Assembly: GCF_018881965.1 (NCBI RefSeq)
Contig: NZ_JACVPI010000001.1
Span: forward strand, 564,018-628,017
Reading direction: 5' to 3'
DNA from: Polynucleobacter sp. JS-Polo-80-F4
GTDB taxonomy: Bacteria; Pseudomonadota; Gammaproteobacteria; Burkholderiales; Burkholderiaceae
Length of the DNA: 64,000 nt
The notes under the pieces were generated by a model, which did no database searches, was not told the DNA's origin, and worked only from the letters and a program-made list of their open reading frames with translations. Positions 1-64,000 of the stretch are shown piece by piece (positions within the stretch are counted from its first letter, which is position 1; each line of letters begins with the position of its first letter). Position numbers and translations under genes: made by a program.

Positions 1-1051
1 GCTACCTGGCGTACAAGACACGGCCCGTGCGAAAGATATTATTGGTCGCACAGCAACACTGGAGTCTCGTTTGGCAGATCCTTTGGTATCTACCATTGGC
101 CTAGGCGAAACTCCTCCTCCAGGCATGGATACATTCCGCTTTGGAGAAAATCGTTTGGGTGTATTTAAAAAGTCAGTCATCTTCAGTGGTGATCGCATTA
201 CTGATGCAAGTGCCGGCTTTGATCAAAACCAACGTCCTGCTGTAAACATCTCCTTAGATGCTGCTGGTGGCCGAGTCATGCAAGAAGTGACTCGTGAGAA
301 TATTGGCAAGCCAATGGGCATGATCTTGTTTGAAAAAGGCAAGGGTGAAGTACTCACTATTGCCACCATTCAAAGCGAATTTGGCTCAAAGTTCCAGATC
401 ACTGGTCAGCCGACTACCGAGAGCGCAAATGATTTAGCCCTCCTCTTGCGTGCAGGCTCTTTAGCGGCTCCAATGGAAATCATTGAAGAACGTACTATCG
501 GACCTAGCCTTGGTGCAGAAAATATTGAAAAAGGTTTCAAATCCCTCTTGATCGGCTTTACTGCGATTGCGATTTTCATGATGGCCTACTACTTGTTGTT
601 TGGCACATTCTCTGTTGTGGCTTTGGCGGTGAACTTGCTCTTACTCATCTCAGTGCTATCCATGTTGCAAGCTACGCTCACCTTGCCTGGTATCGCAGCG
701 ATGGCCCTAGCCCTGGGTATGGCGATTGACTCCAACGTGTTAATTAACGAACGTATTCGTGAAGAGTTGCGCAATGGCGCGGCGCCACAAACGGCAATTG
801 CTGTTGGTTTCGATAAAGCCTGGGCAACTATCTTGGACTCAAACGTAACTACTTTGATTGCTGGTCTGGCATTGTTGGCATTTGGATCAGGTCCGATCAA
901 AGGCTTCGCGGTGGTTCACTGCTTAGGTATTCTGACTTCAATGTTCTCGGCTGTCTTCTTTTCACGTGGCCTTGTTAACCTCTGGTACGGCAGACATAAG
1001 AAGATTCAAAAACTCGCTATCGGCCAAGTTTGGCGACCACAGGAGAAATAA
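1..1051 (+). CDS. secD: Protein translocase subunit SecD, C-terminal part (5' end outside window)
   Basis: SecD works with SecF and YajC at the inner membrane, using the proton gradient to help pull secreted proteins through SecYEG. The frame is open from base 2, so the gene starts upstream of the window; about 349 C-terminal codons are visible. They hold the end of the periplasmic P1 domain (around FQITGQ) and the membrane core, with the family signature GMAIDSNVLINERIREEL in a predicted transmembrane region. The stop lies three bases before the secF start, so the two are co-transcribed and probably translationally coupled. Identification is firm; only the N-terminus is missing. Confidence 0.96.
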   Translation, partial: LPGVQDTARAKDIIGRTATLESRLADPLVSTIGLGETPPPGMDTFRFGENRLGVFKKSVIFSGDRITDASAGFDQNQRPAVNISLDAAGGRVMQEVTRENIGKPMGMILFEKGKGEVLTIATIQSEFGSKFQITGQPTTESANDLALLLRAGSLAAPMEIIEERTIGPSLGAENIEKGFKSLLIGFTAIAIFMMAYYLLFGTFSVVALAVNLLLLISVLSMLQATLTLPGIAAMALALGMAIDSNVLINERIREELRNGAAPQTAIAVGFDKAWATILDSNVTTLIAGLALLAFGSGPIKGFAVVHCLGILTSMFSAVFFSRGLVNLWYGRHKKIQKLAIGQVWRPQEK

Positions 1052-1054
1052 GCC

Positions 1055-2029
1055 ATGGAATTTTTCCGGATTAAAAAAGATATTCCCTTTATGCGCCATG
1101 CACTGGTGCTCAATGCGATTTCTTTAATTACTTTTTTAGCAGCAGTCTTTTTCCTCTGGCATAACGGTCTACATCTCTCCATCGAATTTACTGGTGGTAC
1201 GGTGATGGAAGTCAGCTATCCGCAGACCGCTCCGCTAGACTCAATTCGAACCAAGGTTGAGAAGCTCGGCTATGCCGATACTCAGATTCAGAACTTTGGT
1301 AGCTCACGCGATGTGATGATTCGCTTACCTTTACAAAAGGACGCTGAGGGCAAACTCATTTCCTCAGCCGATCAAAGCACGGCAGTGATGCAGGTTCTCG
1401 ATCCAGCGGCAACTGGTGTAAAGCTTCAGCGCGTGGAATTTGTTGGTCCACAGGTTGGGCGTGAGCTAGCAATGGATGGACTGATGGCTTTGCTATTTGT
1501 CATCATCGGCATCGTGGTCTACCTCTCTTTCCGCTTTGAGTGGAAATTTGCTGTTGCAGGCATCATCGCGAACTTGCACGATATTGTGATCATTCTGGGT
1601 TTCTTCGCATTCTTCCAATGGGAGTTCTCACTATCAGTATTAGCAGCAGTTCTGGCAGTTCTAGGCTACTCAGTAAACGAATCTGTGGTGATCTTTGACC
1701 GTATCCGCGAAAACTTCCGCAAATACCGCAAGATGAACACCCGTGAAATCATTGATAACGCAATCACCAGCACTATTAGTCGTACCGTCATTACTCACGG
1801 CAGTACTGAGATGATGGTTCTGGCGATGCTGATCTTTGGTGGCCCTACGCTCTTCTATTTTGCCTTAGCGCTAACCATTGGTATTTTGTTTGGTATTTAC
1901 TCTTCAGTGTTCGTTGCTGCGGCATTGGCCATGTGGCTTGGTGTTACACGCGAAGATTTAGTTAAGGGCGATAAAAAGCCTGATGACAATGCCCGTAACG
2001 ATGACCCTAATTTCGGGGCACGCGTTTAA
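1055..2029 (+). CDS. secF: Protein translocase subunit SecF
   Basis: Partner of SecD in the SecDF export accessory complex of the inner membrane. The 324-residue protein is of normal SecF length. It has one N-terminal membrane segment (about residues 17-36), a periplasmic domain starting with the SecF signature EFTGGTVMEV, then a block of five membrane segments containing YSVNESVVIFDRIREN, the counterpart of the SecD motif that takes part in proton-driven movement. The ATG follows the secD stop after three bases. No terminator is visible in the 11 bases that separate it from the convergent waaA. Confidence 0.97.
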   Translation: MEFFRIKKDIPFMRHALVLNAISLITFLAAVFFLWHNGLHLSIEFTGGTVMEVSYPQTAPLDSIRTKVEKLGYADTQIQNFGSSRDVMIRLPLQKDAEGKLISSADQSTAVMQVLDPAATGVKLQRVEFVGPQVGRELAMDGLMALLFVIIGIVVYLSFRFEWKFAVAGIIANLHDIVIILGFFAFFQWEFSLSVLAAVLAVLGYSVNESVVIFDRIRENFRKYRKMNTREIIDNAITSTISRTVITHGSTEMMVLAMLIFGGPTLFYFALALTIGILFGIYSSVFVAAALAMWLGVTREDLVKGDKKPDDNARNDDPNFGARV

Positions 2030-2040
2030 CTAAGTAATTT

Positions 2041-4859
<2,819 letters not shown>

Positions 4860-4873
4860 CTATACTTGAGCCC

Positions 4874-5488
4874 ATGAAACTAATCGGATCCCTAACCAGC
4901 CCCTACGTACGCAAAGTACGCATTGTTTTTAACGAAAAAAAGGTCGATGTTGACCTGGAACTAGAGAATGTCTGGGCTGCAGACACCAAAATAGCCGCTA
5001 CTAACCCCCTAGGGAAGGTTCCTTGCCTGATTGCTGACGATGGAGAGGCCATCTATGACTCCCGCGTTATCGCCGAATATGCTGATGGCCTAAGCCCTGT
5101 AAGCAAGCTCATTCCAGCAGATAACCGTGAACGCGCTGCCGTAAAGACCTGGGAAGCACTTGCGGACGGAATTATGGACGCGGGTATTTTGGCTCGTTTA
5201 GAGCGTACTTTGCGACCAGCAGAACAACAAAGCCAAACTTGGTATGACCGTCAAATGGGCAAAATTGACGCCGCCCTTCGTCAAATGTCAGAACAGCTTG
5301 GCGAAAATGCCTGGTGTCATGGCAATCAAATCACATTAGCTGACATCGCTGTAGGTTGTGCAATCGGATATTTATTGTTTCGCTTCCCAGAAGTGAAATG
5401 GCAAACTCAGTATCCAAACTTAGATCGTCTGTATCAAAAGTTATTGCAACGACCTTCTTTTATAGAAACCGAACCACCTGCTGCTTAA
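4874..5488 (+). CDS. Glutathione S-transferase family protein
   Basis: A soluble thioredoxin-fold plus all-alpha glutathione transferase of 204 residues. The N-terminal half begins MKLIGSLTSPYVRKVRIV, with the usual glutathione-site serine/tyrosine region, and has the cis-proline segment GKVPCLI and the DSRVIAEY glutathione-contact helix; the C-terminal half has the N-capping motif LADIAVGCAI. The start at 4874 is preferred over the in-frame ATG at 4823 because homology begins there. It is divergent from purB and ends at a terminator shared with mnmA. The substrate cannot be predicted; stringent-starvation-like or YfcF-like relatives are possible. Confidence 0.85.
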   Translation: MKLIGSLTSPYVRKVRIVFNEKKVDVDLELENVWAADTKIAATNPLGKVPCLIADDGEAIYDSRVIAEYADGLSPVSKLIPADNRERAAVKTWEALADGIMDAGILARLERTLRPAEQQSQTWYDRQMGKIDAALRQMSEQLGENAWCHGNQITLADIAVGCAIGYLLFRFPEVKWQTQYPNLDRLYQKLLQRPSFIETEPPAA

Positions 5489-5504
5489 TTAACCTGCAGA
5501 TTAA

Positions 5505-5538
5505 CAAAAAATGCCAATCAACACTGATTGGCATTTTT
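5505..5538. terminator. Bidirectional intrinsic terminator between the glutathione transferase and mnmA
   Basis: A perfect hairpin with arms AAAAATGCCAATCA and TGATTGGCATTTTT and a four-base loop lies between two convergent genes. A run of T follows the stem on each strand, so it can end transcripts from both sides. Confidence 0.9.
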
Positions 5539-5562
5539 GTATCTGATACTCAGCGATAAATA

Positions 5563-6675
5563 TTATGCGGAAATAATTCCGCCGCCCAAACAAACATCTC
5601 CGTCGTATAAGACAGCAGATTGTCCAGGCGTAACCGCCCACTGCGCATCTGGAAAACTTAAATCAAAACTCAGCGCTTCATTACCAGCACTCAATGTACA
5701 AGCGGAGTCTGCCTGTCTATATCGCGTCTTAGCTGAATAATTTCCAGGCGCTGGCGCAGCACCGGCAACCCAACTGGCATCCATTGCAGCTAGCTGGTTA
5801 GCCAACAACCACGGGTGTTCATGGCCTTGCGCTACATACAAAGTGTTGTTAGGTACATCCTTGCGCGCTACATACCAAGCATCACCATTGCCATCTTGGC
5901 TGCCTCCCAAACCAATGCCCTTGCGTTGACCCAAGGTAAAGAACGCTAAGCCCATATGCTCGCCAACTATCTTGCCCTCTGGTGTTTTGATGGGACCGGG
6001 TACGCGTGGTAAATAGCGATTTAAGAATTCTCTAAAGGGCCGTTCACCAATAAAACAAATTCCAGTGGAGTCTTTTTTCTTGGCATTGTGCAATCCAATT
6101 TGCTCAGCAATTTTTCTCACTTCTGTTTTGGGGATTTCTCCGAGCGGAAACATCACGTTCGCCAATTGTTGCTGCGTTAAGCGATGCAAAAAATAACTTT
6201 GATCTTTGCTTGCATCAACCGCTTTTAATAGTTGTACCCTGCCGCCCTCATGACGAACGCGTGCATAGTGGCCTGTTGCAATAGCATCAGCACCTAGACT
6301 CATAGCGTGATCTAAAAAAGCCTTGAACTTAATTTCAGCATTACATAAAACGTCGGGATTGGGTGTTCGCCCTGCGGCGTACTCACGCAAGAAATCAGCA
6401 AATACCCGCTCACGGTACTCAGCTGCAAAATTCACTGCTTCGACGTCTATTCCGATCATATCGGCCACCGACACGACATCTAGCCAGTCCTGACGGGCCG
6501 AACAGTACTCGTCGTTATCGTCATCCTCCCAATTTTTCATAAAAAGGCCAATAACCTCAAAGCCCTGCTCCTTGAGCATCCAGGCAGCAACCGACGAATC
6601 TACCCCTCCAGACATGCCAATAACGACTTTCTTGGGCTGGGAGGACGGGATTGAAGAAGAATTGAGCGGGATCAT
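5563..6675 (-). CDS. mnmA: tRNA-specific 2-thiouridylase MnmA
   Basis: Adds sulfur to the wobble uridine of Lys, Glu and Gln tRNAs, taking persulfide sulfur from the IscS/Tus relay. The ATP-binding PP-loop [12 protein letters not shown] is near the N-terminus, and the catalytic cysteines lie in the [12 protein letters not shown] and [12 protein letters not shown] segments. The start at 6675 (370 residues) gives a normal family length; the frame runs on to 6765 without homology. Its upstream region is shared with the divergent pnt operon. Confidence 0.96.
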
Positions 6676-6851
6676 CAAAAAATGCGAAAATTCAATATAA
6701 GCTGACAGACCATATTGTAGAAGTCTTAGCCCGATTTCACAGAATTTTGGGCAAAAACCAAGCAAGAGGACTTAGGGGTAAGTAAATAGGTGCGATTAGC
6801 CCTATTTAACTAAAATAGATTTTTTATAAATTTTGCTTTTGGAGACATGCC

Positions 6852-7982
6852 ATGCGCATAGGAGTGCCACTGGAAACAAGGCCTGGGGAAACTCGAGTAG
6901 CCGCCACACCAGAAACCGTTAAAAAATTAATTGGTCAAGGTCATACCGTCGTTATTCAAAAAGACGCCGGGGTAAAAGCCAGTCAACCTGACTCTGTATA
7001 CGAGGCTGTAGGTGCAAGCATTGGAAGCGCCGCAGATGCATTTGGCGCAGAGATTGTTCTCAAAGTACGCGCACCAGAGGCGGCTGAACTAAAACAGATT
7101 AAATCCGGTGCTGTGCTTCTAGGTATGCTTGACCCATTTGATAACGACATGATTGCAGCCATGGCTGCGCAAGGTGTTACCGCATTTTCCTTAGAGGCTG
7201 CACCACGTACAACCCGCGCACAAAGCATGGACGTTTTATCTTCCCAAGCAAATATCGCTGGTTACAAAGCAGTATTAGTTGCAGCAAATGAATATCAACG
7301 CTTCATGCCAATGTTGATGACTGCCGCGGGAACTGTTAAAGCAGCTCGCATCCTCATCTTAGGTGCTGGTGTTGCCGGCCTTCAAGCAATTGCTACTGCA
7401 AAGCGCCTTGGCGCGGTGATCGAAGCGTCTGATGTTCGTCCTGCTGCTAAAGAACAAATTGAATCTTTAGGCGCTAAGTTCGTTGACGTTCCATACGAAA
7501 CAGATGAAGAGCGTGAGATCGCCCAAGGTGTTGGTGGCTATGCCCGCCCAATGCCTGAGGCTTGGATGAAGCGTCAGGCTGCCCTGGTTGCAGAGCGTGC
7601 ACAACAAGCTGACATCGTCATCACTACCGCATTGATTCCAGGACGTAAGCCACCCGTACTTTTGCATAGCGACACTGTTGCCAATATGAAACCGGGTTCG
7701 ATCGTGATCGACTTAGCTGCCGGTAGAGGTGATAACGGCTCAGGTAACTGTCCTTTAACGCAAGCAGACAAAGTGGTTGATGTGAATGGCGTGAAGATTG
7801 TTGGCTACACCAATTTAGCCAGCATGGTTGCAGCAGATGCTTCTGCACTCTACTCGCGCAACTTGCTCGATTTCATGAAACTCATTGTGGATAAAGAAGC
7901 GAAGTTAGTTATCCCAGCTGATGATGACATCGTTACTGCTTGCTTAATGTGTCGTGATGGCCAAGCCATCCGCAAAAACTAA
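6852..7982 (+). CDS. pntAA: Proton-translocating NAD(P)+ transhydrogenase, alpha-1 subunit (NAD-binding)
   Basis: The soluble NAD(H)-binding dI domain of the membrane transhydrogenase that makes NADPH from NADH using the proton gradient. The 376 residues match the first part of PntA in organisms where the subunit is split. The N-terminal alanine-dehydrogenase-like region holds RIGVPLETRPGETRVA; the Rossmann motif GAGVAGLQAIATAKRLGA and the later segment IPGRKPPVLL are visible. A good GGAG site lies seven bases before the ATG. It is the first of three genes, pntAA-pntAB-pntB, with 24- and 33-base gaps. Confidence 0.96.
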   Translation: MRIGVPLETRPGETRVAATPETVKKLIGQGHTVVIQKDAGVKASQPDSVYEAVGASIGSAADAFGAEIVLKVRAPEAAELKQIKSGAVLLGMLDPFDNDMIAAMAAQGVTAFSLEAAPRTTRAQSMDVLSSQANIAGYKAVLVAANEYQRFMPMLMTAAGTVKAARILILGAGVAGLQAIATAKRLGAVIEASDVRPAAKEQIESLGAKFVDVPYETDEEREIAQGVGGYARPMPEAWMKRQAALVAERAQQADIVITTALIPGRKPPVLLHSDTVANMKPGSIVIDLAAGRGDNGSGNCPLTQADKVVDVNGVKIVGYTNLASMVAADASALYSRNLLDFMKLIVDKEAKLVIPADDDIVTACLMCRDGQAIRKN

Positions 7983-8006
7983 TAGTAAAAATACTAAGGA
8001 AACACT

Positions 8007-8345
8007 ATGGATCTCGCTGCCTTTCAAAGCATCCTCACCGTTCAAAACATTACCGTGTTTGTATTGGCCATTTTTGTTGGTTATCACGTAGTTTGGAACG
8101 TCACTCCAGCATTGCATACGCCTTTAATGGCGGTGACCAATGCCATCTCCGGCATCATCATTGTTGGCGCATTGCTGCAGACTGAAGTCATTGGTGGCGA
8201 TGAAATTACACTCACTAGCATTATTGGTGCAGTAGCGGTATTCCTCGCATCTATCAATATTTTTGGTGGCTTTATGGTCACCCGTCGCATGCTTGAAATG
8301 TTCAAGAAAAAAGCTCCTAAAGCTGATGCGGCTGGAACCAAATAA
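8007..8345 (+). CDS. pntAB: NAD(P)+ transhydrogenase, alpha-2 subunit (membrane part)
   Basis: A 112-residue membrane protein forming the dII segment that, with the membrane part of PntB, carries the proton channel. It has three predicted transmembrane helices, around residues 14-30, 45-62 and 70-90, with conserved features [15 protein letters not shown] and [16 protein letters not shown], and a lysine-rich C-terminal tail. A separate gene for this part, rather than a fused PntA, is the three-gene organisation known from alphaproteobacteria and many betaproteobacteria. Confidence 0.95.
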
Positions 8346-8378
8346 ACCTAGAACAAGACCTATATAGAGACCAAAACT

Positions 8379-9746
8379 ATGTCAAACATAACCGCTATTT
8401 CTTATCTCATTTCATCGGTGTTGTTCATCCTCGCTTTGCGTGGCTTATCTTCACCGACCACTTCACGCCAAGGCAATACTTTCGGCATGATTGGTATGTT
8501 GTTAGCAGTCATTACCACCTTCTTCATTCCTGATTTCAAGCCAGTCATCTCTTTGATTGGCGTTGCAATTGTGGGTGGTGCCATCATTGGAACTATCGCT
8601 GCTAAGCGTGTGCAAATGACCAAGATGCCTGAGTTGGTTGCTTTGATGCACTCCTTCGTAGGTTTATCAGCTGTATTAATTGCGATTGCTGCAGTATTTA
8701 ATCCAGCGCATGACCATACAGGTGCACAGAAGATTGAACTCTTTATCGGTGCATTTATTGGCGCCATTACCTTTACAGCATCTGTGATTGCATTCGGCAA
8801 GTTATCCGGCAAGGTTAGTGGCAAGCCTGTGAGCTTTGCTGGCCAACATTTGCTGAACTTGATCTTGGCTGTTTCCATGGTGGGCGCAGGTATCGCTTAC
8901 TACATGGGTGATAGCCACGCAGCCTTCTTGGCAATGTGTGCTATTGCTCTGGTATTGGGTGTGACTTTAATCATCCCTATCGGCGGCGCTGATATGCCGG
9001 TGGTTGTATCAATGCTGAACAGTTATTCTGGTTGGGCCGCAGCCGGTATTGGTTTCACATTGAACAACCCAGTATTAATTATTGCGGGCGCTTGCGTTGG
9101 TTCATCCGGCGCAATTCTGTCTTACATCATGTGTAAGGCCATGAACCGCTCTATCTTGGCTGTATTGCTCGGCGGCTTTGGTGCTGAAGCCGCTGCTGGC
9201 GGCGGTGATGATGGCGGCCCGAAGAATTACAAAACAGGTTCACCTGAAGATGCGGCTTTCCTGATGGAAAATGCCGACACTGTAATCATCGTTCCAGGCT
9301 ATGGCTTAGCAGTAGCTCGCGCTCAACACGCCTTAAAAGAGCTAACTGAAAAGTTAACCCACCATGGCGTGACCGTGAAGTATGCGATTCACCCGGTAGC
9401 AGGTCGTATGCCTGGTCATATGAACGTACTTTTGGCCGAGGCTGAAGTTCCTTACGATCAAGTATTTGAGATGGAAGACATCAACAGCGACTTTGGTCAA
9501 GCTGACGTAGTGCTAGTACTTGGCGCTAATGACGTTGTTAACCCAGCGGCACGCACTCCAGGTAGCCCAATCTTTGGTATGCCAATCTTGGAAGCTTTCA
9601 AAGCCAAAACCATTATTGTGAACAAGCGCTCTATGGCAGCTGGTTATGCAGGCCTAGATAACGAACTTTTCTACATGGATAAAACCATGATGGTGTTCGG
9701 TGATGCGAAGAAGGTTGTGGAGGAGATGGTTAAGGCAGTTGAATAA
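8379..9746 (+). CDS. pntB: NAD(P)+ transhydrogenase, beta subunit (NADP-binding)
   Basis: Completes the proton-pumping transhydrogenase. The first 280 or so of its 455 residues form the membrane dII part, with many hydrophobic helices; the rest is the cytosolic NADP(H)-binding dIII domain. Visible dIII features are VPGYGLAVARAQHAL, the HPVAGRMPGHMNVLLAEA loop and VLGANDVVNPAA. The length is normal. It is last in the operon and is followed at once by a strong intrinsic terminator. Confidence 0.96.
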   Translation: MSNITAISYLISSVLFILALRGLSSPTTSRQGNTFGMIGMLLAVITTFFIPDFKPVISLIGVAIVGGAIIGTIAAKRVQMTKMPELVALMHSFVGLSAVLIAIAAVFNPAHDHTGAQKIELFIGAFIGAITFTASVIAFGKLSGKVSGKPVSFAGQHLLNLILAVSMVGAGIAYYMGDSHAAFLAMCAIALVLGVTLIIPIGGADMPVVVSMLNSYSGWAAAGIGFTLNNPVLIIAGACVGSSGAILSYIMCKAMNRSILAVLLGGFGAEAAAGGGDDGGPKNYKTGSPEDAAFLMENADTVIIVPGYGLAVARAQHALKELTEKLTHHGVTVKYAIHPVAGRMPGHMNVLLAEAEVPYDQVFEMEDINSDFGQADVVLVLGANDVVNPAARTPGSPIFGMPILEAFKAKTIIVNKRSMAAGYAGLDNELFYMDKTMMVFGDAKKVVEEMVKAVE

Positions 9747-9773
9747 GCTCGATTCAAAAATTATTAAATAATT

Positions 9774-9795
9774 AACCGCCTTCGGGCGGTTTTTT
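9774..9795 (+). terminator. Intrinsic terminator of the pnt operon
   Basis: Stem AACCGCC / GGCGGTT closed by a TTCG tetraloop and followed by a T run, 28 bases after the pntB stop. Confidence 0.92.
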
Positions 9796-9848
9796 ATTAC
9801 ACTAATTACACTTCTTAACCTTATCACCCTATCTTACGAGAACTTGCT

Positions 9849-10640
9849 ATGCACTATTTCATGGAGAATCACCTCAATGTAGTGAAATATGCCCCCTATA
9901 TATTCTTAGTATCTATTCTCATTTTTTTAGGCATAGGCTGGCTATTTGGTAAGTACCGCCTGCGTACTTCAGAAAAGGTCATTGTTCGGGACTCTTTAGC
10001 AGCAGCAATCTTTGGCTTGTCTGCACTTGTTTTGGGTTTTACATTTTCGAGTGCTAATGACCATTTTGATAAACGTATTAGCCTTATTCGAGCACAAGCA
10101 GATGCACTTACTCAGGTCTATCAATCTAGTAAGTACCTAAGCGCTGCAGATCAAACTGCAGTAAGAAATTCTCTTAAAGAAATTCTTATCGATCGACTGT
10201 CGATCTATCAAGATGTCCACACATTTGTAGCGCTCAATCAAAATGTGGCCCACCTGGGAAATAAGTTAAATAATTTTAATGAGTTAATGATGATGAGCAT
10301 TCCTCGCGCGCCAATAAATAACAGGGAAATGGCAGATAAAATCTTGAGGCCGCAAATGAATCACCTCATGGAAGTGATGAGAGATGGAATGCTGAATGCT
10401 AGACACCATCCGCCCGCCATTCTTGAACGCTTTTTATTTACTCTCCTAACGATTGGCGCACTTTTAAGTGGTTACGCTATGGCAGTGAAGAATGAAGAAG
10501 ATTGGTTTTTAACCTTCATTTACCTGGCACTGATGGGGTTTGCTCTGTACGTCATCTTCGCATTAGAGTTCCCAAATGAACTATTTCCATATAATTCCTT
10601 TAATGCAGACTTACTGGGGACTCAAACTCTAATGCAATAA
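9849..10640 (+). CDS. DUF4239-like (bestrophin-like) membrane protein of unknown function
   Basis: A 263-residue inner-membrane protein with two N-terminal hydrophobic helices (about residues 17-34 and 50-67), a long soluble stretch of about 130 residues, and two C-terminal helices (about 198-212 and 220-240). The N-terminal segment with FGLSALVLGFTFSSANDHFDKRISLIRAQADAL is the recognisable mark of the DUF4239 / bestrophin-like family: a helix, then a soluble helix opening with a charged HFDKR-type motif. No function is established for bacterial members that I can state. It stands alone between the pnt terminator and a convergent gene. Confidence 0.7.
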   Translation: MHYFMENHLNVVKYAPYIFLVSILIFLGIGWLFGKYRLRTSEKVIVRDSLAAAIFGLSALVLGFTFSSANDHFDKRISLIRAQADALTQVYQSSKYLSAADQTAVRNSLKEILIDRLSIYQDVHTFVALNQNVAHLGNKLNNFNELMMMSIPRAPINNREMADKILRPQMNHLMEVMRDGMLNARHHPPAILERFLFTLLTIGALLSGYAMAVKNEEDWFLTFIYLALMGFALYVIFALEFPNELFPYNSFNADLLGTQTLMQ

Positions 10641-10654
10641 GCAGTCGAGCAAAT

Positions 10655-11401
10655 CTATCTTCTTTGATAGCTATTGGATAAATTGTCCTGCAGCACATAG
10701 GCAATACCATTAGCTAGCAAAGAAAGGTCTTGATCAAGTACGCGGCTTCTGTAAGTCCAACCAGCAGGTAATTTGAGTTGCTCGCCCAACACCGGTAGAT
10801 CTCTCATGCTGAGCGCAGGATTCACGATTTGCGAATAAGACTGCATCACATAAACATCGCCTCCAGGAGAGGTGAGTTCGTATACGGCGCTGCCAACCCT
10901 ATATATAAAATTAGTGGTACGAACAATTTCATTTGGGGTGTATTGTTTGCTACCTATCAATTGCTTCAACAAACTCAATTGGATTGTTGCCCGCAAATTC
11001 ATTTCAATTCCGCCAAAAGATTCTTTAACGTCACTTATTGTGCTGCCCGCTGCCTGAATTTCATCCATAGTCCAATAGCGCGGTCCATTGAGGATAGCAA
11101 AAGAGACATCGAAAGTCTTTTCAATAGATTCTTTCGTTAAAGAATCCCACTGTGCTTCAGGACAATGATTGAGTCCTTGAGTGTTAAATACCTTAACCTC
11201 TAGCTTAAGCCACGTGCGCTTACCCAGTAGAACCTCACAATAGCGTTGGTTACGAAGGTTAGAGACACTTTTTTGAAATACCGGCTGCGCATCAGCTGAC
11301 TGAGCAACTACAGACTCAGCAGTAAATAGATAGCCCATTACGAGCAAGCCTATTGAAATGAAGTAGGTGGCTCGATTGCGACTAGTCATTTTGACGCCCA
11401 T
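10655..11401 (-). CDS. Secreted protein of unknown function
   Basis: I do not recognise a named family. The 248-residue protein starts with a basic segment and a hydrophobic stretch ending VVAQSADA, a convincing signal peptide, so it is probably periplasmic or outer-membrane associated. The mature part has two cysteines (in QRYCEVLL and GLNHCPEAQW) that could form a disulfide, and a motif ILNGPRYWTMDEI that looks conserved. The C-terminal half (YRVGSAVYELTSPGGDVYVMQSYSQIV, LPAGWTYRSRVL) resembles a beta-rich small-molecule-binding fold. An internal ATG at 11389 is an alternative start. It is a single gene between convergent and tandem neighbours. Confidence 0.75.
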   Translation of the reverse strand: MGVKMTSRNRATYFISIGLLVMGYLFTAESVVAQSADAQPVFQKSVSNLRNQRYCEVLLGKRTWLKLEVKVFNTQGLNHCPEAQWDSLTKESIEKTFDVSFAILNGPRYWTMDEIQAAGSTISDVKESFGGIEMNLRATIQLSLLKQLIGSKQYTPNEIVRTTNFIYRVGSAVYELTSPGGDVYVMQSYSQIVNPALSMRDLPVLGEQLKLPAGWTYRSRVLDQDLSLLANGIAYVLQDNLSNSYQRR

Positions 11402-11431
11402 TCCAAAGGTAAAGTTGGGTATAGCTTACTC

Positions 11432-11470
11432 CTATAAAGAAAAAGCGCCTGGTCTTTTGAACCAGGCGCT
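11432..11470 (-). terminator. Intrinsic terminator of groESL
   Basis: Perfect 10-base stem AGCGCCTGGT / ACCAGGCGCT with a seven-base loop. Read on the minus strand it is followed by TTTTTCTTT. It lies 41 bases past the groEL stop. Confidence 0.92.
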
Positions 11471-11510
11471 CCTATTTCTACAGCTTGGTAGCCGAGGAAA
11501 TTAACGGCTA

Positions 11511-13178
<1,668 letters not shown>

Positions 13179-13191
13179 TTAAATACCGAAA

Positions 13192-13482
13192 TTACTTCTG
13201 TACAACAGCCATGATGTCGTCTTCACGCATCACGATGAGTTCTTCATTGTCAACTTTTACTGTTTGACCTGCATATTTACCAAACAACACACGGTCGCCT
13301 ACTTTGACGTCAGGTGCATTTAATTTACCGCTGTCATCGCGCTTGCCTGGTCCTACTGCCAAAACTTCACCTTGATCAGGCTTTTCTGCGGCAGCGTCAG
13401 GAATGATGATTCCGGAAGCAGTTTTTGATTCTTGATCTAAACGCTTGACGATTACGCGATCATGTAAGGGACGCAAATTCAT
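13192..13482 (-). CDS. groES: Co-chaperonin GroES (10 kDa)
   Basis: Lid of the GroEL folding chamber. The 96-residue protein has the usual start [12 protein letters not shown], a mobile loop (around residues 17-33, [17 protein letters not shown]) that binds GroEL, and a closing strand ending [11 protein letters not shown]. It is the first gene of the groES-groEL operon; its promoter and CIRCE operator lie about 110-165 bases upstream. Confidence 0.99.
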
Positions 13483-13591
13483 CTCTTCTCCTATGTTAGT
13501 AAGTGTTAACTATTTAAATAAACTATATAAATCAATGCTTTGTAATCTCTTCACACGGCAGCCAAGGGTTATTTACGGATAAATTGCCTCT

Positions 13592-13618
13592 TTAGCACTC
13601 GCATGCAGGGAGTGCTGA
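13592..13618 (-). promoter_or_regulatory. CIRCE operator (HrcA binding site) of groESL
   Basis: Inverted repeat TTAGCACTC - nine bases - GAGTGCTGA, matching the CIRCE consensus TTAGCACTC-N9-GAGTGCTAA with one changed base. It sits directly downstream of the minus-strand -10 box, where bound HrcA repressor would block transcription. HrcA itself is not in the window. Confidence 0.95.
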
Positions 13619-13647
13619 TTATATAGGTCTGAATGCCCAGATTTCAA
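13618..13647 (-). promoter_or_regulatory. groESL promoter (sigma70 type)
   Basis: On the minus strand TTGAAA is followed 18 bases later by a perfect TATAAT, which abuts CIRCE. The -35 region reads CCTTGAAA, which also resembles a sigma32 -35 element, but no CCCCAT-type -10 follows at the right spacing. This points to housekeeping transcription under HrcA control. Confidence 0.85.
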
Positions 13648-13688
13648 GGGCGGATCTCCATAAATTCTTTAAGGAATTAGCCTCTATC

Positions 13689-13792
13689 TATACTTTGGAC
13701 AGGCTGGTAGGACTATTCCTACAGATAAATCAGCCTAAAGCCCTTACCGCTCCAATCTGTCCTGCCTAGACTGGACAGTCACCGATTGGAGA
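13689..13792 (+). promoter_or_regulatory. Probable -10 box and structured 5' leader of the Bvg-like locus
   Basis: TATACT at 13689-13694 is a likely -10 box; the -35 is poor. If used, the leader is about 100 bases long and holds two nested inverted repeats. The first is AGGCTG (13701) with GTAGGA-CTAT-TCCTAC (13707-13722) and CAGCCT (13731-13736). The second has outer arms TCCAATC (13751-13757) and GATTGGA (13784-13790) around inner arms CTGTCC (13757-13762) and GGACAG (13773-13778). The outer 3' arm runs into the GGAG ribosome-binding site of the next gene. Regulation by structure is inferred. Confidence 0.5.
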
Positions 13793-13798
13793 ATGCTG

Positions 13799-14641
13799 AT
13801 GAGCCCGAAATCCCGGCTGTACACGCTTGTAAAGGCATGGAAGAACAAACCCTTCCAAGAAGTACGAGACGCCTGTGGCGACCCCTGGCTTGGCCTGAGT
13901 AACCAAGCCCTTGAAGAACACCAATCGTGGTCCAAGCGACAAGTGATTAGTCATGAACCCATTTTTAACTGCAAGGGAACAAAACTGACAGGATCTTTAT
14001 TTAGACCACTTCTTACTGCGTCCGATATGCAATTACTACGCCTTTTTATGGAAGGCTTAGACACTATCGCGTATTGGTATCGCAGCGGTAGATTTATTCC
14101 AGGAATTTTGCCAGTGCCGGCACATGCCTTAGCTTCAAGTGGCTATGTCGATGCCATGAGTGAACTCATTTTGAACTCACGTCTACCGGTGGGCTTGGTC
14201 AGCATTGGCATACAAACAATTCCTGAGTCTGCAATAGCAGATGCTTTTAAAGAAGGATTGTTACGCTTACGTCGCCTTGGTGTCTTACTGCACTTCCTCA
14301 AATTCACAGGCAGCATTGAAGAGATTCGGTGGATCACTGAGATGCAATTAGAGGGCGTACATATTGATATGAGTCAGATACGCGAGCACGAACTGGCAGG
14401 CGATGTTCTTTCTCAACTCAGGCAATCGCCGTATTCACCGACACAAATTTATGCCAGCAATATCGGGTTGGTAAGGGATCTAGAAAACGCCTCCACTCTC
14501 ATCGCTGATCATTCCTATGGAGGCCTCATGATGTCGCCCGTCAGCCGCCATCAGATGCTACAGATTAGCGATAGTCGTATCGCTAAAGCCATTTTTTCGC
14601 TGCACCCTCATCAACACCCAAACCAAAACGGAGATAAGTAA
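13799..14641 (+). CDS. Degenerate EAL-like domain protein upstream of a Bvg-type two-component system
   Basis: About 280 residues with the layout of a c-di-GMP phosphodiesterase EAL domain but without its catalytic residues. The segment HEPIFNCKGTKLTGSLFRPLL aligns with the EAL-motif strand (E replaced), LPVPAHALA with the VNxS strand, GVLLHFLKFTGS with the DDFGTGYS loop (both aspartates gone) and EGVHIDMSQI with the KID strand. I read it as a non-enzymatic EAL relative, possibly a binding or signalling partner. The ATG at 13799 has GGAG seven bases upstream; the ATG at 13793 is too close to it. It overlaps the regulator gene by one base (TAATG). Family assignment is by eye. Confidence 0.6.
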   Translation: MSPKSRLYTLVKAWKNKPFQEVRDACGDPWLGLSNQALEEHQSWSKRQVISHEPIFNCKGTKLTGSLFRPLLTASDMQLLRLFMEGLDTIAYWYRSGRFIPGILPVPAHALASSGYVDAMSELILNSRLPVGLVSIGIQTIPESAIADAFKEGLLRLRRLGVLLHFLKFTGSIEEIRWITEMQLEGVHIDMSQIREHELAGDVLSQLRQSPYSPTQIYASNIGLVRDLENASTLIADHSYGGLMMSPVSRHQMLQISDSRIAKAIFSLHPHQHPNQNGDK

Positions 14642-15264
14642 TGAGAAAACGCGTGATGTTGGTAGATGACCATCCAGCAATGCTGATGGCTCTTAAAAGT
14701 ATGTTGCAAGATCAGTTGTTATTTGAAATTGCAGGGCAAGCTCAGAATGGGGAGGAGTGCCTCAGATCGATGAAAGAGGTTAATCCCAATATGGTGATTC
14801 TAGATCTAGATATGCCCAAGACCGATGGCTTTGACGTCATACGTCGCATCGGATTAATGTACCCCGAAGTTCGCATGCTCGTTCTATCTAGTATGGATGA
14901 AGCAGTTTACGGCGGGAGAGTTCGCTCATTAGGTGGGCACGGCTTTGTAAACAAAACTGCTGGGGCAGATGTGATCTTAGCTGCGTGTGTTGCTATCTCT
15001 CAAGGCTACAACTTTTTCACTCATGGCAAAAATGGTAATAGTTCATTAACCGATAACGATAAGCTCGCCTTAATTTCTGATCGCGAATTACAAGTTATGA
15101 AATACCTTGGCAAAGGCAATACCAATCAACAGATTTCTGACATGTTGCATATCAGCAATAAGACGGTGGCAACTTACAAGACTAGGGTATTTGACAAGTT
15201 AGGGATTAACAACATTGCTGATCTCATTTTGTTCTGTCGTATGAACAACATTATCGAAAGCTAA
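14641..15264 (+). CDS. LuxR/NarL-family response regulator (BvgA/EvgA-like)
   Basis: A two-domain transcription factor of 207 residues. The receiver has the acidic pair D9-D10 (LVDDHP), the phospho-acceptor Asp55 in VILDLDMPKTDG, and Lys in FVNKTAG. The C-terminal LuxR-type helix-turn-helix (about residues 137-200) holds LISDRELQVMKYLGKGNTNQQISDMLHISNKTVATYKTRVFDKLGI. This is the architecture of BvgA and EvgA. The next gene encodes a hybrid kinase with an Hpt domain seven bases away, so it is the expected output of that phosphorelay. Targets are unknown. Confidence 0.9.
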   Translation: MRKRVMLVDDHPAMLMALKSMLQDQLLFEIAGQAQNGEECLRSMKEVNPNMVILDLDMPKTDGFDVIRRIGLMYPEVRMLVLSSMDEAVYGGRVRSLGGHGFVNKTAGADVILAACVAISQGYNFFTHGKNGNSSLTDNDKLALISDRELQVMKYLGKGNTNQQISDMLHISNKTVATYKTRVFDKLGINNIADLILFCRMNNIIES

Positions 15265-15270
15265 GTAGAA

Positions 15271-17697
15271 ATGCATCGATCCATCACTCGCATTACCCTC
15301 TTTGTCATATTGAATGGCCTTTTGGGTAGCGTTTCTGCCAAATTGCTTAGCTCAACAGAGCAAGAGTGGATCGATGCCCATCCTGTAGTGCGTTTTAGCA
15401 TTCATGAGAAATATGCTCCCTATCTAGACGCCAATGAAAATGGTCAGTCCGGAGTCTTTCACAGTCTCTTGAATAAGTTAGGTGAATTTACCAAGCAAGA
15501 ATTTCTTCCAAAATGGCGCAAGAGCGATCAAGAAGGGCTTGATCAGATTGCTAACGGGGAGGTCGATTTCATGATTGATCCACCTACCTTGGAGGATGAG
15601 CACCTCAAGTTTGGCTCATTATCGGAAGCAATCTTTTGGGGTCACGATGCCATTCTGACCAAGCGATCAAAGAACGATGTACCTATTGAACCAATCAATA
15701 TTGCTTACTTTGATCGTGGTTTTGAAAACCCGCCGACACCAAATAACCTCCAAGCTAGTGTTTCTGATCATGTTGATAAGTTGGTCTTTGATCTTCTCAA
15801 AAATGATGTTCAAGCACTTGTCTTGCCACTTCGCTTAGCGCAAAAACTGATTCAGAAATTGAATGGCGATAATCTACAGGTTGATGGACTGTACCGTAGA
15901 GAACCATTTGAATATCGCTGGTTTATTTCCCATCAAGATGAGGCTTTGCATGGTGTGCTTGGGCACTTTCTTAAAAACCTAGACCCAATCGCATCTCGTC
16001 AACTGTTTAATCTCAATGCATCTACTCTTGAGGCAGAACCCTCTGCTGTATCAAACTCAATATCCTGGCTTTCTACTTTAGGAGTCCTATTCATTGGTGC
16101 CTATTGGTTATGGCGCATGCATCAAAAGCAATCCCTTCAAAAACAAGAAGCGGATATTTTGACGTCATCAAAAGAGCAGGCCGAGCATGCAAATGCTGCG
16201 AAGTCCGCCTTCCTTGCCACCATGAGCCATGAGATTCGAACACCAATGAATGCAATTTTAGGTGTCCAGGAATTATTACTCAAAAGCCCTCTTCCCGAAA
16301 ATGAAAAAACTTTATTGAAGAGCGCACACTCATCAGCAGAATCTCTGCTGGGAATCCTAAATCAAGTTCTGGATCTATCAAAGATAGAGGCTGGCAAGCT
16401 CACACTTAATATTGAACCCTGTAATCTCATTGCCTTGATTGATGACATCGATGCAGCATTCTCAACCGTTGCTCATAAACAGAATCTCAAACTACGTACC
16501 TCAAAAGACCCGCGTATTGCTGCAGTATTGATGCTAGATACCCTGCGCTTACGTCAAATACTACAAAACCTCATTAGTAACGCCATCAAATTTACCAATC
16601 AAGGTGAGATTTATTTCTCAATCAGCGTCTTAGCAGATGATCATGCGGGACAGCTGATTGAATTCAGAATCATTGACACGGGGGTTGGGATGGGAGCGGA
16701 GGAAATTACCCTTGCGCTGCAAGCCTTTGAGCAAATACCTGGTACTACAGAACAAGCAAATGGAACTGGTCTTGGTTTAACCATCACCAACCATCTTGTC
16801 ACCTCCATGAATAGCCAACTCTATTTTGAAAGTTCTCCTGGCTATGGAAGTAATATCCATTTTTGCCTTGCATTTCCGCGTACTAGTATTGCTGCAACCA
16901 GAACTTCAGCTCCAGAACAAACCAATACTCCTAGAAAGCTAGTATCTAAACATGCCCAAAGTAGTGAACATCCATTGCAAGCTTTAGTGGTCGAGGATCA
17001 TCCCGCCAGCCGTCAAATTATTTCCCTCCAACTACAGGCCCTAGGCATCGAGTCATCAGTTTGCGATAACGCCACTACCGCCCTAGATCTCATTAACCAA
17101 AAACATTTTGATCTACTTTTAACCGATCAATCCATCCCCGGAATGCAGGGCTCTGAACTTGCCAAGTATCTACGCGATAAGGGGCATCAAGATCTCATCA
17201 TTATTGGAATTACTGCGGATATCTATGCCCTAGACTCACGCCATCAATTTTTGACTGCCGGCATGAATGGGGTTCTCATAAAGCCGTTAAGCCTGATGGC
17301 CTTAGAAAATGAACTCTCGCGTTATTTCCAAACTAAAGAATCCACTGAAACCACAACAGGCAATCAGGATTTGGAGGAGTATTCATTTACCGCCTTTGGG
17401 AATCTTCTTAAAAATAGCCCTGAATACATTCAGCTCATCCTAGATGAAATTAAAAAGGTTCATGATGAGACCCTTCTTGTCTTAAGGAATGAAACGGTAG
17501 ATGAAGCCAGTTTCAGAAGCATGGTCCATAAAGTGAAAGGTGGGGCTCAGCTTCTTAATGCTGAAAAATTTTCTAAGGCCTGCCAGGATCTCGAACACGA
17601 CGGGGATCTAGGCAACCGAACTGCTTCTTTTATCCAATTACTTGAAGAGCAAAATCAAATGATAAGTAGGCATAAATCTCGATATTCAAAGCTTTAA
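15271..17697 (+). CDS. BvgS/EvgS-like hybrid sensor histidine kinase
   Basis: An 808-residue inner-membrane phosphorelay kinase. Order: signal/anchor helix (about 7-23); one periplasmic solute-binding-type (venus-flytrap) domain (about 30-250) with the start LSSTEQEWIDAHPVVRFSIH typical of BvgS-type sensors; transmembrane helix (about 264-282); HisKA with His320 in MSHEIRTPMNAIL; HATPase with NLISNAIKF, IDTGVGM and NGTGLGLTI; receiver with Asp619 in LLLTDQSIPGMQG; and Hpt with His753 in MVHKVKGGAQ. BvgS has two flytrap domains and a PAS domain; this protein has one flytrap and no room for PAS (about 35 residues before HisKA). It should pass phosphate to the regulator at 14641. Confidence 0.92.
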   Translation: MHRSITRITLFVILNGLLGSVSAKLLSSTEQEWIDAHPVVRFSIHEKYAPYLDANENGQSGVFHSLLNKLGEFTKQEFLPKWRKSDQEGLDQIANGEVDFMIDPPTLEDEHLKFGSLSEAIFWGHDAILTKRSKNDVPIEPINIAYFDRGFENPPTPNNLQASVSDHVDKLVFDLLKNDVQALVLPLRLAQKLIQKLNGDNLQVDGLYRREPFEYRWFISHQDEALHGVLGHFLKNLDPIASRQLFNLNASTLEAEPSAVSNSISWLSTLGVLFIGAYWLWRMHQKQSLQKQEADILTSSKEQAEHANAAKSAFLATMSHEIRTPMNAILGVQELLLKSPLPENEKTLLKSAHSSAESLLGILNQVLDLSKIEAGKLTLNIEPCNLIALIDDIDAAFSTVAHKQNLKLRTSKDPRIAAVLMLDTLRLRQILQNLISNAIKFTNQGEIYFSISVLADDHAGQLIEFRIIDTGVGMGAEEITLALQAFEQIPGTTEQANGTGLGLTITNHLVTSMNSQLYFESSPGYGSNIHFCLAFPRTSIAATRTSAPEQTNTPRKLVSKHAQSSEHPLQALVVEDHPASRQIISLQLQALGIESSVCDNATTALDLINQKHFDLLLTDQSIPGMQGSELAKYLRDKGHQDLIIIGITADIYALDSRHQFLTAGMNGVLIKPLSLMALENELSRYFQTKESTETTTGNQDLEEYSFTAFGNLLKNSPEYIQLILDEIKKVHDETLLVLRNETVDEASFRSMVHKVKGGAQLLNAEKFSKACQDLEHDGDLGNRTASFIQLLEEQNQMISRHKSRYSKL

Positions 17698-17728
17698 TCT
17701 TTGATAAGGTAGGTTTATCCTATGGGAG

Positions 17729-19258
17729 ATGCTTTTTTACTATTCCCGCCCATCTGCTTTTATTGCGACTCTCTTTTGGTTGGCTAGCTCTCTAGCCTTA
17801 GCCGGCGAAACTCCATCACTAACCATTCCACAATCCGTAACAAGCAGCCTAGAGCGCAATCAAATCCCGCTTGATACGATAAGCATTTCAGTTTCCGAGA
17901 TCGAACCTGGACGTCCTGGAAAGCATATTGGCAAGAAAGTTTTAGATTGGCGCGCTAACGATCCAATGAATCCGGCTTCTACGATGAAGCTGCTCACCAC
18001 ATTGAGTGGCCTAGATATCTTGGGTCCACAGTATCGATGGCGCACTAATGTCTACACTGATGGTGTAATTCGTCAGGGAGTTTTAAAGGGTAACTTGTAT
18101 TTACAAGGCACTGGAGATCCTAAACTCGTTCCTGAAGAGCTTGCGAAAATGATGAAAGATCTTCAGGGCTTAGGTATTCAGAAGATTGATGGAAATCTAT
18201 TCTTTGATCGCAGCGCCTATGCGCCCAGCGTAATGGAGCACAACACCATTGATGGCGAATCTCTTCGCGCATACAACGCCCCGCCAGATCCCTTGCTCTA
18301 CGCATTTAGAACGCTCTCATTTCAACTCAGCAAGTCACGTACTGCCGACTTTATCGATATCAGCTACACACCGCCACTTTCACAACTCAAAATATCCAAC
18401 CAAATGCAATTGGTTGATCGATCGTGTGATAACTGGAAAAGCAATATTCGCTTTAATTTAGATCCAGAAGGTATCAGCAATACTGATCAACCTTTGACTG
18501 CACAGTTTTCCGGAGCATTTCCAAGTTCCTGCAAGGGCGTGAACTTTAATGTTGTCGCGCTTGATGCAAATACCTTTCTAACGCAAGGTTTTGCTGCCGC
18601 CTGGGAATTGGCTGGCGGCACATGGTCACAGCCACCAGTTGGAAAAAACGGTACTGTGCCGCTAGCAGCCCGACTGCTAATTCAGTTTGAGGGTATTGCT
18701 CTCGCAGACGATGTTTTAGATATCAATAAATACTCTAACAACGTCATGGCACGTCAACTTCTGCTGACCCTGGCTTTAGAAAAAATGGGTAAACCTGCAA
18801 CTACAGCCAATGGCGACTTAGTGATTCAGAGTTGGCTAAAACAAAATGGGTTGGATTTTCAGGGGCTGGTAATTGAGAATGGCTCAGGCCTGTCTCGCAA
18901 TGAAGCAATCTCCGCTAGCCAGATGAATCAACTCCTCTTGACTGCTCGCAATCTTCCCGTGGGTGATATTTTTTACAATAGCCTACCAATCGCCGGTACT
19001 GATGGCACGATGCGCAATCGTTTAATGGTTCAACTACGTAAGTTTTTACATCTGAAGAAAAAACCCGAGGCCAGAATTAAGACTGGCTCTCTTGCAGATG
19101 TACGAGCAATCTCAGGTTATGTTTTAAGTAAATCTGGAAAGATGTATGCGGTAACTTCATTCATCAACCACCCCAATGCTTGGAGAGGATTAGAGGCGCA
19201 TGATCAGTTGCTGTCGTGGCTACTTGAAGATGGGCCAGAGCCAAAGCACGCACGCTGA
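17729..19258 (+). CDS. dacB: D-alanyl-D-alanine carboxypeptidase/endopeptidase (PBP4, DacB)
   Basis: Periplasmic class C low-molecular-mass penicillin-binding protein that cuts peptidoglycan cross-links and trims pentapeptides. After a signal peptide ending LALAGE, the serine-protease-like triad is visible: the SxxK in PASTMKLLTTL, the SxN as YSNNVMARQLL, and the KTG as RIKTGSLADV. The 509-residue length fits the S13 family. It starts 31 bases after the sensor-kinase gene, so it may be read from the same transcript. Its 3' end overlaps the convergent sua5 gene by 55 bases. Confidence 0.93.
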   Translation: MLFYYSRPSAFIATLFWLASSLALAGETPSLTIPQSVTSSLERNQIPLDTISISVSEIEPGRPGKHIGKKVLDWRANDPMNPASTMKLLTTLSGLDILGPQYRWRTNVYTDGVIRQGVLKGNLYLQGTGDPKLVPEELAKMMKDLQGLGIQKIDGNLFFDRSAYAPSVMEHNTIDGESLRAYNAPPDPLLYAFRTLSFQLSKSRTADFIDISYTPPLSQLKISNQMQLVDRSCDNWKSNIRFNLDPEGISNTDQPLTAQFSGAFPSSCKGVNFNVVALDANTFLTQGFAAAWELAGGTWSQPPVGKNGTVPLAARLLIQFEGIALADDVLDINKYSNNVMARQLLLTLALEKMGKPATTANGDLVIQSWLKQNGLDFQGLVIENGSGLSRNEAISASQMNQLLLTARNLPVGDIFYNSLPIAGTDGTMRNRLMVQLRKFLHLKKKPEARIKTGSLADVRAISGYVLSKSGKMYAVTSFINHPNAWRGLEAHDQLLSWLLEDGPEPKHAR

Positions 19259-20310
19259 AGTCGATCTCTAACGCCGTCCCACTCCTCGCCTGATGGCGGC
19301 TCTGGAAACAATATTAAATCCCAGCCCTGCTGATCTAGATCACGTAAGGAGCGATATAAGAGACTTGCAAAAGCGCTGCTATCACTAGGAACCTCCACTT
19401 CCTCAAAGTGAGCTGATGGATGTCCATCCTCGCTTAAAGAAGACTCAGAATCCCACACAGCTACAGCGACGCGCGATTTAATGTCTGGAAACTCGCTCAA
19501 GGCATCTAAGACACGCCCTGGAGCATATAAACGTAAAGGTGTAGTTGGCGCGTAATGAGCCTTAAGACTTCCAGATACCCTTGGAAGATCTGCTGTTACT
19601 TCATTGGCTGCCTCATTAGCCTTTACTTCACCAGGCTGATAAACCTTCACGCCTGTCTTGGCGAAGATCTCACTTGGAGTAATTGCACCAGGCCTTAGAA
19701 GTACCGCTTTATCGCCAGAGGACAAATCAATAATGGTTGATTCAATCCCCACTTCACAATCGCCACCATCTAACACCATCAAATCAAACATGCCTTCAAA
19801 TTCATTACGGACATCTGCAGCACTAGTAGGGGATACTTTGCCAAAGCGATTTGCAGAGGGTGCTACAACTCCACCTTTAAATTTACGTAATAGCTCTTGA
19901 GCAATCGGATGGGAAGGCGCACGAATCGCTACAGTATCCTGCCCACCTGTTAGTTCATTTAAAACGCTTTTATCCTTCTTAAAGACCAGCGTTAATGGGC
20001 CAGGCCAAAATGAATTGATTAACTTTATGGCCTCATCGGATAAATCCCTCACCCAAGGTGCCAATAGCGCAACCCAATCAATGTGAGTTTGATCGAATTT
20101 ATCTGGAGCAGCTAAGTGAACAATTAAAGGATGATTTGATGGACGACCTTTGGCGGTAAAGATTTGCTTAATCGCCTCAGGGTTCTTGGCATCTGCACCT
20201 AAGCCATAAACCGTCTCAGTAGGGAACGCAACCAACCCACCATCGCGCAAGGTTTGTACTGCTTCATTAATCACTGCCGATGATTGCAGTGACGTACTAT
20301 CGCTAGACAT
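19204..20310 (-). CDS. sua5: L-threonylcarbamoyladenylate synthase, Sua5 type
   Basis: Makes threonylcarbamoyl-AMP from threonine, bicarbonate and ATP, for the t6A modification at position 37 of ANN-reading tRNAs. The first 210 or so of 368 residues form the YrdC domain, with GLVAFPTETVYGLGADA and KGRPSNHPLIVHL; the rest is the Sua5 C-terminal domain, joined by a segment containing SGSLKAHYAPTTPLRLY. The two-domain length marks it as Sua5 rather than the shorter TsaC. It is the last gene of the pgk-to-sua5 cluster, one base after purK, and runs 55 bases into convergent dacB. Confidence 0.93.
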   Translation of the reverse strand: MSSDSTSLQSSAVINEAVQTLRDGGLVAFPTETVYGLGADAKNPEAIKQIFTAKGRPSNHPLIVHLAAPDKFDQTHIDWVALLAPWVRDLSDEAIKLINSFWPGPLTLVFKKDKSVLNELTGGQDTVAIRAPSHPIAQELLRKFKGGVVAPSANRFGKVSPTSAADVRNEFEGMFDLMVLDGGDCEVGIESTIIDLSSGDKAVLLRPGAITPSEIFAKTGVKVYQPGEVKANEAANEVTADLPRVSGSLKAHYAPTTPLRLYAPGRVLDALSEFPDIKSRVAVAVWDSESSLSEDGHPSAHFEEVEVPSDSSAFASLLYRSLRDLDQQGWDLILFPEPPSGEEWDGVRDRLQRACFGSGPSSSSHDSN

Positions 20311-20311
20311 T

Positions 20312-21496
20312 CTAGGGCTCGATCCCTAATTCAATAGCAACAGCTGCGCAATTTTGGCGAGCCTCATTGAGGGCTTCACCTAAGCAGTTAATGTGACCCA
20401 TTTTTCTACCAATGCGGGGGGCAGACTTACCGTAAAGATGTAACTTCGCATCAGGATGAGCAAGCACTTTGTTCCAAGCTGGTTCGCGCGCTTTGTCTTC
20501 GCTACCTTCAAACCAAAGATCGCCCAATAAGTTCAGCATGGATACAGGGGCTAACTGACGGGTATCACCCAAAGGCAATCTTGCCATAGCTCTCACCTGC
20601 TGCTCGAACTGGCTGCTCACACAAGCATCCATAGTGTAGTGACCAGAGTTATGTGGGCGTGGCGCTATTTCGTTAGCAACAATGTCCCCATTCTTGAGAA
20701 CAAAAAACTCTACACAAAGAACACCAACGTAATCAATCTTCCGAATAAGTGCCTTAGCTGCATCAATAATTTTCTTCTCTTGAGCAGGCTTAAGTGACGG
20801 GGCTGGCACAGTCGAGGTATGCAAAATACCATTGCGATGAATATTTTGAGCCACTGGATAGGCCACTACAGCGTCGTCATAACCGCGCACTACCAAAGCG
20901 GACACTTCAAAATCTAACTCCATGCGCTTTTCGAGCACGCAAGGTACGCGCCCAAATTCAATCCATGCAGCTGTTAAATCTTCCAATGTATATACAGTCG
21001 CCTGACCCTTACCGTCATAACCCATACGAGCAGTTTTTAAGATTCCAGGAAAGAGATCTGTTGGAGTATGGGCAATATCTGCCTCATGCTCAATCACAAA
21101 GTTGGGGGCCGGACCAATATTGGTTTCTGATTTCCAAGTAGCTAAGAAATTTTTCTCAGCAATGCGGTTCTGCGCCAAAGAAACACAACTACTGCGCGGC
21201 GCCACAAAGACACCCAGAGACTCCAACTCATCTAAAGCTTGAGCAGGGACATTTTCAAATTCAGTACTCACTGATGAACATAGGGAGGCCATCTCTTTTA
21301 AAGCGGCACTATCAGTGTAATCAGCTTGAATAAACTTCTCTGCAATGGAGCCAGCAGGGCTGTCAGATCCTGGATCAAGGACGCAGACTTTATAGCCCAT
21401 CGCTTGAGCAGCTTGGGTAAACATTCGCCCCAATTGACCGCCACCTAAAATTCCTAAATACGAACCCGGCAAAATGGGTTCCATACGATCTGCCAT
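20312..21496 (-). CDS. purK: N5-carboxyaminoimidazole ribonucleotide synthase
   Basis: ATP-grasp enzyme that carboxylates AIR on N5 in purine synthesis, feeding PurE. The 394-residue protein has the N-terminal dinucleotide-like turn LGILGGGQLGRM, the ATP-grasp segment ILKTARMGYDGKGQ and the metal/phosphate motif EIAPRPHNSGHYT. It sits four bases downstream of purE in the same operon. Family assignment and length are clear. Confidence 0.96.
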   Translation of the reverse strand: MADRMEPILPGSYLGILGGGQLGRMFTQAAQAMGYKVCVLDPGSDSPAGSIAEKFIQADYTDSAALKEMASLCSSVSTEFENVPAQALDELESLGVFVAPRSSCVSLAQNRIAEKNFLATWKSETNIGPAPNFVIEHEADIAHTPTDLFPGILKTARMGYDGKGQATVYTLEDLTAAWIEFGRVPCVLEKRMELDFEVSALVVRGYDDAVVAYPVAQNIHRNGILHTSTVPAPSLKPAQEKKIIDAAKALIRKIDYVGVLCVEFFVLKNGDIVANEIAPRPHNSGHYTMDACVSSQFEQQVRAMARLPLGDTRQLAPVSMLNLLGDLWFEGSEDKAREPAWNKVLAHPDAKLHLYGKSAPRIGRKMGHINCLGEALNEARQNCAAVAIELGIEP

Positions 21497-21500
21497 GTAA

Positions 21501-21995
21501 TTAATATCCCGGCAAATTCATTGAACGTGCAGTATCAGACTGTTTTGCACGGAAATCTTCTAGGCGCTTAGCCAAATCAGCATCATGTAAAGCCAAACCA
21601 GCAATCACATGAAGTGCGGCATTAGCTGCACCAGCTTCACCAATCGCAAAAGTAGCAACCGGGATACCCTTTGGCATCTGCACAATGGAATAGAGAGAAT
21701 CTTCACCGCGCAAATATTTGCTTGCAACGGGAACACCATAAACTGGAACAATAGTCTTAGATGCAAGCATGCCTGGTAAATGGGCTGCGCCACCTGCTCC
21801 AGCAATAATTGCCTGCAGGCCATTGGCTTGTGCCTTTTCTGCATACTGGAACATATCGTCAGGCATACGATGCGCGGAGAGGACTTTTGCCTCATGAGCA
21901 ATGCCAAATTGCTCGAGCATTTGAGCAGCGTGCTGCATGGTGTCCCAATCTGAATTGGATCCCATCACTATTCCGACGATTGGCTTCTTGCTCAT
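21501..21995 (-). CDS. purE: N5-carboxyaminoimidazole ribonucleotide mutase
   Basis: Moves the carboxyl group from N5 to C4 of the imidazole in purine synthesis (class I PurE, paired with PurK). The 164 residues include the signature VGIVMGSNSDWDTM, the active-site segment VLSAHRMPDDMFQYA with its histidine, and AGAGGAAHLPGM. It lies between purC and purK on one transcript. Confidence 0.97.
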   Translation of the reverse strand: MSKKPIVGIVMGSNSDWDTMQHAAQMLEQFGIAHEAKVLSAHRMPDDMFQYAEKAQANGLQAIIAGAGGAAHLPGMLASKTIVPVYGVPVASKYLRGEDSLYSIVQMPKGIPVATFAIGEAGAANAALHVIAGLALHDADLAKRLEDFRAKQSDTARSMNLPGY

Positions 21996-22057
21996 TTACC
22001 TCTCCAAATGCCCTAAATATTTACTTGCCATCTATTAAGGACTCTATTATCCCTGAG

Positions 22058-22957
22058 TTACGTCTTCTGAGTTAAGCGGGTAAGGGCTTCACGGTACTTT
22101 TGGGCAGTCTTTTCAATGACATCTGCTGGCAATTGAGGCGCAGGGGCTGTTTTAGGCCATAACTTGCCATCCACCATAGCGGTTTCAAGCCAATCTCGCA
22201 CAAACTGCTTGTCATAAGAGGGTGGGTTTGAGCCCACATAGTAAGTCTCCGCTGGCCAAAAACGAGAAGAGTCAGCGGTTAATATCTCATCCATCAACAC
22301 CAACTGGCCATTGACATCTAATCCAAACTCAAACTTGGTATCGGCAATGATGATGCCGCGAGTCGCAGCGTATTCGGAAGCCTCTTTGTACAAACGAATA
22401 CTCACTTCACGAATTTGATTGGCCAACTTTTCGCCAATCATCTCGATCACTTTTTCAAATGAGATATTTTCATCATGCTCACCGACTTCAGCTTTAGCCG
22501 CTGGAGTAAAAATCGGCTCAGGCAATTTTTGGGCATTTTCCAAACCTTCCGGTAAAGCAATGCCGCATACCTTGCCAGTTTCTTTGTAATCTTTCCAGCC
22601 ACTTCCCGCTAAATAACCACGAACTACTGCTTCAACCAATATTGGCTTCAAACGCTTAGCCACAACCGCACGGCCTATAACCTGATCAACTTCATCTGTA
22701 GTAACAACAGTAGCTGGGTCAATCCCAGTCAAATGATTTGGAATAACAGACGCCAATTTATCAAACCAAAAATTAGCCATTTGATTCAGAACCACACCCT
22801 TCTCAGGAATAGGCTCACCCATCACCACGTCAAATGCGGACAGGCGGTCAGTTGTAATCATTAGCAATTTGTCATCATCTAATGCATAAACATCGCGCAC
22901 TTTACCTTTGGACAACAGAGGCAATGACTTAATGGAGGTAGCGTAAAGAGCTGGCAT
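22058..22957 (-). CDS. purC: SAICAR synthase (phosphoribosylaminoimidazole-succinocarboxamide synthase)
   Basis: Joins aspartate to CAIR with ATP in purine synthesis. The 299-residue form, longer than the 237-residue E. coli enzyme, has the N-terminal [27 protein letters not shown] and the signature [18 protein letters not shown], then [14 protein letters not shown] ligand residues ([13 protein letters not shown]). It is seven bases downstream of fba, linking purine synthesis to the glycolytic genes. Confidence 0.96.
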
Positions 22958-22964
22958 AGTTAAA

Positions 22965-24029
22965 TCACTTCACAATTTGAGTTAATTTTCCGCTCTTATA
23001 GAGCTCGGCCATCTTCTCTAAAGGAATCGGCTTAATTTTGGAGGCTTGTCCAGCAGAACCAAAGGCCTGGAAACGAGCAATACAAACCTTTTTAGCAGCT
23101 TCACGAGCAGGCTTTAAATAATCGCGTGGGTCAAACTTGGATGGGTTTTCAATAAAGTAACGACGGATCGCGCCAGTCATTGCCAAACGGATATCGGTAT
23201 CAATATTGATCTTGCGTACGCCATTCTTAATGCCTTCTTGAATCTCTTCAACAGGAACGCCATAAGTCTCTTTCATGTCGCCACCGAATTCACGAATCTC
23301 CGCCAGCAACTCTTGAGGAACGCTAGAAGAACCATGCATTACCAAATGCGTATTCGGAATACGCGCATGAATTTCTTTAATGCGATCGATAGCCAAAATA
23401 TCGCCTGTTGGCTTTTTGGTGAACTTATAAGCACCGTGACTAGTACCAATAGCAATCGCTAAAGCATCGCATTGGGTTGCCTTCACAAAATCAGCAGCCT
23501 GTTCTACGTCGGTTAGCAACTGCTCGCGAGTCATCTTGCCATCAGCGCCGTGGCCATCTTCCTTATCGCCCTGCATAGTCTCAAGTGAGCCCAAAACACC
23601 TAACTCAGCCTCAACAGTAACCCCAATAGAGTGAGAGAACTTTACTACCTCTTTGGATACGTCGACGTTGTACTCGTAGCTAGCAACACTCTTGCCATCT
23701 GCTTCCAATGAACCATCCATCATTACGCTAGTAAAGCCGCTCTTGATTGCTGCCATACATACTGCAGGGCTTTGACCATGATCCTGGTGCATTACCACCG
23801 GAATATGAGGATAAGCCTCAACCGCAGCAGAAATCAGATGGCGTAAAAATGCTTCACCAGCATATTTACGAGCGCCTGCTGAAGCTTGCATGATGACCGG
23901 GGAATCAGCCTCATTCGCCGCTTCCATAATCGCAGTTACTTGCTCCAAGTTATTCACGTTAAACGCTGGCAGGCCGTAACCATTTTCAGCAGCATGATCC
24001 AAGAGTTGTCTTAAAGATACTAAAGCCAT
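22965..24029 (-). CDS. fba: Class II fructose-1,6-bisphosphate aldolase
   Basis: Zinc-dependent aldolase that interconverts fructose-1,6-bisphosphate with two triose phosphates. The 354 residues include the zinc/catalytic segment [15 protein letters not shown], the second signature [20 protein letters not shown] with the metal-binding acidic residues, the segment [13 protein letters not shown] with a zinc histidine, and the [16 protein letters not shown] phosphate loop. Length and motifs match the Calvin-cycle-type subgroup (CbbA/FbaA) common in betaproteobacteria. It follows pyk by 67 bases. Confidence 0.96.
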
Positions 24030-24096
24030 GGTGTTCTCTTAATAAATAGTAATGAAGTTAAAAATAAATCTGTTGTAAGTCTGTTTTCAGGGTGAA

Positions 24097-25533
24097 TTAC
24101 TTCACATGAATAATCTTAAGGGTATTGGTTCCACCGGGTTCGCCCATCGGCTCACCAGAAGTTAACACTACAGTGTCACCTTTTTTAACGGCGCCCACTT
24201 TTTTCAAGCAAGCCTCTACCTCTTGCAAGGCAGTATCACGGTCTTTGGTGTAGTCCAAGCCAATCGGCGTGACATTACGATAGGTACTTAAAGCGCGCTG
24301 GGTTGCAATCTTCGATGTCAATGCAAAGATTGGCACGTGAATATTATGACGACTCATCCAAATCGCCGTTGAGCCAGAATCAGTCAATGCAGCAATAGCA
24401 TCGGCATTCAGGTGATGCGCTGTAAATAAAGCTCCTAAAGCAATCGTTTGATCAATGCGGGTAAAAGTCTGGTCTAGGAAGTCGGTATCGAGCTTCACAA
24501 GGTCGGATTTCTCAGCCTCAATACAAATTTCTGCCATCGCCTTAATCGTCTGCACAGGATAACTACCTGCTGCAGATTCTGCGGATAGCATCACTGCATC
24601 AGTGCCATCAAGTACAGCATTTGCCACGTCACTCACTTCAGCACGAGTAGGAACTGGGGCATTAATCATGGACTCCATCATTTGCGTAGCGGTAATCGTA
24701 AATTTGTCCGCTTCACGCGCCCACTTAATCATGCGTTTTTGCAAGGCTGGAACTGCGGCATTGCCTACTTCAATTGCGAGGTCACCGCGAGCAACCATGA
24801 TGCCATCACTCTCAGCAATAATACTTTTCAGCGCTTCAGGTTCAATCGCTTCTGCACGCTCTACTTTGGCAATCGTTCTGACTTTGCCAACACCATACTT
24901 AGCACTAGCGGCATCAGCCAACTTACGGGCATAGGCCATATCGGCACCGTCTTTAGGAAAGCTGATAGCCAAGAAATCCACGCCCATCGCAATGGCAGCA
25001 TCTAAATCAGCAATATCTTTTTCAGTCAGTGCGGGCGCAGTCAAGCCGCCACCAGCACGATTGATGCCTTTGTTGTTGGAGAGGGGGCCGCCTTGCTCAA
25101 CAATAGTAAAAATCTCTCCGCCTTTAACACTGTCAACTGTCAGAACAACTAAACCATCATTTAACAAAAGACGATCGCCCGGTTTTACATCGCCTGGTAG
25201 CTCTTTGTAATCAAGACCTACTTTGGTTTGATCGCCAAGCTCGCAAGCCACATCCAGAGTAAATTTGTCACCTTCTTTTAGGAGAATTTTGCTATCAGCA
25301 AATTTACCGACACGAATTTTAGGGCCTTGTAAGTCAGCCATAATGCCAACTTCTTTACCTGCTTCCGCAGAAATTGTGCGCACTAAGTCATGACGCGCCT
25401 TATGGTCGGCAACAGTGCCGTGAGAGAAGTTCATCCGCACAACATCTACACCAGCACGGATCATGTCACGCAAGACTTCAGGCTTTTCGGAAGCGGGCCC
25501 TAAAGTTGCAATGATCTTTGTTGCTCTCAACAT
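24097..25533 (-). CDS. pyk: Pyruvate kinase
   Basis: Makes ATP and pyruvate from phosphoenolpyruvate, the last glycolytic step. The 478-residue sequence opens with TKIIATLGPASEKPEVLRDM and VVRMNFSHG, has the catalytic lysine/metal region IAKVERAEAI and the diagnostic FTITATQMMESMI. The C-terminal domain ends VVLTSGEPMGEPGGTNTLKI. It starts two bases after pgk, so the two are co-expressed. Confidence 0.97.
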   Translation of the reverse strand: MLRATKIIATLGPASEKPEVLRDMIRAGVDVVRMNFSHGTVADHKARHDLVRTISAEAGKEVGIMADLQGPKIRVGKFADSKILLKEGDKFTLDVACELGDQTKVGLDYKELPGDVKPGDRLLLNDGLVVLTVDSVKGGEIFTIVEQGGPLSNNKGINRAGGGLTAPALTEKDIADLDAAIAMGVDFLAISFPKDGADMAYARKLADAASAKYGVGKVRTIAKVERAEAIEPEALKSIIAESDGIMVARGDLAIEVGNAAVPALQKRMIKWAREADKFTITATQMMESMINAPVPTRAEVSDVANAVLDGTDAVMLSAESAAGSYPVQTIKAMAEICIEAEKSDLVKLDTDFLDQTFTRIDQTIALGALFTAHHLNADAIAALTDSGSTAIWMSRHNIHVPIFALTSKIATQRALSTYRNVTPIGLDYTKDRDTALQEVEACLKKVGAVKKGDTVVLTSGEPMGEPGGTNTLKIIHVK

Positions 25534-25535
25534 AG

Positions 25536-26747
25536 TTAGTCTTTCGCTCTTTCAGCAAGTACTGCAAAGGCTGGCAAGGTTTTACCTTCTAAGAATTCTA
25601 AGAAGGCGCCACCACCAGTAGAGATGTAATCCACTTGATTCTCAATACCGTATTTCGCAATAGCCGCCAAAGTATCGCCACCACCAGCAATAGAAAATGC
25701 AGGTGAGTGCGCAATAGCAGCAGCCAACATCTTAGTTCCACCGCCAAATTGATCAATTTCAAATACGCCCAATGGACCATTCCAAACAATCGTGCCAGCG
25801 TGAGCGAGCATGGTGGATAAACGCGCAGCAGTCTTTGGACCGATATCCAAAATCATGTCATCCTCTGCCACTTGATCAGATGCAACCCGGTTTGCGCGGG
25901 CTAATGGAGACAATTCATTTGCAACTACAACATCTTCTGGAATCGGAACATGGGCGCCACGCTTTTCCATGATTTCCATAATCTCTCTGGCTTCATCAAC
26001 CAAGTCAGGCTCAGCAAGCGATTTACCAATAGGCAAACCTTTGGCTAACATAAAGGTATTCGCAATGCCGCCACCAACAATGAGCTCATCTACTTTTTCA
26101 GAGAGCGCTTTCAGAATTGTGAGCTTAGAAGAAACTTTAGAGCCAGCAACAATCGCCACCAAAGGACGCTTCGGACTTGCCAATGCACGACTCAATGCAT
26201 CCAATTCGGCGGCCATCAAAGGACCAGCGCAAGCGACTGGTGCGAACTTAGCTACGCCATAGGTAGTAGCTTCAGCGCGGTGAGCGGTTCCGAATGCATC
26301 ATTCACATAGACATCACACAATGTAGCAATCTTTTTAGCTAACTCGTCGCTATTCTTTTTCTCACCAACATTGAGACGACAGTTTTCTAGCAGCACTAGC
26401 TCGCCAGGATTTACTTCAAATCCTCCGTTCACCCAATCACTAATTAATGGAACCTTGCGATTCAATAAGCTAGCAATGCGATCAGCAACGGGAGCCAAAC
26501 TATCTTCTGGTTTAAATTCCCCCTCGGTTGGACGTCCTAAATGGGAGGTCACCATCACAGCTGCTCCAGCATCCAAACACATCTGCATTGCTGGCATCGA
26601 TGCCCGAATGCGAGTGTCCTCAGTAATGTTGCCAGCCTCATCCTGAGGAACATTAAGGTCGGCACGAATAAATACCCGCTTACCCTTTAATTGACCTGAT
26701 TGGGCTAATTCGCTTAAACGCTTAACTTTAAATAAGGAATCCGGCAT
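25536..26747 (-). CDS. pgk: Phosphoglycerate kinase
   Basis: Transfers phosphate from 1,3-bisphosphoglycerate to ADP. I start it at the ATG at 26747 (403 residues, start [14 protein letters not shown]), because the family homology [27 protein letters not shown] follows at once; the frame is open to 26891 without homology. Other marks are [24 protein letters not shown] and the nucleotide-binding GGGDTLAAI near the end. It is the first gene of the seven-gene minus-strand cluster and is divergent from ilvE. No strong ribosome-binding site is visible. Confidence 0.96.
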
Positions 26748-26828
26748 GAGTTTGGGTGAATAAGATGGTTTATGGGGAAGGCTCCATTCTAAAGGCTCTG
26801 GCCCAGCTACTACCCCTAAGGATCCAAG

Positions 26829-26857
26829 CCGACAGACTGTCCTGCCTGCTCTACAAT
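26829..26857 (+). promoter_or_regulatory. Candidate sigma70 promoter of ilvE
   Basis: CCGACA, 17 bases, then TACAAT, about 90 bases before the ilvE start. The spacer begins inside a perfect palindrome GACAG-A-CTGTC (26831-26841) that could be an operator. Prediction by eye only. Confidence 0.45.
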
Positions 26858-26949
26858 AAGGACTTGAATGCATTCTGGGCCGGAAGACCAAACCCGATCG
26901 GCCGGATGCCTGGATTACAGATAATTAATAGACACAAAAGGTAAAGAAA

Positions 26950-27873
26950 ATGTCGATGTCTGACCGCGATGGCTTTATTTGGACTGATGGGAAGCTAATT
27001 CCTTGGCGCGAGGCCAATATTCACGTATTAACCCATAGCCTGCACTACGGAATGGGTGTATTTGAGGGCATCCGAGCCTACAAAACCCCCCAGGGAACCG
27101 CCGTTTTCCGCCTCCCGGAGCACGTAAAGCGCCTTTTTAATGGCACCAAGATCTTCCAAATGAGCATGCCTTTCAGCCCAGAAGAGATCACCAAGGGCAT
27201 TATTGACGTGGTTAACAGCAATAAGCTCGAAGCCTGCTATATCCGCCCAATTATCTTTATTGGCTCCCAAAAACTTGGAATATCCCCTAAAGGCAACAGC
27301 ATCCATACCTCGATCGCTGCTTGGGAATGGGGTGCCTACTTGGGTGAAGATGGCCTTAACAAAGGTATTCGGGTTAAAACCTCGTCATTTACACGCCATT
27401 TCGTTAATTCTTCCTTGGTTCGCGCTAAGGCATCTGGCTACTACATCAACTCCATTTTGGCCAATCAAGAAGTGACTGCCAATGGATACGATGAAGCTTT
27501 ATTGCTCGACACCGAAGGGTATGTTTCCGAAGGTTCTGGGGAAAACCTCTTTATGGTTCGCAATGGCATTGTGTACACGCCAGACTTGGCTTCATGTTTA
27601 GACGGCATCACTCGTGACTCCGTTATTCAGATCGCAAAAGACCTAGGATATGAAGTGCGTGAGAAACGCATCACCCGTGACGAAGTCTATTCTGCGGATG
27701 AAGCATTCTTTACCGGTACTGCTGCTGAAGTAACTCCAATCCGTGAATTAGATGATCGCACGATTGGTGATGGTAAGCGTGGCCCGATCACTGAGAAAAT
27801 TCAGAAAACGTATTTTGATGCTGTTTACGGCAGAAATGATAAATACAAATCTTGGCTCACTTACGTTAAGTAA
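26950..27873 (+). CDS. ilvE: Branched-chain amino acid aminotransferase
   Basis: PLP-dependent class IV aminotransferase for the last step of leucine, isoleucine and valine synthesis and the first of their breakdown. The 307-residue protein has the start GFIWTDGKLIPWREANIHVL and HYGMGVFEGIRAY, the catalytic lysine in RAKASGYYINSILA, and YVSEGSGENLFMV plus ITRDSVIQIAKDLG near the cofactor. It is followed after 23 bases by a small zinc-finger gene. Confidence 0.97.
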   Translation: MSMSDRDGFIWTDGKLIPWREANIHVLTHSLHYGMGVFEGIRAYKTPQGTAVFRLPEHVKRLFNGTKIFQMSMPFSPEEITKGIIDVVNSNKLEACYIRPIIFIGSQKLGISPKGNSIHTSIAAWEWGAYLGEDGLNKGIRVKTSSFTRHFVNSSLVRAKASGYYINSILANQEVTANGYDEALLLDTEGYVSEGSGENLFMVRNGIVYTPDLASCLDGITRDSVIQIAKDLGYEVREKRITRDEVYSADEAFFTGTAAEVTPIRELDDRTIGDGKRGPITEKIQKTYFDAVYGRNDKYKSWLTYVK

Positions 27874-27896
27874 TTTCAGTAATTAGGAAATAGCAC

Positions 27897-28085
27897 ATGA
27901 CTCAAGCTCAAGTTGTAATGGTGGATGGCAAAGATTTGCCGCTGCACTGCCCCACCAATAAAACGCCAGCATGGAACTCTCACCCACGAGTTTTCTTAGA
28001 TATTACTGAAACCGGTGAAGCCAAATGTCCATACTGTGGCACAGAGTACAAACTCATTCCCGGCACCGAGCCGCACGGTCACTAA
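27897..28085 (+). CDS. Zinc-finger domain-containing protein (CHCC type)
   Basis: A 62-residue protein with a zf-CHCC arrangement: Cys18 (LHCPTNK), His29 (NSHPRVFL), Cys44 and Cys47 (AKCPYCGTEYKL). The same fold is known from the mitochondrial complex I subunit NDUFS6 and from short bacterial proteins. Its role here is not established; it probably binds zinc and may support a membrane or assembly complex. It is in tandem with ilvE, followed by a strong hairpin and waaF. Confidence 0.85.
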   Translation: MTQAQVVMVDGKDLPLHCPTNKTPAWNSHPRVFLDITETGEAKCPYCGTEYKLIPGTEPHGH

Positions 28086-28091
28086 ACCTTA

Positions 28092-28113
28092 TCAGCACCC
28101 CCTGGGGTGCTGA
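28092..28113 (+). other. GC-rich hairpin between the zinc-finger gene and waaF
   Basis: TCAGCACCCC and GGGGTGCTGA form a perfect dyad just after the zinc-finger stop. No T run follows, so it is not a normal terminator. It ends just before the CGGGA ribosome-binding region of waaF, so it may stabilise the upstream message or tune waaF translation. Confidence 0.55.
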
Positions 28114-28128
28114 GTCGGGATGCATTAC

Positions 28129-29169
28129 ATGCACGGTATTCTGATCATCGCCCCCAACTGGATTGGGGATGCTGTAATGACTCAGCCTTTACTGGCCAAT
28201 ATCAAAGAGCAATATCCAGAAGCAAAAATTGATGTACTCGCCAGCACCTGGGTGGCACCCATCTATCGTGCTTGCCCAGAAGTTAACGAAGTCATCGAAG
28301 CAAAGTTCGAACATAAACAATTGCAATGGTGTCTGCGTAAGAAGCTCGCCAAAGCACTTGCAGTAAAAAAATATCAGGCCTGTTTTGTATTGCCAAATAG
28401 CTTAAAGTCGGCATTAATTCCTTGGCTTGCTAATATTCCTTTTCGAATTGGCTATCGCGGCGAAGTGCGCTTTGGCTTAATTAATTTTTCGCTGGATAAC
28501 CCAAGCAAAGTTCATCGTCCACCAATGGTCGAACACTATCTTGCCTTAAGTCAACTTCTCAATAAAGATCAAACTGCTGCGGCACCAAGTAATCTCACTC
28601 CAAAGTTGAATGTATCTGCTGCCGCAAATCAATCAGTACAGGCAAAATTAAAAAGTGCCAATATTGATCCGGCTAATATCTACGTGATGTGCCCTGGTGC
28701 TGAATATGGTCCAACTAAACGCTGGCCGACCAGTCACTTTGCACAATTGGCGAAAAAATTAATTGCCAGCAACCCCAATAATCAGATCATTCTTTTGGGA
28801 AGCAAAGGCGATCATGCGCTTGCCCAAGAAATTCAGTCTCAAGCGAGCCAAGATGGTCACATTCATAACTGGTGTGGAGATACCTCGCTTGATGAGGCTA
28901 TTGCCCTGATTGGTATGAGTAAAGCCGTTATCAGCAATGACTCGGGATTAATGCATATTGCAGCAGCCCTGAAAACCCCTCAAGTCGCCATTTTTGGATC
29001 GAGCGACCCAGCGCATACTCCACCACTGTCAGATAAAGCTAAAGTCATTTGGCTTAACCTGCCTTGCAGCCCATGCCATAAAAAAGAATGTCCACTCGGT
29101 CACTTAAAGTGCTTAAACGACATCTTGCCGGAACAAGTATTCGCTACACTCAATACCTTACAGCCATAA
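28129..29169 (+). CDS. waaF: ADP-heptose:LPS heptosyltransferase II
   Basis: Adds the second heptose to the inner core of lipopolysaccharide, on the cytoplasmic side. The GT9 family start ILIIAPNWIGDAVMTQPLL is distinctive, with PGAEYGPTKRWPTSHFAQLA and SNDSGLMHIAAAL-PQVAIFGSSDPAHTPP for ADP-heptose binding. The ATG at 28129 (346 residues) is favoured because CGGGA lies eight bases upstream; 28120 is also in frame. A C-terminal cluster of cysteines (PCSPCHKKECPLGHLKC) is usual in WaaF. Precise acceptor use is inferred. Confidence 0.93.
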   Translation: MHGILIIAPNWIGDAVMTQPLLANIKEQYPEAKIDVLASTWVAPIYRACPEVNEVIEAKFEHKQLQWCLRKKLAKALAVKKYQACFVLPNSLKSALIPWLANIPFRIGYRGEVRFGLINFSLDNPSKVHRPPMVEHYLALSQLLNKDQTAAAPSNLTPKLNVSAAANQSVQAKLKSANIDPANIYVMCPGAEYGPTKRWPTSHFAQLAKKLIASNPNNQIILLGSKGDHALAQEIQSQASQDGHIHNWCGDTSLDEAIALIGMSKAVISNDSGLMHIAAALKTPQVAIFGSSDPAHTPPLSDKAKVIWLNLPCSPCHKKECPLGHLKCLNDILPEQVFATLNTLQP

Positions 29170-29186
29170 CCCAGGAACAGTAAGCC

Positions 29187-29621
29187 ATGACTAAACTTGC
29201 CAGACTCTTTCACAATGCAGATGAAGTTGTAGAAGCATGGCGAGATGCCTTACGTCATCGTGATGTTCAAGGCGCCCTGGATATTTGGCTAGATGATGAT
29301 TCCATTACCTGCGTTCTCCCAGAGGGTCATCGCTTAACTGGTCATGCAGAAATTAGAGAAGGTCTAGAAAGGCTGCTGGCAAAGCAGCCTCTATTCTTAG
29401 AACCGATCGCTTGTATTAGTCACTCTGTTTTAGGTGCTGCGGTATACGACACCACTGAAGCAGTGCACCTAAGGGCCGATCAAGTTGAAGCAGAATTTTT
29501 TCTAAATATCACGCTCGTACTACTGCAAGATAGTCAGGGTTGGCGTATTGCTCACCTGCATGCCAGTCACTCTACTGAAGACACTTTCGACGCCCCTTCT
29601 ACGCCGCACGGTCTGCACTAA
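29187..29621 (+). CDS. NTF2-like (SnoaL-type) small protein
   Basis: A 144-residue soluble protein with the alpha+beta cone order of the NTF2/SnoaL superfamily: helix VVEAWRDALRHRDVQGALDIWLDDDSITCVLP, then GHRLTGHAEIREGLERLL, then beta strands ending in WRIAHLHASHS, which is the usual close. Such proteins include isomerases, dehydratases and bare ligand binders; no catalytic set can be assigned. It lies 17 bases after waaF and five before the next gene, so the three may be co-transcribed. Confidence 0.7.
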   Translation: MTKLARLFHNADEVVEAWRDALRHRDVQGALDIWLDDDSITCVLPEGHRLTGHAEIREGLERLLAKQPLFLEPIACISHSVLGAAVYDTTEAVHLRADQVEAEFFLNITLVLLQDSQGWRIAHLHASHSTEDTFDAPSTPHGLH

Positions 29622-29626
29622 AGAGC

Positions 29627-30247
29627 ATGGATGATCAAGTACTTAGGTCACTGATAAAGTGGCCAAATGTGCCTGATTGCTATGGCTGGCTTGCCTTAGA
29701 TCGTCGTGGTCAATGGCGTATGCGTGATGAGTTCACACAACTGAACAATCTCCCAGGTCAAGTAATTCAACATATTGCTCTGAAAGAATTTATCGCACGT
29801 AACTATGCCTGCGACGAACTCGGTAGATACTTTTTTCAGAATGGGCCACAGCGCGTTTACATAACACTAGATGCTACCCCCTGGATTACAAGAATCCTTC
29901 CTAGTGACAAAGGTCTCAGTTTCATCAACCAATGCCATCAAAGCATGGATCCAGCTGGAGCACTAAGTGATGAGAATGGCAATATTTATATTGTCGGAAA
30001 CGCAAATCAAATGATTTACAACAGCAACGATAGCAAGAACAGTCAATTTACTGAGGGTACTATTCAAACAATCGCTTTGTTGCATGATCACGATTTAGAT
30101 CAGTTTTCTGGGCTTGCCAAACTACATGAAGAAGCTTGTAGTTTTGGAGGGTCATGGTTTTGGCGGGATAAACAATTGCCTTTGGATCCTATTCACTCTG
30201 AAGAGCTAGCTTCCCGCTTTAATTACATTCCAAAACCGCAGCCCTAG
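29627..30247 (+). CDS. Conserved protein of unknown function (DUF2946-like by recall)
   Basis: A 206-residue soluble protein with no signal peptide or membrane segment. The opening LIKWPNVPDCYGWLALDRRGQWRMRDE and the later ACDELGRYFFQNGPQRVYITLDATPWI are patterns I recall from burkholderial proteins filed under DUF2946, but I am not sure of that name. The segment SDENGNIYIVGNANQMIYNSND resembles a beta-rich domain. Function is unknown. It is downstream of the NTF2-like gene and overlaps the convergent protease gene by four bases. Confidence 0.7.
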   Translation: MDDQVLRSLIKWPNVPDCYGWLALDRRGQWRMRDEFTQLNNLPGQVIQHIALKEFIARNYACDELGRYFFQNGPQRVYITLDATPWITRILPSDKGLSFINQCHQSMDPAGALSDENGNIYIVGNANQMIYNSNDSKNSQFTEGTIQTIALLHDHDLDQFSGLAKLHEEACSFGGSWFWRDKQLPLDPIHSEELASRFNYIPKPQP

Positions 30248-31944
30248 CCTGGCATTTTCTTGCCCTGCTCCTTGAGCTCATCGTAATACTGCCTTTGCAT
30301 TTCACGCAAACGCGCATCAATACTAGATCCTTGATAAAAATCGGCGCCACCAGCAGAGCGAGCAATTCTCAACTGCTCAATTGCTGAGGGCCAAGCACCC
30401 TCTAAAGCATATTTTTCCCCGAGAGCGTAATGGCGCATAGGGACATTTTTAGCCTGATCATAGGATTGAGAAAGTAAGGTCCACCAAACAATCTCGTTAG
30501 GCTGAGACCTTGTGCGAGCCTTTAACCATGTAATAGCATCATTAGTGCGGCCTAGCTTTAGTTCGGCATTAATCATGGCAGCGCCAGCGGCATAAGACTG
30601 GGGGTAGGCTCGCAAAGTAGCCTGGGCTATTTGTAACGCCTCTTCTCCTTTGCCTTTTGCCAATGCCAGTTCAGAGGCGGTGATATCCAGAGAAAGACTT
30701 TGTCTTTGGACTGGAGATCCAGGGGCACTTGCCTTCTGAGCTAGATTACGCGCTTGCTGCAAATCAATCTCTGCCTGGTCAATTTTTCCCTGGCGTTGCG
30801 CTATCAACGCAAGTCCGTAGAAACCTTCTAATTGCTTACCGATAGATTGCTGCTTACTGTAGCTCTCAAAAGTATTTTTCAAGTCATACATTCCACTAGA
30901 GGTACCTGATTGCTCCATGCGAGCTCGAGCTTTTATGAAATAAAACTCGACAGAGGTTGGGACATTACGCGACCCCACGGTCCTCGCTCTATCTTGCATA
31001 TCCGCAATACGATCTGTTGTTAAGGGGTGGGTTCGAACATAGCCAGGCACCCCTTTATCCATGATCCCGGTAGCCTTTTGTAGGCGCTGGAAGAATCCTG
31101 GTGCACCATTTACATCGTATCCACTTGCATCCAGAATCTGAAATCCAATACGATCTGCTTCACGCTCCGCATCACGGGAATATGAGAGCTGGTTGTTGAC
31201 TGCAACCGCTTGACCGCCCTGCATTAGACCGGCGGCGGCAGAAGGATTGCGGGAAGCTGCTAAAGCACCCAGGACCATACCTGCCAAAGCAATCATCATA
31301 TTGGTAGTTTGCTTATCCATCTGACGTGCCAAATGCCGTTGCAATACGTGACCCGTCTCATGCCCCATTACTGAGGCAACCTCGGAATCAGAATCAGCAC
31401 TCACAATCAGACCTGTATGAAAGCCAATAAATCCGCCAGGTAATGCAAACGCATTAATACTGCTATCTTTTACAGCGAAGACTTCAAAGTTATAAGCGCC
31501 ACTTCCCTGCTCATTTGCGCCCCCAAGTTGCAACTTTTTAGCAGCCTGCAAAAGGCGACGTTCCATTTGATTTAAAAAATCATAGAGCGGTAAGTCATTC
31601 GAATAATCAGGATCTGGACGAATCTGGCGCATGATCATTTCGCCATACTTACGTTCATCCATTCTACTTAAGGCATCTCCGCCGGGATCACCCATGTCAG
31701 GCAAAATAATCGTTGGCTGACTCTGCATAGAGCTGCGTGTAGGCGCATTAGCGGGACGTGCATCGGGCGACTGCATTGCCCTGCCGATATTCTGAATAGC
31801 GGCTGAATTACCCTCCACAGATACATCCCCAGCGGGGGTGGCTGCATAAGCAGGAAATCCAGAGCAAGTCAGCCCGACCATCAGCTGAATGGCTAAAGCA
31901 CGGTGCAATAAAGAGGTTTTTGTAACGGACTTTATATCTTGCAT
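30244..31944 (-). CDS. M48-family periplasmic metalloprotease with TPR repeats (BepA/YfgC-like)
   Basis: Likely a periplasmic zinc protease/chaperone in outer-membrane quality control; BepA acts on BamA and LptD in E. coli. A signal peptide (hydrophobic near residues 20-34, ending YAATPA) is followed by the M48 catalytic domain: zinc motif HETGH at 195-199 and the third ligand in EREADRIG (Glu262 area). The C-terminal 230 residues contain TPR-like helical pairs ([41 protein letters not shown]). The 566-residue length is near that of this family. Its upstream region (23 bases) is shared with divergent moaC. Confidence 0.88.
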
Positions 31945-31967
31945 CTCTATATGGTAAAACTTATCCC

Positions 31968-32444
31968 ATGAACAAACTAACTCATTTTGATGCGAGCGGG
32001 CAAGCCCACATGGTAAACGTTGGCGATAAGCCTAACACCCATCGCATAGCGATCGCCACTGGCAAAATCACCATGCTTCCCGAAACCTTCAAAATGGTAG
32101 GCGCAGGCACCCACAAAAAGGGTGATGTCCTGGGTATTGCCCGAATTGCAGGCATTCAGGCATCTAAAAGAACATCGGATCTAATTCCTTTATGCCATCC
32201 GTTGGCGCTGACTCACGTTAGCTTGGAATTCCAAACCAATTCTCCAGAAAGTAGCATTACCTGCCGAGTTAGAGCAGAAACTACAGGGCCGACTGGTGTC
32301 GAAATGGAAGCCCTCACCGCAGTCCAAGTAGCCCTACTCACAATTTACGACATGTGCAAAGCAGTGGACAGAGGAATGGTAATGGGTGATGTGCGGCTGC
32401 TAGAGAAGAGTGGCGGGAAGTCTGGAGAATGGAAGCAATCCTAA
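31968..32444 (+). CDS. moaC: Cyclic pyranopterin monophosphate synthase
   Basis: Converts the MoaA product to cyclic pyranopterin monophosphate in molybdenum cofactor synthesis; a small hexameric cytosolic enzyme. The 158 residues contain [35 protein letters not shown] and the active-site segment [27 protein letters not shown], both diagnostic. No other moa gene is near. It ends at a terminator shared with the pilin gene. Confidence 0.97.
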
Positions 32445-32461
32445 AGACCTCTAAATTCTTC

Positions 32462-32496
32462 AATAAAAAAGCTGCTTCATGGGCAGCTTTTTTATT
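32462..32496. terminator. Bidirectional terminator between moaC and the pilin gene
   Basis: Perfect 14-base arms AATAAAAAAGCTGC and GCAGCTTTTTTATT around a seven-base loop, with T runs on both strands, between two convergent genes. Confidence 0.92.
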
Positions 32497-32509
32497 GAAG
32501 ACTAATTAA

Positions 32510-32998
32510 TTACTTCACTATCCTGCACTCAGATGGCAATAACTGAGGAATTAAATTTGTCTCAGTAGACCTGCATGACCATCCACCTGCCCATGCTGCC
32601 CCTTCTGGTTTGGATAAATCAATAGGCCTAGGAGAATTGGCATCAGGCTCGTTTGTTGGCACCAAATGAAGTGTGTTTTTGCCTTCAGGCGCAACGCTCA
32701 CCTGATAGTCAATCGCGATAGCGCCTGATGTGGTGATTTCAATTAACTTCACGCTACGAGTAGGAGTAAATGTAAAAGATCCATGCGTCGCTTCATCCAT
32801 GGGGACGGTTCCACGACTTGCAAAAGCCTCCGTCACCGCAAGCTTGGCACTAGAGGATAAATTCATACCCTCAACCACCCGACTTCTGGCTATATAGTCC
32901 TGATACTGCGGCACTGCCACAGCAACCAAGATACCAATGATGGCCACAACGACCATCACCTCAATCAAGGTAAAGCCAGACTCTTGATTCACTTTCAT
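32510..32998 (-). CDS. Type IV pilin-like protein (PilA/PilE family)
   Basis: A class IVa prepilin. From the ATG at 32998 the leader MKVNQESG is short; prepilin peptidase would cut before Phe in [33 protein letters not shown], with the conserved Glu at +5 and the long hydrophobic helix. The rest is about 130 residues and ends with a cysteine pair (WSCRSTET ... LPSECRIV), the usual C-terminal disulfide loop. The frame runs on to 33037. No other pilus gene lies nearby, so it needs assembly genes located elsewhere. It could be a major or a minor pilin. Confidence 0.9.
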
Positions 32999-33106
32999 AT
33001 TTTGAGTGCCCTGAATATCCGTATCAATCTTGTGCATATCTTCTAATCCCCCAGTTGAAATACTCGATCATCCAATTTTTCGCAGACAGTCACAAGGAAG
33101 CGAGCA

Positions 33107-33137
33107 ATAAAAAAGCCGGCATGTTCAGCCGGCTTTT
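33107..33137 (-). terminator. Intrinsic terminator of the terC gene
   Basis: Stem AAAAGCCGGC / GCCGGCTTTT with a seven-base loop; read on the minus strand, T residues follow. It lies 20 bases past the TerC stop. Confidence 0.88.
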
Positions 33138-33156
33138 CTGATTTGATGCGAAGAAA

Positions 33157-33867
33157 TTACGCAGCTTCTTTATGGTTCTGCTTCTTTTTGAGATATGTGC
33201 CAACCAAAAGCACGATGGCAACCCCAATGCCCTCAAAAATCATGTGTGCATCTTCAAATGCTGCCTGCATAGAGTCCTTGATTGCTGGATCTTCAACCAA
33301 CATGCCGCCTGCAAGTAGACCCAATAAACCGGCACCCAAAGTAATAATGATAGGGAAGCGATCCATTACCTTTAAGAGCAAAGCACTACCAAAAATAATC
33401 AACGGAATAGATAAACCCAAGCCAACGATGAGTAGTACCAAGCGAGTTTCTTCTGGTCCCTTTTGAGCAGCAGCCGCTACTGCTAAAACGTTGTCTAGAC
33501 TCATTACTAAGTCAGCGACCAAGATCGTACGAATCGCACCCCAGATATTTGGATGGGCATGCATATCTTCTTCTTCACCACTATCCGCCAAAAGCTGAAC
33601 ACCGATATAAAGAAGCAATATGGCGCCGACAATCTTGAGATATGGCAGGGTCAATAACTGAACTGCAGTAATTGTAAGAACTACGCGCAAGATAATTGCC
33701 GCAGCACTACCCCAAAAAATAGCTTTTTTCTGCTGCACTGGCGGCAAGTTACGTGATGCGAGCGCAATCACAACTGCGTTATCACCCGACAACAAAATAT
33801 TCGCAACAATAATTGATAAAAGAGCGGCCCAAAATGCTGGTCCTGAAAATACTGATAAATCCATCAT
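33157..33867 (-). CDS. TerC-family integral membrane protein (YjbE-like)
   Basis: A 236-residue protein with about seven hydrophobic segments and the TerC signatures ILLSGDNAVVIALASRNLP and the repeat-related VADLVMSLDNVLAVAAAA, with the conserved GDN and LDN aspartates that suggest cation binding. Relatives have been tied to manganese export and to metallation of secreted proteins. The substrate here is not shown. I looked for a yybP-ykoY manganese riboswitch in the 94 bases upstream and did not see one. It ends in a lysine-rich tail. Confidence 0.9.
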   Translation of the reverse strand: MMDLSVFSGPAFWAALLSIIVANILLSGDNAVVIALASRNLPPVQQKKAIFWGSAAAIILRVVLTITAVQLLTLPYLKIVGAILLLYIGVQLLADSGEEEDMHAHPNIWGAIRTILVADLVMSLDNVLAVAAAAQKGPEETRLVLLIVGLGLSIPLIIFGSALLLKVMDRFPIIITLGAGLLGLLAGGMLVEDPAIKDSMQAAFEDAHMIFEGIGVAIVLLVGTYLKKKQNHKEAA

Positions 33868-33917
33868 GTCTCCTACGTTTTTTATGTTTTATTTTATTTT
33901 TACTAATACTTAATACT

Positions 33918-33949
33918 AAAAAAGGATGCTGTGTTAACAGCATCCTTTT
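33918..33949 (-). terminator. Intrinsic terminator after sucD
   Basis: Stem GGATGCTGT / ACAGCATCC with loop GTTA and flanking A/T runs; on the minus strand TTTTTT follows. It lies 12 bases past the sucD stop and separates sucCD from terC. Confidence 0.9.
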
Positions 33950-33961
33950 CCTTGTCGCTAT

Positions 33962-34855
33962 TTACAACATGGCTTTCAACAAAGCAGCCATTTCTGATGG
34001 GTTCTTTGTTACTTTGAAACCACACTCTTCCATAACGGCAAGTTTGGCATCTGCAGTATCAGCACCACCAGAGATCAAGGCACCTGCGTGACCCATACGC
34101 TTACCTGGAGGCGCTGTAACGCCGGCAATAAAGCCAACTACTGGCTTTTTCATATTGTCTTTGCACCAGCGAGCAGCTTCAGCCTCATCTGGACCACCGA
34201 TTTCGCCAATCATGATCACAGCATCAGTCTCTGGATCTTCATTGAACATTCTCATGATGTCGATGTGCTTTAAGCCGTTGATCGGGTCGCCACCAATACC
34301 AACCGCTGTGGACTGACCTAAACCAATGGATGTCAACTGACCAACTGCTTCATAAGTCAATGTACCGGAACGGCTAACAACGCCAATACGGCCTTTCTTA
34401 TGAATATGACCAGGCATGATGCCGATCTTGATTTCATCTGGAGTAATGATGCCTGGACAGTTAGGGCCTAACAATAAAGTCTTCTTGCCGCCAGCCGCTT
34501 CTTTAGCATGCATCTTGTTGCGCACTTCAAGCATGTCACGTACTGGAATGCCCTCAGTAATACAGATCACGAAGTCGAGGTCAGCTTCAACAGCTTCCCA
34601 AATCGCAGCAGCCGCACCAGGAGGCGGAACATAAATTACAGAAGTAGTTGCGCCAGTTTGCTGAGCAGCCTCTTTAACAGTTCCGTAAATTGGAATGTTA
34701 AAAATAGACTCGCCAGCTTTTTTAGGATTTACACCAGCAACAAAACAGTTTTTGCCGTTTGCATATTCCTGACATTTTTCAGTGTGGAACTGACCTGTCT
34801 TACCAGTAATACCTTGAGTAATGACTTTGGTGTTTTTATTGATCAAAATAGACAT
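33962..34855 (-). CDS. sucD: Succinyl-CoA synthetase alpha subunit
   Basis: With SucC converts succinyl-CoA to succinate with formation of ATP or GTP in the TCA cycle. The 297 residues include the CoA-binding Rossmann start KVITQGITGKTGQFHTEKC, the phosphohistidine site in KRMGHAGALISGG, and GPNCPGIITPDE. It is 15 bases downstream of sucC. Confidence 0.98.
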   Translation of the reverse strand: MSILINKNTKVITQGITGKTGQFHTEKCQEYANGKNCFVAGVNPKKAGESIFNIPIYGTVKEAAQQTGATTSVIYVPPPGAAAAIWEAVEADLDFVICITEGIPVRDMLEVRNKMHAKEAAGGKKTLLLGPNCPGIITPDEIKIGIMPGHIHKKGRIGVVSRSGTLTYEAVGQLTSIGLGQSTAVGIGGDPINGLKHIDIMRMFNEDPETDAVIMIGEIGGPDEAEAARWCKDNMKKPVVGFIAGVTAPPGKRMGHAGALISGGADTADAKLAVMEECGFKVTKNPSEMAALLKAML

Positions 34856-34870
34856 ATCGAAATTCCTGAA

Positions 34871-36040
34871 TTATTTGTTTTTGGCAACAGCAGCGACTAC
34901 CTTGGTAGCAGCTTCAGCCATTGAATCGGCGCTAATAATTGGCAAACCAGAGTCAGCAAGAATCTTTTTACCTAACTCTTCGTTTGTGCCCTTCATACGC
35001 ACAACCAAAGGTACTGTGAGGTTTACTGCTTTACATGCAGTAACAACACCGTCAGCAATCACGTCACAGCGCATAATGCCGCCGAAGATGTTCACCAGAA
35101 TTGCTTCGACGCTCTTGTTTTTCAACATGATCTTGAATGCTTCAGTAACTTTTTCTGCTGTAGCACCACCACCAACGTCCAAGAAGTTTGCTGGCTCGCC
35201 GCCGAACAACTTAATAGTGTCCATGGTCGCCATTGCTAGACCTGCACCGTTCACTAAACAGCCAATATTGCCGTCCAATGAGATATAGGCTAGATCAAAT
35301 TTTGATGCTTCGATTTCAGCAGCATCTTCTTCGTCGATATCGCGATAAGCAACGATTTCTGGATGACGGAACAATGCATTGGGATCAAAGTTGAACTTCG
35401 CGTCCAAAGCCTTGATCTTGCCGTTACCTTCAAGAATCAATGGGTTGATTTCGACTAATGAAGCATCGGTATCCCAATAAGTCTTGTACAGATTTTTAAA
35501 TACATCACGCGCCATCGGAATAGACGCTTCAGGAACGCCAATGCCTTTAGCAACGATATCGCAATCTGCGTCTGTCAAGCCAATCATTGGATCAACAAAT
35601 ACTTTGATAATTTTTTCTGGATGAGATTCAGCAACTTCCTCAATATCCATGCCGCCTTCGCTGGAAGCCATGATCACATTCTTTTGTGTGCCACGGTCTG
35701 TAACGATACTGAAGTAGTACTCTTTTTTAATGTCAGCGCCATCTTCAATTAAGAGACGATTTACTTTTTGACCTTCTGGTCCAGTCTGATGCGTCTTGAG
35801 CTGCATGCCCAAAATTTCAGAAGCGTATTTCTTCACTTCATCCATGCTTCTAGCCAATTTCACGCCACCGCCTTTACCGCGACCACCAGCATGAATCTGT
35901 GCCTTGACAACCCATACAGGGCCACCGAGTTTTTCAGCAGCTTTCACAGCCTCATCAACACTGAATGCAGGAATGCCGTTAGGAACTGGCACATTAAATT
36001 GGCGAAGAAGTTCTTTGCCTTGGTACTCGTGAATTTTCAT
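34871..36040 (-). CDS. sucC: Succinyl-CoA synthetase beta subunit
   Basis: ATP-grasp subunit of succinyl-CoA synthetase. It has the start [20 protein letters not shown], the nucleotide-binding strand [20 protein letters not shown], and the C-terminal flavodoxin-like part with [13 protein letters not shown] and [16 protein letters not shown]. It is full length at 389 residues. A possible leader hairpin (36070-36115) lies upstream, and the operon is separate from the recX gene 188 bases away. Confidence 0.98.
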
Positions 36041-36069
36041 AATTACTCCGAAACGGTATCTTTTTTAGC

Positions 36070-36115
36070 AAGCATTGAGGATTAGTAAAACCGATGTTGC
36101 CTTAATCCCATGCTT
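36070..36115 (-). other. Hairpin in the 5' leader of sucCD
   Basis: Paired arms AAGCAT / ATGCTT and GGATTA / TAATCC, separated by small internal bulges and an 18-base loop, about 30 bases before the sucC start. No T run follows on the minus strand, so it is not an intrinsic terminator. A regulatory role is an inference. Confidence 0.5.
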
Positions 36116-36228
36116 ACTCTAGAAATAGCTAAATTAGCCAAATTTGAATAAATGTGAACGGCTTGACCGACTCCTTAAGTCTATCATGCTGCAACGCCGC
36201 AAATTGCCTTTGCTGATCCGTAATTGCC

Positions 36229-36762
36229 CTAATCAGGACTCTGGCCACCGATCACCTTTGCGACCACTTCCGAGCCAAAACCCTTAGAAGCCAAAAATCG
36301 ATACTGCCTAGCTTTCTCCTTTTGGTCCTGAGGTCGCACCCCGTATTTTCTAGTCCAAAGATCAAAGGCGCGCTGAAATTCAGTCTCTTTGAGGACCCCA
36401 AGAAGCTTGGCCGACTGCTTGGCGTCAACTCCCGCCCTATCGAGCTCATCGGCAATCTTTCGCATTCCGTAGCGCTCACTCCTGCGGCGAACGAGCGCTT
36501 CGGCAAAGCGCTCGTCCGATAACCAACCGCGAGCCTCAAAATCATCCAAAACAGCTTCAATTTGAGAATGCCTAGATTCCGGAGTTTGCTCCGCCTGCTC
36601 GCCGCCTAACTTACTCCACCTAGCCTCTGATTCAGCGAGCTTGGTAGCCAAGCCTTTGCGGCTATATTCCCGCTGCGACAAAAGGCGCAAAGCCCGAGCT
36701 TTGAGACTCGGGCTTTGTTTGACCTTCTTATTGCTACTTAATTCTGACATTGAATTATTCAA
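36229..36762 (-). CDS. recX: Regulatory protein RecX
   Basis: Binds RecA filaments and limits their activity. The 177-residue protein has three tandem RecX three-helix repeats; the first holds LKARALRLLSQREYSRKGLATKLAE, the second LDDFEARGWLSDERFAEALVRRRSERYGMRKIADELDRAGVD and the third YRFLASKGFGSEVVAKVI. It starts five bases after recA and so shares its SOS control. An ATG four codons in (36750) is an alternative start. Confidence 0.94.
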   Translation of the reverse strand: MNNSMSELSSNKKVKQSPSLKARALRLLSQREYSRKGLATKLAESEARWSKLGGEQAEQTPESRHSQIEAVLDDFEARGWLSDERFAEALVRRRSERYGMRKIADELDRAGVDAKQSAKLLGVLKETEFQRAFDLWTRKYGVRPQDQKEKARQYRFLASKGFGSEVVAKVIGGQSPD

Positions 36763-36767
36763 CGCGG

Positions 36768-37859
36768 TTATTCGACTTCTTCTTCCTCGCTCAGCACATC
36801 AGTCACTACTGCTGAACCAGATTTAACACCTAATTTCTCACGAATTCTTGCTTCGATATCTTTAGCAATAGCAGGGTTCTCTTTCAAGAACTCACGGACA
36901 TTATCTTTACCTTGACCAATACGATCACCGTTATAGCTATACCAAGAGCCTGACTTTTCAACGAGGTCAGCTTCAACACCCATATCAATAATTTCGCCTT
37001 CTCTAGAAATACCGGCACCGTACATGATGTCGAAAATCGCTTCGCGGAACGGAGGAGAAACTTTGTTCTTCACAACCTTCACACGGGTCTCATTACCAAC
37101 GACCTCATCACCTTTTTTGATACTACCGATACGTCGGATATCTAAACGCATAGAAGCGTAGAACTTCAGAGCGTTACCACCAGTAGTAGTTTCTGGGGAA
37201 CCAAACATCACACCAATCTTCATGCGAATCTGGTTAATGAAGATCACAGTAGTGTTGGTGCGCTTGATGGCACCAGTCAACTTACGCAAAGCTTGACTCA
37301 TTAAACGAGCCTGTAAGCCCGGTAAAGAGTCGCCCATATCGCCTTCGATCTCAGCTCTTGGAACCAAAGCGGCAACTGAGTCAATGACGATTAGGTCAAT
37401 CGAACCTGAACGCACTAATGCATCAGCGATTTCTAAAGCTTGCTCACCAGTGTCTGGTTGAGAGATCAATAAATTATTTACATCAACGCCAAGGCGTGAT
37501 GCGTACTGCACATCCAAAGCGTGCTCTGCGTCGATAAACGCACAAGTACCGCCAAGCTTTTGCATTTCTGCAATTGCATGCAATGTCAAAGTAGTTTTTC
37601 CAGAAGATTCTGGTCCGTAGATTTCAATCACACGACCACGTGCAAGACCGCCAACTCCAAGAGCGATATCTAAACCGAGTGAACCACTGGATACCACCTG
37701 AATATCTTGACTAATTTCAGCATCGCCCAATCTCATGATTGAACCTTTGCCAAACTGTTTCTCAATTTGCGCCAGCGCTGCTGTGAGTGCTTTTTGCTTG
37801 TCTCCGCTCATTCCTTCAAATTCTGAAGAGGCTGATTGCTTTTTGTTATCCAAGGCCAT
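36768..37859 (-). CDS. recA: Recombinase RecA
   Basis: ATP-dependent strand-exchange protein and co-protease of LexA. The start at 37859 (363 residues, MALDNKKQS) is set by an AAGGGA ribosome-binding site eight bases upstream; the frame runs on to 37877. Visible are the Walker [11 protein letters not shown], the L2-type loop region [31 protein letters not shown] and an acidic tail ending SEEEEVE. The SOS box and promoter lie upstream, and recX follows. Confidence 0.99.
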
Positions 37860-37932
37860 TTTTAATTCCCTTTTCACTGTGTACTGGGCTTTTTCCCGAA
37901 GTTTTATCTACTGTGTAACAACTTAGGAGTTA

Positions 37933-37960
37933 CTGTATATAAAAACAGTGGTCTTTGCAA
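37933..37960 (-). promoter_or_regulatory. SOS (LexA) box and promoter of recA
   Basis: The 16-base palindrome at 37933-37948 reads CTGTTTTTATATACAG on the coding strand, a CTG-N10-CAG LexA box. It lies just after a -35-like TTGCAA (37955-37960) and covers the -10 region, so LexA would block RNA polymerase. It lies about 75-90 bases before the recA start. Confidence 0.9.
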
Positions 37961-37967
37961 GCGACTT

Positions 37968-38510
37968 TTAAACTGAATTTACAGATTCTTTACTAGGCTG
38001 GGCTTGATTAGCTCGGTCCCAGTAGAAAAAGAGGGGTATAGCCACCGCCCAGACCACTCCCACGAGAATAAAGCCGGTGATTTCGCTGCCAGGGACCCAA
38101 GATCCAGCCCCCATCCGAATACCTGCCTCGTAGGACATGGGGCCGGCAACACCCCCTAAAACAGCCCCTAAAACAGGTCTGCCGCGCAACCAAGTCAAGG
38201 AACCATTAACAGTAGTGGCAACCAGTACCCATAGGACCCACATCCAGAGCGGTGATAAAAACGGTGCAGGCCAATCATCCCGAAAATCGAGATAACCCAA
38301 ATGCATGATGAGAGTGTCGGCCACCAAGCCAAAGATGAAGGCCTTGAACAAAAGACTGATTTCTGTTTTTGGTGTGGGTGAGCGCCAGGCGTGGAAGGCA
38401 ATATAGGCCAGAGTGGCCACTACCGCCCAAAGCACTTGTTTATTGGCCGCGCCCAGCACACAGGCAAACCAACCAAGCTGGAAAATAACAAAGTTCCAAA
38501 ATTTAGCCAT
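37968..38510 (-). CDS. DUF2878-like inner-membrane protein
   Basis: A hydrophobic protein of 180 residues from the ATG at 38510 (start MAKFWNFVIFQLGWFACVLG), with five or six predicted membrane helices. The spacing of aromatic and Gly residues (NFVIFQLGWFACVLGAA, FIFGLVADTLIMHLGYLDF, GGVAGPMSYEAGIRMGAGSW) is what I recall for DUF2878; function is unknown. A start at 38549 would run through the tRNA terminator, so I reject it. It is alone, between recA and tRNA-Met. Confidence 0.75.
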   Translation of the reverse strand: MAKFWNFVIFQLGWFACVLGAANKQVLWAVVATLAYIAFHAWRSPTPKTEISLLFKAFIFGLVADTLIMHLGYLDFRDDWPAPFLSPLWMWVLWVLVATTVNGSLTWLRGRPVLGAVLGGVAGPMSYEAGIRMGAGSWVPGSEITGFILVGVVWAVAIPLFFYWDRANQAQPSKESVNSV

Positions 38511-38523
38511 CCCCAGCACCCTA

Positions 38524-38557
38524 AGAAAAAGGCCACTGCCGAGGGGCAATGGCCTTT
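38524..38557 (-). terminator. Intrinsic terminator of tRNA-Met
   Basis: On the minus strand AAAGGCCATTGCC and GGCAGTGGCCTTT form a near-perfect stem with a T run after it, just downstream of the tRNA 3' end. Confidence 0.88.
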
Positions 38558-38562
38558 AGATT

Positions 38563-38639
38563 TGGTGGCGAATCAGGGATTTGAACCCCGGACCTGCGGA
38601 TTATGATTCCGTCGCTCTAACCAGCTGAGCTAATTCGCC
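38563..38639 (-). tRNA. tRNA-Met (anticodon CAT)
   Basis: A 77-base cloverleaf with CCA encoded. Acceptor GGCGAAT/ATTCGCC is fully paired with discriminator A; D-arm GCTC/GAGC; anticodon loop ATCATAA with anticodon CAT; T-arm CGGGG/CCCTG with a TTCAAAT loop. The paired first base (G1-C72) and lack of the three GC pairs in the anticodon stem mark it as elongator rather than initiator. A tRNA-Ile of the lysidine type is less likely. The anticodon stem has one A-C mismatch at its outer pair (27-43). Confidence 0.93.
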
Positions 38640-38648
38640 GAACTCGCT

Positions 38649-38677
38649 ATTGTAAATGATCAGAACCTATCTGTCTA
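38649..38677 (-). promoter_or_regulatory. Promoter of tRNA-Met
   Basis: On the minus strand TAGACA, 17 bases, TACAAT. The -10 box ends nine bases before the mature tRNA 5' end. Both boxes match sigma70 at five of six positions. Confidence 0.8.
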
Positions 38678-38717
38678 AAGGAAACGGGGTTGCCACCCCC
38701 AAGCCCCAATTGAGCCC

Positions 38718-39152
38718 TCATTTAATCTGGAACGTACTAAGCGCCTCATCCCGGCCATAAAGCACATTAAATTCAATTTTCTTGGCTAAAAAGAGCTTTT
38801 TGAGTACTTCGTCCTTATTTTCAAAAACAATGGCTGTTTGCTCGGGGTAGCGGGAAAAGGGATCACTATTGACATCTACGGGCACCCCATCAATTTTGAT
38901 TTGCTTAATGGAGCGCTTATAAAACTTATCAGGGCGTATAAAAATAAGGCGCTTTACATACTTATCCAATACGAGCTTTTGACCCTGCTCATTAGTCTTG
39001 TAGTAATAGATCAATTCTTCTTTGCCATTAGTTGTCATGTCACGCTCTTCGTCCCACTTGGCATAAACGCTCTGACTCACCATGACAGCAGAAATGAGCA
39101 GCGCCAATTGACTAAGTGCGACAACTATTTTCTTTTGAGAGAATTTCATCAT
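38718..39152 (-). CDS. Small secreted protein of unknown function
   Basis: A 144-residue protein with a signal peptide (basic KFSQKK, hydrophobic VVALSQLALLISAVMVSQS, cut near VYAK). The mature part, about 113 residues, is rich in Lys, Asp and aromatic residues, with no cysteine. Its strands (EELIYYYKTNEQGQKLVLDKYVKRLIFIRPDKFYKR) suggest a beta fold, and the later segment IAIVFENKDEVLKKLFLAKK-type helix (here TAIVFENKDEVL) might close it. I do not recognise a family. It is divergent from the repeat protein at 39207. Confidence 0.7.
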   Translation of the reverse strand: MMKFSQKKIVVALSQLALLISAVMVSQSVYAKWDEERDMTTNGKEELIYYYKTNEQGQKLVLDKYVKRLIFIRPDKFYKRSIKQIKIDGVPVDVNSDPFSRYPEQTAIVFENKDEVLKKLFLAKKIEFNVLYGRDEALSTFQIK

Positions 39153-39206
39153 GCATTCATATTATCCCAAGCCACAAGCAAAATGCAGAAGGCGTAATAT
39201 TCCCAA

Positions 39207-39530
39207 ATGATCAATCCATTTTTCTCGCGCCTTTTTATCTCAATATTATTGAGTCTCTGCACACCTCTTTGCGCCTCAGCAGCCCAAATCTTCGTCACCA
39301 ATTACCCGTCAGAAGCCAATGCCAAAGTCTTCGTCACCAAATATCAATCAGAAGCTAATTGCATTGTGTACGACACACAATACCCCAGCGATAACGAGCC
39401 TGGTGTTTGGTTCTATACCAAATACAAAAGTGATGCACGTGCCGTGATTTACTACACCCAATACAAGTCCGAAGCTGACCTCATTGTGTACTTCACCAAG
39501 TACAAGAGTGATGCACGCTGCCGTTACTAA
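39207..39530 (+). CDS. Secreted protein with six 13-residue repeats (DUF6150-like)
   Basis: A 107-residue protein: signal peptide (about residues 1-25, LLSLCTPLCASA) then six tandem units of 13-14 residues with consensus [VI]-[FY]-x-T-x-Y-x-S-[ED]-A-x. Examples are IFVTNYPSEA, VFVTKYQSEA, WFYTKYKSDA, IYYTQYKSEA and VYFTKYKSDA. It fits the DUF6150 pattern by recall. The repeat alternates aromatic and polar residues, like short beta strands joined by tight turns. The mature part has two cysteines (in SEANCIVY and DARCRY). No binding role is known to me. Confidence 0.82.
   Translation: MINPFFSRLFISILLSLCTPLCASAAQIFVTNYPSEANAKVFVTKYQSEANCIVYDTQYPSDNEPGVWFYTKYKSDARAVIYYTQYKSEADLIVYFTKYKSDARCRY
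39285..39527 (+). repeat. Six tandem 39-base coding repeats
   Basis: Repeats encode the 13-residue units of the secreted protein; most are 39 bases, and the third has one extra codon. DNA identity between units is partial (for example the shared CTTCGTCACCAA at two units), so the duplication is old. Confidence 0.75.
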
Positions 39531-39558
39531 TCAATATTTATAAGTCCCTCTCTATCCT

Positions 39559-40170
39559 ATGAGACTTCTGTCAATATCAGCCGGTAAGGTAGCGCCTTTA
39601 TTTGGCAATCATCATCCTGACTACAAGTCAGTTGCCTCTGCCATTCGCAAGAAAGTGGTGAGCGATCTAGAAAATCCTACTCCGGCTGAAATTACTATGC
39701 TTGGCGTTAAAGGCGATGAACAAGCAGACCTATCGGTACATGGCGGCATTGAAAAGGCAGTTTATGTTTATCCAGCAGAGCACTATCCCTTTTGGAATCA
39801 GCTGCTCACTCGCGAAACCAAGAAGCCAGTCGACCTTCAACATGGCGCCATCGGCGAGAACTTCACAATCGAAGGATTACTGGAAACAGAAGTATTTATT
39901 GGAGATCGACTGCAAATCGGAGAATTGGAATTTGCGGTTGTCAAACTCCGTGAGCCCTGCTTTAAATTTAATGCCGCTGTTGGCTACAAAGGTGCAAGCA
40001 AGGCAATGCTGCAATCTGGCTTTAGTGGTTGGTATTTGCGTGTTTTAAAAAGTGGGTTACTAAGTGCCGGCGGCGCAATTACTTTAATTCCAGGTGCAAG
40101 AGAAACCTCTATCGCCCAGCAAAATCAAAAGCTTTTAAATAATCGCAATCAAAAAGATTTGTGGGAATAA
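39559..40170 (+). CDS. MOSC domain-containing protein (YiiM-like)
   Basis: Cytosolic protein of 203 residues with a MOSC domain, a beta-barrel sulfur-carrier fold found in molybdenum cofactor sulfurases and in YiiM-type reductase partners. Visible marks are EITMLGVKGDEQADLSVHGGIEKAVYVYPAEHYPFW, GAIGENFTIEGL and the conserved cysteine in VVKLREPCFKFNA. It lies 29 bases after the repeat protein, but the two need not be linked in function. It ends at a bidirectional terminator. Confidence 0.9.
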   Translation: MRLLSISAGKVAPLFGNHHPDYKSVASAIRKKVVSDLENPTPAEITMLGVKGDEQADLSVHGGIEKAVYVYPAEHYPFWNQLLTRETKKPVDLQHGAIGENFTIEGLLETEVFIGDRLQIGELEFAVVKLREPCFKFNAAVGYKGASKAMLQSGFSGWYLRVLKSGLLSAGGAITLIPGARETSIAQQNQKLLNNRNQKDLWE

Positions 40171-40171
40171 A

Positions 40172-40198
40172 AAAACCCGACCATTTCTGATCGGGTTT
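40172..40198. terminator. Bidirectional terminator between the MOSC gene and the MFS gene
   Basis: Stem AAACCCGA / TCGGGTTT with one mismatch near the loop and T-rich sequence on both sides, between convergent genes. Confidence 0.85.
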
Positions 40199-40222
40199 CT
40201 TATTTAATGCAGACAAAAAGAC

Positions 40223-41893
40223 TTAGTCTTTTGCGTAGATATCTACGTCTTTGGTTTCTTTAACAAACAGTGTACCGATTACCAATGTCATCGCAGCGAT
40301 GATGATTGGGTACCAGAGACCGTAGTAAATATTACCGTTTTGCGCTACCAAGGCGAAGGAGATCGTTGGCAACAAGCCACCGAACCAACCGTTACCAATA
40401 TGGTATGGCAATGACATAGAGGTGTAACGAATGCGGGTTGGGAACATCTCAACCAACATCGCAGCAATTGGGCCATAAACCATGGTTACCAATAGCACCA
40501 AAATTACCAAGATACCAAGAACTGCAGGGTAGTTAATTGCAGCAGGATCAGCCTTTACAGGGTAACCAGCAGCATTCAACGCCTCACGAATTGCTTTCTT
40601 AAACTCAGCATCTTTTGCCTTAGCATCAGCAGGCTCAAGACCCTTAGCAGTGTAGCCAGTGATTTCTGTATCACCAATCTTCACAACCGCTGTACCACCT
40701 GCAGGACCAGCAATAGTGCTGTAGCTAGCAGAGTTTGAAGCCATCACTTGCTTTGCAATATCGCAAGAACTTGTGAACTTCGCTGTACCTGTTGGGTTGA
40801 ACTGGAATGTACATTCATTCACATCAGCAGTAATTGTTGCTGGTGCAGTTGCCATCGCTTTTTCTAACGCTGGGTTAGCAAAGTGGGTTAAGCCATTGAA
40901 CAAGGAAACTGGTGTGTTAGGGATGTACAAAATAATAGCAATCAACAAACCACCCATGATGATCACTTTACGGCCAATCTTGTCAGACCATGCACCGAAA
41001 ATAACGAAGAATGGTGTACCAATTACCAATGAAGCAGCAATCAATAAGTTTGCAGACTTTGGATCCACCTTCAACACTTGTGTCAGGTAGAACAAAGCGT
41101 AGAACTGACCTGTGTACCAAACCACTGCCTGACCTGCAACCAGACCAAACAATGCCAAGATAACAATCTTCAAGTTCTTCCATTGACCGAATGACTCTGT
41201 CAAAGGTGCTTTAGACAATTTGCCTTCTTCTTTCATCTTCTTGAAAGCTGGTGATTCATTCATGGACAAACGAATCCATACAGAAATACCAAGCAATGCG
41301 ATAGAAGCGATGAAAGGAACGCGCCAGCCCCAAACATCAAAGTCTGGACCAGTGAATTCACGTGTGAACAAAATCACGAGCAAGGAGAGGAACAAGCCAA
41401 GAGTAGCTGTTGTCTGAATCCACGCCGTGTATGCACCACGCTTACCATTAGGAGCATGTTCTGCAACATAAGTAGCAGCACCACCGTACTCACCACCCAA
41501 AGCTAAACCTTGAAGCATACGTAATGCGATCAAGATAACTGGGGCAGCAACGCCGATAGTTGCGTAGTTAGGCAGGATACCTACGATGAAGGTCGCACCG
41601 CCCATCAATAAGATGGTTACTAGGAAGGTGTACTTACGACCAATCAAATCGCCTAAGCGACCGAATACCAATGCGCCGAATGGGCGAACGATAAAACCAG
41701 CAGCAAAAGCTAACAAAGCGAAAATGAAGGCAGAGCCAGCATCTAAGCCTGAGAAAAACTGCTTGGCAATAACGGCAGCCAAAGAACCGTAAAGATAAAA
41801 GTCGTACCACTCAAAGACTGTACCTAATGAGGAAGCAAAAATAACTTTGCGCTCTTCAGGGGTCATTGGGGCTGCTTTAGTTGATGTTGACAT
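40223..41893 (-). CDS. MFS transporter, metabolite:H+ symporter type, with a large periplasmic insertion
   Basis: A 12-helix proton symporter of 556 residues, related to ProP/KgtP/ShiA, for an unknown organic acid or osmolyte. Family marks are LGTVFEWYDFYLYG at helix 1, motif A GRLGDLIGRK, LRMLQGLALGGEYGGAATYVAEHAP and the second motif A-like WSDKIGRKV. Helices 9 and 10 are separated by about 125 residues (about 328-452) with Cys361 and Cys377 and little hydrophobicity; the usual loop is short. This insert should face the periplasm. A 5'-upstream inverted repeat is listed separately. Confidence 0.88.
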   Translation of the reverse strand: MSTSTKAAPMTPEERKVIFASSLGTVFEWYDFYLYGSLAAVIAKQFFSGLDAGSAFIFALLAFAAGFIVRPFGALVFGRLGDLIGRKYTFLVTILLMGGATFIVGILPNYATIGVAAPVILIALRMLQGLALGGEYGGAATYVAEHAPNGKRGAYTAWIQTTATLGLFLSLLVILFTREFTGPDFDVWGWRVPFIASIALLGISVWIRLSMNESPAFKKMKEEGKLSKAPLTESFGQWKNLKIVILALFGLVAGQAVVWYTGQFYALFYLTQVLKVDPKSANLLIAASLVIGTPFFVIFGAWSDKIGRKVIIMGGLLIAIILYIPNTPVSLFNGLTHFANPALEKAMATAPATITADVNECTFQFNPTGTAKFTSSCDIAKQVMASNSASYSTIAGPAGGTAVVKIGDTEITGYTAKGLEPADAKAKDAEFKKAIREALNAAGYPVKADPAAINYPAVLGILVILVLLVTMVYGPIAAMLVEMFPTRIRYTSMSLPYHIGNGWFGGLLPTISFALVAQNGNIYYGLWYPIIIAAMTLVIGTLFVKETKDVDIYAKD

Positions 41894-41943
41894 CAGTAGC
41901 TCCTAACTATTTTTATTAAATAAAAAACAACGGATTGATTATG

Positions 41944-41961
41944 CTTTGAAAAAATTCAAAG
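41944..41961 (-). promoter_or_regulatory. Inverted repeat upstream of the MFS gene
   Basis: CTTTGAA-AAAA-TTCAAAG, a perfect 18-base dyad 51 bases before the MFS start; a plausible operator. No promoter is certain in the 230 bases to the next gene, and I saw nothing else there. Confidence 0.4.
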
Positions 41962-42123
41962 AAATCCACTAGTTAGGGTAATTCCCCATCAAATAGGATC
42001 GGGGTTTTCCCGAGAAATGAGAAAACTAGAGGCAATTTCACAACAAGGACTAGCCCAGCGTCTAATGCGAGATCAGCGCCCTTATATAGTGGGCATAAAA
42101 ACCCCTGCCACGAAAATGGGAAA

Positions 42124-42753
42124 TTAGCGCGTTTTAGTAATAAACATTTTGGGTACGCGCAGATCCCAATAAATAGCTGCTGCGCGTAGTCCAAAAATTC
42201 CGAGCATGCAAATCACGGAGCCCTCAACTACATACTGAGGTAAGAAGTTCAATATCAGAACATAGGCACAACATCCCAGAGTTACTGGTATCGCATAAAG
42301 CTCATGCGACATGATGAGTGTTTTTCTGCCAGCCAGAACATCGCGCAATAATCCGCCACCGATTGCAGTAACAACACCCAAAATAACTGGCGCTACTGGT
42401 AGGCCATAACCCATACTCCACGCTTTATCAGCGCCTTGAATAGCAAAGAGTGCGGCACCAAAACCATCGATATACAGCATCCAGCGATAAATTTGTGGTT
42501 GAGTAAAGAAAGACTCTGCGAAGAAAGTGATGACACTTGCAGCAAGTGCAAGCCATACGTAAATTTGATTCTCAGACCAAAAAATTGGGGCCTCCAAAAT
42601 GATGTCTCGAATCGTGCCGCCGCCAATAGCCGTAATCAGCCCGAGCACTAAAACACCAAAGAGATCTACGCCACGATCTGCAATCGCCAAGACTCCTGTC
42701 ACCGCAAAGGCCATAGTGGCGATGATGCCAATCCAGAAATTAATATCTTCCAT
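42124..42753 (-). CDS. TRIC-type cation channel / UPF0126 membrane protein (YicG-like)
   Basis: A 209-residue inner-membrane protein with seven predicted helices in two related halves (TRIC family). Each half has the Gly-Gly-x-x-RD motif: AIGGGTIRDIIL and AIGGGLLRDVLAG. Animal relatives are trimeric potassium channels; the bacterial substrate is not established. The ATG at 42753 (MEDINFWIG) is chosen because homology begins there; the frame is open to 42822. It is divergent from maiA. Confidence 0.88.
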   Translation of the reverse strand: MEDINFWIGIIATMAFAVTGVLAIADRGVDLFGVLVLGLITAIGGGTIRDIILEAPIFWSENQIYVWLALAASVITFFAESFFTQPQIYRWMLYIDGFGAALFAIQGADKAWSMGYGLPVAPVILGVVTAIGGGLLRDVLAGRKTLIMSHELYAIPVTLGCCAYVLILNFLPQYVVEGSVICMLGIFGLRAAAIYWDLRVPKMFITKTR

Positions 42754-42843
42754 AGCATTGAGTCTAATGCACTTTGTATGAACGAAGACTTGAATAACCA
42801 TCCTCAATATACTGTTAGCCATGAGATTAAATAAGGTGTTGAT

Positions 42844-43524
42844 ATGACCCCCAAGCTTTATAGCTTTTGGCGTAGCTCTGCCGCATTTCGTGTGCGTATT
42901 GCCCTCAACCTAAAAGACATGGATTACGAAGTCATTCCGGTGCATCTAAGTAAAAATGGTGGCGAGCAAATTGGAGAGGCTTACAGCAGTAAAAATCCGA
43001 ATCGCCTAGTTCCCTTATTTGAGGATAGCGACAAAAGAATTCATCAATCCTTAGCAATCATTGAGTATCTAGAAGAAGTTGCCCCAGAACCAGCGCTCTT
43101 GCCAAAAAATGTAATTGATCGGGCATGGGTACGCGCAATTGCAATGGATATTGCCAGTGATATTCATCCCATCAATAATGTGCGGGTTTTAAGATACCTA
43201 ATTAAAAAGTTAGGCATTAGTAATGAGGCGAAAGATGAGTGGTACCAGCATTGGGTCAACTTAGGATTAGAGGGTATTGAAAAGCAGTTAAGCCTTGATC
43301 GTCGAGTGGGAAAATTTTCCTTTGGCGATCAACCAGGCCTAATTGATGTTTGCTTAGTACCCCAGCTTTTTAATGCGCTTAGCGCAAAAGTAGATGTGCG
43401 CCCATTTCCCACTCTCATGCGAATATTTCATGAGTGCATGCAATTGCCTGCTTTTATTGATGCTTCCTGGGAAAAACAAATTGATGCAGAGGGATTAAAC
43501 CCCGTTGCTCCACCACAGAAATAA
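42844..43524 (+). CDS. maiA: Maleylacetoacetate isomerase / zeta-class glutathione transferase
   Basis: Glutathione-dependent isomerase for tyrosine and aromatic-acid breakdown. The 226-residue protein has the zeta-class active-site motif SFWRSSAAFRVRIALNLK with the catalytic Ser-Ser-Ala-Ala pattern, NRLVPLFED and HQSLAIIEYLEE, and the C-terminal PGLIDVCLVPQLFNA. No homogentisate or fumarylacetoacetate gene is next to it. Its last 30 bases overlap the convergent AEC transporter gene. Confidence 0.9.
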   Translation: MTPKLYSFWRSSAAFRVRIALNLKDMDYEVIPVHLSKNGGEQIGEAYSSKNPNRLVPLFEDSDKRIHQSLAIIEYLEEVAPEPALLPKNVIDRAWVRAIAMDIASDIHPINNVRVLRYLIKKLGISNEAKDEWYQHWVNLGLEGIEKQLSLDRRVGKFSFGDQPGLIDVCLVPQLFNALSAKVDVRPFPTLMRIFHECMQLPAFIDASWEKQIDAEGLNPVAPPQK

Positions 43525-44424
43525 TGAGAGGGTGAGCAATGAACTCACCGTCGTAATTAATACCACTCTGGAAATAACGCTGCCGTCAGCTTTGTAATAC
43601 TGTGCCAACATAAAAGGTCCTGTGCCAGTGGGAAGCGCACTCAAAATCACAATTGCGCTCACCCAAAGTCCCGGCAAATCCAAAATTGGTACTGCAATAA
43701 TCCAGGCAATGATTGGCTGAACAATCAGTTTTGCCAAACTGATGCCCCAAGCCTGAGCTGGGGTAGCAGTGCTTTTTTGCATCAGAAATAAACCAATCGA
43801 TACCAGTGCACATGGTGTCGATGCGGCAGCCAAGAATGCAATCACTTGCGCAATCGGATCATACAAAGTCAAGCCGCTAGCTGCCCACACTAAACCAGCA
43901 ACAGGGGCAATTAATAATGGATTGGTACAAAGCGATTTGATGACGCTCCACACAATCTCATGCGATTTCTTGTGTGACAAGATGCCAATTTCAATGAGCA
44001 CTGTCGCTAAAGCAAACATCACAAACACAATAAAGGTAGAAATAATGGCGGGAGCTAAACCATCTTGGCCAAGAGCGAGCACGCACAATGGGATACCCAT
44101 ATAACCAGTATTTGAATAAGAGGCGCTAAGACCATCAAAGCTGGCTGCTGCTAAATCTCGATTACATAGCCAGCTAATGAAAAGCACTACTGCAAACACA
44201 ATCAAACAACTGAGAAAAAAGGCGGCGATGAAACCAGGCTGCCAAAGTGTTTCCCAACCGCTATTGGCGGCAAAGTTAAATAGTTGTGCAGGCAAGGCCA
44301 ACCAAACAACAAAACGATTTAGCTCAATAGAAGCATTAATACCTAACTTACCGGTGCGCCCACCAATATAGCCAATCAAGATCAGCAAGAAGACTGGGAG
44401 AACTACATTAAATACGTAGAGCAA
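43495..44424 (-). CDS. AEC-family transporter
   Basis: A 309-residue membrane protein with about ten helices, of the auxin-efflux-carrier family found in many bacteria for small organic acids. Family marks are VLPVFLLILIGYIGGRTGKL, the segment ASYSNTGYMGIPLCVLALG and, near the end, ALPTGTGPFMLAQYYKADGSVISRVVLITTVSS. The substrate cannot be predicted. Its 3' end overlaps convergent maiA by 30 bases; upstream, the carbonic anhydrase gene lies 27 bases away on the same strand. Confidence 0.88.
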   Translation of the reverse strand: MLYVFNVVLPVFLLILIGYIGGRTGKLGINASIELNRFVVWLALPAQLFNFAANSGWETLWQPGFIAAFFLSCLIVFAVVLFISWLCNRDLAAASFDGLSASYSNTGYMGIPLCVLALGQDGLAPAIISTFIVFVMFALATVLIEIGILSHKKSHEIVWSVIKSLCTNPLLIAPVAGLVWAASGLTLYDPIAQVIAFLAAASTPCALVSIGLFLMQKSTATPAQAWGISLAKLIVQPIIAWIIAVPILDLPGLWVSAIVILSALPTGTGPFMLAQYYKADGSVISRVVLITTVSSLLTLSLFLWWSNGV

Positions 44425-44451
44425 AATATTTAACCGGCAACAGTTTGAAGG

Positions 44452-44976
44452 TTAGGAAATTTTCTTCAGCGTCTTGACATAACGCTGTGCATTTTTGACA
44501 TAACGTCCAGAGATCTCGTGGATACCAGCAATTTGCTCTGAGGTCAGCTCTTTAACTGCCTTGGCAGGCGTCCCCAAAATCATGGAGCCATCTGGAAATT
44601 CTTTTCCTTCAGTAACAAGCGCGCCCGCACCAACTAGAGAGTTTTTTCCAATCTTGGCACCATTCAAAATGACTGCGCCAATACCAATCAAACTACCGTC
44701 TCCAATCTGGCAACCATGCAACATCACTTGATGACCTACAGTGACATGCTTACCAATGATGAGTGGGAAACCCGGGTCTGTGTGCAGAACAGAAGCATCT
44801 TGCACATTACTGCCTTCCCCAATTTGAATGAGATCGTTATCGCCGCGGATAACTACCTTGGGCCAGATACTCGCATCTTGATGGAGCTCCACTTTGCCGA
44901 TCACTTCTGCACTCTCGGCAACCCAAGCACCCTCAGCCAATTGCGGGGCATTTCCGTCTAGTTCAAATATAGCCAT
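44452..44976 (-). CDS. Gamma-carbonic-anhydrase-like protein (YrdA family)
   Basis: A 174-residue trimeric left-handed beta-helix protein with hexapeptide repeats ([72 protein letters not shown] is the repeat-rich region). The metal-binding histidines lie in VLHTDPG and [11 protein letters not shown]. Some members bind zinc or iron and hydrate carbon dioxide; many are only weakly active. It is in tandem with the AEC gene; amt starts upstream on the same strand. Confidence 0.9.
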
Positions 44977-45027
44977 GACTCATTATAGGTATGAATCAGG
45001 CTATAGATAAACAACAAGATTAATGAA

Positions 45028-46230
45028 TTACCAGTTAGGCTCGCGATCAGGCGTAGAAGAAATGCGGTGCACACTTAAGTCAGCGCCTTCAAATTCTTCT
45101 TCTTGCGACATCCGAATACCCAAGACAGCCTTCAAAGCGCCATACACAATAAAACCACCGACTAGCGCAATCCCAACGCCCAGAGCGCTACCAATCAACT
45201 GACCAGTAAAAGTAATGCCACCGATTCCGCCCAGCGCCTTGGTTCCAAAGATGCCTGCCGCTAATCCACCCCAGAGACCACATAAACCATGCAAAGGCCA
45301 CACGCCAAGAACATCATCAATCTTCCAACGGTTTTGGACCAAGGTGAACATGTAAACAAACAAAGCACCAGCAACCAAGCCAACAAACAAAGCACCTAAT
45401 GGATGCATCAAGTCTGAGCCTGCGCACACAGCCACCAAACCAGCAAGCGGGCCGTTGTAAGTAAAACCAGGATCGTTGCGACCAACTACCCAAGCCGCCA
45501 ATGTTCCACCAACCATGGCCATCAATGAGTTCATCGCAACTAAGCCACTGATCTTGTCGATGGTTTGCGCACTCATCACATTGAAGCCAAACCAACCTAC
45601 CGCCAAAATCCAAGCACCTAAAGCTAAGAAAGGAATGCTTGAAGGTGGGTGAGCAGAGATTTGACCTTCTTTTGTATAGCGACCACGACGAGCACCCAAC
45701 AGAATGACTGCAGGCAAGGCAATCCAACCACCTACCGCATGAACCACTATCGATCCAGCAAAGTCATGAAACTCTTCACCTGTAAATTCTTTGATCCAAG
45801 CTTGAATACCATAATGCTGATTCCAAGCAATACCTTCAAAGAAGGGGTACACAAAACCGACCAACACAAAAGTAGCAATCAGCTGCGGATTAAATTTAGC
45901 GCGCTCTGCAATGCCGCCAGAAATAATTGCAGGGATAGCTGCAGCAAAAGTCAGTAAGAAGAAAAACTTCACCAACTCATAACCATTCTTCTCTGCCAGA
46001 AACTCTGCACCAGAGAAAAAGTTCACACCATAAGCAATGCTGTAACCAATGAAGAAGTACGCAATCGTTGAGACTGCAAAATCCACCAAGATTTTGACCA
46101 AAGCATTTACTTGGTTTTTCTTGCGTACGGTTCCTAGCTCTAAGAATGCAAATCCTGCGTGCATAGCCAGAACCATAATGGCGCCGAGCAAGATGAATAA
46201 TGCATCGCTACCTGACTTCAAAGTTTCCAT
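45028..46230 (-). CDS. amt: Ammonium transporter (Amt/AmtB family)
   Basis: Inner-membrane ammonium channel of about 11 helices. The ATG at 46230 (400 residues) has GAGGGGAAA just upstream; the frame runs on to 46320. Visible are the start SGSDALFILLGAIMVLAMHAGFAFLELGTVRKKN, the two pore histidines in VVHAVGGWIALP and LMHPLGALFVG, and the C-terminal tail. No PII gene (glnK) is next to it, unlike the common glnK-amtB pair. An NtrC-like palindrome lies 63-79 bases upstream. Confidence 0.94.
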   Translation of the reverse strand: METLKSGSDALFILLGAIMVLAMHAGFAFLELGTVRKKNQVNALVKILVDFAVSTIAYFFIGYSIAYGVNFFSGAEFLAEKNGYELVKFFFLLTFAAAIPAIISGGIAERAKFNPQLIATFVLVGFVYPFFEGIAWNQHYGIQAWIKEFTGEEFHDFAGSIVVHAVGGWIALPAVILLGARRGRYTKEGQISAHPPSSIPFLALGAWILAVGWFGFNVMSAQTIDKISGLVAMNSLMAMVGGTLAAWVVGRNDPGFTYNGPLAGLVAVCAGSDLMHPLGALFVGLVAGALFVYMFTLVQNRWKIDDVLGVWPLHGLCGLWGGLAAGIFGTKALGGIGGITFTGQLIGSALGVGIALVGGFIVYGALKAVLGIRMSQEEEFEGADLSVHRISSTPDREPNW

Positions 46231-46292
46231 GAAATTTCCCCTCTTATTTTTTGCATCATTATGGGGAATTAAAAAGCCAAAAAAGGGCATAT

Positions 46293-46309
46293 TGCACTTT
46301 TTTAGTGCA
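46293..46309. promoter_or_regulatory. NtrC-like palindrome between amt and the Rap1a-like gene
   Basis: TGCACT-TTTTT-AGTGCA matches the NtrC consensus TGCACC-N5-GGTGCA at all but the innermost base of each arm. It fits nitrogen control of amt. No sigma54 (GG-N10-GC) promoter is visible on the amt strand. Confidence 0.5.
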
Positions 46310-46365
46310 TATATAAGCATTTAGATGGTTTATTATCACTTTTACATACACCTAAGGGAGAACCC

Positions 46366-46728
46366 ATGAAAAAATTCCTCATTGCATTAGCCGCTTTAGC
46401 TTCATTTTCCGGCCTTGCCCAATCACAAGAAACCATCAAAGTATTGAGCACTGAAGAACTCGCGAACGTTTGCAAGCTCCCTGCAAGCCCAGAATCACGT
46501 AGCTTTTGTATTGGCTTTACAACTGCTGTGTATGAAACCTATTTAGCTACACGTCACCCGCAACGCGCAAAGCCATTTATTTGCGTTAAGCAACCAGCGC
46601 CAGCGCGCGATGAAGTTATTGGCGATTTTGTGAAATTTGCACAAAGCAATCCGCAAGTTGCTGACAAGCCGGCATCCGGTGTTTTCTTGGGCTTCTTAGC
46701 ATCACGCTTCCCTTGCGCCAGAAAATAA
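46366..46728 (+). CDS. Rap1a/Tai-like immunity-domain secreted protein
   Basis: A 120-residue protein with a signal peptide (LIALAALASFSGLAQS, cut before QETIK). The mature part has four cysteines (C36, C48, C73, C117) in the order seen in the Rap1a/Tai family, where they form disulfides: CKLPAS, FCIGFTTAVYETYL, FICVKQ and FPC at the end. Members elsewhere protect against type VI secretion amidase effectors. No effector or secretion gene is next to it, so here the domain may serve another periplasmic role. It is divergent from amt. Confidence 0.75.
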   Translation: MKKFLIALAALASFSGLAQSQETIKVLSTEELANVCKLPASPESRSFCIGFTTAVYETYLATRHPQRAKPFICVKQPAPARDEVIGDFVKFAQSNPQVADKPASGVFLGFLASRFPCARK

Positions 46729-46775
46729 TCTAAGCAACTTAGCTAAAACAATACTCATTTAAAGGATCAGTTGAG

Positions 46776-47063
46776 ATGAAAAAAATTATCGCAATTACTG
46801 CAGCAACTTTAGCAATCGCTGGTTGCTCAAATATGAGCAACACAGAACAACGCACACTTTCAGGCGCAGGCATTGGCGCAGCAGCTGGTGCTGTTGGCAC
46901 TGCAATCTTCCACGGCAATCCTATCTGGGGTGCAGTTGGTGGTGCGGCTGTTGGCGCAGCATCTGGCTATGTCTATGATGCATACAAGAAAAATGAAGGC
47001 GCAAATTACAACGCTGGCTATAACGCTGGAAAAAATAATCAGCCAGCGCAAGCACCAAACTAA
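46776..47063 (+). CDS. Glycine-zipper lipoprotein
   Basis: A 95-residue predicted outer-membrane lipoprotein: signal peptide with lipobox LAIAGC (Cys17) followed by SNMS, then a glycine-zipper stretch GAGIGAAAGAVGTAIFHGNPIWGAVGGAAVGAASGYVYDAY, which can make a paired-helix hairpin in a membrane. The C-terminal tail is Asn/Gln-rich. Related proteins (YMGG or SlyB-like) are often envelope-stress associated. It is in tandem with the Rap1a-like gene, 47 bases away. Confidence 0.85.
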   Translation: MKKIIAITAATLAIAGCSNMSNTEQRTLSGAGIGAAAGAVGTAIFHGNPIWGAVGGAAVGAASGYVYDAYKKNEGANYNAGYNAGKNNQPAQAPN

Positions 47064-47105
47064 GCTTCATCACTTGGCCCAATAAGGCCGTAACGCAGCA
47101 ACACG

Positions 47106-47140
47106 AACCCAGCTCGTATTAATTTACCAGCTGGGTTTTT
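47106..47140 (+). terminator. Intrinsic terminator of the Rap1a-like / lipoprotein pair
   Basis: Stem AACCCAGCT / AGCTGGGTT with a 14-base loop and a T run on the plus strand. It overlaps the last codons of the convergent OsmC gene. Confidence 0.8.
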
Positions 47141-47508
47141 ATTTGGATTTGACCCGCTAAGGCTTTGTGTATTGGGCACTTATCTGCAATCTCTAGCAGG
47201 CGCTCTTTTTCTTCTGCGCTTAAATTTCCTTGCAGCTGAATCTCACGAGAGAACGTTTCAACATCATCAGCCCTCTCAATAGCTACAGTCACAATCGCAT
47301 TCTCTAATTTCATTTCCTTACGACCTGCGTACATCTTTAAAGTCATCGATGTACAAGCAGCCAAAGCGGCGCCAAGATACTCATGGGGGCTAGGGCCAGT
47401 GCCAGAGCCGCCTTTAGAAACTTCTGCATCCGCTAAAAAATGCAAATCACCAGCAGTCAATTTCTGCTGAAGTGGGCCTTGGCCAAACTGCGAGACTACT
47501 TTTCTCAT
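47119..47508 (-). CDS. OsmC-family protein
   Basis: A 129-residue protein of the OsmC/Ohr fold, which reduces organic or other peroxides with a cysteine pair. The first cysteine is in LAACTSMTLKMYAGRKEM and the second in IADKCPIHKALAG, as in OsmC/YhfA relatives. The start motif and GTGPSPHEYLGAALAA are typical. Its specific substrate is unknown. Its 3' end contains the opposite-strand terminator. It is 47 bases from the rhodanese gene on the same strand. Confidence 0.9.
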   Translation of the reverse strand: MRKVVSQFGQGPLQQKLTAGDLHFLADAEVSKGGSGTGPSPHEYLGAALAACTSMTLKMYAGRKEMKLENAIVTVAIERADDVETFSREIQLQGNLSAEEKERLLEIADKCPIHKALAGQIQIKTQLVN

Positions 47509-47555
47509 AATGATCCTAAAAAAATTATTTCAATGGCTTAAATGACAGGGTGACT

Positions 47556-47966
47556 TTAACCGGAATGGGATTTGCCTGCTTTTTCTGAAGTGGGTAATTG
47601 CGCTTTTTTCCATGCACTAAAGCCTCCTTGCAAATGACAAATATTGGGCACACCCATTCTCTGCAAGGTTTGCGTGGCTAATGCCGAACGCCATGCGGAG
47701 GCGCAATATAAGACCAATCTTTTCCCTTCACCAAAGACAGGCTTGTAATAAGGACTATCCGGATCAACCCAAAACTCCAACATTCCCCTAGGAGCATGCA
47801 ATGCATTGGGAATCATGCCCTCTCGCTCTAATTCACGAACATCACGAATATCCACAAAAACCACATTTGAGTCGGTTAATAATTCCTGTGCCTTTTCCAC
47901 CGATAGCGTCTCAATTTCAGACATTGCCACCTGAATGAGCTCTTGATATCCAATCTTCAATTTCAT
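47556..47966 (-). CDS. Rhodanese-like domain protein
   Basis: Single-domain sulfurtransferase of 136 residues. The active-site cysteine is in VLYCASAWRSALATQTL, and the domain start is AQELLTDSNVVFVDIRDVRELEREGMIPNALHAPRG. The ATG at 47966 has AGGAG six bases upstream. It probably moves sulfane sulfur between thiols; the target is unknown. It is in tandem with the OsmC gene, which also deals with thiol chemistry. Confidence 0.9.
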   Translation of the reverse strand: MKLKIGYQELIQVAMSEIETLSVEKAQELLTDSNVVFVDIRDVRELEREGMIPNALHAPRGMLEFWVDPDSPYYKPVFGEGKRLVLYCASAWRSALATQTLQRMGVPNICHLQGGFSAWKKAQLPTSEKAGKSHSG

Positions 47967-48024
47967 CAAAATCTCCTAAATTAACAATGCCAAAATGTTC
48001 TCAGGCACCTGCTACCATTCTGCT

Positions 48025-49287
48025 ATGAACTTTACCCCCACAGAACTTGTCGCAAGCTTTATTTTTGCAATTGCTGTTTTGCATACCTTTTGCACGGGCT
48101 ATTTTGAATCCATCGCTAAAAAATCGCCACGACATGCCGGCCTATGGCACCTCCTTGGCGAAGTAGAGATTGTTTTTGGTTTTTGGGCAGCCATCTTGGT
48201 CATTTTTATTTCTTTTTTCGATGACTTAAGTACTGCCAAAGATTTTTTAAATAAACGCAATTACACAGAACCACTTTTTGTCTTTGCCATCATGATTGTG
48301 GCTGGTACCAAGCCTGTTCTTTCTTTTTCTACCCAAATTTTGCATGCGCTAGCCAATGTTCTGCAAAAGGTATTCCGCATCCGAAGCGCTCCCGCCTTGT
48401 ATTTTTTAACCCTTGGGGCTACGCCACTCCTAGGCTCTTTAATTACCGAGCCTGCAGCGATGACTCTGGCTGCTTTTTTATTACGTGACTTAGTTTATCG
48501 CCATCAATGCTCTAAAGCACTTCTGTTTGGAACCCTGGGAGTTTTATTTGTAAACATTTCTATTGGGGGCACACTCACCAACTTTGCGGCTCCGCCTGTA
48601 CTCATGGTGGCTTCCACCTGGGGGTGGAGTTCAGCATTTATGTTTAGTAACTTTGGCCTAGAGTCATGTATTGCGATTTTCATCAACGCACTTGCAGCAA
48701 CTCTTCTATTTCATCGTCAACTGATTGAACCGAATGACAATAACAAGGAAGTCAAGATTCCATTGGCAGTGATCTTGATGCATTTGTTATTCTTGTTTGG
48801 AGTAGTTTTCTTTGCACACGATCCAGTCATTTTTATGTGGATTCTGCTGTTCTTTATTGGATACACCACAGCCTATCCTAAATATCAAAGTCCCCTGATT
48901 CTGAAAGAGGCGCTCTTAGTTGGATTCTTCTTGGGTGGCTTAGTTGTATTAGGTGCTTTGCAAGGCTGGTGGCTTCAGCCTATTCTTGAAATGATGAGTC
49001 CGACGGCAGTCTTTTATGGCAGCCTTGTTCTCACTGCTTTCACTGACAATGCTGCGCTCACCTATCTAGGCTCGCTAGTGACCGGAACATCACCAGAGTT
49101 CAAATTGGCCCTAGTGGGTGGTGCAGTTGCGGGTGGCGGCCTAACAGTGATTGCCAATGCCCCTAACCCAGCAGGTATTGCAATCTTACGCAGCTACTTT
49201 CCCGGACACACGGTTTCAGCGCTGTATTTACTAGTTGCAGCTATTCCACCCACAATCGTGGCTATTCTGGCTTACAGGCTTATATAA
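48025..49287 (+). CDS. Putative Na+/H+ antiporter (PF07399-like membrane protein)
   Basis: A 420-residue inner-membrane protein with about ten helices. Marks I use are VLHTFCTGYFESIAKKSPRHAGLWHLLGEVEIVFGFWA near the start and the TLGATPLLGSLITEPAAMTLAAFLL and TDNAALTYLGSL segments, which look like the acidic membrane helices of ion-transporter-superfamily proteins. I recall this layout as the putative Na+/H+ antiporter family of PF07399. The start at 48025 is chosen over 47995. No partner gene is close; miaB follows on the same strand. Confidence 0.75.
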   Translation: MNFTPTELVASFIFAIAVLHTFCTGYFESIAKKSPRHAGLWHLLGEVEIVFGFWAAILVIFISFFDDLSTAKDFLNKRNYTEPLFVFAIMIVAGTKPVLSFSTQILHALANVLQKVFRIRSAPALYFLTLGATPLLGSLITEPAAMTLAAFLLRDLVYRHQCSKALLFGTLGVLFVNISIGGTLTNFAAPPVLMVASTWGWSSAFMFSNFGLESCIAIFINALAATLLFHRQLIEPNDNNKEVKIPLAVILMHLLFLFGVVFFAHDPVIFMWILLFFIGYTTAYPKYQSPLILKEALLVGFFLGGLVVLGALQGWWLQPILEMMSPTAVFYGSLVLTAFTDNAALTYLGSLVTGTSPEFKLALVGGAVAGGGLTVIANAPNPAGIAILRSYFPGHTVSALYLLVAAIPPTIVAILAYRLI

Positions 49288-49363
49288 GTACAACATCGGC
49301 CCGAGCACGCCTTAGGCAGTAAAATCTGAGCTTCGCCCCCAGCTATAAACCTGAGAACGGCAT

Positions 49364-50710
49364 ATGAAAAAGCTCTATATCAAAACCTTTGGCTGTCAAA
49401 TGAACGAGTACGACTCGGGAAAAATGGCAGACCTCCTCCATGCTGATGAAGGCATGGTCATGACAGATCGACCTGAAGATGCCGATGTCGTCCTTCTGAA
49501 TACCTGCTCCATACGTGAAAAAGCCGAAGACAAAGTATTTTCCGATCTTGGTCGATTACGCGAGCTCAAGAAAAAAAATCCTGACTTACTTATTGGAGTT
49601 GGTGGATGCGTAGCTAGTCAAGAAGGCCAGCAGATTGTCAGTCGAGCTCCTTATGTTGATGTCGTGTTTGGACCTCAGACACTCCATCGCCTATCTGATC
49701 TCATTGCAGAGCGACGCAAAACCGGCATCTCACAAGTAGATATCTCTTTTCCAGAGATTGAAAAGTTTGATCATCTGCCAGTCTCACGCCAAACCCGTGG
49801 TTCGGCTTATGTTTCGATTATGGAAGGTTGCTCCAAATATTGCAGCTATTGTGTTGTGCCCTACACACGTGGTGAAGAAGTCTCGAGACCGTTTGATGAT
49901 GTTCTTACTGAAGTAGCTGGACTTGCCAGCAAAGGTGTAAAAGAAATTGTTCTGCTTGGTCAAAACGTCAATGCCTATTTAGGCAAGATGGGTGACACCG
50001 AAGAGATTGCTGACTTTGCTTTACTCATTGAATATATTGCTGAAATTCCTGGGGTTGAGCGCATTCGCTTTACAACTAGTCATCCCAAAGAATTTACGCA
50101 ACGTCTCATCGATGTATACGCCAAAGTGCCTAAGCTTGTGAGTCACCTGCATCTGCCCGTACAGCACGGTTCAGACACCATGCTATCTGCGATGAAGCGT
50201 GGCTATACAGCCTTAGAATTCAAAAGCATTATCCGCAAGATGCGTGCCGTTCGACCTGATCTAACCTTATCGAGTGATTTCATAGTGGGCTTCCCAGGTG
50301 AAACTGAGGCTGACTTTGAAAAGTTACTCAAGATGGTGAAAGAGTTGAATTTTGATAACAGCTTTTGCTTTATCTTTAGCCCGCGCCCAGGAACACCCGC
50401 AGCCAATCTCTCCGATGACACGCCCCATGAAGTCAAGCTGAAGCGCCTCCAGACTTTATTAGCGCTAGTTGAAGAACAAGCGAATGCAATTAGTCAAAAA
50501 ATGTTGGGCAATACGGAAAAAGTATTAATCGAAGGCCTCGCAAAGGATGGTATTAATTTACAGGGCCGAGCTGAAAACAATCGCGTGATTCATTTCGCAG
50601 CACCTGATCAAGATATTGAAAATCTTATCGGTCAGATGGTGGATATTCGCATCACGGAGGTACTCAATTACACCCTCAGAGGTGAAATGGTAGAGACACA
50701 TGTCCACTAA
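49364..50710 (+). CDS. miaB: tRNA-2-methylthio-N6-dimethylallyladenosine synthase MiaB
   Basis: Radical-SAM methylthiotransferase that modifies A37 of tRNAs reading UNN codons. The N-terminal UPF0004 domain has cluster cysteines in [22 protein letters not shown] and [11 protein letters not shown]; the radical-SAM cluster is [18 protein letters not shown]; a C-terminal TRAM domain begins around residue 380. Length (448) is standard. The stop overlaps the ybeY start by 11 bases. Confidence 0.98.
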
Positions 50711-51173
50711 AGACCTAAAGACTCCTCTCAAACTGACAATTGATCTGCAGTATGCGAGCCCTGCGATTGAATCCGCCGTTAGTAATGCAGCCTCCTCCGC
50801 CCTCATTAAGAAATGGGTTAAGAGTGCTACGCCCTTTAGTGGCTTGATTACCCTTCGCTTTGTTAATGCATCAGAAGGTAAAAAGTTGAATATGGCTTTT
50901 CGTAAAAAAGATTACGCCACCAACGTCCTCACTTTTCCTTATGAGCTTTCAAAAAAAGTTTTGGTGGCCGATATTATTTTTTGCCTACCAGTACTTCAAA
51001 AAGAAGCCAGGGAACAAGGTAAGCCATTGAAAGCCCATCTGGCCCATTTGATTGTGCACGGCTGTCTTCATGCCCAAGGGCTCGATCATGAAGTTTCGCG
51101 TGATGCCAAAAAAATGGAGTCGCTGGAAATCCAAATTCTCCAAGAATTGGGCTTTACTAACCCCTATTCTTGA
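50700..51173 (+). CDS. ybeY: Endoribonuclease YbeY
   Basis: Zinc-dependent RNase that matures 16S rRNA and takes part in ribosome quality control. The signature [16 protein letters not shown] with its three metal histidines (HxxxHxxxxxH type) is present, with an N-terminal acidic alpha/beta part and [16 protein letters not shown]. It is 157 residues long. It sits between miaB and corC, the usual order. Confidence 0.97.
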
Positions 51174-51203
51174 TTTGCCATATTTCTAAGCTATTCTTGC
51201 TAT

Positions 51204-52043
51204 ATGCCTGACCCCAATAAATCCCTTTTAGACCGCTTGGCTGACTTTTTAAGTCCGGGGCCAACAGAACCCAGTGAACGACGTCAAGAACTGATTGAAA
51301 CCCTGCGCGAGGCTCAATCTGAAGGGTTAATTGATGCCGATGCTCTCTCAATGATTGAAGGGGTTTTTCAAGTCGGGCAATTATGTGCCCGCGATATCCT
51401 TGTGCCTCGCGCCCAAATTGACTGGATTGATATTGGTCGGTCACTTCCTGAAATTATTCAAAGTGTGATCACAGCGGCGCACTCGCGCTTTCCGGTATTT
51501 GAAGGCAGCAAAGATAATGTCATTGGTATTTTGTTGGCTAAAGATTTATTGCGTCACGCCACTGAGAAAGACTTTCAAGTGCGAGATTGGTTACGACCAG
51601 CCGTCTTTATTCCAGAATCTAAACGTCTCAGCGTCTTATTGCGTGACTTTAAAGATAATCGCAATCACTTAGCTATAGTGGTAGATGAATACAGTGGCGT
51701 AGCTGGAATTATTACTATCGAAGATGTGCTTGAACAAATCGTGGGCGATATTGAAGATGAGCATGATGTTGATGAAGAGGCTGACAACCTGATTGCTCTG
51801 GATAATGGTGATATCCGCGTGAAGGGCATTACTGAGCTCGAACAATTTAATGAAACACTTGGCACCCATTTTGAAGTTGAAGATATCGAAACAGTTGCAG
51901 GCCTGGTTATTCAACACTTAGGCCGCGTCCCCAAGATGGGTGAACTGATTGAGATTGATGGCATTGAATTTGAAATACAGCGCGCCGATCCAAGACAAAT
52001 TCATATTCTGCTTGCGCGGCAAACCAATAAAAAACCAGACTGA
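51204..52043 (+). CDS. corC: CBS-domain CorC/HlyC-type protein (YbeX family)
   Basis: A 279-residue soluble protein with two CBS domains (about residues 65-185; RDILVPRAQIDWIDI and NHLAIVVDEYSGVAGIITIEDVLEQIVGDIEDEHD) and a C-terminal CorC_HlyC transporter-associated domain (EQFNETLGTHFEVEDIETVAGLVIQHLGRVPKMGE). YbeX is linked to magnesium/cobalt handling and ribosome metabolism; it is adjacent to ybeY as in many proteobacteria. A hemolysin label in databases is historical. Confidence 0.93.
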   Translation: MPDPNKSLLDRLADFLSPGPTEPSERRQELIETLREAQSEGLIDADALSMIEGVFQVGQLCARDILVPRAQIDWIDIGRSLPEIIQSVITAAHSRFPVFEGSKDNVIGILLAKDLLRHATEKDFQVRDWLRPAVFIPESKRLSVLLRDFKDNRNHLAIVVDEYSGVAGIITIEDVLEQIVGDIEDEHDVDEEADNLIALDNGDIRVKGITELEQFNETLGTHFEVEDIETVAGLVIQHLGRVPKMGELIEIDGIEFEIQRADPRQIHILLARQTNKKPD

Positions 52044-52081
52044 GATTTATATTGTTTGATCAGCACTCTTATCGTCCGCGT

Positions 52082-53584
52082 ATGAGCGTCAAAATCTTTT
52101 CAGTCTTTATTTTGTTTGCATTAGGGGCCGCCCTTGCCGCTATTGCCGAACTTCCTTATGGCGGCTGGATTCAAATTCCTGTTTTAAGTCTTCTCTGGTG
52201 GCGCCTTGATTCCCAATATCCAGCATCCCTAAAAAAACAATTCGCCCTGGGCCTCTCATTTGGCATTGGCTATTTTATTGTTGGTCTTTGGTGGCTTTAT
52301 ATTAGCCTGCATGATGTTGGTGGCATGAATGCACTTCTTGCTTGTATGGGTGTATTTCTTCTATCAGCGTATGTAGCCATTTATTTTTCTTTAGCTACAT
52401 TAGCAATTCCGCTCTTTAAAAAGAATCGCTTATCCGGCCTGCTTTTAGCGTCAAGCTGGGTGCTTGCAGAATTTCTGCGTGGCTATATCTTTACTGGATT
52501 TCCATGGATGGGTTTTGCAGAAACCCAATTTAATGGCCCCTTTGCTCCTATAGCCCCTTTCTTTGGTGGACTAGCTTGTACCTTTTTAGCGGTATGGGCT
52601 TCCTGGGAAATTTATCAACTTCGCAAGCACGTAGTTTTTAGCCTCTTTTTAATTGCAATTGCAATTACTGCCTCACAACTTGCTGGTTTATTTACATTCA
52701 CAAAACCCACTGGAGAGCCTATTAGTGTTCGGCTCATTCAAGGCAATTTTGAGCAAAGTCTAAAATTTAATCCCCAGGCTATTGGTCGACAGATTGATTT
52801 CTACGCAGGTGAAATCACTAAAGAAGCAGCCAATCTCATCATCATTCCTGAGACCGCTTTTCCATGGCCACTTCCTAATTTGCCGATAGGCTTATTTGAT
52901 TACTTGCAAAACTTTTCTAATAAAAGTAGTAGCAATCTCCTGCTTGGCTTAATTGGTGAAGTACCTGGAGAAGCCGGCATGCAGTACTCAAATCGCGCAA
53001 CTGGACTCTCTCCCGATGCGGCACCCTATCAATACGATAAAGCCCATCTCGTTCCCTTCGGAGAATTCATCCCTCCAGGCTTTCAGTGGTTCGTCAAAGC
53101 ATTTCATGTGCCTATGAGTGACTTTGCTAGAGGAAGATTGGATCAAGCACCATTTACGATTGTGCGTAAGGACCAAGACGATATTCATGCCGCCATCACA
53201 ATTTGCTATGAAGATGTCTTTGGTGGCGAACTGACATCTCGTATTCAACACAGTGATAAGTCAGTCAACTTGCTCATCAATATGACCAATCTTGCTTGGT
53301 TTGGTGAATCTCAAGCATCTAGCCAGCAACTGAGACTTTCGCAACTGAGATCTTTAGAAACTGGTTTGCCCGCATTGCGTGCAACCAATACAGGTATTAC
53401 TTCGGTTCTCGGCCCCAATGGCCAAGTGCTCAAAGCACTCCCAGAATTTACCCAAGCTACGCTCACCACTCAAGTACAAGCCTATTCTGGCAAAACACCT
53501 TATGTAATTTGGGGCAATTTACCGATTTTGGGTATTTCTTGCCTACTCTTGCTCTGGGGCTTGATTCGTTACAGACGTTTTTAA
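52082..53584 (+). CDS. lnt: Apolipoprotein N-acyltransferase
   Basis: Adds the third acyl chain to lipoproteins at the inner membrane. The N-terminal part has several membrane helices; the C-terminal part is a nitrilase-fold domain with catalytic triad Glu (IIIPETAFPWP), Lys (QYDKAHLVPFGEFIP) and Cys (AAITICYEDVFG). I use the ATG at 52082 (500 residues); the TTG at 52052 would add ten residues and neither has a good ribosome-binding site. It follows corC in the usual order. Confidence 0.96.
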   Translation: MSVKIFSVFILFALGAALAAIAELPYGGWIQIPVLSLLWWRLDSQYPASLKKQFALGLSFGIGYFIVGLWWLYISLHDVGGMNALLACMGVFLLSAYVAIYFSLATLAIPLFKKNRLSGLLLASSWVLAEFLRGYIFTGFPWMGFAETQFNGPFAPIAPFFGGLACTFLAVWASWEIYQLRKHVVFSLFLIAIAITASQLAGLFTFTKPTGEPISVRLIQGNFEQSLKFNPQAIGRQIDFYAGEITKEAANLIIIPETAFPWPLPNLPIGLFDYLQNFSNKSSSNLLLGLIGEVPGEAGMQYSNRATGLSPDAAPYQYDKAHLVPFGEFIPPGFQWFVKAFHVPMSDFARGRLDQAPFTIVRKDQDDIHAAITICYEDVFGGELTSRIQHSDKSVNLLINMTNLAWFGESQASSQQLRLSQLRSLETGLPALRATNTGITSVLGPNGQVLKALPEFTQATLTTQVQAYSGKTPYVIWGNLPILGISCLLLLWGLIRYRRF

Positions 53585-53644
53585 GCATTTTTTAACTCTT
53601 GAGTGCCCCAGCCATGTAAAATCAATGGCTTAGCCAGGTTAATC

Positions 53645-54535
53645 ATGCTTACTTTTCAGCAAATCATTCTCAAACTTCAAGATTATTGGGACCAACAAGG
53701 TTGTGCCCTATTGCAACCTATCGACCTCGAGGTTGGTGCCGGTACATCCCATACTGCAACCTTCCTTCGTGCAATTGGTCCTGAGCCATGGAAAGCAGCC
53801 TATGTGCAGCCATCCCGCCGACCAAAAGATGGTCGTTATGGCGAGAACCCAAATCGTTTGCAGCACTACTACCAATATCAGGTAGTACTAAAGCCTGCCC
53901 CAGAAAATATTCTGGATTTATATTTAGGCTCCTTGGCTGCTTTAGGCCTAGACCTCAAAGAAAATGATGTTCGCTTTGTAGAAGATGACTGGGAAAACCC
54001 AACGCTAGGTGCTTGGGGTCTTGGTTGGGAAGTTTGGCTTAACGGTATGGAAGTCACTCAGTTCACTTACTTCCAGCAAGTAGGTGGCTTAGATTGCAAA
54101 CCGGTTCTTGGTGAGATCACCTACGGTATTGAACGTTTGGCAATGTATATCCAAAACTGCTCCAACGTATATGACTTGGTTTGGGCTGACGGCATTTCTT
54201 ATGGTGATGTATATCACCAGAACGAAGTTGAGCAATCTTGCTACAACTTTGAACACTCCAATACTGATTTATTGTTTGCTAACTTTACAAACTATGAAAG
54301 TGAAGCCAAGCGCTTGATGGAAGTTCCATTAGCATTACCCGCTTACGAAATGGTTCTAAAAGCAGCCCACACGTTTAACCTGTTGGATGCTCGTGGCGCC
54401 ATCTCGGTTACTGAGCGTGCAGCCTATATCGGCCGCATTCGCAATCTTTCTCGCGCGGTTGCTCAAGCCTACTTTGAGTCCAGAGAAAAGCTGGGCTTTC
54501 CAATGTGTCAACGTCAAGCTAAAGCTCAGGCTTAA
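53645..54535 (+). CDS. glyQ: Glycyl-tRNA synthetase alpha subunit
   Basis: Catalytic alpha chain of the alpha2beta2 GlyRS. From 53645 (296 residues) it starts [20 protein letters not shown], then [58 protein letters not shown], the class II active-site region. The in-frame start at 53603 has no homology. It is 27 bases before glyS. Confidence 0.98.
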
Positions 54536-54562
54536 GCACATCGAGATTTCCGCATTCCATCT

Positions 54563-56701
54563 ATGAGTACATCCAATTCAAACCCCCAATCAGCAACATT
54601 ATTGATTGAGGTATTTACCGAAGAGCTACCGCCAAAGTCATTACGTCGCTTAGGCGATGCGTTTAGCGAAGGTATCTTTGCAGCCCTCAAATCTGCAGGC
54701 TTAGCCTCCGATTCATCTACAGTAACTGGTTTTGCTACGCCACGCAGATTAGCGGTTCAAGTCAGCAATGTATTGGATCAAGCGCCGGACTTTCCTGTAC
54801 GTGAAAAATTACTTCCTACCAGCATTGCATTTGATGCTGAAGGTAAAGCCACTCCACCCCTACTCAAAAAATTAGGTGCACTTGGGTATGGAGATGTTGA
54901 TCTTGCCACCTTAGAAAAATCGGGCGAAGGCAAGAATGAAGCTCTGTATCTCAATGTAATTGCTAAAGGCGCTGCCCTTGAGCAAACAGCACAAACTGCC
55001 CTTGAGCAAACATTAAATAAGCTGCCCATTGCAAAAATGATGCACTATCAAGTGCTACAGAAGAGTGGTCAATTGGCTGACGTTCAATTTGCTCGTCCAG
55101 CTCACCGCATCATTGCACTTCACGGTGGAAATACCCTAAACATCAGCGCCTTAGGTATCGATGCAGCCAATCAAACCGAGGGGCATCGCTTCCTGGCTCC
55201 CGGCAATGTCACGATCAGCAGCGCTGATCAGTATGAGGCAGACCTGCAATCCAAGGCAAAGATTATTCCTAGTTTTAATCAACGTCGCGCGCAGATTGAA
55301 GCAGCGCTATTAAAAGCTGCTGGAGATGATTTGGTGTTGATGCCAGATAGTCTTGTAGATGAAGTAACAGCCCTCGTTGAGTGGCCTGCTATCTACGAGT
55401 GTCATTTTGATCAAGAGTTCTTGGAAGTGCCTCAAGAATGCTTGATTTTGACAATGCAAACCAATCAAAAGTATTTTGCATTAACTGATAAACAGGGGAA
55501 ATTACGCAATCGCTTTTTGATTGTTTCTAATATTGAAACTAATAAACCAGATGCCATCATTTCTGGTAATGAACGCGTTGTGCGCCCACGTCTATCTGAT
55601 GCACGCTTCTTCTTTCAACAAGATCAAAAACGTCCACTAGCCTCCCGCGTAGCAGATTTAGGCAAGGTGGTGTATCACAATCAACTAGGCAATCAACTGG
55701 ATCGCACTAAGCGTGTTCAAGGCCTTGCAGTAGGCATTGCTAAGAAACTAGGCGCCGATGAAAAGCTCGCTTCACGTGCAGCGGAAATTGCCAAAACAGA
55801 CTTGTTAACCGATATGGTTGGTGAGTTTCCAGAATTACAGGGAATCATGGGGCGCTATTACGCGAACCACGATGGTGAGAATGCAGATGTCGCTAACGCC
55901 TGTAGCGAACACTATATGCCGCGCTTTGCAGGCGATACTCTCCCGCAAACTCAAACCGGCACAATCTTAGCGATTGCTGACAAACTGGAAACCTTGGTTG
56001 GCATCTGGGGTGTTGGACTTGCCCCTACTGGCGATAAAGACCCCTACGCATTACGCCGCCATGCCTTAGGTATTTGTCGCTTACTCTTAGAAAAAAATCT
56101 TTCACTCAATTTACCGCAATTAATTGAGTTAGCTCGCGCACAATTCCCGCAAGCCGATGTACAAGAAAAAGCAAAAGCTGCAGACATCTACGCTTTCATT
56201 ATTGATCGCCTGCGCGCTTATTTGCGCGACCAGTCCGTTGCTGGCAAAGCCTTTACTAGTGCGGAAATTGATGCCGTCCTGAGCCAAGACCCAGCGCAAA
56301 TTAATGACTTAATTGAGCGTCTGACTGCCTTACGTGAATTTAATGCTCTCGCAGAAGCAGCCCAACTCGCTGCTGCCAATAAACGCATTAGCAATATCTT
56401 GAAAAAGACGACCACTGCTATTCCTGCGGCATGTTCAGCCAAATTACTACAAATTCCAGCAGAGGCCGCATTGCATCAAGCATTAGAAGCGGTCACCCCG
56501 GCACTCAATACAGCTTATGAAAAACGTCAATTTGTTGAACTCCTAAGAGCGCTTGTCGCCTTGAGTGGACCTATTGATCAATTCTTTGCCGATGTGATGG
56601 TCATGGATCCCAATCCCGAGCTACGCGATAACCGCTTAGCCCTCCTGCAACAACTTCACCAGAAAATGAATCTCGTTGCCGATCTCGGCAAATTAGCATG
56701 A
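54563..56701 (+). CDS. glyS: Glycyl-tRNA synthetase beta subunit
   Basis: The large tRNA-binding beta chain, 712 residues. Typical segments are LLIEVFTEELPPKSL at the start, VEWPAIYECHFDQEFLEVPQECLILTMQTNQKYF, LVGIWGVGLAPTGDKDPYALRRHALGICR and the anticodon-binding end. It overlaps gmhB by four bases (ATGA), so the two are coupled. Confidence 0.98.
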   Translation: MSTSNSNPQSATLLIEVFTEELPPKSLRRLGDAFSEGIFAALKSAGLASDSSTVTGFATPRRLAVQVSNVLDQAPDFPVREKLLPTSIAFDAEGKATPPLLKKLGALGYGDVDLATLEKSGEGKNEALYLNVIAKGAALEQTAQTALEQTLNKLPIAKMMHYQVLQKSGQLADVQFARPAHRIIALHGGNTLNISALGIDAANQTEGHRFLAPGNVTISSADQYEADLQSKAKIIPSFNQRRAQIEAALLKAAGDDLVLMPDSLVDEVTALVEWPAIYECHFDQEFLEVPQECLILTMQTNQKYFALTDKQGKLRNRFLIVSNIETNKPDAIISGNERVVRPRLSDARFFFQQDQKRPLASRVADLGKVVYHNQLGNQLDRTKRVQGLAVGIAKKLGADEKLASRAAEIAKTDLLTDMVGEFPELQGIMGRYYANHDGENADVANACSEHYMPRFAGDTLPQTQTGTILAIADKLETLVGIWGVGLAPTGDKDPYALRRHALGICRLLLEKNLSLNLPQLIELARAQFPQADVQEKAKAADIYAFIIDRLRAYLRDQSVAGKAFTSAEIDAVLSQDPAQINDLIERLTALREFNALAEAAQLAAANKRISNILKKTTTAIPAACSAKLLQIPAEAALHQALEAVTPALNTAYEKRQFVELLRALVALSGPIDQFFADVMVMDPNPELRDNRLALLQQLHQKMNLVADLGKLA

Positions 56702-57270
56702 GCACCAGCTCCTCTAAATTAATCATTCTTGATCGCGATGGCGTGATCAACGAAGATAGCGATGATTATGTGAAGTCAGTTGACGAATGGATCCCCCTTC
56801 CTGGAAGTCTGGAAGCCATTGCCTTACTCAATCAAGCGGGCTATCACATTGCAATAGCAACCAATCAATCCGGTCTCTCAAGGGGCTACTTCACTATCAG
56901 TGACTTGCATGCCATGCATAGCAAGATGGATACCCTGCTTAAGCCATTGGGCGGCCGTATCGATAGCATCTTTTTTTGCCCTCATCAGGATGCGCATCAG
57001 TGTGATTGCCGTAAGCCTGCCCCTGGCATGATGAAAGAAATTGCTTTGCGCTACAAGAAGACGGATAGCGCAAAGCCGCTGACAGGTGTTCCTATAGTGG
57101 GTGATTCTTTGCGCGACCTCGAGGCTGGGGTATCTTTGGGCGCCACGCCACATCTAGTGTTAACCGGCAAGGGAGAAAAAACCCTCGAAAAAGGAAAACT
57201 TCCAGAGGGTACACAAATTCATGCTGATCTTTTGGCATTTGCAAATGCACTTTTAGAAAATAAGGTCTAG
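56698..57270 (+). CDS. gmhB: D-glycero-beta-D-manno-heptose-1,7-bisphosphate 7-phosphatase
   Basis: HAD-family phosphatase for the ADP-heptose path that supplies the LPS inner core (used by WaaF-type enzymes). The 190-residue protein has the nucleophile motif ILDRDGVINED, the second motif ATNQSGLSRGYF and a zinc-binding set FFCPHQDAHQCDCRKPAPGM. HAD motif IV is VPIVGDSLRDLEAG. It is seven bases before plsC. Confidence 0.95.
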   Translation: MSTSSSKLIILDRDGVINEDSDDYVKSVDEWIPLPGSLEAIALLNQAGYHIAIATNQSGLSRGYFTISDLHAMHSKMDTLLKPLGGRIDSIFFCPHQDAHQCDCRKPAPGMMKEIALRYKKTDSAKPLTGVPIVGDSLRDLEAGVSLGATPHLVLTGKGEKTLEKGKLPEGTQIHADLLAFANALLENKV

Positions 57271-57277
57271 ACCAATC

Positions 57278-58012
57278 GTGAAATTGATTCGCTCCATCCT
57301 CTTTGCCCTATTTTTAGTGATATTCACGCCTATTTGGTCCGTGCTATGCATGTTGGCCTTTCCATTCCTAAGCCCAGAAAACCGCTACACCTTTATTGGA
57401 CTCTGGAACAAAATCGTGATTGCCCTACTAAAGCCACTGTGCGGGATTCATTATGAAATCCGCGGCATGGAAAACATGCAAGCAGTACTTAATGAGCGCA
57501 TCATCATTCTCAGCAAACATCAGTCTGCTTACGAAACCATTGCATATATTGCATTGCTACCCAAACAACTCTGCTTTGTCTTTAAGCGCGAATTACTCTG
57601 GATCCCATTTTTTGGCTGGGCCTTAGCTTTGCTGAAGATGATCCACATTAATCGCTCCAATAAGCAAACTGCAGCCCATTCTGTAGCCACCCAAGGCCGT
57701 AAACGCTTAAGTGAGGGGAAGTGGATCATGCTCTTTCCGGAAGGAACCAGAACACCTATCGGCTCAAATAAGCCCTATCGCAAAGGTGGAGCTCGACTTG
57801 CTAGTGCGACTGATGCCTTAGTGATTCCGATTGCGCACAATGCTGGCCGCTGCTGGCCAAAGAATAGCTTCATCAAGGAGCCCGGCACAGTCATTTTCTC
57901 AATTGGACCAGCAATTAGTTCCGCGAATAAGTCAGCGGAAGAGCTTCAGAAAGAAGTAGAGGGTTGGATTGAAGCTGAAATGCGGGTGATTGACCCTAGC
58001 GCTTACAAATAA
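57278..58012 (+). CDS. plsC: 1-acyl-sn-glycerol-3-phosphate acyltransferase
   Basis: Makes phosphatidic acid from lysophosphatidic acid at the inner membrane. The 244 residues start with a GTG, have one or two N-terminal hydrophobic segments, and carry the acyltransferase motifs: block 1 is HQSAYE (Glu in place of the usual Asp of HX4D), block 2 INRSNKQTA, block 3 LFPEGTRTP. HX4E occurs in other members of the family as I recall. It ends one base before convergent rsmA with no terminator seen. Confidence 0.93.
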   Translation: MKLIRSILFALFLVIFTPIWSVLCMLAFPFLSPENRYTFIGLWNKIVIALLKPLCGIHYEIRGMENMQAVLNERIIILSKHQSAYETIAYIALLPKQLCFVFKRELLWIPFFGWALALLKMIHINRSNKQTAAHSVATQGRKRLSEGKWIMLFPEGTRTPIGSNKPYRKGGARLASATDALVIPIAHNAGRCWPKNSFIKEPGTVIFSIGPAISSANKSAEELQKEVEGWIEAEMRVIDPSAYK

Positions 58013-58013
58013 A

Positions 58014-58790
58014 TTACGAGGCGAGAACTTTCGCCCACTCGATATAGCGATCAACAGAAATATCTTGAGCTCTTGCTTTGAGCTCTGTCTCAGTCAAGTT
58101 CAATCGATCTGCAAAAGCATTCAAGTTAGTACGTAACATTTTTCTTCTTTGAGAAAAAGCTGCAGCAACCACTTTCTCCAAAGAGCTCCATTGCGCATTA
58201 GATAAAGCGAAGTCTCTTCTCGGAATCATTCGTACAACAGCTGAGTTCACTTTGGGCTGAGGATCAAATGCTTCTGGCGGAACCTCTAATACCAGCTCCA
58301 TGTCGTATCGAGCCTGAAGCATCACAGATAGGCGACTGAATTCAGAGCCTCCCGCCTTTGCTACCATCCGCTCCACTACCTCTGCTTGCAACATAAACAC
58401 CTGCTCATCAATATGACTTGCAGCCGATACCAAATGAAACAATAGTGGTGAGGAGATGTTGTAGGGCAAATTACCGACCACCTTACATAAGCCTTGCTTG
58501 GCAGCGCGATTCTGAGCCCATGCCAAAAAATCAAATTTGAGCGCATCCCCTTCGATGACTGTGAGGCCCTTGAGGTTTTTCTCATTCCAAAAAGCCACCA
58601 AATCTCGGTCAATCTCCAAAAGGTCTAAGTGATCAAGATTACTTAGCAAGGGGAGCGTTAATGCACCAAGGCCAGGGCCAATCTCAATAACATGCATATC
58701 TGAACTGGGATTGATAAGCGCAACAATGGAATAGATTATTCCGTTGTCCTGCAGAAAATTTTGGCCAAAGCGTTTACGTGCGCGATGCAT
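58014..58790 (-). CDS. rsmA: 16S rRNA (adenine1518/1519-N6)-dimethyltransferase
   Basis: KsgA-type methyltransferase that dimethylates two adenines in helix 45 of 16S rRNA. The 258-residue protein has RKRFGQNFLQDNGIIYSIV, the SAM motif VIEIGPGLGALTLPL and the catalytic NLPYN motif in VVGNLPYNISSPLLFHL. It lies three bases after pdxA in the lptD-surA-pdxA-rsmA set. Confidence 0.98.
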   Translation of the reverse strand: MHRARKRFGQNFLQDNGIIYSIVALINPSSDMHVIEIGPGLGALTLPLLSNLDHLDLLEIDRDLVAFWNEKNLKGLTVIEGDALKFDFLAWAQNRAAKQGLCKVVGNLPYNISSPLLFHLVSAASHIDEQVFMLQAEVVERMVAKAGGSEFSRLSVMLQARYDMELVLEVPPEAFDPQPKVNSAVVRMIPRRDFALSNAQWSSLEKVVAAAFSQRRKMLRTNLNAFADRLNLTETELKARAQDISVDRYIEWAKVLAS

Positions 58791-58793
58791 TTA

Positions 58794-59804
58794 CTAGCCT
58801 TGCTTTCGTTGATTAAGCGCTAACTCATAAGCTAGGCACAAAGCCTCAAGCATGCTACCCGAGTCGGCAATACCTTTACCAGCAATATCCAAAGCAGTTC
58901 CATGATCTACGGAAGTACGGATGATAGGCAATCCCAAAGTGACGTTTACCCCATTACCAAATGTAACAAATTTAAATGGTGCCAAACCTTGATCGTGATA
59001 CATGGCGATGAAAGCATCTACTTGCGCAACAGATTCAGGATCAAACATCGTATCGCCTGGATAAGGGCCAGAAACGTGAATTCCCATCTGTTTGGCGGCT
59101 TCGATTGCAGGCGAAATAATGTCAATTTCTTCGCAGCCTAAATACCCAGACTCTCCTGCATGAGGATTTAAGCCTGCCACCCGAATGAGGGGCTTGGCGA
59201 TTCCAAATTTTGTCTGCAAATCTTGGTTAACGATTTGAATTATTTCCAATATCAAGTCATAGCTCAGCGCTTGCGAAACATTCTTCAGGGGAAGATGCGT
59301 GGTAGCGAGAGCAACGCGTAAATCTCTAGGTGCCTTAAGTCCTAAGAAGCCACTAGGCAATGGTGCGCATAACATCATCACCACACGGGGAACCTTGCAA
59401 CGCTGTGCAAGATACTCCGTATGTCCTGTAAAGGGGGTCCCAGCATCATTAATAATGCTTTTCTGAAGTGGGGCAGTCACCATCGCATCAAAGCGCCCTT
59501 GAAGGCAGCCATCAATCGCTTGATCTAGTAAGTGAATAACGTAATGCGCATTATTCGAATCCAGAGCCCCCAAGACTACAGGTGCCCCAAGCCCAACAGA
59601 CTGAATCTGCAATCGACTGGACAAATCTGGGCTGAGATTTTTTGGCAGCGCCAATAAATGATCATTGCCTAGCAATGTGACTTGAGCATCAGAATGCTTA
59701 CGTAGAAACTCCAACGAAGCCGCTAAAGAAACTTCTGGTCCGATACCGGCTGGTTCGCCGGTACTTACAACGAGATTAACGAGGTGCGCTGGTTGCTGCA
59801 TCAT
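58794..59804 (-). CDS. pdxA: 4-hydroxythreonine-4-phosphate dehydrogenase
   Basis: NAD-dependent enzyme of pyridoxal 5'-phosphate synthesis; a metal-binding cytosolic dimer. The 336 residues include VSTGEPAGIGPEVSLAA, TAPLQKSIINDAGTPFTGHTEYLA, GLNPHAGESGYLGCEE and FIAMYHDQGLAPFKF with the metal histidines. The start overlaps surA by 29 bases in another frame. An ATG one codon on is possible. Confidence 0.97.
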   Translation of the reverse strand: MMQQPAHLVNLVVSTGEPAGIGPEVSLAASLEFLRKHSDAQVTLLGNDHLLALPKNLSPDLSSRLQIQSVGLGAPVVLGALDSNNAHYVIHLLDQAIDGCLQGRFDAMVTAPLQKSIINDAGTPFTGHTEYLAQRCKVPRVVMMLCAPLPSGFLGLKAPRDLRVALATTHLPLKNVSQALSYDLILEIIQIVNQDLQTKFGIAKPLIRVAGLNPHAGESGYLGCEEIDIISPAIEAAKQMGIHVSGPYPGDTMFDPESVAQVDAFIAMYHDQGLAPFKFVTFGNGVNVTLGLPIIRTSVDHGTALDIAGKGIADSGSMLEALCLAYELALNQRKQG

Positions 59805-61230
59805 CCACGTTCAGAATTTTGACAGTTGCGTTATCACGCAGTTCACGCATCCACTCTTGATAAGCTTGATCGAACTTTCTTTCGCGTATTGCTGCTCGTG
59901 CAAATTGACGTTGCTTCTCAACAGTAAGTTGACCTTCGCGACGATCCAATACCTGTATCAAATGCCAACCAAACTCAGTTTTAACGGGGTTACTCACTTC
60001 ACCAATTTGCAAGCGATTCATTGCCTGTTCGAACTCTGGGACTAAATCTCCAGGACTCATCCAACCCAATTCACCACCATTGGGTGCTGACCCATCTTCA
60101 GAGTATTTTTTTGCAAGCTCTGCAAAATCAGCAGTTTTGACGCGCACTTGATCCCGATAGCCTTGTAAGCGCCTCTCAGCATCCTGGTCGCTCAAGCCAG
60201 CACGACTTCTGAGCAAAATATGGCGAGATAAGGTTTGCGTAATAGGAATATTTTGGGGGGTCGTTGAGCCAGAATCTGCAGCGGTAGCTTGTTGAGGTGA
60301 CGGACTCGCCCCTGCAGCACGTCGATCTAAAACCTTGAGCACATGGTATCCGGCCGGGCTCTTCACAACAGTACTAGCAACTTGCCCACCACCAGTATTA
60401 CGAACAGCCTCATAAAACAACTGCGGTAAACGGTCAGGAGTGCGGTAGCCCAAATCTTGAAACTTAATTTTTGGATTGTCTTTAGCGGCCATTGCCCCTA
60501 ATTGCAAGAAATCAACATCGCCACGGGCATCACGCAATAAAGCATCGGCCTTCTTCTTGGCTTCAGCTTGAGCACCAGCTCCTGCAGCTACATCCACGGG
60601 AATAAAGATTTGAGCTACGTCAATCTCCTCTGGCTCACCTTTAGCAGCTGGAGATGATCTTGGTGCCCCACCAGAATTCATGGCTCTAGTACGTTCGGCA
60701 ATGAAGTTATCTATTTCAGCATCAGATATCTTTAACTTACCCTCAACCTCGCGCTCTCGATAGCGACTGACGATGACATCGTCGCGCAACATCTCTTTGT
60801 AGCGCTCAAATGTACTTCCAGTAGCGATTACTTTAGCTTTGAATTCTGCATAACTTAATTTGTTCTTAGCAGCAATGTCACCAATAATTTTGTCTAACTC
60901 TTTATTGGTAACTCTGACCCCTTCTTGATCGGCATTTTGTAGTTGAATTTTTTCTAAAATCAAACGGTCCAAAATTACCTGGCGTACCGACCCATCTTCA
61001 GGTAGTTTTACGCCTTGTTTTTTAAGTGCAGCAATTCGGTCATCAATTTCCTTACGCGTTACATATCCTGTATTGACCACTGCTGCGACACCATCAATAT
61101 TCCGAATCTTACTTTCTGCAGTTGCAGTTGTCTTTGCTGAATCTTGAGCAAATGAGGTGTTCGCAAATAGCCCAAAGCCAAGGAAAATGGCGGAAATACT
61201 AATTTGTTTAAAGCGATTCATACAAAGCAT
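59776..61230 (-). CDS. surA: Periplasmic chaperone/peptidyl-prolyl isomerase SurA
   Basis: Helps fold outer-membrane proteins, including LptD, in the periplasm. The 484 residues have a signal peptide (ISISAIFLGFGLFANTSFAQD), an N-terminal chaperone domain with GVAAVVNTGYVTRKEIDDRIAAL, and two parvulin domains, with HVLKVL and HILLRSRAGLSDQDA ... GGELGWMSPGDLVPEFEQAM. The start ATG shares one A with the lptD stop (TAATG), which supports coupling; the ATG at 61221 is an alternative. It overlaps pdxA by 29 bases. Confidence 0.97.
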   Translation of the reverse strand: MLCMNRFKQISISAIFLGFGLFANTSFAQDSAKTTATAESKIRNIDGVAAVVNTGYVTRKEIDDRIAALKKQGVKLPEDGSVRQVILDRLILEKIQLQNADQEGVRVTNKELDKIIGDIAAKNKLSYAEFKAKVIATGSTFERYKEMLRDDVIVSRYREREVEGKLKISDAEIDNFIAERTRAMNSGGAPRSSPAAKGEPEEIDVAQIFIPVDVAAGAGAQAEAKKKADALLRDARGDVDFLQLGAMAAKDNPKIKFQDLGYRTPDRLPQLFYEAVRNTGGGQVASTVVKSPAGYHVLKVLDRRAAGASPSPQQATAADSGSTTPQNIPITQTLSRHILLRSRAGLSDQDAERRLQGYRDQVRVKTADFAELAKKYSEDGSAPNGGELGWMSPGDLVPEFEQAMNRLQIGEVSNPVKTEFGWHLIQVLDRREGQLTVEKQRQFARAAIRERKFDQAYQEWMRELRDNATVKILNVDDAATSAPR

Positions 61231-63752
61231 TATTGATAGTTCTCGTATGTTGAAGGTGGTATAGGCTTAGAGGTAGGCATATATCCAGGAACATTTAGCT
61301 TCATGATATCAACTGGATTGCTTCCAGCGCTACCAAAGCCCTTAAATTCCACTTGGAAGAGTACCTGGGTGGTGGTTATTTGGGAAGTATTCAAAACTTG
61401 AGAATAAGCCCCTCGGAAGGTCCAGCAATCTCTGCTCCATTCGAGGGCTACCAAGGTATTCAAGGTCTTAGTAGTCAAGGCATCGTAGCCCCAGCGGCCT
61501 AAAACAGAAATTTCCCGTGTAATTGGCCATTGACCAGAGATATTGTATTGATCTGTTGTGGTGGATGCAGGCACGAATGCTTGGTTATTTTGAATTGATG
61601 CCTGCACTGGCGGTGACCAAACATTGCGATAGCCGAAATTTAAACTTCTACCTTGAGTCGGACGCCAACTACCACCAACAGTGGTTTGCACAAAACGATT
61701 AAGCTGAGTGTTGTACTGACCGAAAACATCTGCACTGAAATTACCAAGCAGACGCACAGAGCCTGAGCCCAAAGTATCTGAATAAGTTGTGGGATTCAAA
61801 ATTGTGCCGTTCAAACCAACCCGCTGTCCAGTGAACTGCTGCTTTTGAGCAAGGGTCACATTAGCGCGCTCCGCTCCGGTATTGGCCTCAATCATGCGAC
61901 TTGTTAAACCAAGCGTGGCAGCATTGGCATCTGCAATACGGTCGTTACCAATAAAAGTATTTTCACTAAAGATTTGGGAAACGCCAAAGCCCGCATCCGC
62001 CGTATCAAATATTGGCGTCTGCGCCTGACTCTGATAAGGCGTGTAAACATAAAAAGCGCGAGGCTCCATAGTTAGCAACATATCGCGACCAAAGAAACCT
62101 TTTAATTCTGAGGCATCTCTTTCGAAGGCTAATGCAGAATCCAAGCTAAAGGTTGGAATGGTGAATCCTTGTGCAACTGGCGCTCCACCTGTTACGAATG
62201 GAGTGGCGTTATACATGTTTGATTGAAAACTGACTTTTGGCGTGATGTAGTAGCCTGGGGTCACTTGCGGTAAAGCCATAGCGCCTTTAACAACCGTCCT
62301 GTCCGCTTGGCTATAAACACCTGGGGCAGTAGACGATAAGTTTCCAGCAATGTTGTAAGAGAACCTTGTGTAATCAGCAGAAAAAGTGGTTGCCGGCCCT
62401 GTTGGCAAGGTAACGTACTTGCCACTAGTATCTGCGACTGCTGGAGTTAGTCGATTGTTATATGAGGCGGTAATGTTTGGCAATACGTTGTATGGCGCCT
62501 GAACTATATTAGTAGGATCCGGTTGCAAAGTTTGAAATGTTAATGCCCGGGCTGACACCATCCAATTGCTTAAACTTCCTGTCAGCCCTTTAGTAGTACC
62601 CACCTCCTGACGAAACTGACTTGTGACAGCCCCTGCGATACTCTGCGAAAAATCAGTTGGATATAAATTATCTGAAACACGAGCTAGGTTTGCATAACCT
62701 GACCATGAGCCTGGCATTGGAATACCGCCAGGGCCTGTGCCCCCACTAAACACTTGTCGTTGTTGCCAGTCATATTTCCAGCGACTAGTACCGGTTTTTT
62801 TATCGTACGACATATATTCACCCATCGCAGTTCCAGAATAGAGGGTATCCAAGAAGCGATATTGAGCGCCAAGCATTGCACCGCGATGATTCATATAGCG
62901 AGGCAATAAAAGTAGGTCACGATTAGGGGCAATATTGACATAGTACGGCTGCGTAATATCAAGGCCGTTATTAGAGTTGTAACCAACTACTGGGGCAAGT
63001 AAGCCCGTACGACGTTGTCCACCAGTGGGCGCTGTGAAATAAGGAACATATGCAATGGGTACATCGAAGAAGCGCATTACACCGTGCGTTCCAACCATTT
63101 CTTTTTGTTCATTATCAATTTCTATAGTACTGGCTGAAAAATACCAATCCATATTTTGCGGAGTACATGTGGTGTAGGTGGCTTTATCAAACACAAAGAC
63201 ATCAGCATTTTCAATCGTTAATTTTTTTGCAGTGCCATTGCCGCCGTTGTCTCTTAATTCATAGGCGGCTGGTTCCATGGAACCTTCGCGCGCATCCACT
63301 TTAAAAGTTCCCTTAGGCCCTTTAAAAGTTACATTTCCCTTGGAGAGCTCCGCATTCCCCAATAAATCAGCAACGTCAGTGTCGGGGTTATAAGTAATTT
63401 CATCTGCCTTAATAACGCCACCGTTACGACGAATTTGGGCTCGTCCTTTTAAATGCATATCGCGATCAACGACTCCATTAATGGAATCGCTTGAAGTAAA
63501 GGTTAAGGCCTCTCCATCATTAATGGGTTTGCCAACCCGAAGCTGATCATCCAACTTTAAAACAGTAACATTACCTCTATCTGGCATCAAAACGGTATTG
63601 GAATTAGCTTGTGCATTTGCAGGCAAAGGAGCGGGCGCTTGAGCACGTCCGCAGAGGGCAAATTGAAGCAATGCAACCCCCATCATTACGCGCAGGGTTA
63701 CATGCAAAAAAAGAGGGGCGCAAAGGCCGGCGCGACGGCGATAATGACTCAT
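61230..63752 (-). CDS. lptD: LPS-assembly protein LptD
   Basis: Outer-membrane beta-barrel that inserts LPS in the outer leaflet together with LptE. The 840-residue protein has a signal peptide, an N-terminal beta-jellyroll part (KLDDQLRVGKPINDGEALTFTSSDSINGVVDRDMHLKGRAQIRRNGGVIKADEITYNPDTD) and a large barrel. The segment YVPYFTAPTGGQRRTGLLAPVVGYNSNNGLDITQPYY is diagnostic. Cysteines near residue 195 (TTCTPQNMDW) and near the C-terminus (SRDCWTFRG) could form the known disulfide. It is divergent from amgK. Confidence 0.96.
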   Translation of the reverse strand: MSHYRRRAGLCAPLFLHVTLRVMMGVALLQFALCGRAQAPAPLPANAQANSNTVLMPDRGNVTVLKLDDQLRVGKPINDGEALTFTSSDSINGVVDRDMHLKGRAQIRRNGGVIKADEITYNPDTDVADLLGNAELSKGNVTFKGPKGTFKVDAREGSMEPAAYELRDNGGNGTAKKLTIENADVFVFDKATYTTCTPQNMDWYFSASTIEIDNEQKEMVGTHGVMRFFDVPIAYVPYFTAPTGGQRRTGLLAPVVGYNSNNGLDITQPYYVNIAPNRDLLLLPRYMNHRGAMLGAQYRFLDTLYSGTAMGEYMSYDKKTGTSRWKYDWQQRQVFSGGTGPGGIPMPGSWSGYANLARVSDNLYPTDFSQSIAGAVTSQFRQEVGTTKGLTGSLSNWMVSARALTFQTLQPDPTNIVQAPYNVLPNITASYNNRLTPAVADTSGKYVTLPTGPATTFSADYTRFSYNIAGNLSSTAPGVYSQADRTVVKGAMALPQVTPGYYITPKVSFQSNMYNATPFVTGGAPVAQGFTIPTFSLDSALAFERDASELKGFFGRDMLLTMEPRAFYVYTPYQSQAQTPIFDTADAGFGVSQIFSENTFIGNDRIADANAATLGLTSRMIEANTGAERANVTLAQKQQFTGQRVGLNGTILNPTTYSDTLGSGSVRLLGNFSADVFGQYNTQLNRFVQTTVGGSWRPTQGRSLNFGYRNVWSPPVQASIQNNQAFVPASTTTDQYNISGQWPITREISVLGRWGYDALTTKTLNTLVALEWSRDCWTFRGAYSQVLNTSQITTTQVLFQVEFKGFGSAGSNPVDIMKLNVPGYMPTSKPIPPSTYENYQ

Positions 63753-63785
63753 AGATCCAGACCCGCCTTATTATACGAATCGACC

Positions 63786-64000
63786 ATGACTGACTCACGC
63801 TTAAACACCCTCCGCAACTGGCTAAAAGCCCTGGAAGCTAGCTGGCAATTAGATCTCGACTCCCTGGCGCCAGCCTCAGCTGATGCCAGCTTTCGGCGCT
63901 ATTTCCGAATTGAGTCCAAAAAGCCCAATTTTGGGACTTTGATCGTCATGGATGCCCCACCCCAACATGAGCCACTGGACGAGTTCATTAAGGTCGATTT
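63786..64000 (+). CDS. amgK: Cell-wall amino-sugar kinase AmgK, N-terminal part (runs off the window)
   Basis: The visible 71 codons give MTDSRLNTLRNWLKALEASW then APASADASFRRYFRIES and LIVMDAPPQHEPLDEFIKVD. The phosphotransferase-type ASFRRYFR and MDAPP segments match AmgK, the MurNAc/GlcNAc-1-kinase of the cell-wall recycling path known in Pseudomonas and betaproteobacteria, and divergent placement beside lptD agrees. The catalytic part lies beyond the window. The 33-base gap to lptD is the shared promoter region. Confidence 0.85.
   Translation, partial: MTDSRLNTLRNWLKALEASWQLDLDSLAPASADASFRRYFRIESKKPNFGTLIVMDAPPQHEPLDEFIKVD

What the first reader, a model, noticed from the sequence alone, without database searches (positions are those of the whole stretch)
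13799..17697. Bvg/Evg-type phosphorelay with a catalytically dead EAL-like protein as first gene
Three tightly packed genes (one-base overlap, then seven bases) encode an EAL-like protein lacking the E-A-L, DDFGTG and Asn residues, a LuxR-type regulator with Asp55 and an intact hybrid kinase (His320, Asp619, His753). In Bordetella the bvgAS locus neighbours bvgR, an EAL-domain gene, so an EAL relative beside a Bvg system has a precedent. Here, however, it is the promoter-proximal gene of the same transcript and the catalytic residues are absent, so it may be a partner or sensor rather than a phosphodiesterase. The kinase also has only one flytrap domain and no PAS domain, so its signalling logic should differ from BvgS.
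Basis: partly seen in the sequence, partly recalled or inferred. Interest (0 to 1): 0.7.

Follow-up and report, generated by a model that had tools for sequence, protein, structure and literature searches.

The report
Bvg-like relay with dead EAL partner
In freshwater Polynucleobacter bacteria, a protein that looks like a signal-degrading enzyme but has lost its active site is inherited and lost together with a Bordetella-like sensing relay, and it stays even in species that seem unable to make the signal, so it probably works by touching other proteins.

Summary

The three genes behave as a unit in Polynucleobacter. The EAL-like gene is in 138 of 145 genomes. Eight genomes without it lack recognisable orthologues of the regulator and kinase too. 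It is in 39 of 41 genomes with no detectable GGDEF domain and in 99 of 104 with one, so its retention does not track c-di-GMP synthesis. Deep clades lost the kinase flytrap but kept the EAL-like gene.

RocSAR and YdiV are further precedents. Best reading: a c-di-GMP-independent, protein-binding component of this phosphorelay. Binding is inferred, not shown. New variant of a known kind.

The parts
13707..13722 (.). Dyad GTAGGACTATTCCTAC, candidate operator of the regulator (an RNA hairpin is not excluded)
   Evidence: Found in 104 of 120 distinct leaders, at -90 to -101 from the start codon, with listed variants allowed; exact pattern occurs once in G000. Binding is inferred.
13744..13772 (+). 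Candidate promoter TTACCG-17-TAGACT
   Evidence: Read from sequence and conserved in alignment A5. The consensus scan did not list it; start site not mapped.
13799..14641 (+). EAL-like gene (P0001, 280 aa), catalytically dead EAL fold
14641..15264 (+). LuxR-type response regulator (P0002, 207 aa), D55
15271..17697 (+). Hybrid kinase (P0003, 808 aa): one flytrap, HisKA H320, HATPase, REC D619, Hpt H753

Best explanation
The three genes are one signalling unit. Shown by computation: a BvgS-like kinase with one periplasmic flytrap and a complete H-D-H relay; a phosphorylatable LuxR-type regulator; and an EAL-fold protein without its catalytic residues that is under purifying selection, is inherited and lost with the other two, and is kept in species without a detectable GGDEF domain. 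Inferred: the EAL-like protein acts by protein contact, most likely on the neighbouring regulator and less likely on the kinase, setting how much regulator is free or phosphorylated, much as YdiV binds FlhDC. The shared stop/start base would couple its translation to that of the regulator, and the dyad in the leader would let the regulator control its own operon.
For: EAL fold with dead site. Order EAL-RR-HK in 35 of 35 wide loci. Eight of eight genomes without the EAL-like gene lack orthologues of the regulator and kinase. Present in 39 of 41 genus genomes without GGDEF and 99 of 104 with. One-base overlap with the regulator in 75 of 143 loci, redundant loci included. dN/dS 0.117. Relay residues kept throughout. 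In 14 deep-clade loci the kinase has no room for a flytrap while the EAL-like gene stays. YdiV precedent (PMC3510510, passages; PMC10333796, passages).
Against: No interaction data. Linkage and co-loss would also fit an output effector. The EAL-like protein evolves much faster than the regulator (dN/dS 0.117 against 0.009). In deep clades the overlap with the regulator is absent. Mapped pocket positions are not clearly more conserved than the rest of the barrel (p 0.076, in which the two AEGVE positions were mis-indexed).
Confidence: 0.5

Rival explanations
1. Output effector, like BvgR: made under control of the regulator, the EAL-like protein binds another regulator elsewhere and not its own relay.
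For: BvgR is BvgA-activated and dead (PMC12805831, passages; PMC11537037). A dyad lies upstream of the operon.
Against: It is the first gene of the same tight operon and overlaps the regulator gene in the window's clade. It is kept when the kinase loses its sensor.
Confidence: 0.27
2. Non-catalytic c-di-GMP receptor that passes c-di-GMP levels to the relay.
For: Dead EAL domains can still bind c-di-GMP, and this is proposed for BvgR. G000 has three GGDEF domains.
Against: Substrate Gln and Arg positions are E53 and L71, kept in 4 and 0 of 74 members (these two aligned by eye). Retained in 39 of 41 genomes without GGDEF.
Confidence: 0.06
3. Active phosphodiesterase, or an unrelated passenger gene that merely sits in the operon.
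For: Public records name close relatives 'diguanylate phosphodiesterase'.
Against: Co-loss in 8 of 8 genomes, conserved order, absent catalytic residues.
Confidence: 0.05

Closest known systems
BvgASR of Bordetella (BvgR)
   Same: Bvg-type kinase with flytrap (fold match), LuxR-type regulator, dead class III EAL protein near the system (PMC11537037)
   Different: Here the EAL-like gene is first in the same operon; one flytrap and no PAS (BvgS has two flytraps and a PAS, recalled); BvgR keeps the substrate Gln, P0001 does not
RocS1-RocA1-RocR of Pseudomonas aeruginosa
   Same: Unorthodox kinase, transcription regulator and EAL protein as further component (PMC12051241, Introduction); RocR is among the closest folds
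   Different: RocR is an active phosphodiesterase and a response regulator with its own receiver domain; P0001 has neither receiver family nor catalytic residues
YdiV of Escherichia coli and Salmonella
   Same: Stand-alone EAL fold, no catalysis, 8 of 10 residues lost; acts by binding a regulator (PMC3510510, passages)
   Different: YdiV is not part of a two-component operon (recalled); target here unknown
EvgAS of Escherichia coli
   Same: Best NCBIfam model of the regulator is EvgA, below its cut-off; the EvgS periplasmic domain is a top fold match
   Different: No linked EAL protein and two flytraps in EvgS (both recalled)
VieSAB of Vibrio cholerae
   Same: Kinase operon that includes an EAL protein (recalled)
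   Different: VieA is an active enzyme with receiver and HTH domains (recalled)

Membership tests
EAL domain superfamily | EAL TIM-barrel fold | tested here: met
EAL domain superfamily | Score over Pfam PF00563 cut-off | tested here: not met
   P0001 has no Pfam match at E<=1; G000 has no PF00563 match. Many deep-clade relatives carry PF00563 as a precomputed label.
c-di-GMP phosphodiesterase | Catalytic Glu, Asn, DD, Lys, Gln present | tested here: not met
c-di-GMP receptor | Binds c-di-GMP | not testable with these tools
   Contact residues are replaced, which makes it unlikely
BvgAS/EvgAS-type phosphorelay | Flytrap, HisKA, HATPase, REC, Hpt in one kinase; LuxR-type regulator with Asp | tested here: met
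   Hpt scores 22.2 bits, just below its cut-off of 24.6
BvgAS/EvgAS-type phosphorelay | Two flytraps, and PAS in BvgS (recalled) | tested here: not met
   One flytrap; no PAS
BvgR | Common descent with BvgR | not tested
   No BvgR sequence was fetched
YdiV-like anti-regulators | Binding to a transcription regulator | not testable with these tools
   Needs two-hybrid or pull-down

The most novel reading that the evidence does not exclude
A whole genus carries a three-component phosphorelay in which an EAL-fold protein, stripped of c-di-GMP chemistry, is an obligate protein partner of the relay and, in deep clades, may have taken over input after the kinase lost its flytrap. It would be a free-living, GGDEF-independent counterpart of BvgR.
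Probability: 0.4. Interest if true: 0.68.

Novelty: new variant of a known kind. Interest (0 to 1): 0.5.

Why it matters
How a dead EAL protein works beside a Bvg system is an open question for BvgR: purification failed and a c-di-GMP effector role is proposed. Polynucleobacter offers natural genomes with such a protein and no detectable GGDEF domain, a setting that separates protein contact from c-di-GMP. It also suggests that the public name 'diguanylate phosphodiesterase' for close relatives misleads.

Tried and rejected
Active phosphodiesterase: rejected on residues.

Structured RNA leader: unproven. For: the +strand stretch 13739-13868 folds better than all 200 shuffles (z -2.93), and pair measures exceed most shuffles. 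Against: shorter stretches that start near the candidate start site give z -1.21, -1.32 and 0.35; only 65.2% of cells pair in the outer stem of the dyad hairpin; the double changes are few, and relatedness can give such excess. Rfam gave one chance-level match (E 1.7) in 13400-15000.

Regulon by motif: sites in G005, G009 and G008 lie beside varied genes; no regulon claimed. Only 37 genomes were scanned for the exact pattern, 19 with a match.

Internal stops reported for relatives: in G072, G138, G140, G144 and G156 the first stop is at codons 271-280. Real early breaks: G001 (codon 60), G119 (71), G139 (about 191), G023, G017, G082, G083, G086 and G096. In G151 the gene is split over two contigs.

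Relatives outside the genus: 17 of 246 non-genus genomes of the order gave weak, partial hits (E 5e-14 to 5e-4) in frames of 273-1098 aa, read as general EAL similarity. Their neighbourhoods were not inspected, so a similar trio there is not excluded.

Print: 'Polynucleobacter' with 'EAL domain' gave 0 papers; with 'two-component' 30 papers, ten listed, listing seen only; with 'diguanylate' or 'c-di-GMP', ten listed plus passages of PMC2408644. Nothing on this locus was seen. The library is open-access only. Searches were seen as listings, apart from the papers cited.

mis-indexed the two AEGVE positions; one search corrected the residue counts, but the conservation test was not rerun.

Full report
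What is there. The window is from a Polynucleobacter genome (named relatives). Divergent from groESL lie an EAL-like gene (13799-14641), a LuxR-type regulator (14641-15264) and a hybrid kinase (15271-17697), followed by a dacB-like gene (groESL and dacB named from sequence, recalled). The first two share one base; six bases separate the second and third.

The relay. H320, D619 and H753 are kept in 114, 115 and 115 of 115 distinct kinases and D55 in 96 of 96 regulators. The model of kinase residues 1-290 has the BvgS periplasmic domain as best PDB row.

Distribution. P0001 alone finds 36 of 37 genus genomes and 0 of 24 others. The family profile finds 138 of 145 genus genomes at least 90% complete. 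In 250 genomes of the order only the four genus members are strong hits; 17 others are weak. In 35 wide loci the order EAL-RR-HK holds in 35; within the stretches fetched, groES is found in 29 and dacB in 31.

A unit of inheritance. The seven genus genomes without the gene, and G022, have no regulator orthologue: the best-scoring matches have at most 32% identity, with short HTH pieces up to 38%. They have no kinase orthologue either: matches of 22-40% identity, none covering flytrap or Hpt, and none at all in G163. G022 and G163 are fragmented drafts. In G095, groES and dacB remain close, with one small gene between that looks HU-like (recalled). In five others with groES found, the flank differs. 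So more than one loss pattern exists, but independent losses were not counted on a tree. In decayed genomes (G017, G082, G083, G086, G096) both the EAL-like and kinase genes are broken, while the regulator is intact in G017, G083 and G086, broken in G082 and not found in G096. In G023 and G139 the EAL-like gene alone is broken, so it can be lost first; G119 and G001 also have an early stop.

Not tied to c-di-GMP. GGDEF is found in 104 of 145 genus genomes (the same search rang in 8 of 14 named control genomes). The EAL-like gene is in 39 of the 41 without and 99 of the 104 with. Of the 39, two have an early break (G001, G086). The ten single-contig genomes among the 41 carry the gene, broken in G086. 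G000 itself has three GGDEF domains and no Pfam EAL match. Synthesis of c-di-GMP by an undetected route is not excluded.

Selection. Median dN/dS among 12 close species (11 for groES and kinase): EAL-like 0.117 (66 pairs), regulator 0.009 (27), flytrap 0.109 (9), kinase core 0.034 (10), Hpt 0.258 (12), groES 0.051 (55). Pairs with dS outside 0.1-2 were dropped, which leaves few for some regions.

Sensor loss. In 14 deep-clade loci the kinase has 130 or fewer residues before its core, 11 of them with a hydrophobic segment, and the EAL-like gene is kept. Starts were taken at the first Met of the frame, which may shorten some (L072, L101, L107). L219 and the L241-L242 and L244-L246 group have a shortened flytrap.

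Leader. A dyad GTAGGNNNNTTCCTAC (variants allowed) lies at -90 to -101 in 104 of 120 distinct leaders; the 16 without come from deep clades. Downstream lies TTACCG-17-TAGACT. BvgA promoters also use an upstream inverted heptad and a poor -35 (PMC7250471, passages). That the regulator binds here is inference.

Comparison with the known. BvgR lacks 12 of 13 residues and is not replaced by an active phosphodiesterase (PMC11537037, section read); its mechanism is open (PMC12805831, passages). RocSAR has an active EAL regulator as further component (PMC12051241, abstract and Introduction). YdiV shows the contact mechanism (PMC3510510, passages). The window system works most like a BvgASR with a YdiV-like part. 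Descent from BvgR was not tested.

Verdict. Real, conserved within one genus, and a new variant of a known kind. The mechanism is inferred.

Noticed in passing
window 13739-14008: The start of the EAL-like gene is frozen at the DNA level: codon identity given the same residue is 0.98 and 0.90 in codons 1-10 and 11-20, and 0.64-0.79 to codon 70, against 0.55 overall. groES, groEL and the regulator also show raised values at their first 10 codons (0.88-0.92), so part of it is ordinary.
   Followed up: partly
window 13593-13617: AGCACTC-N9-GAGTGCT inverted repeat before groES, like a CIRCE element (recalled), beside a strong reverse-strand promoter TTGAAA-18-TATAAT at 13647-13618.
   Followed up: no
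window 17410-17640: The Hpt part of the kinase evolves fastest (dN/dS 0.258), although its His is invariant in 115 of 115.
   Followed up: no
window 14565-14586: Terminator-like hairpin TTAGCGATA/TATCGCTAA before a T run inside the 3' end of the EAL-like gene; conservation of the pairing was not counted.
   Followed up: no
L062, L087, L088: In G017, G083 and G086 the EAL-like and kinase genes are broken but the regulator is intact at 93-98% identity. L225, titled P. necessarius, also lacks a full kinase frame after its regulator.
   Followed up: partly
L067, L068: About 1.4 kb lies between groES and the EAL-like gene in G025 and G003, against about 0.3 kb elsewhere.
   Followed up: no
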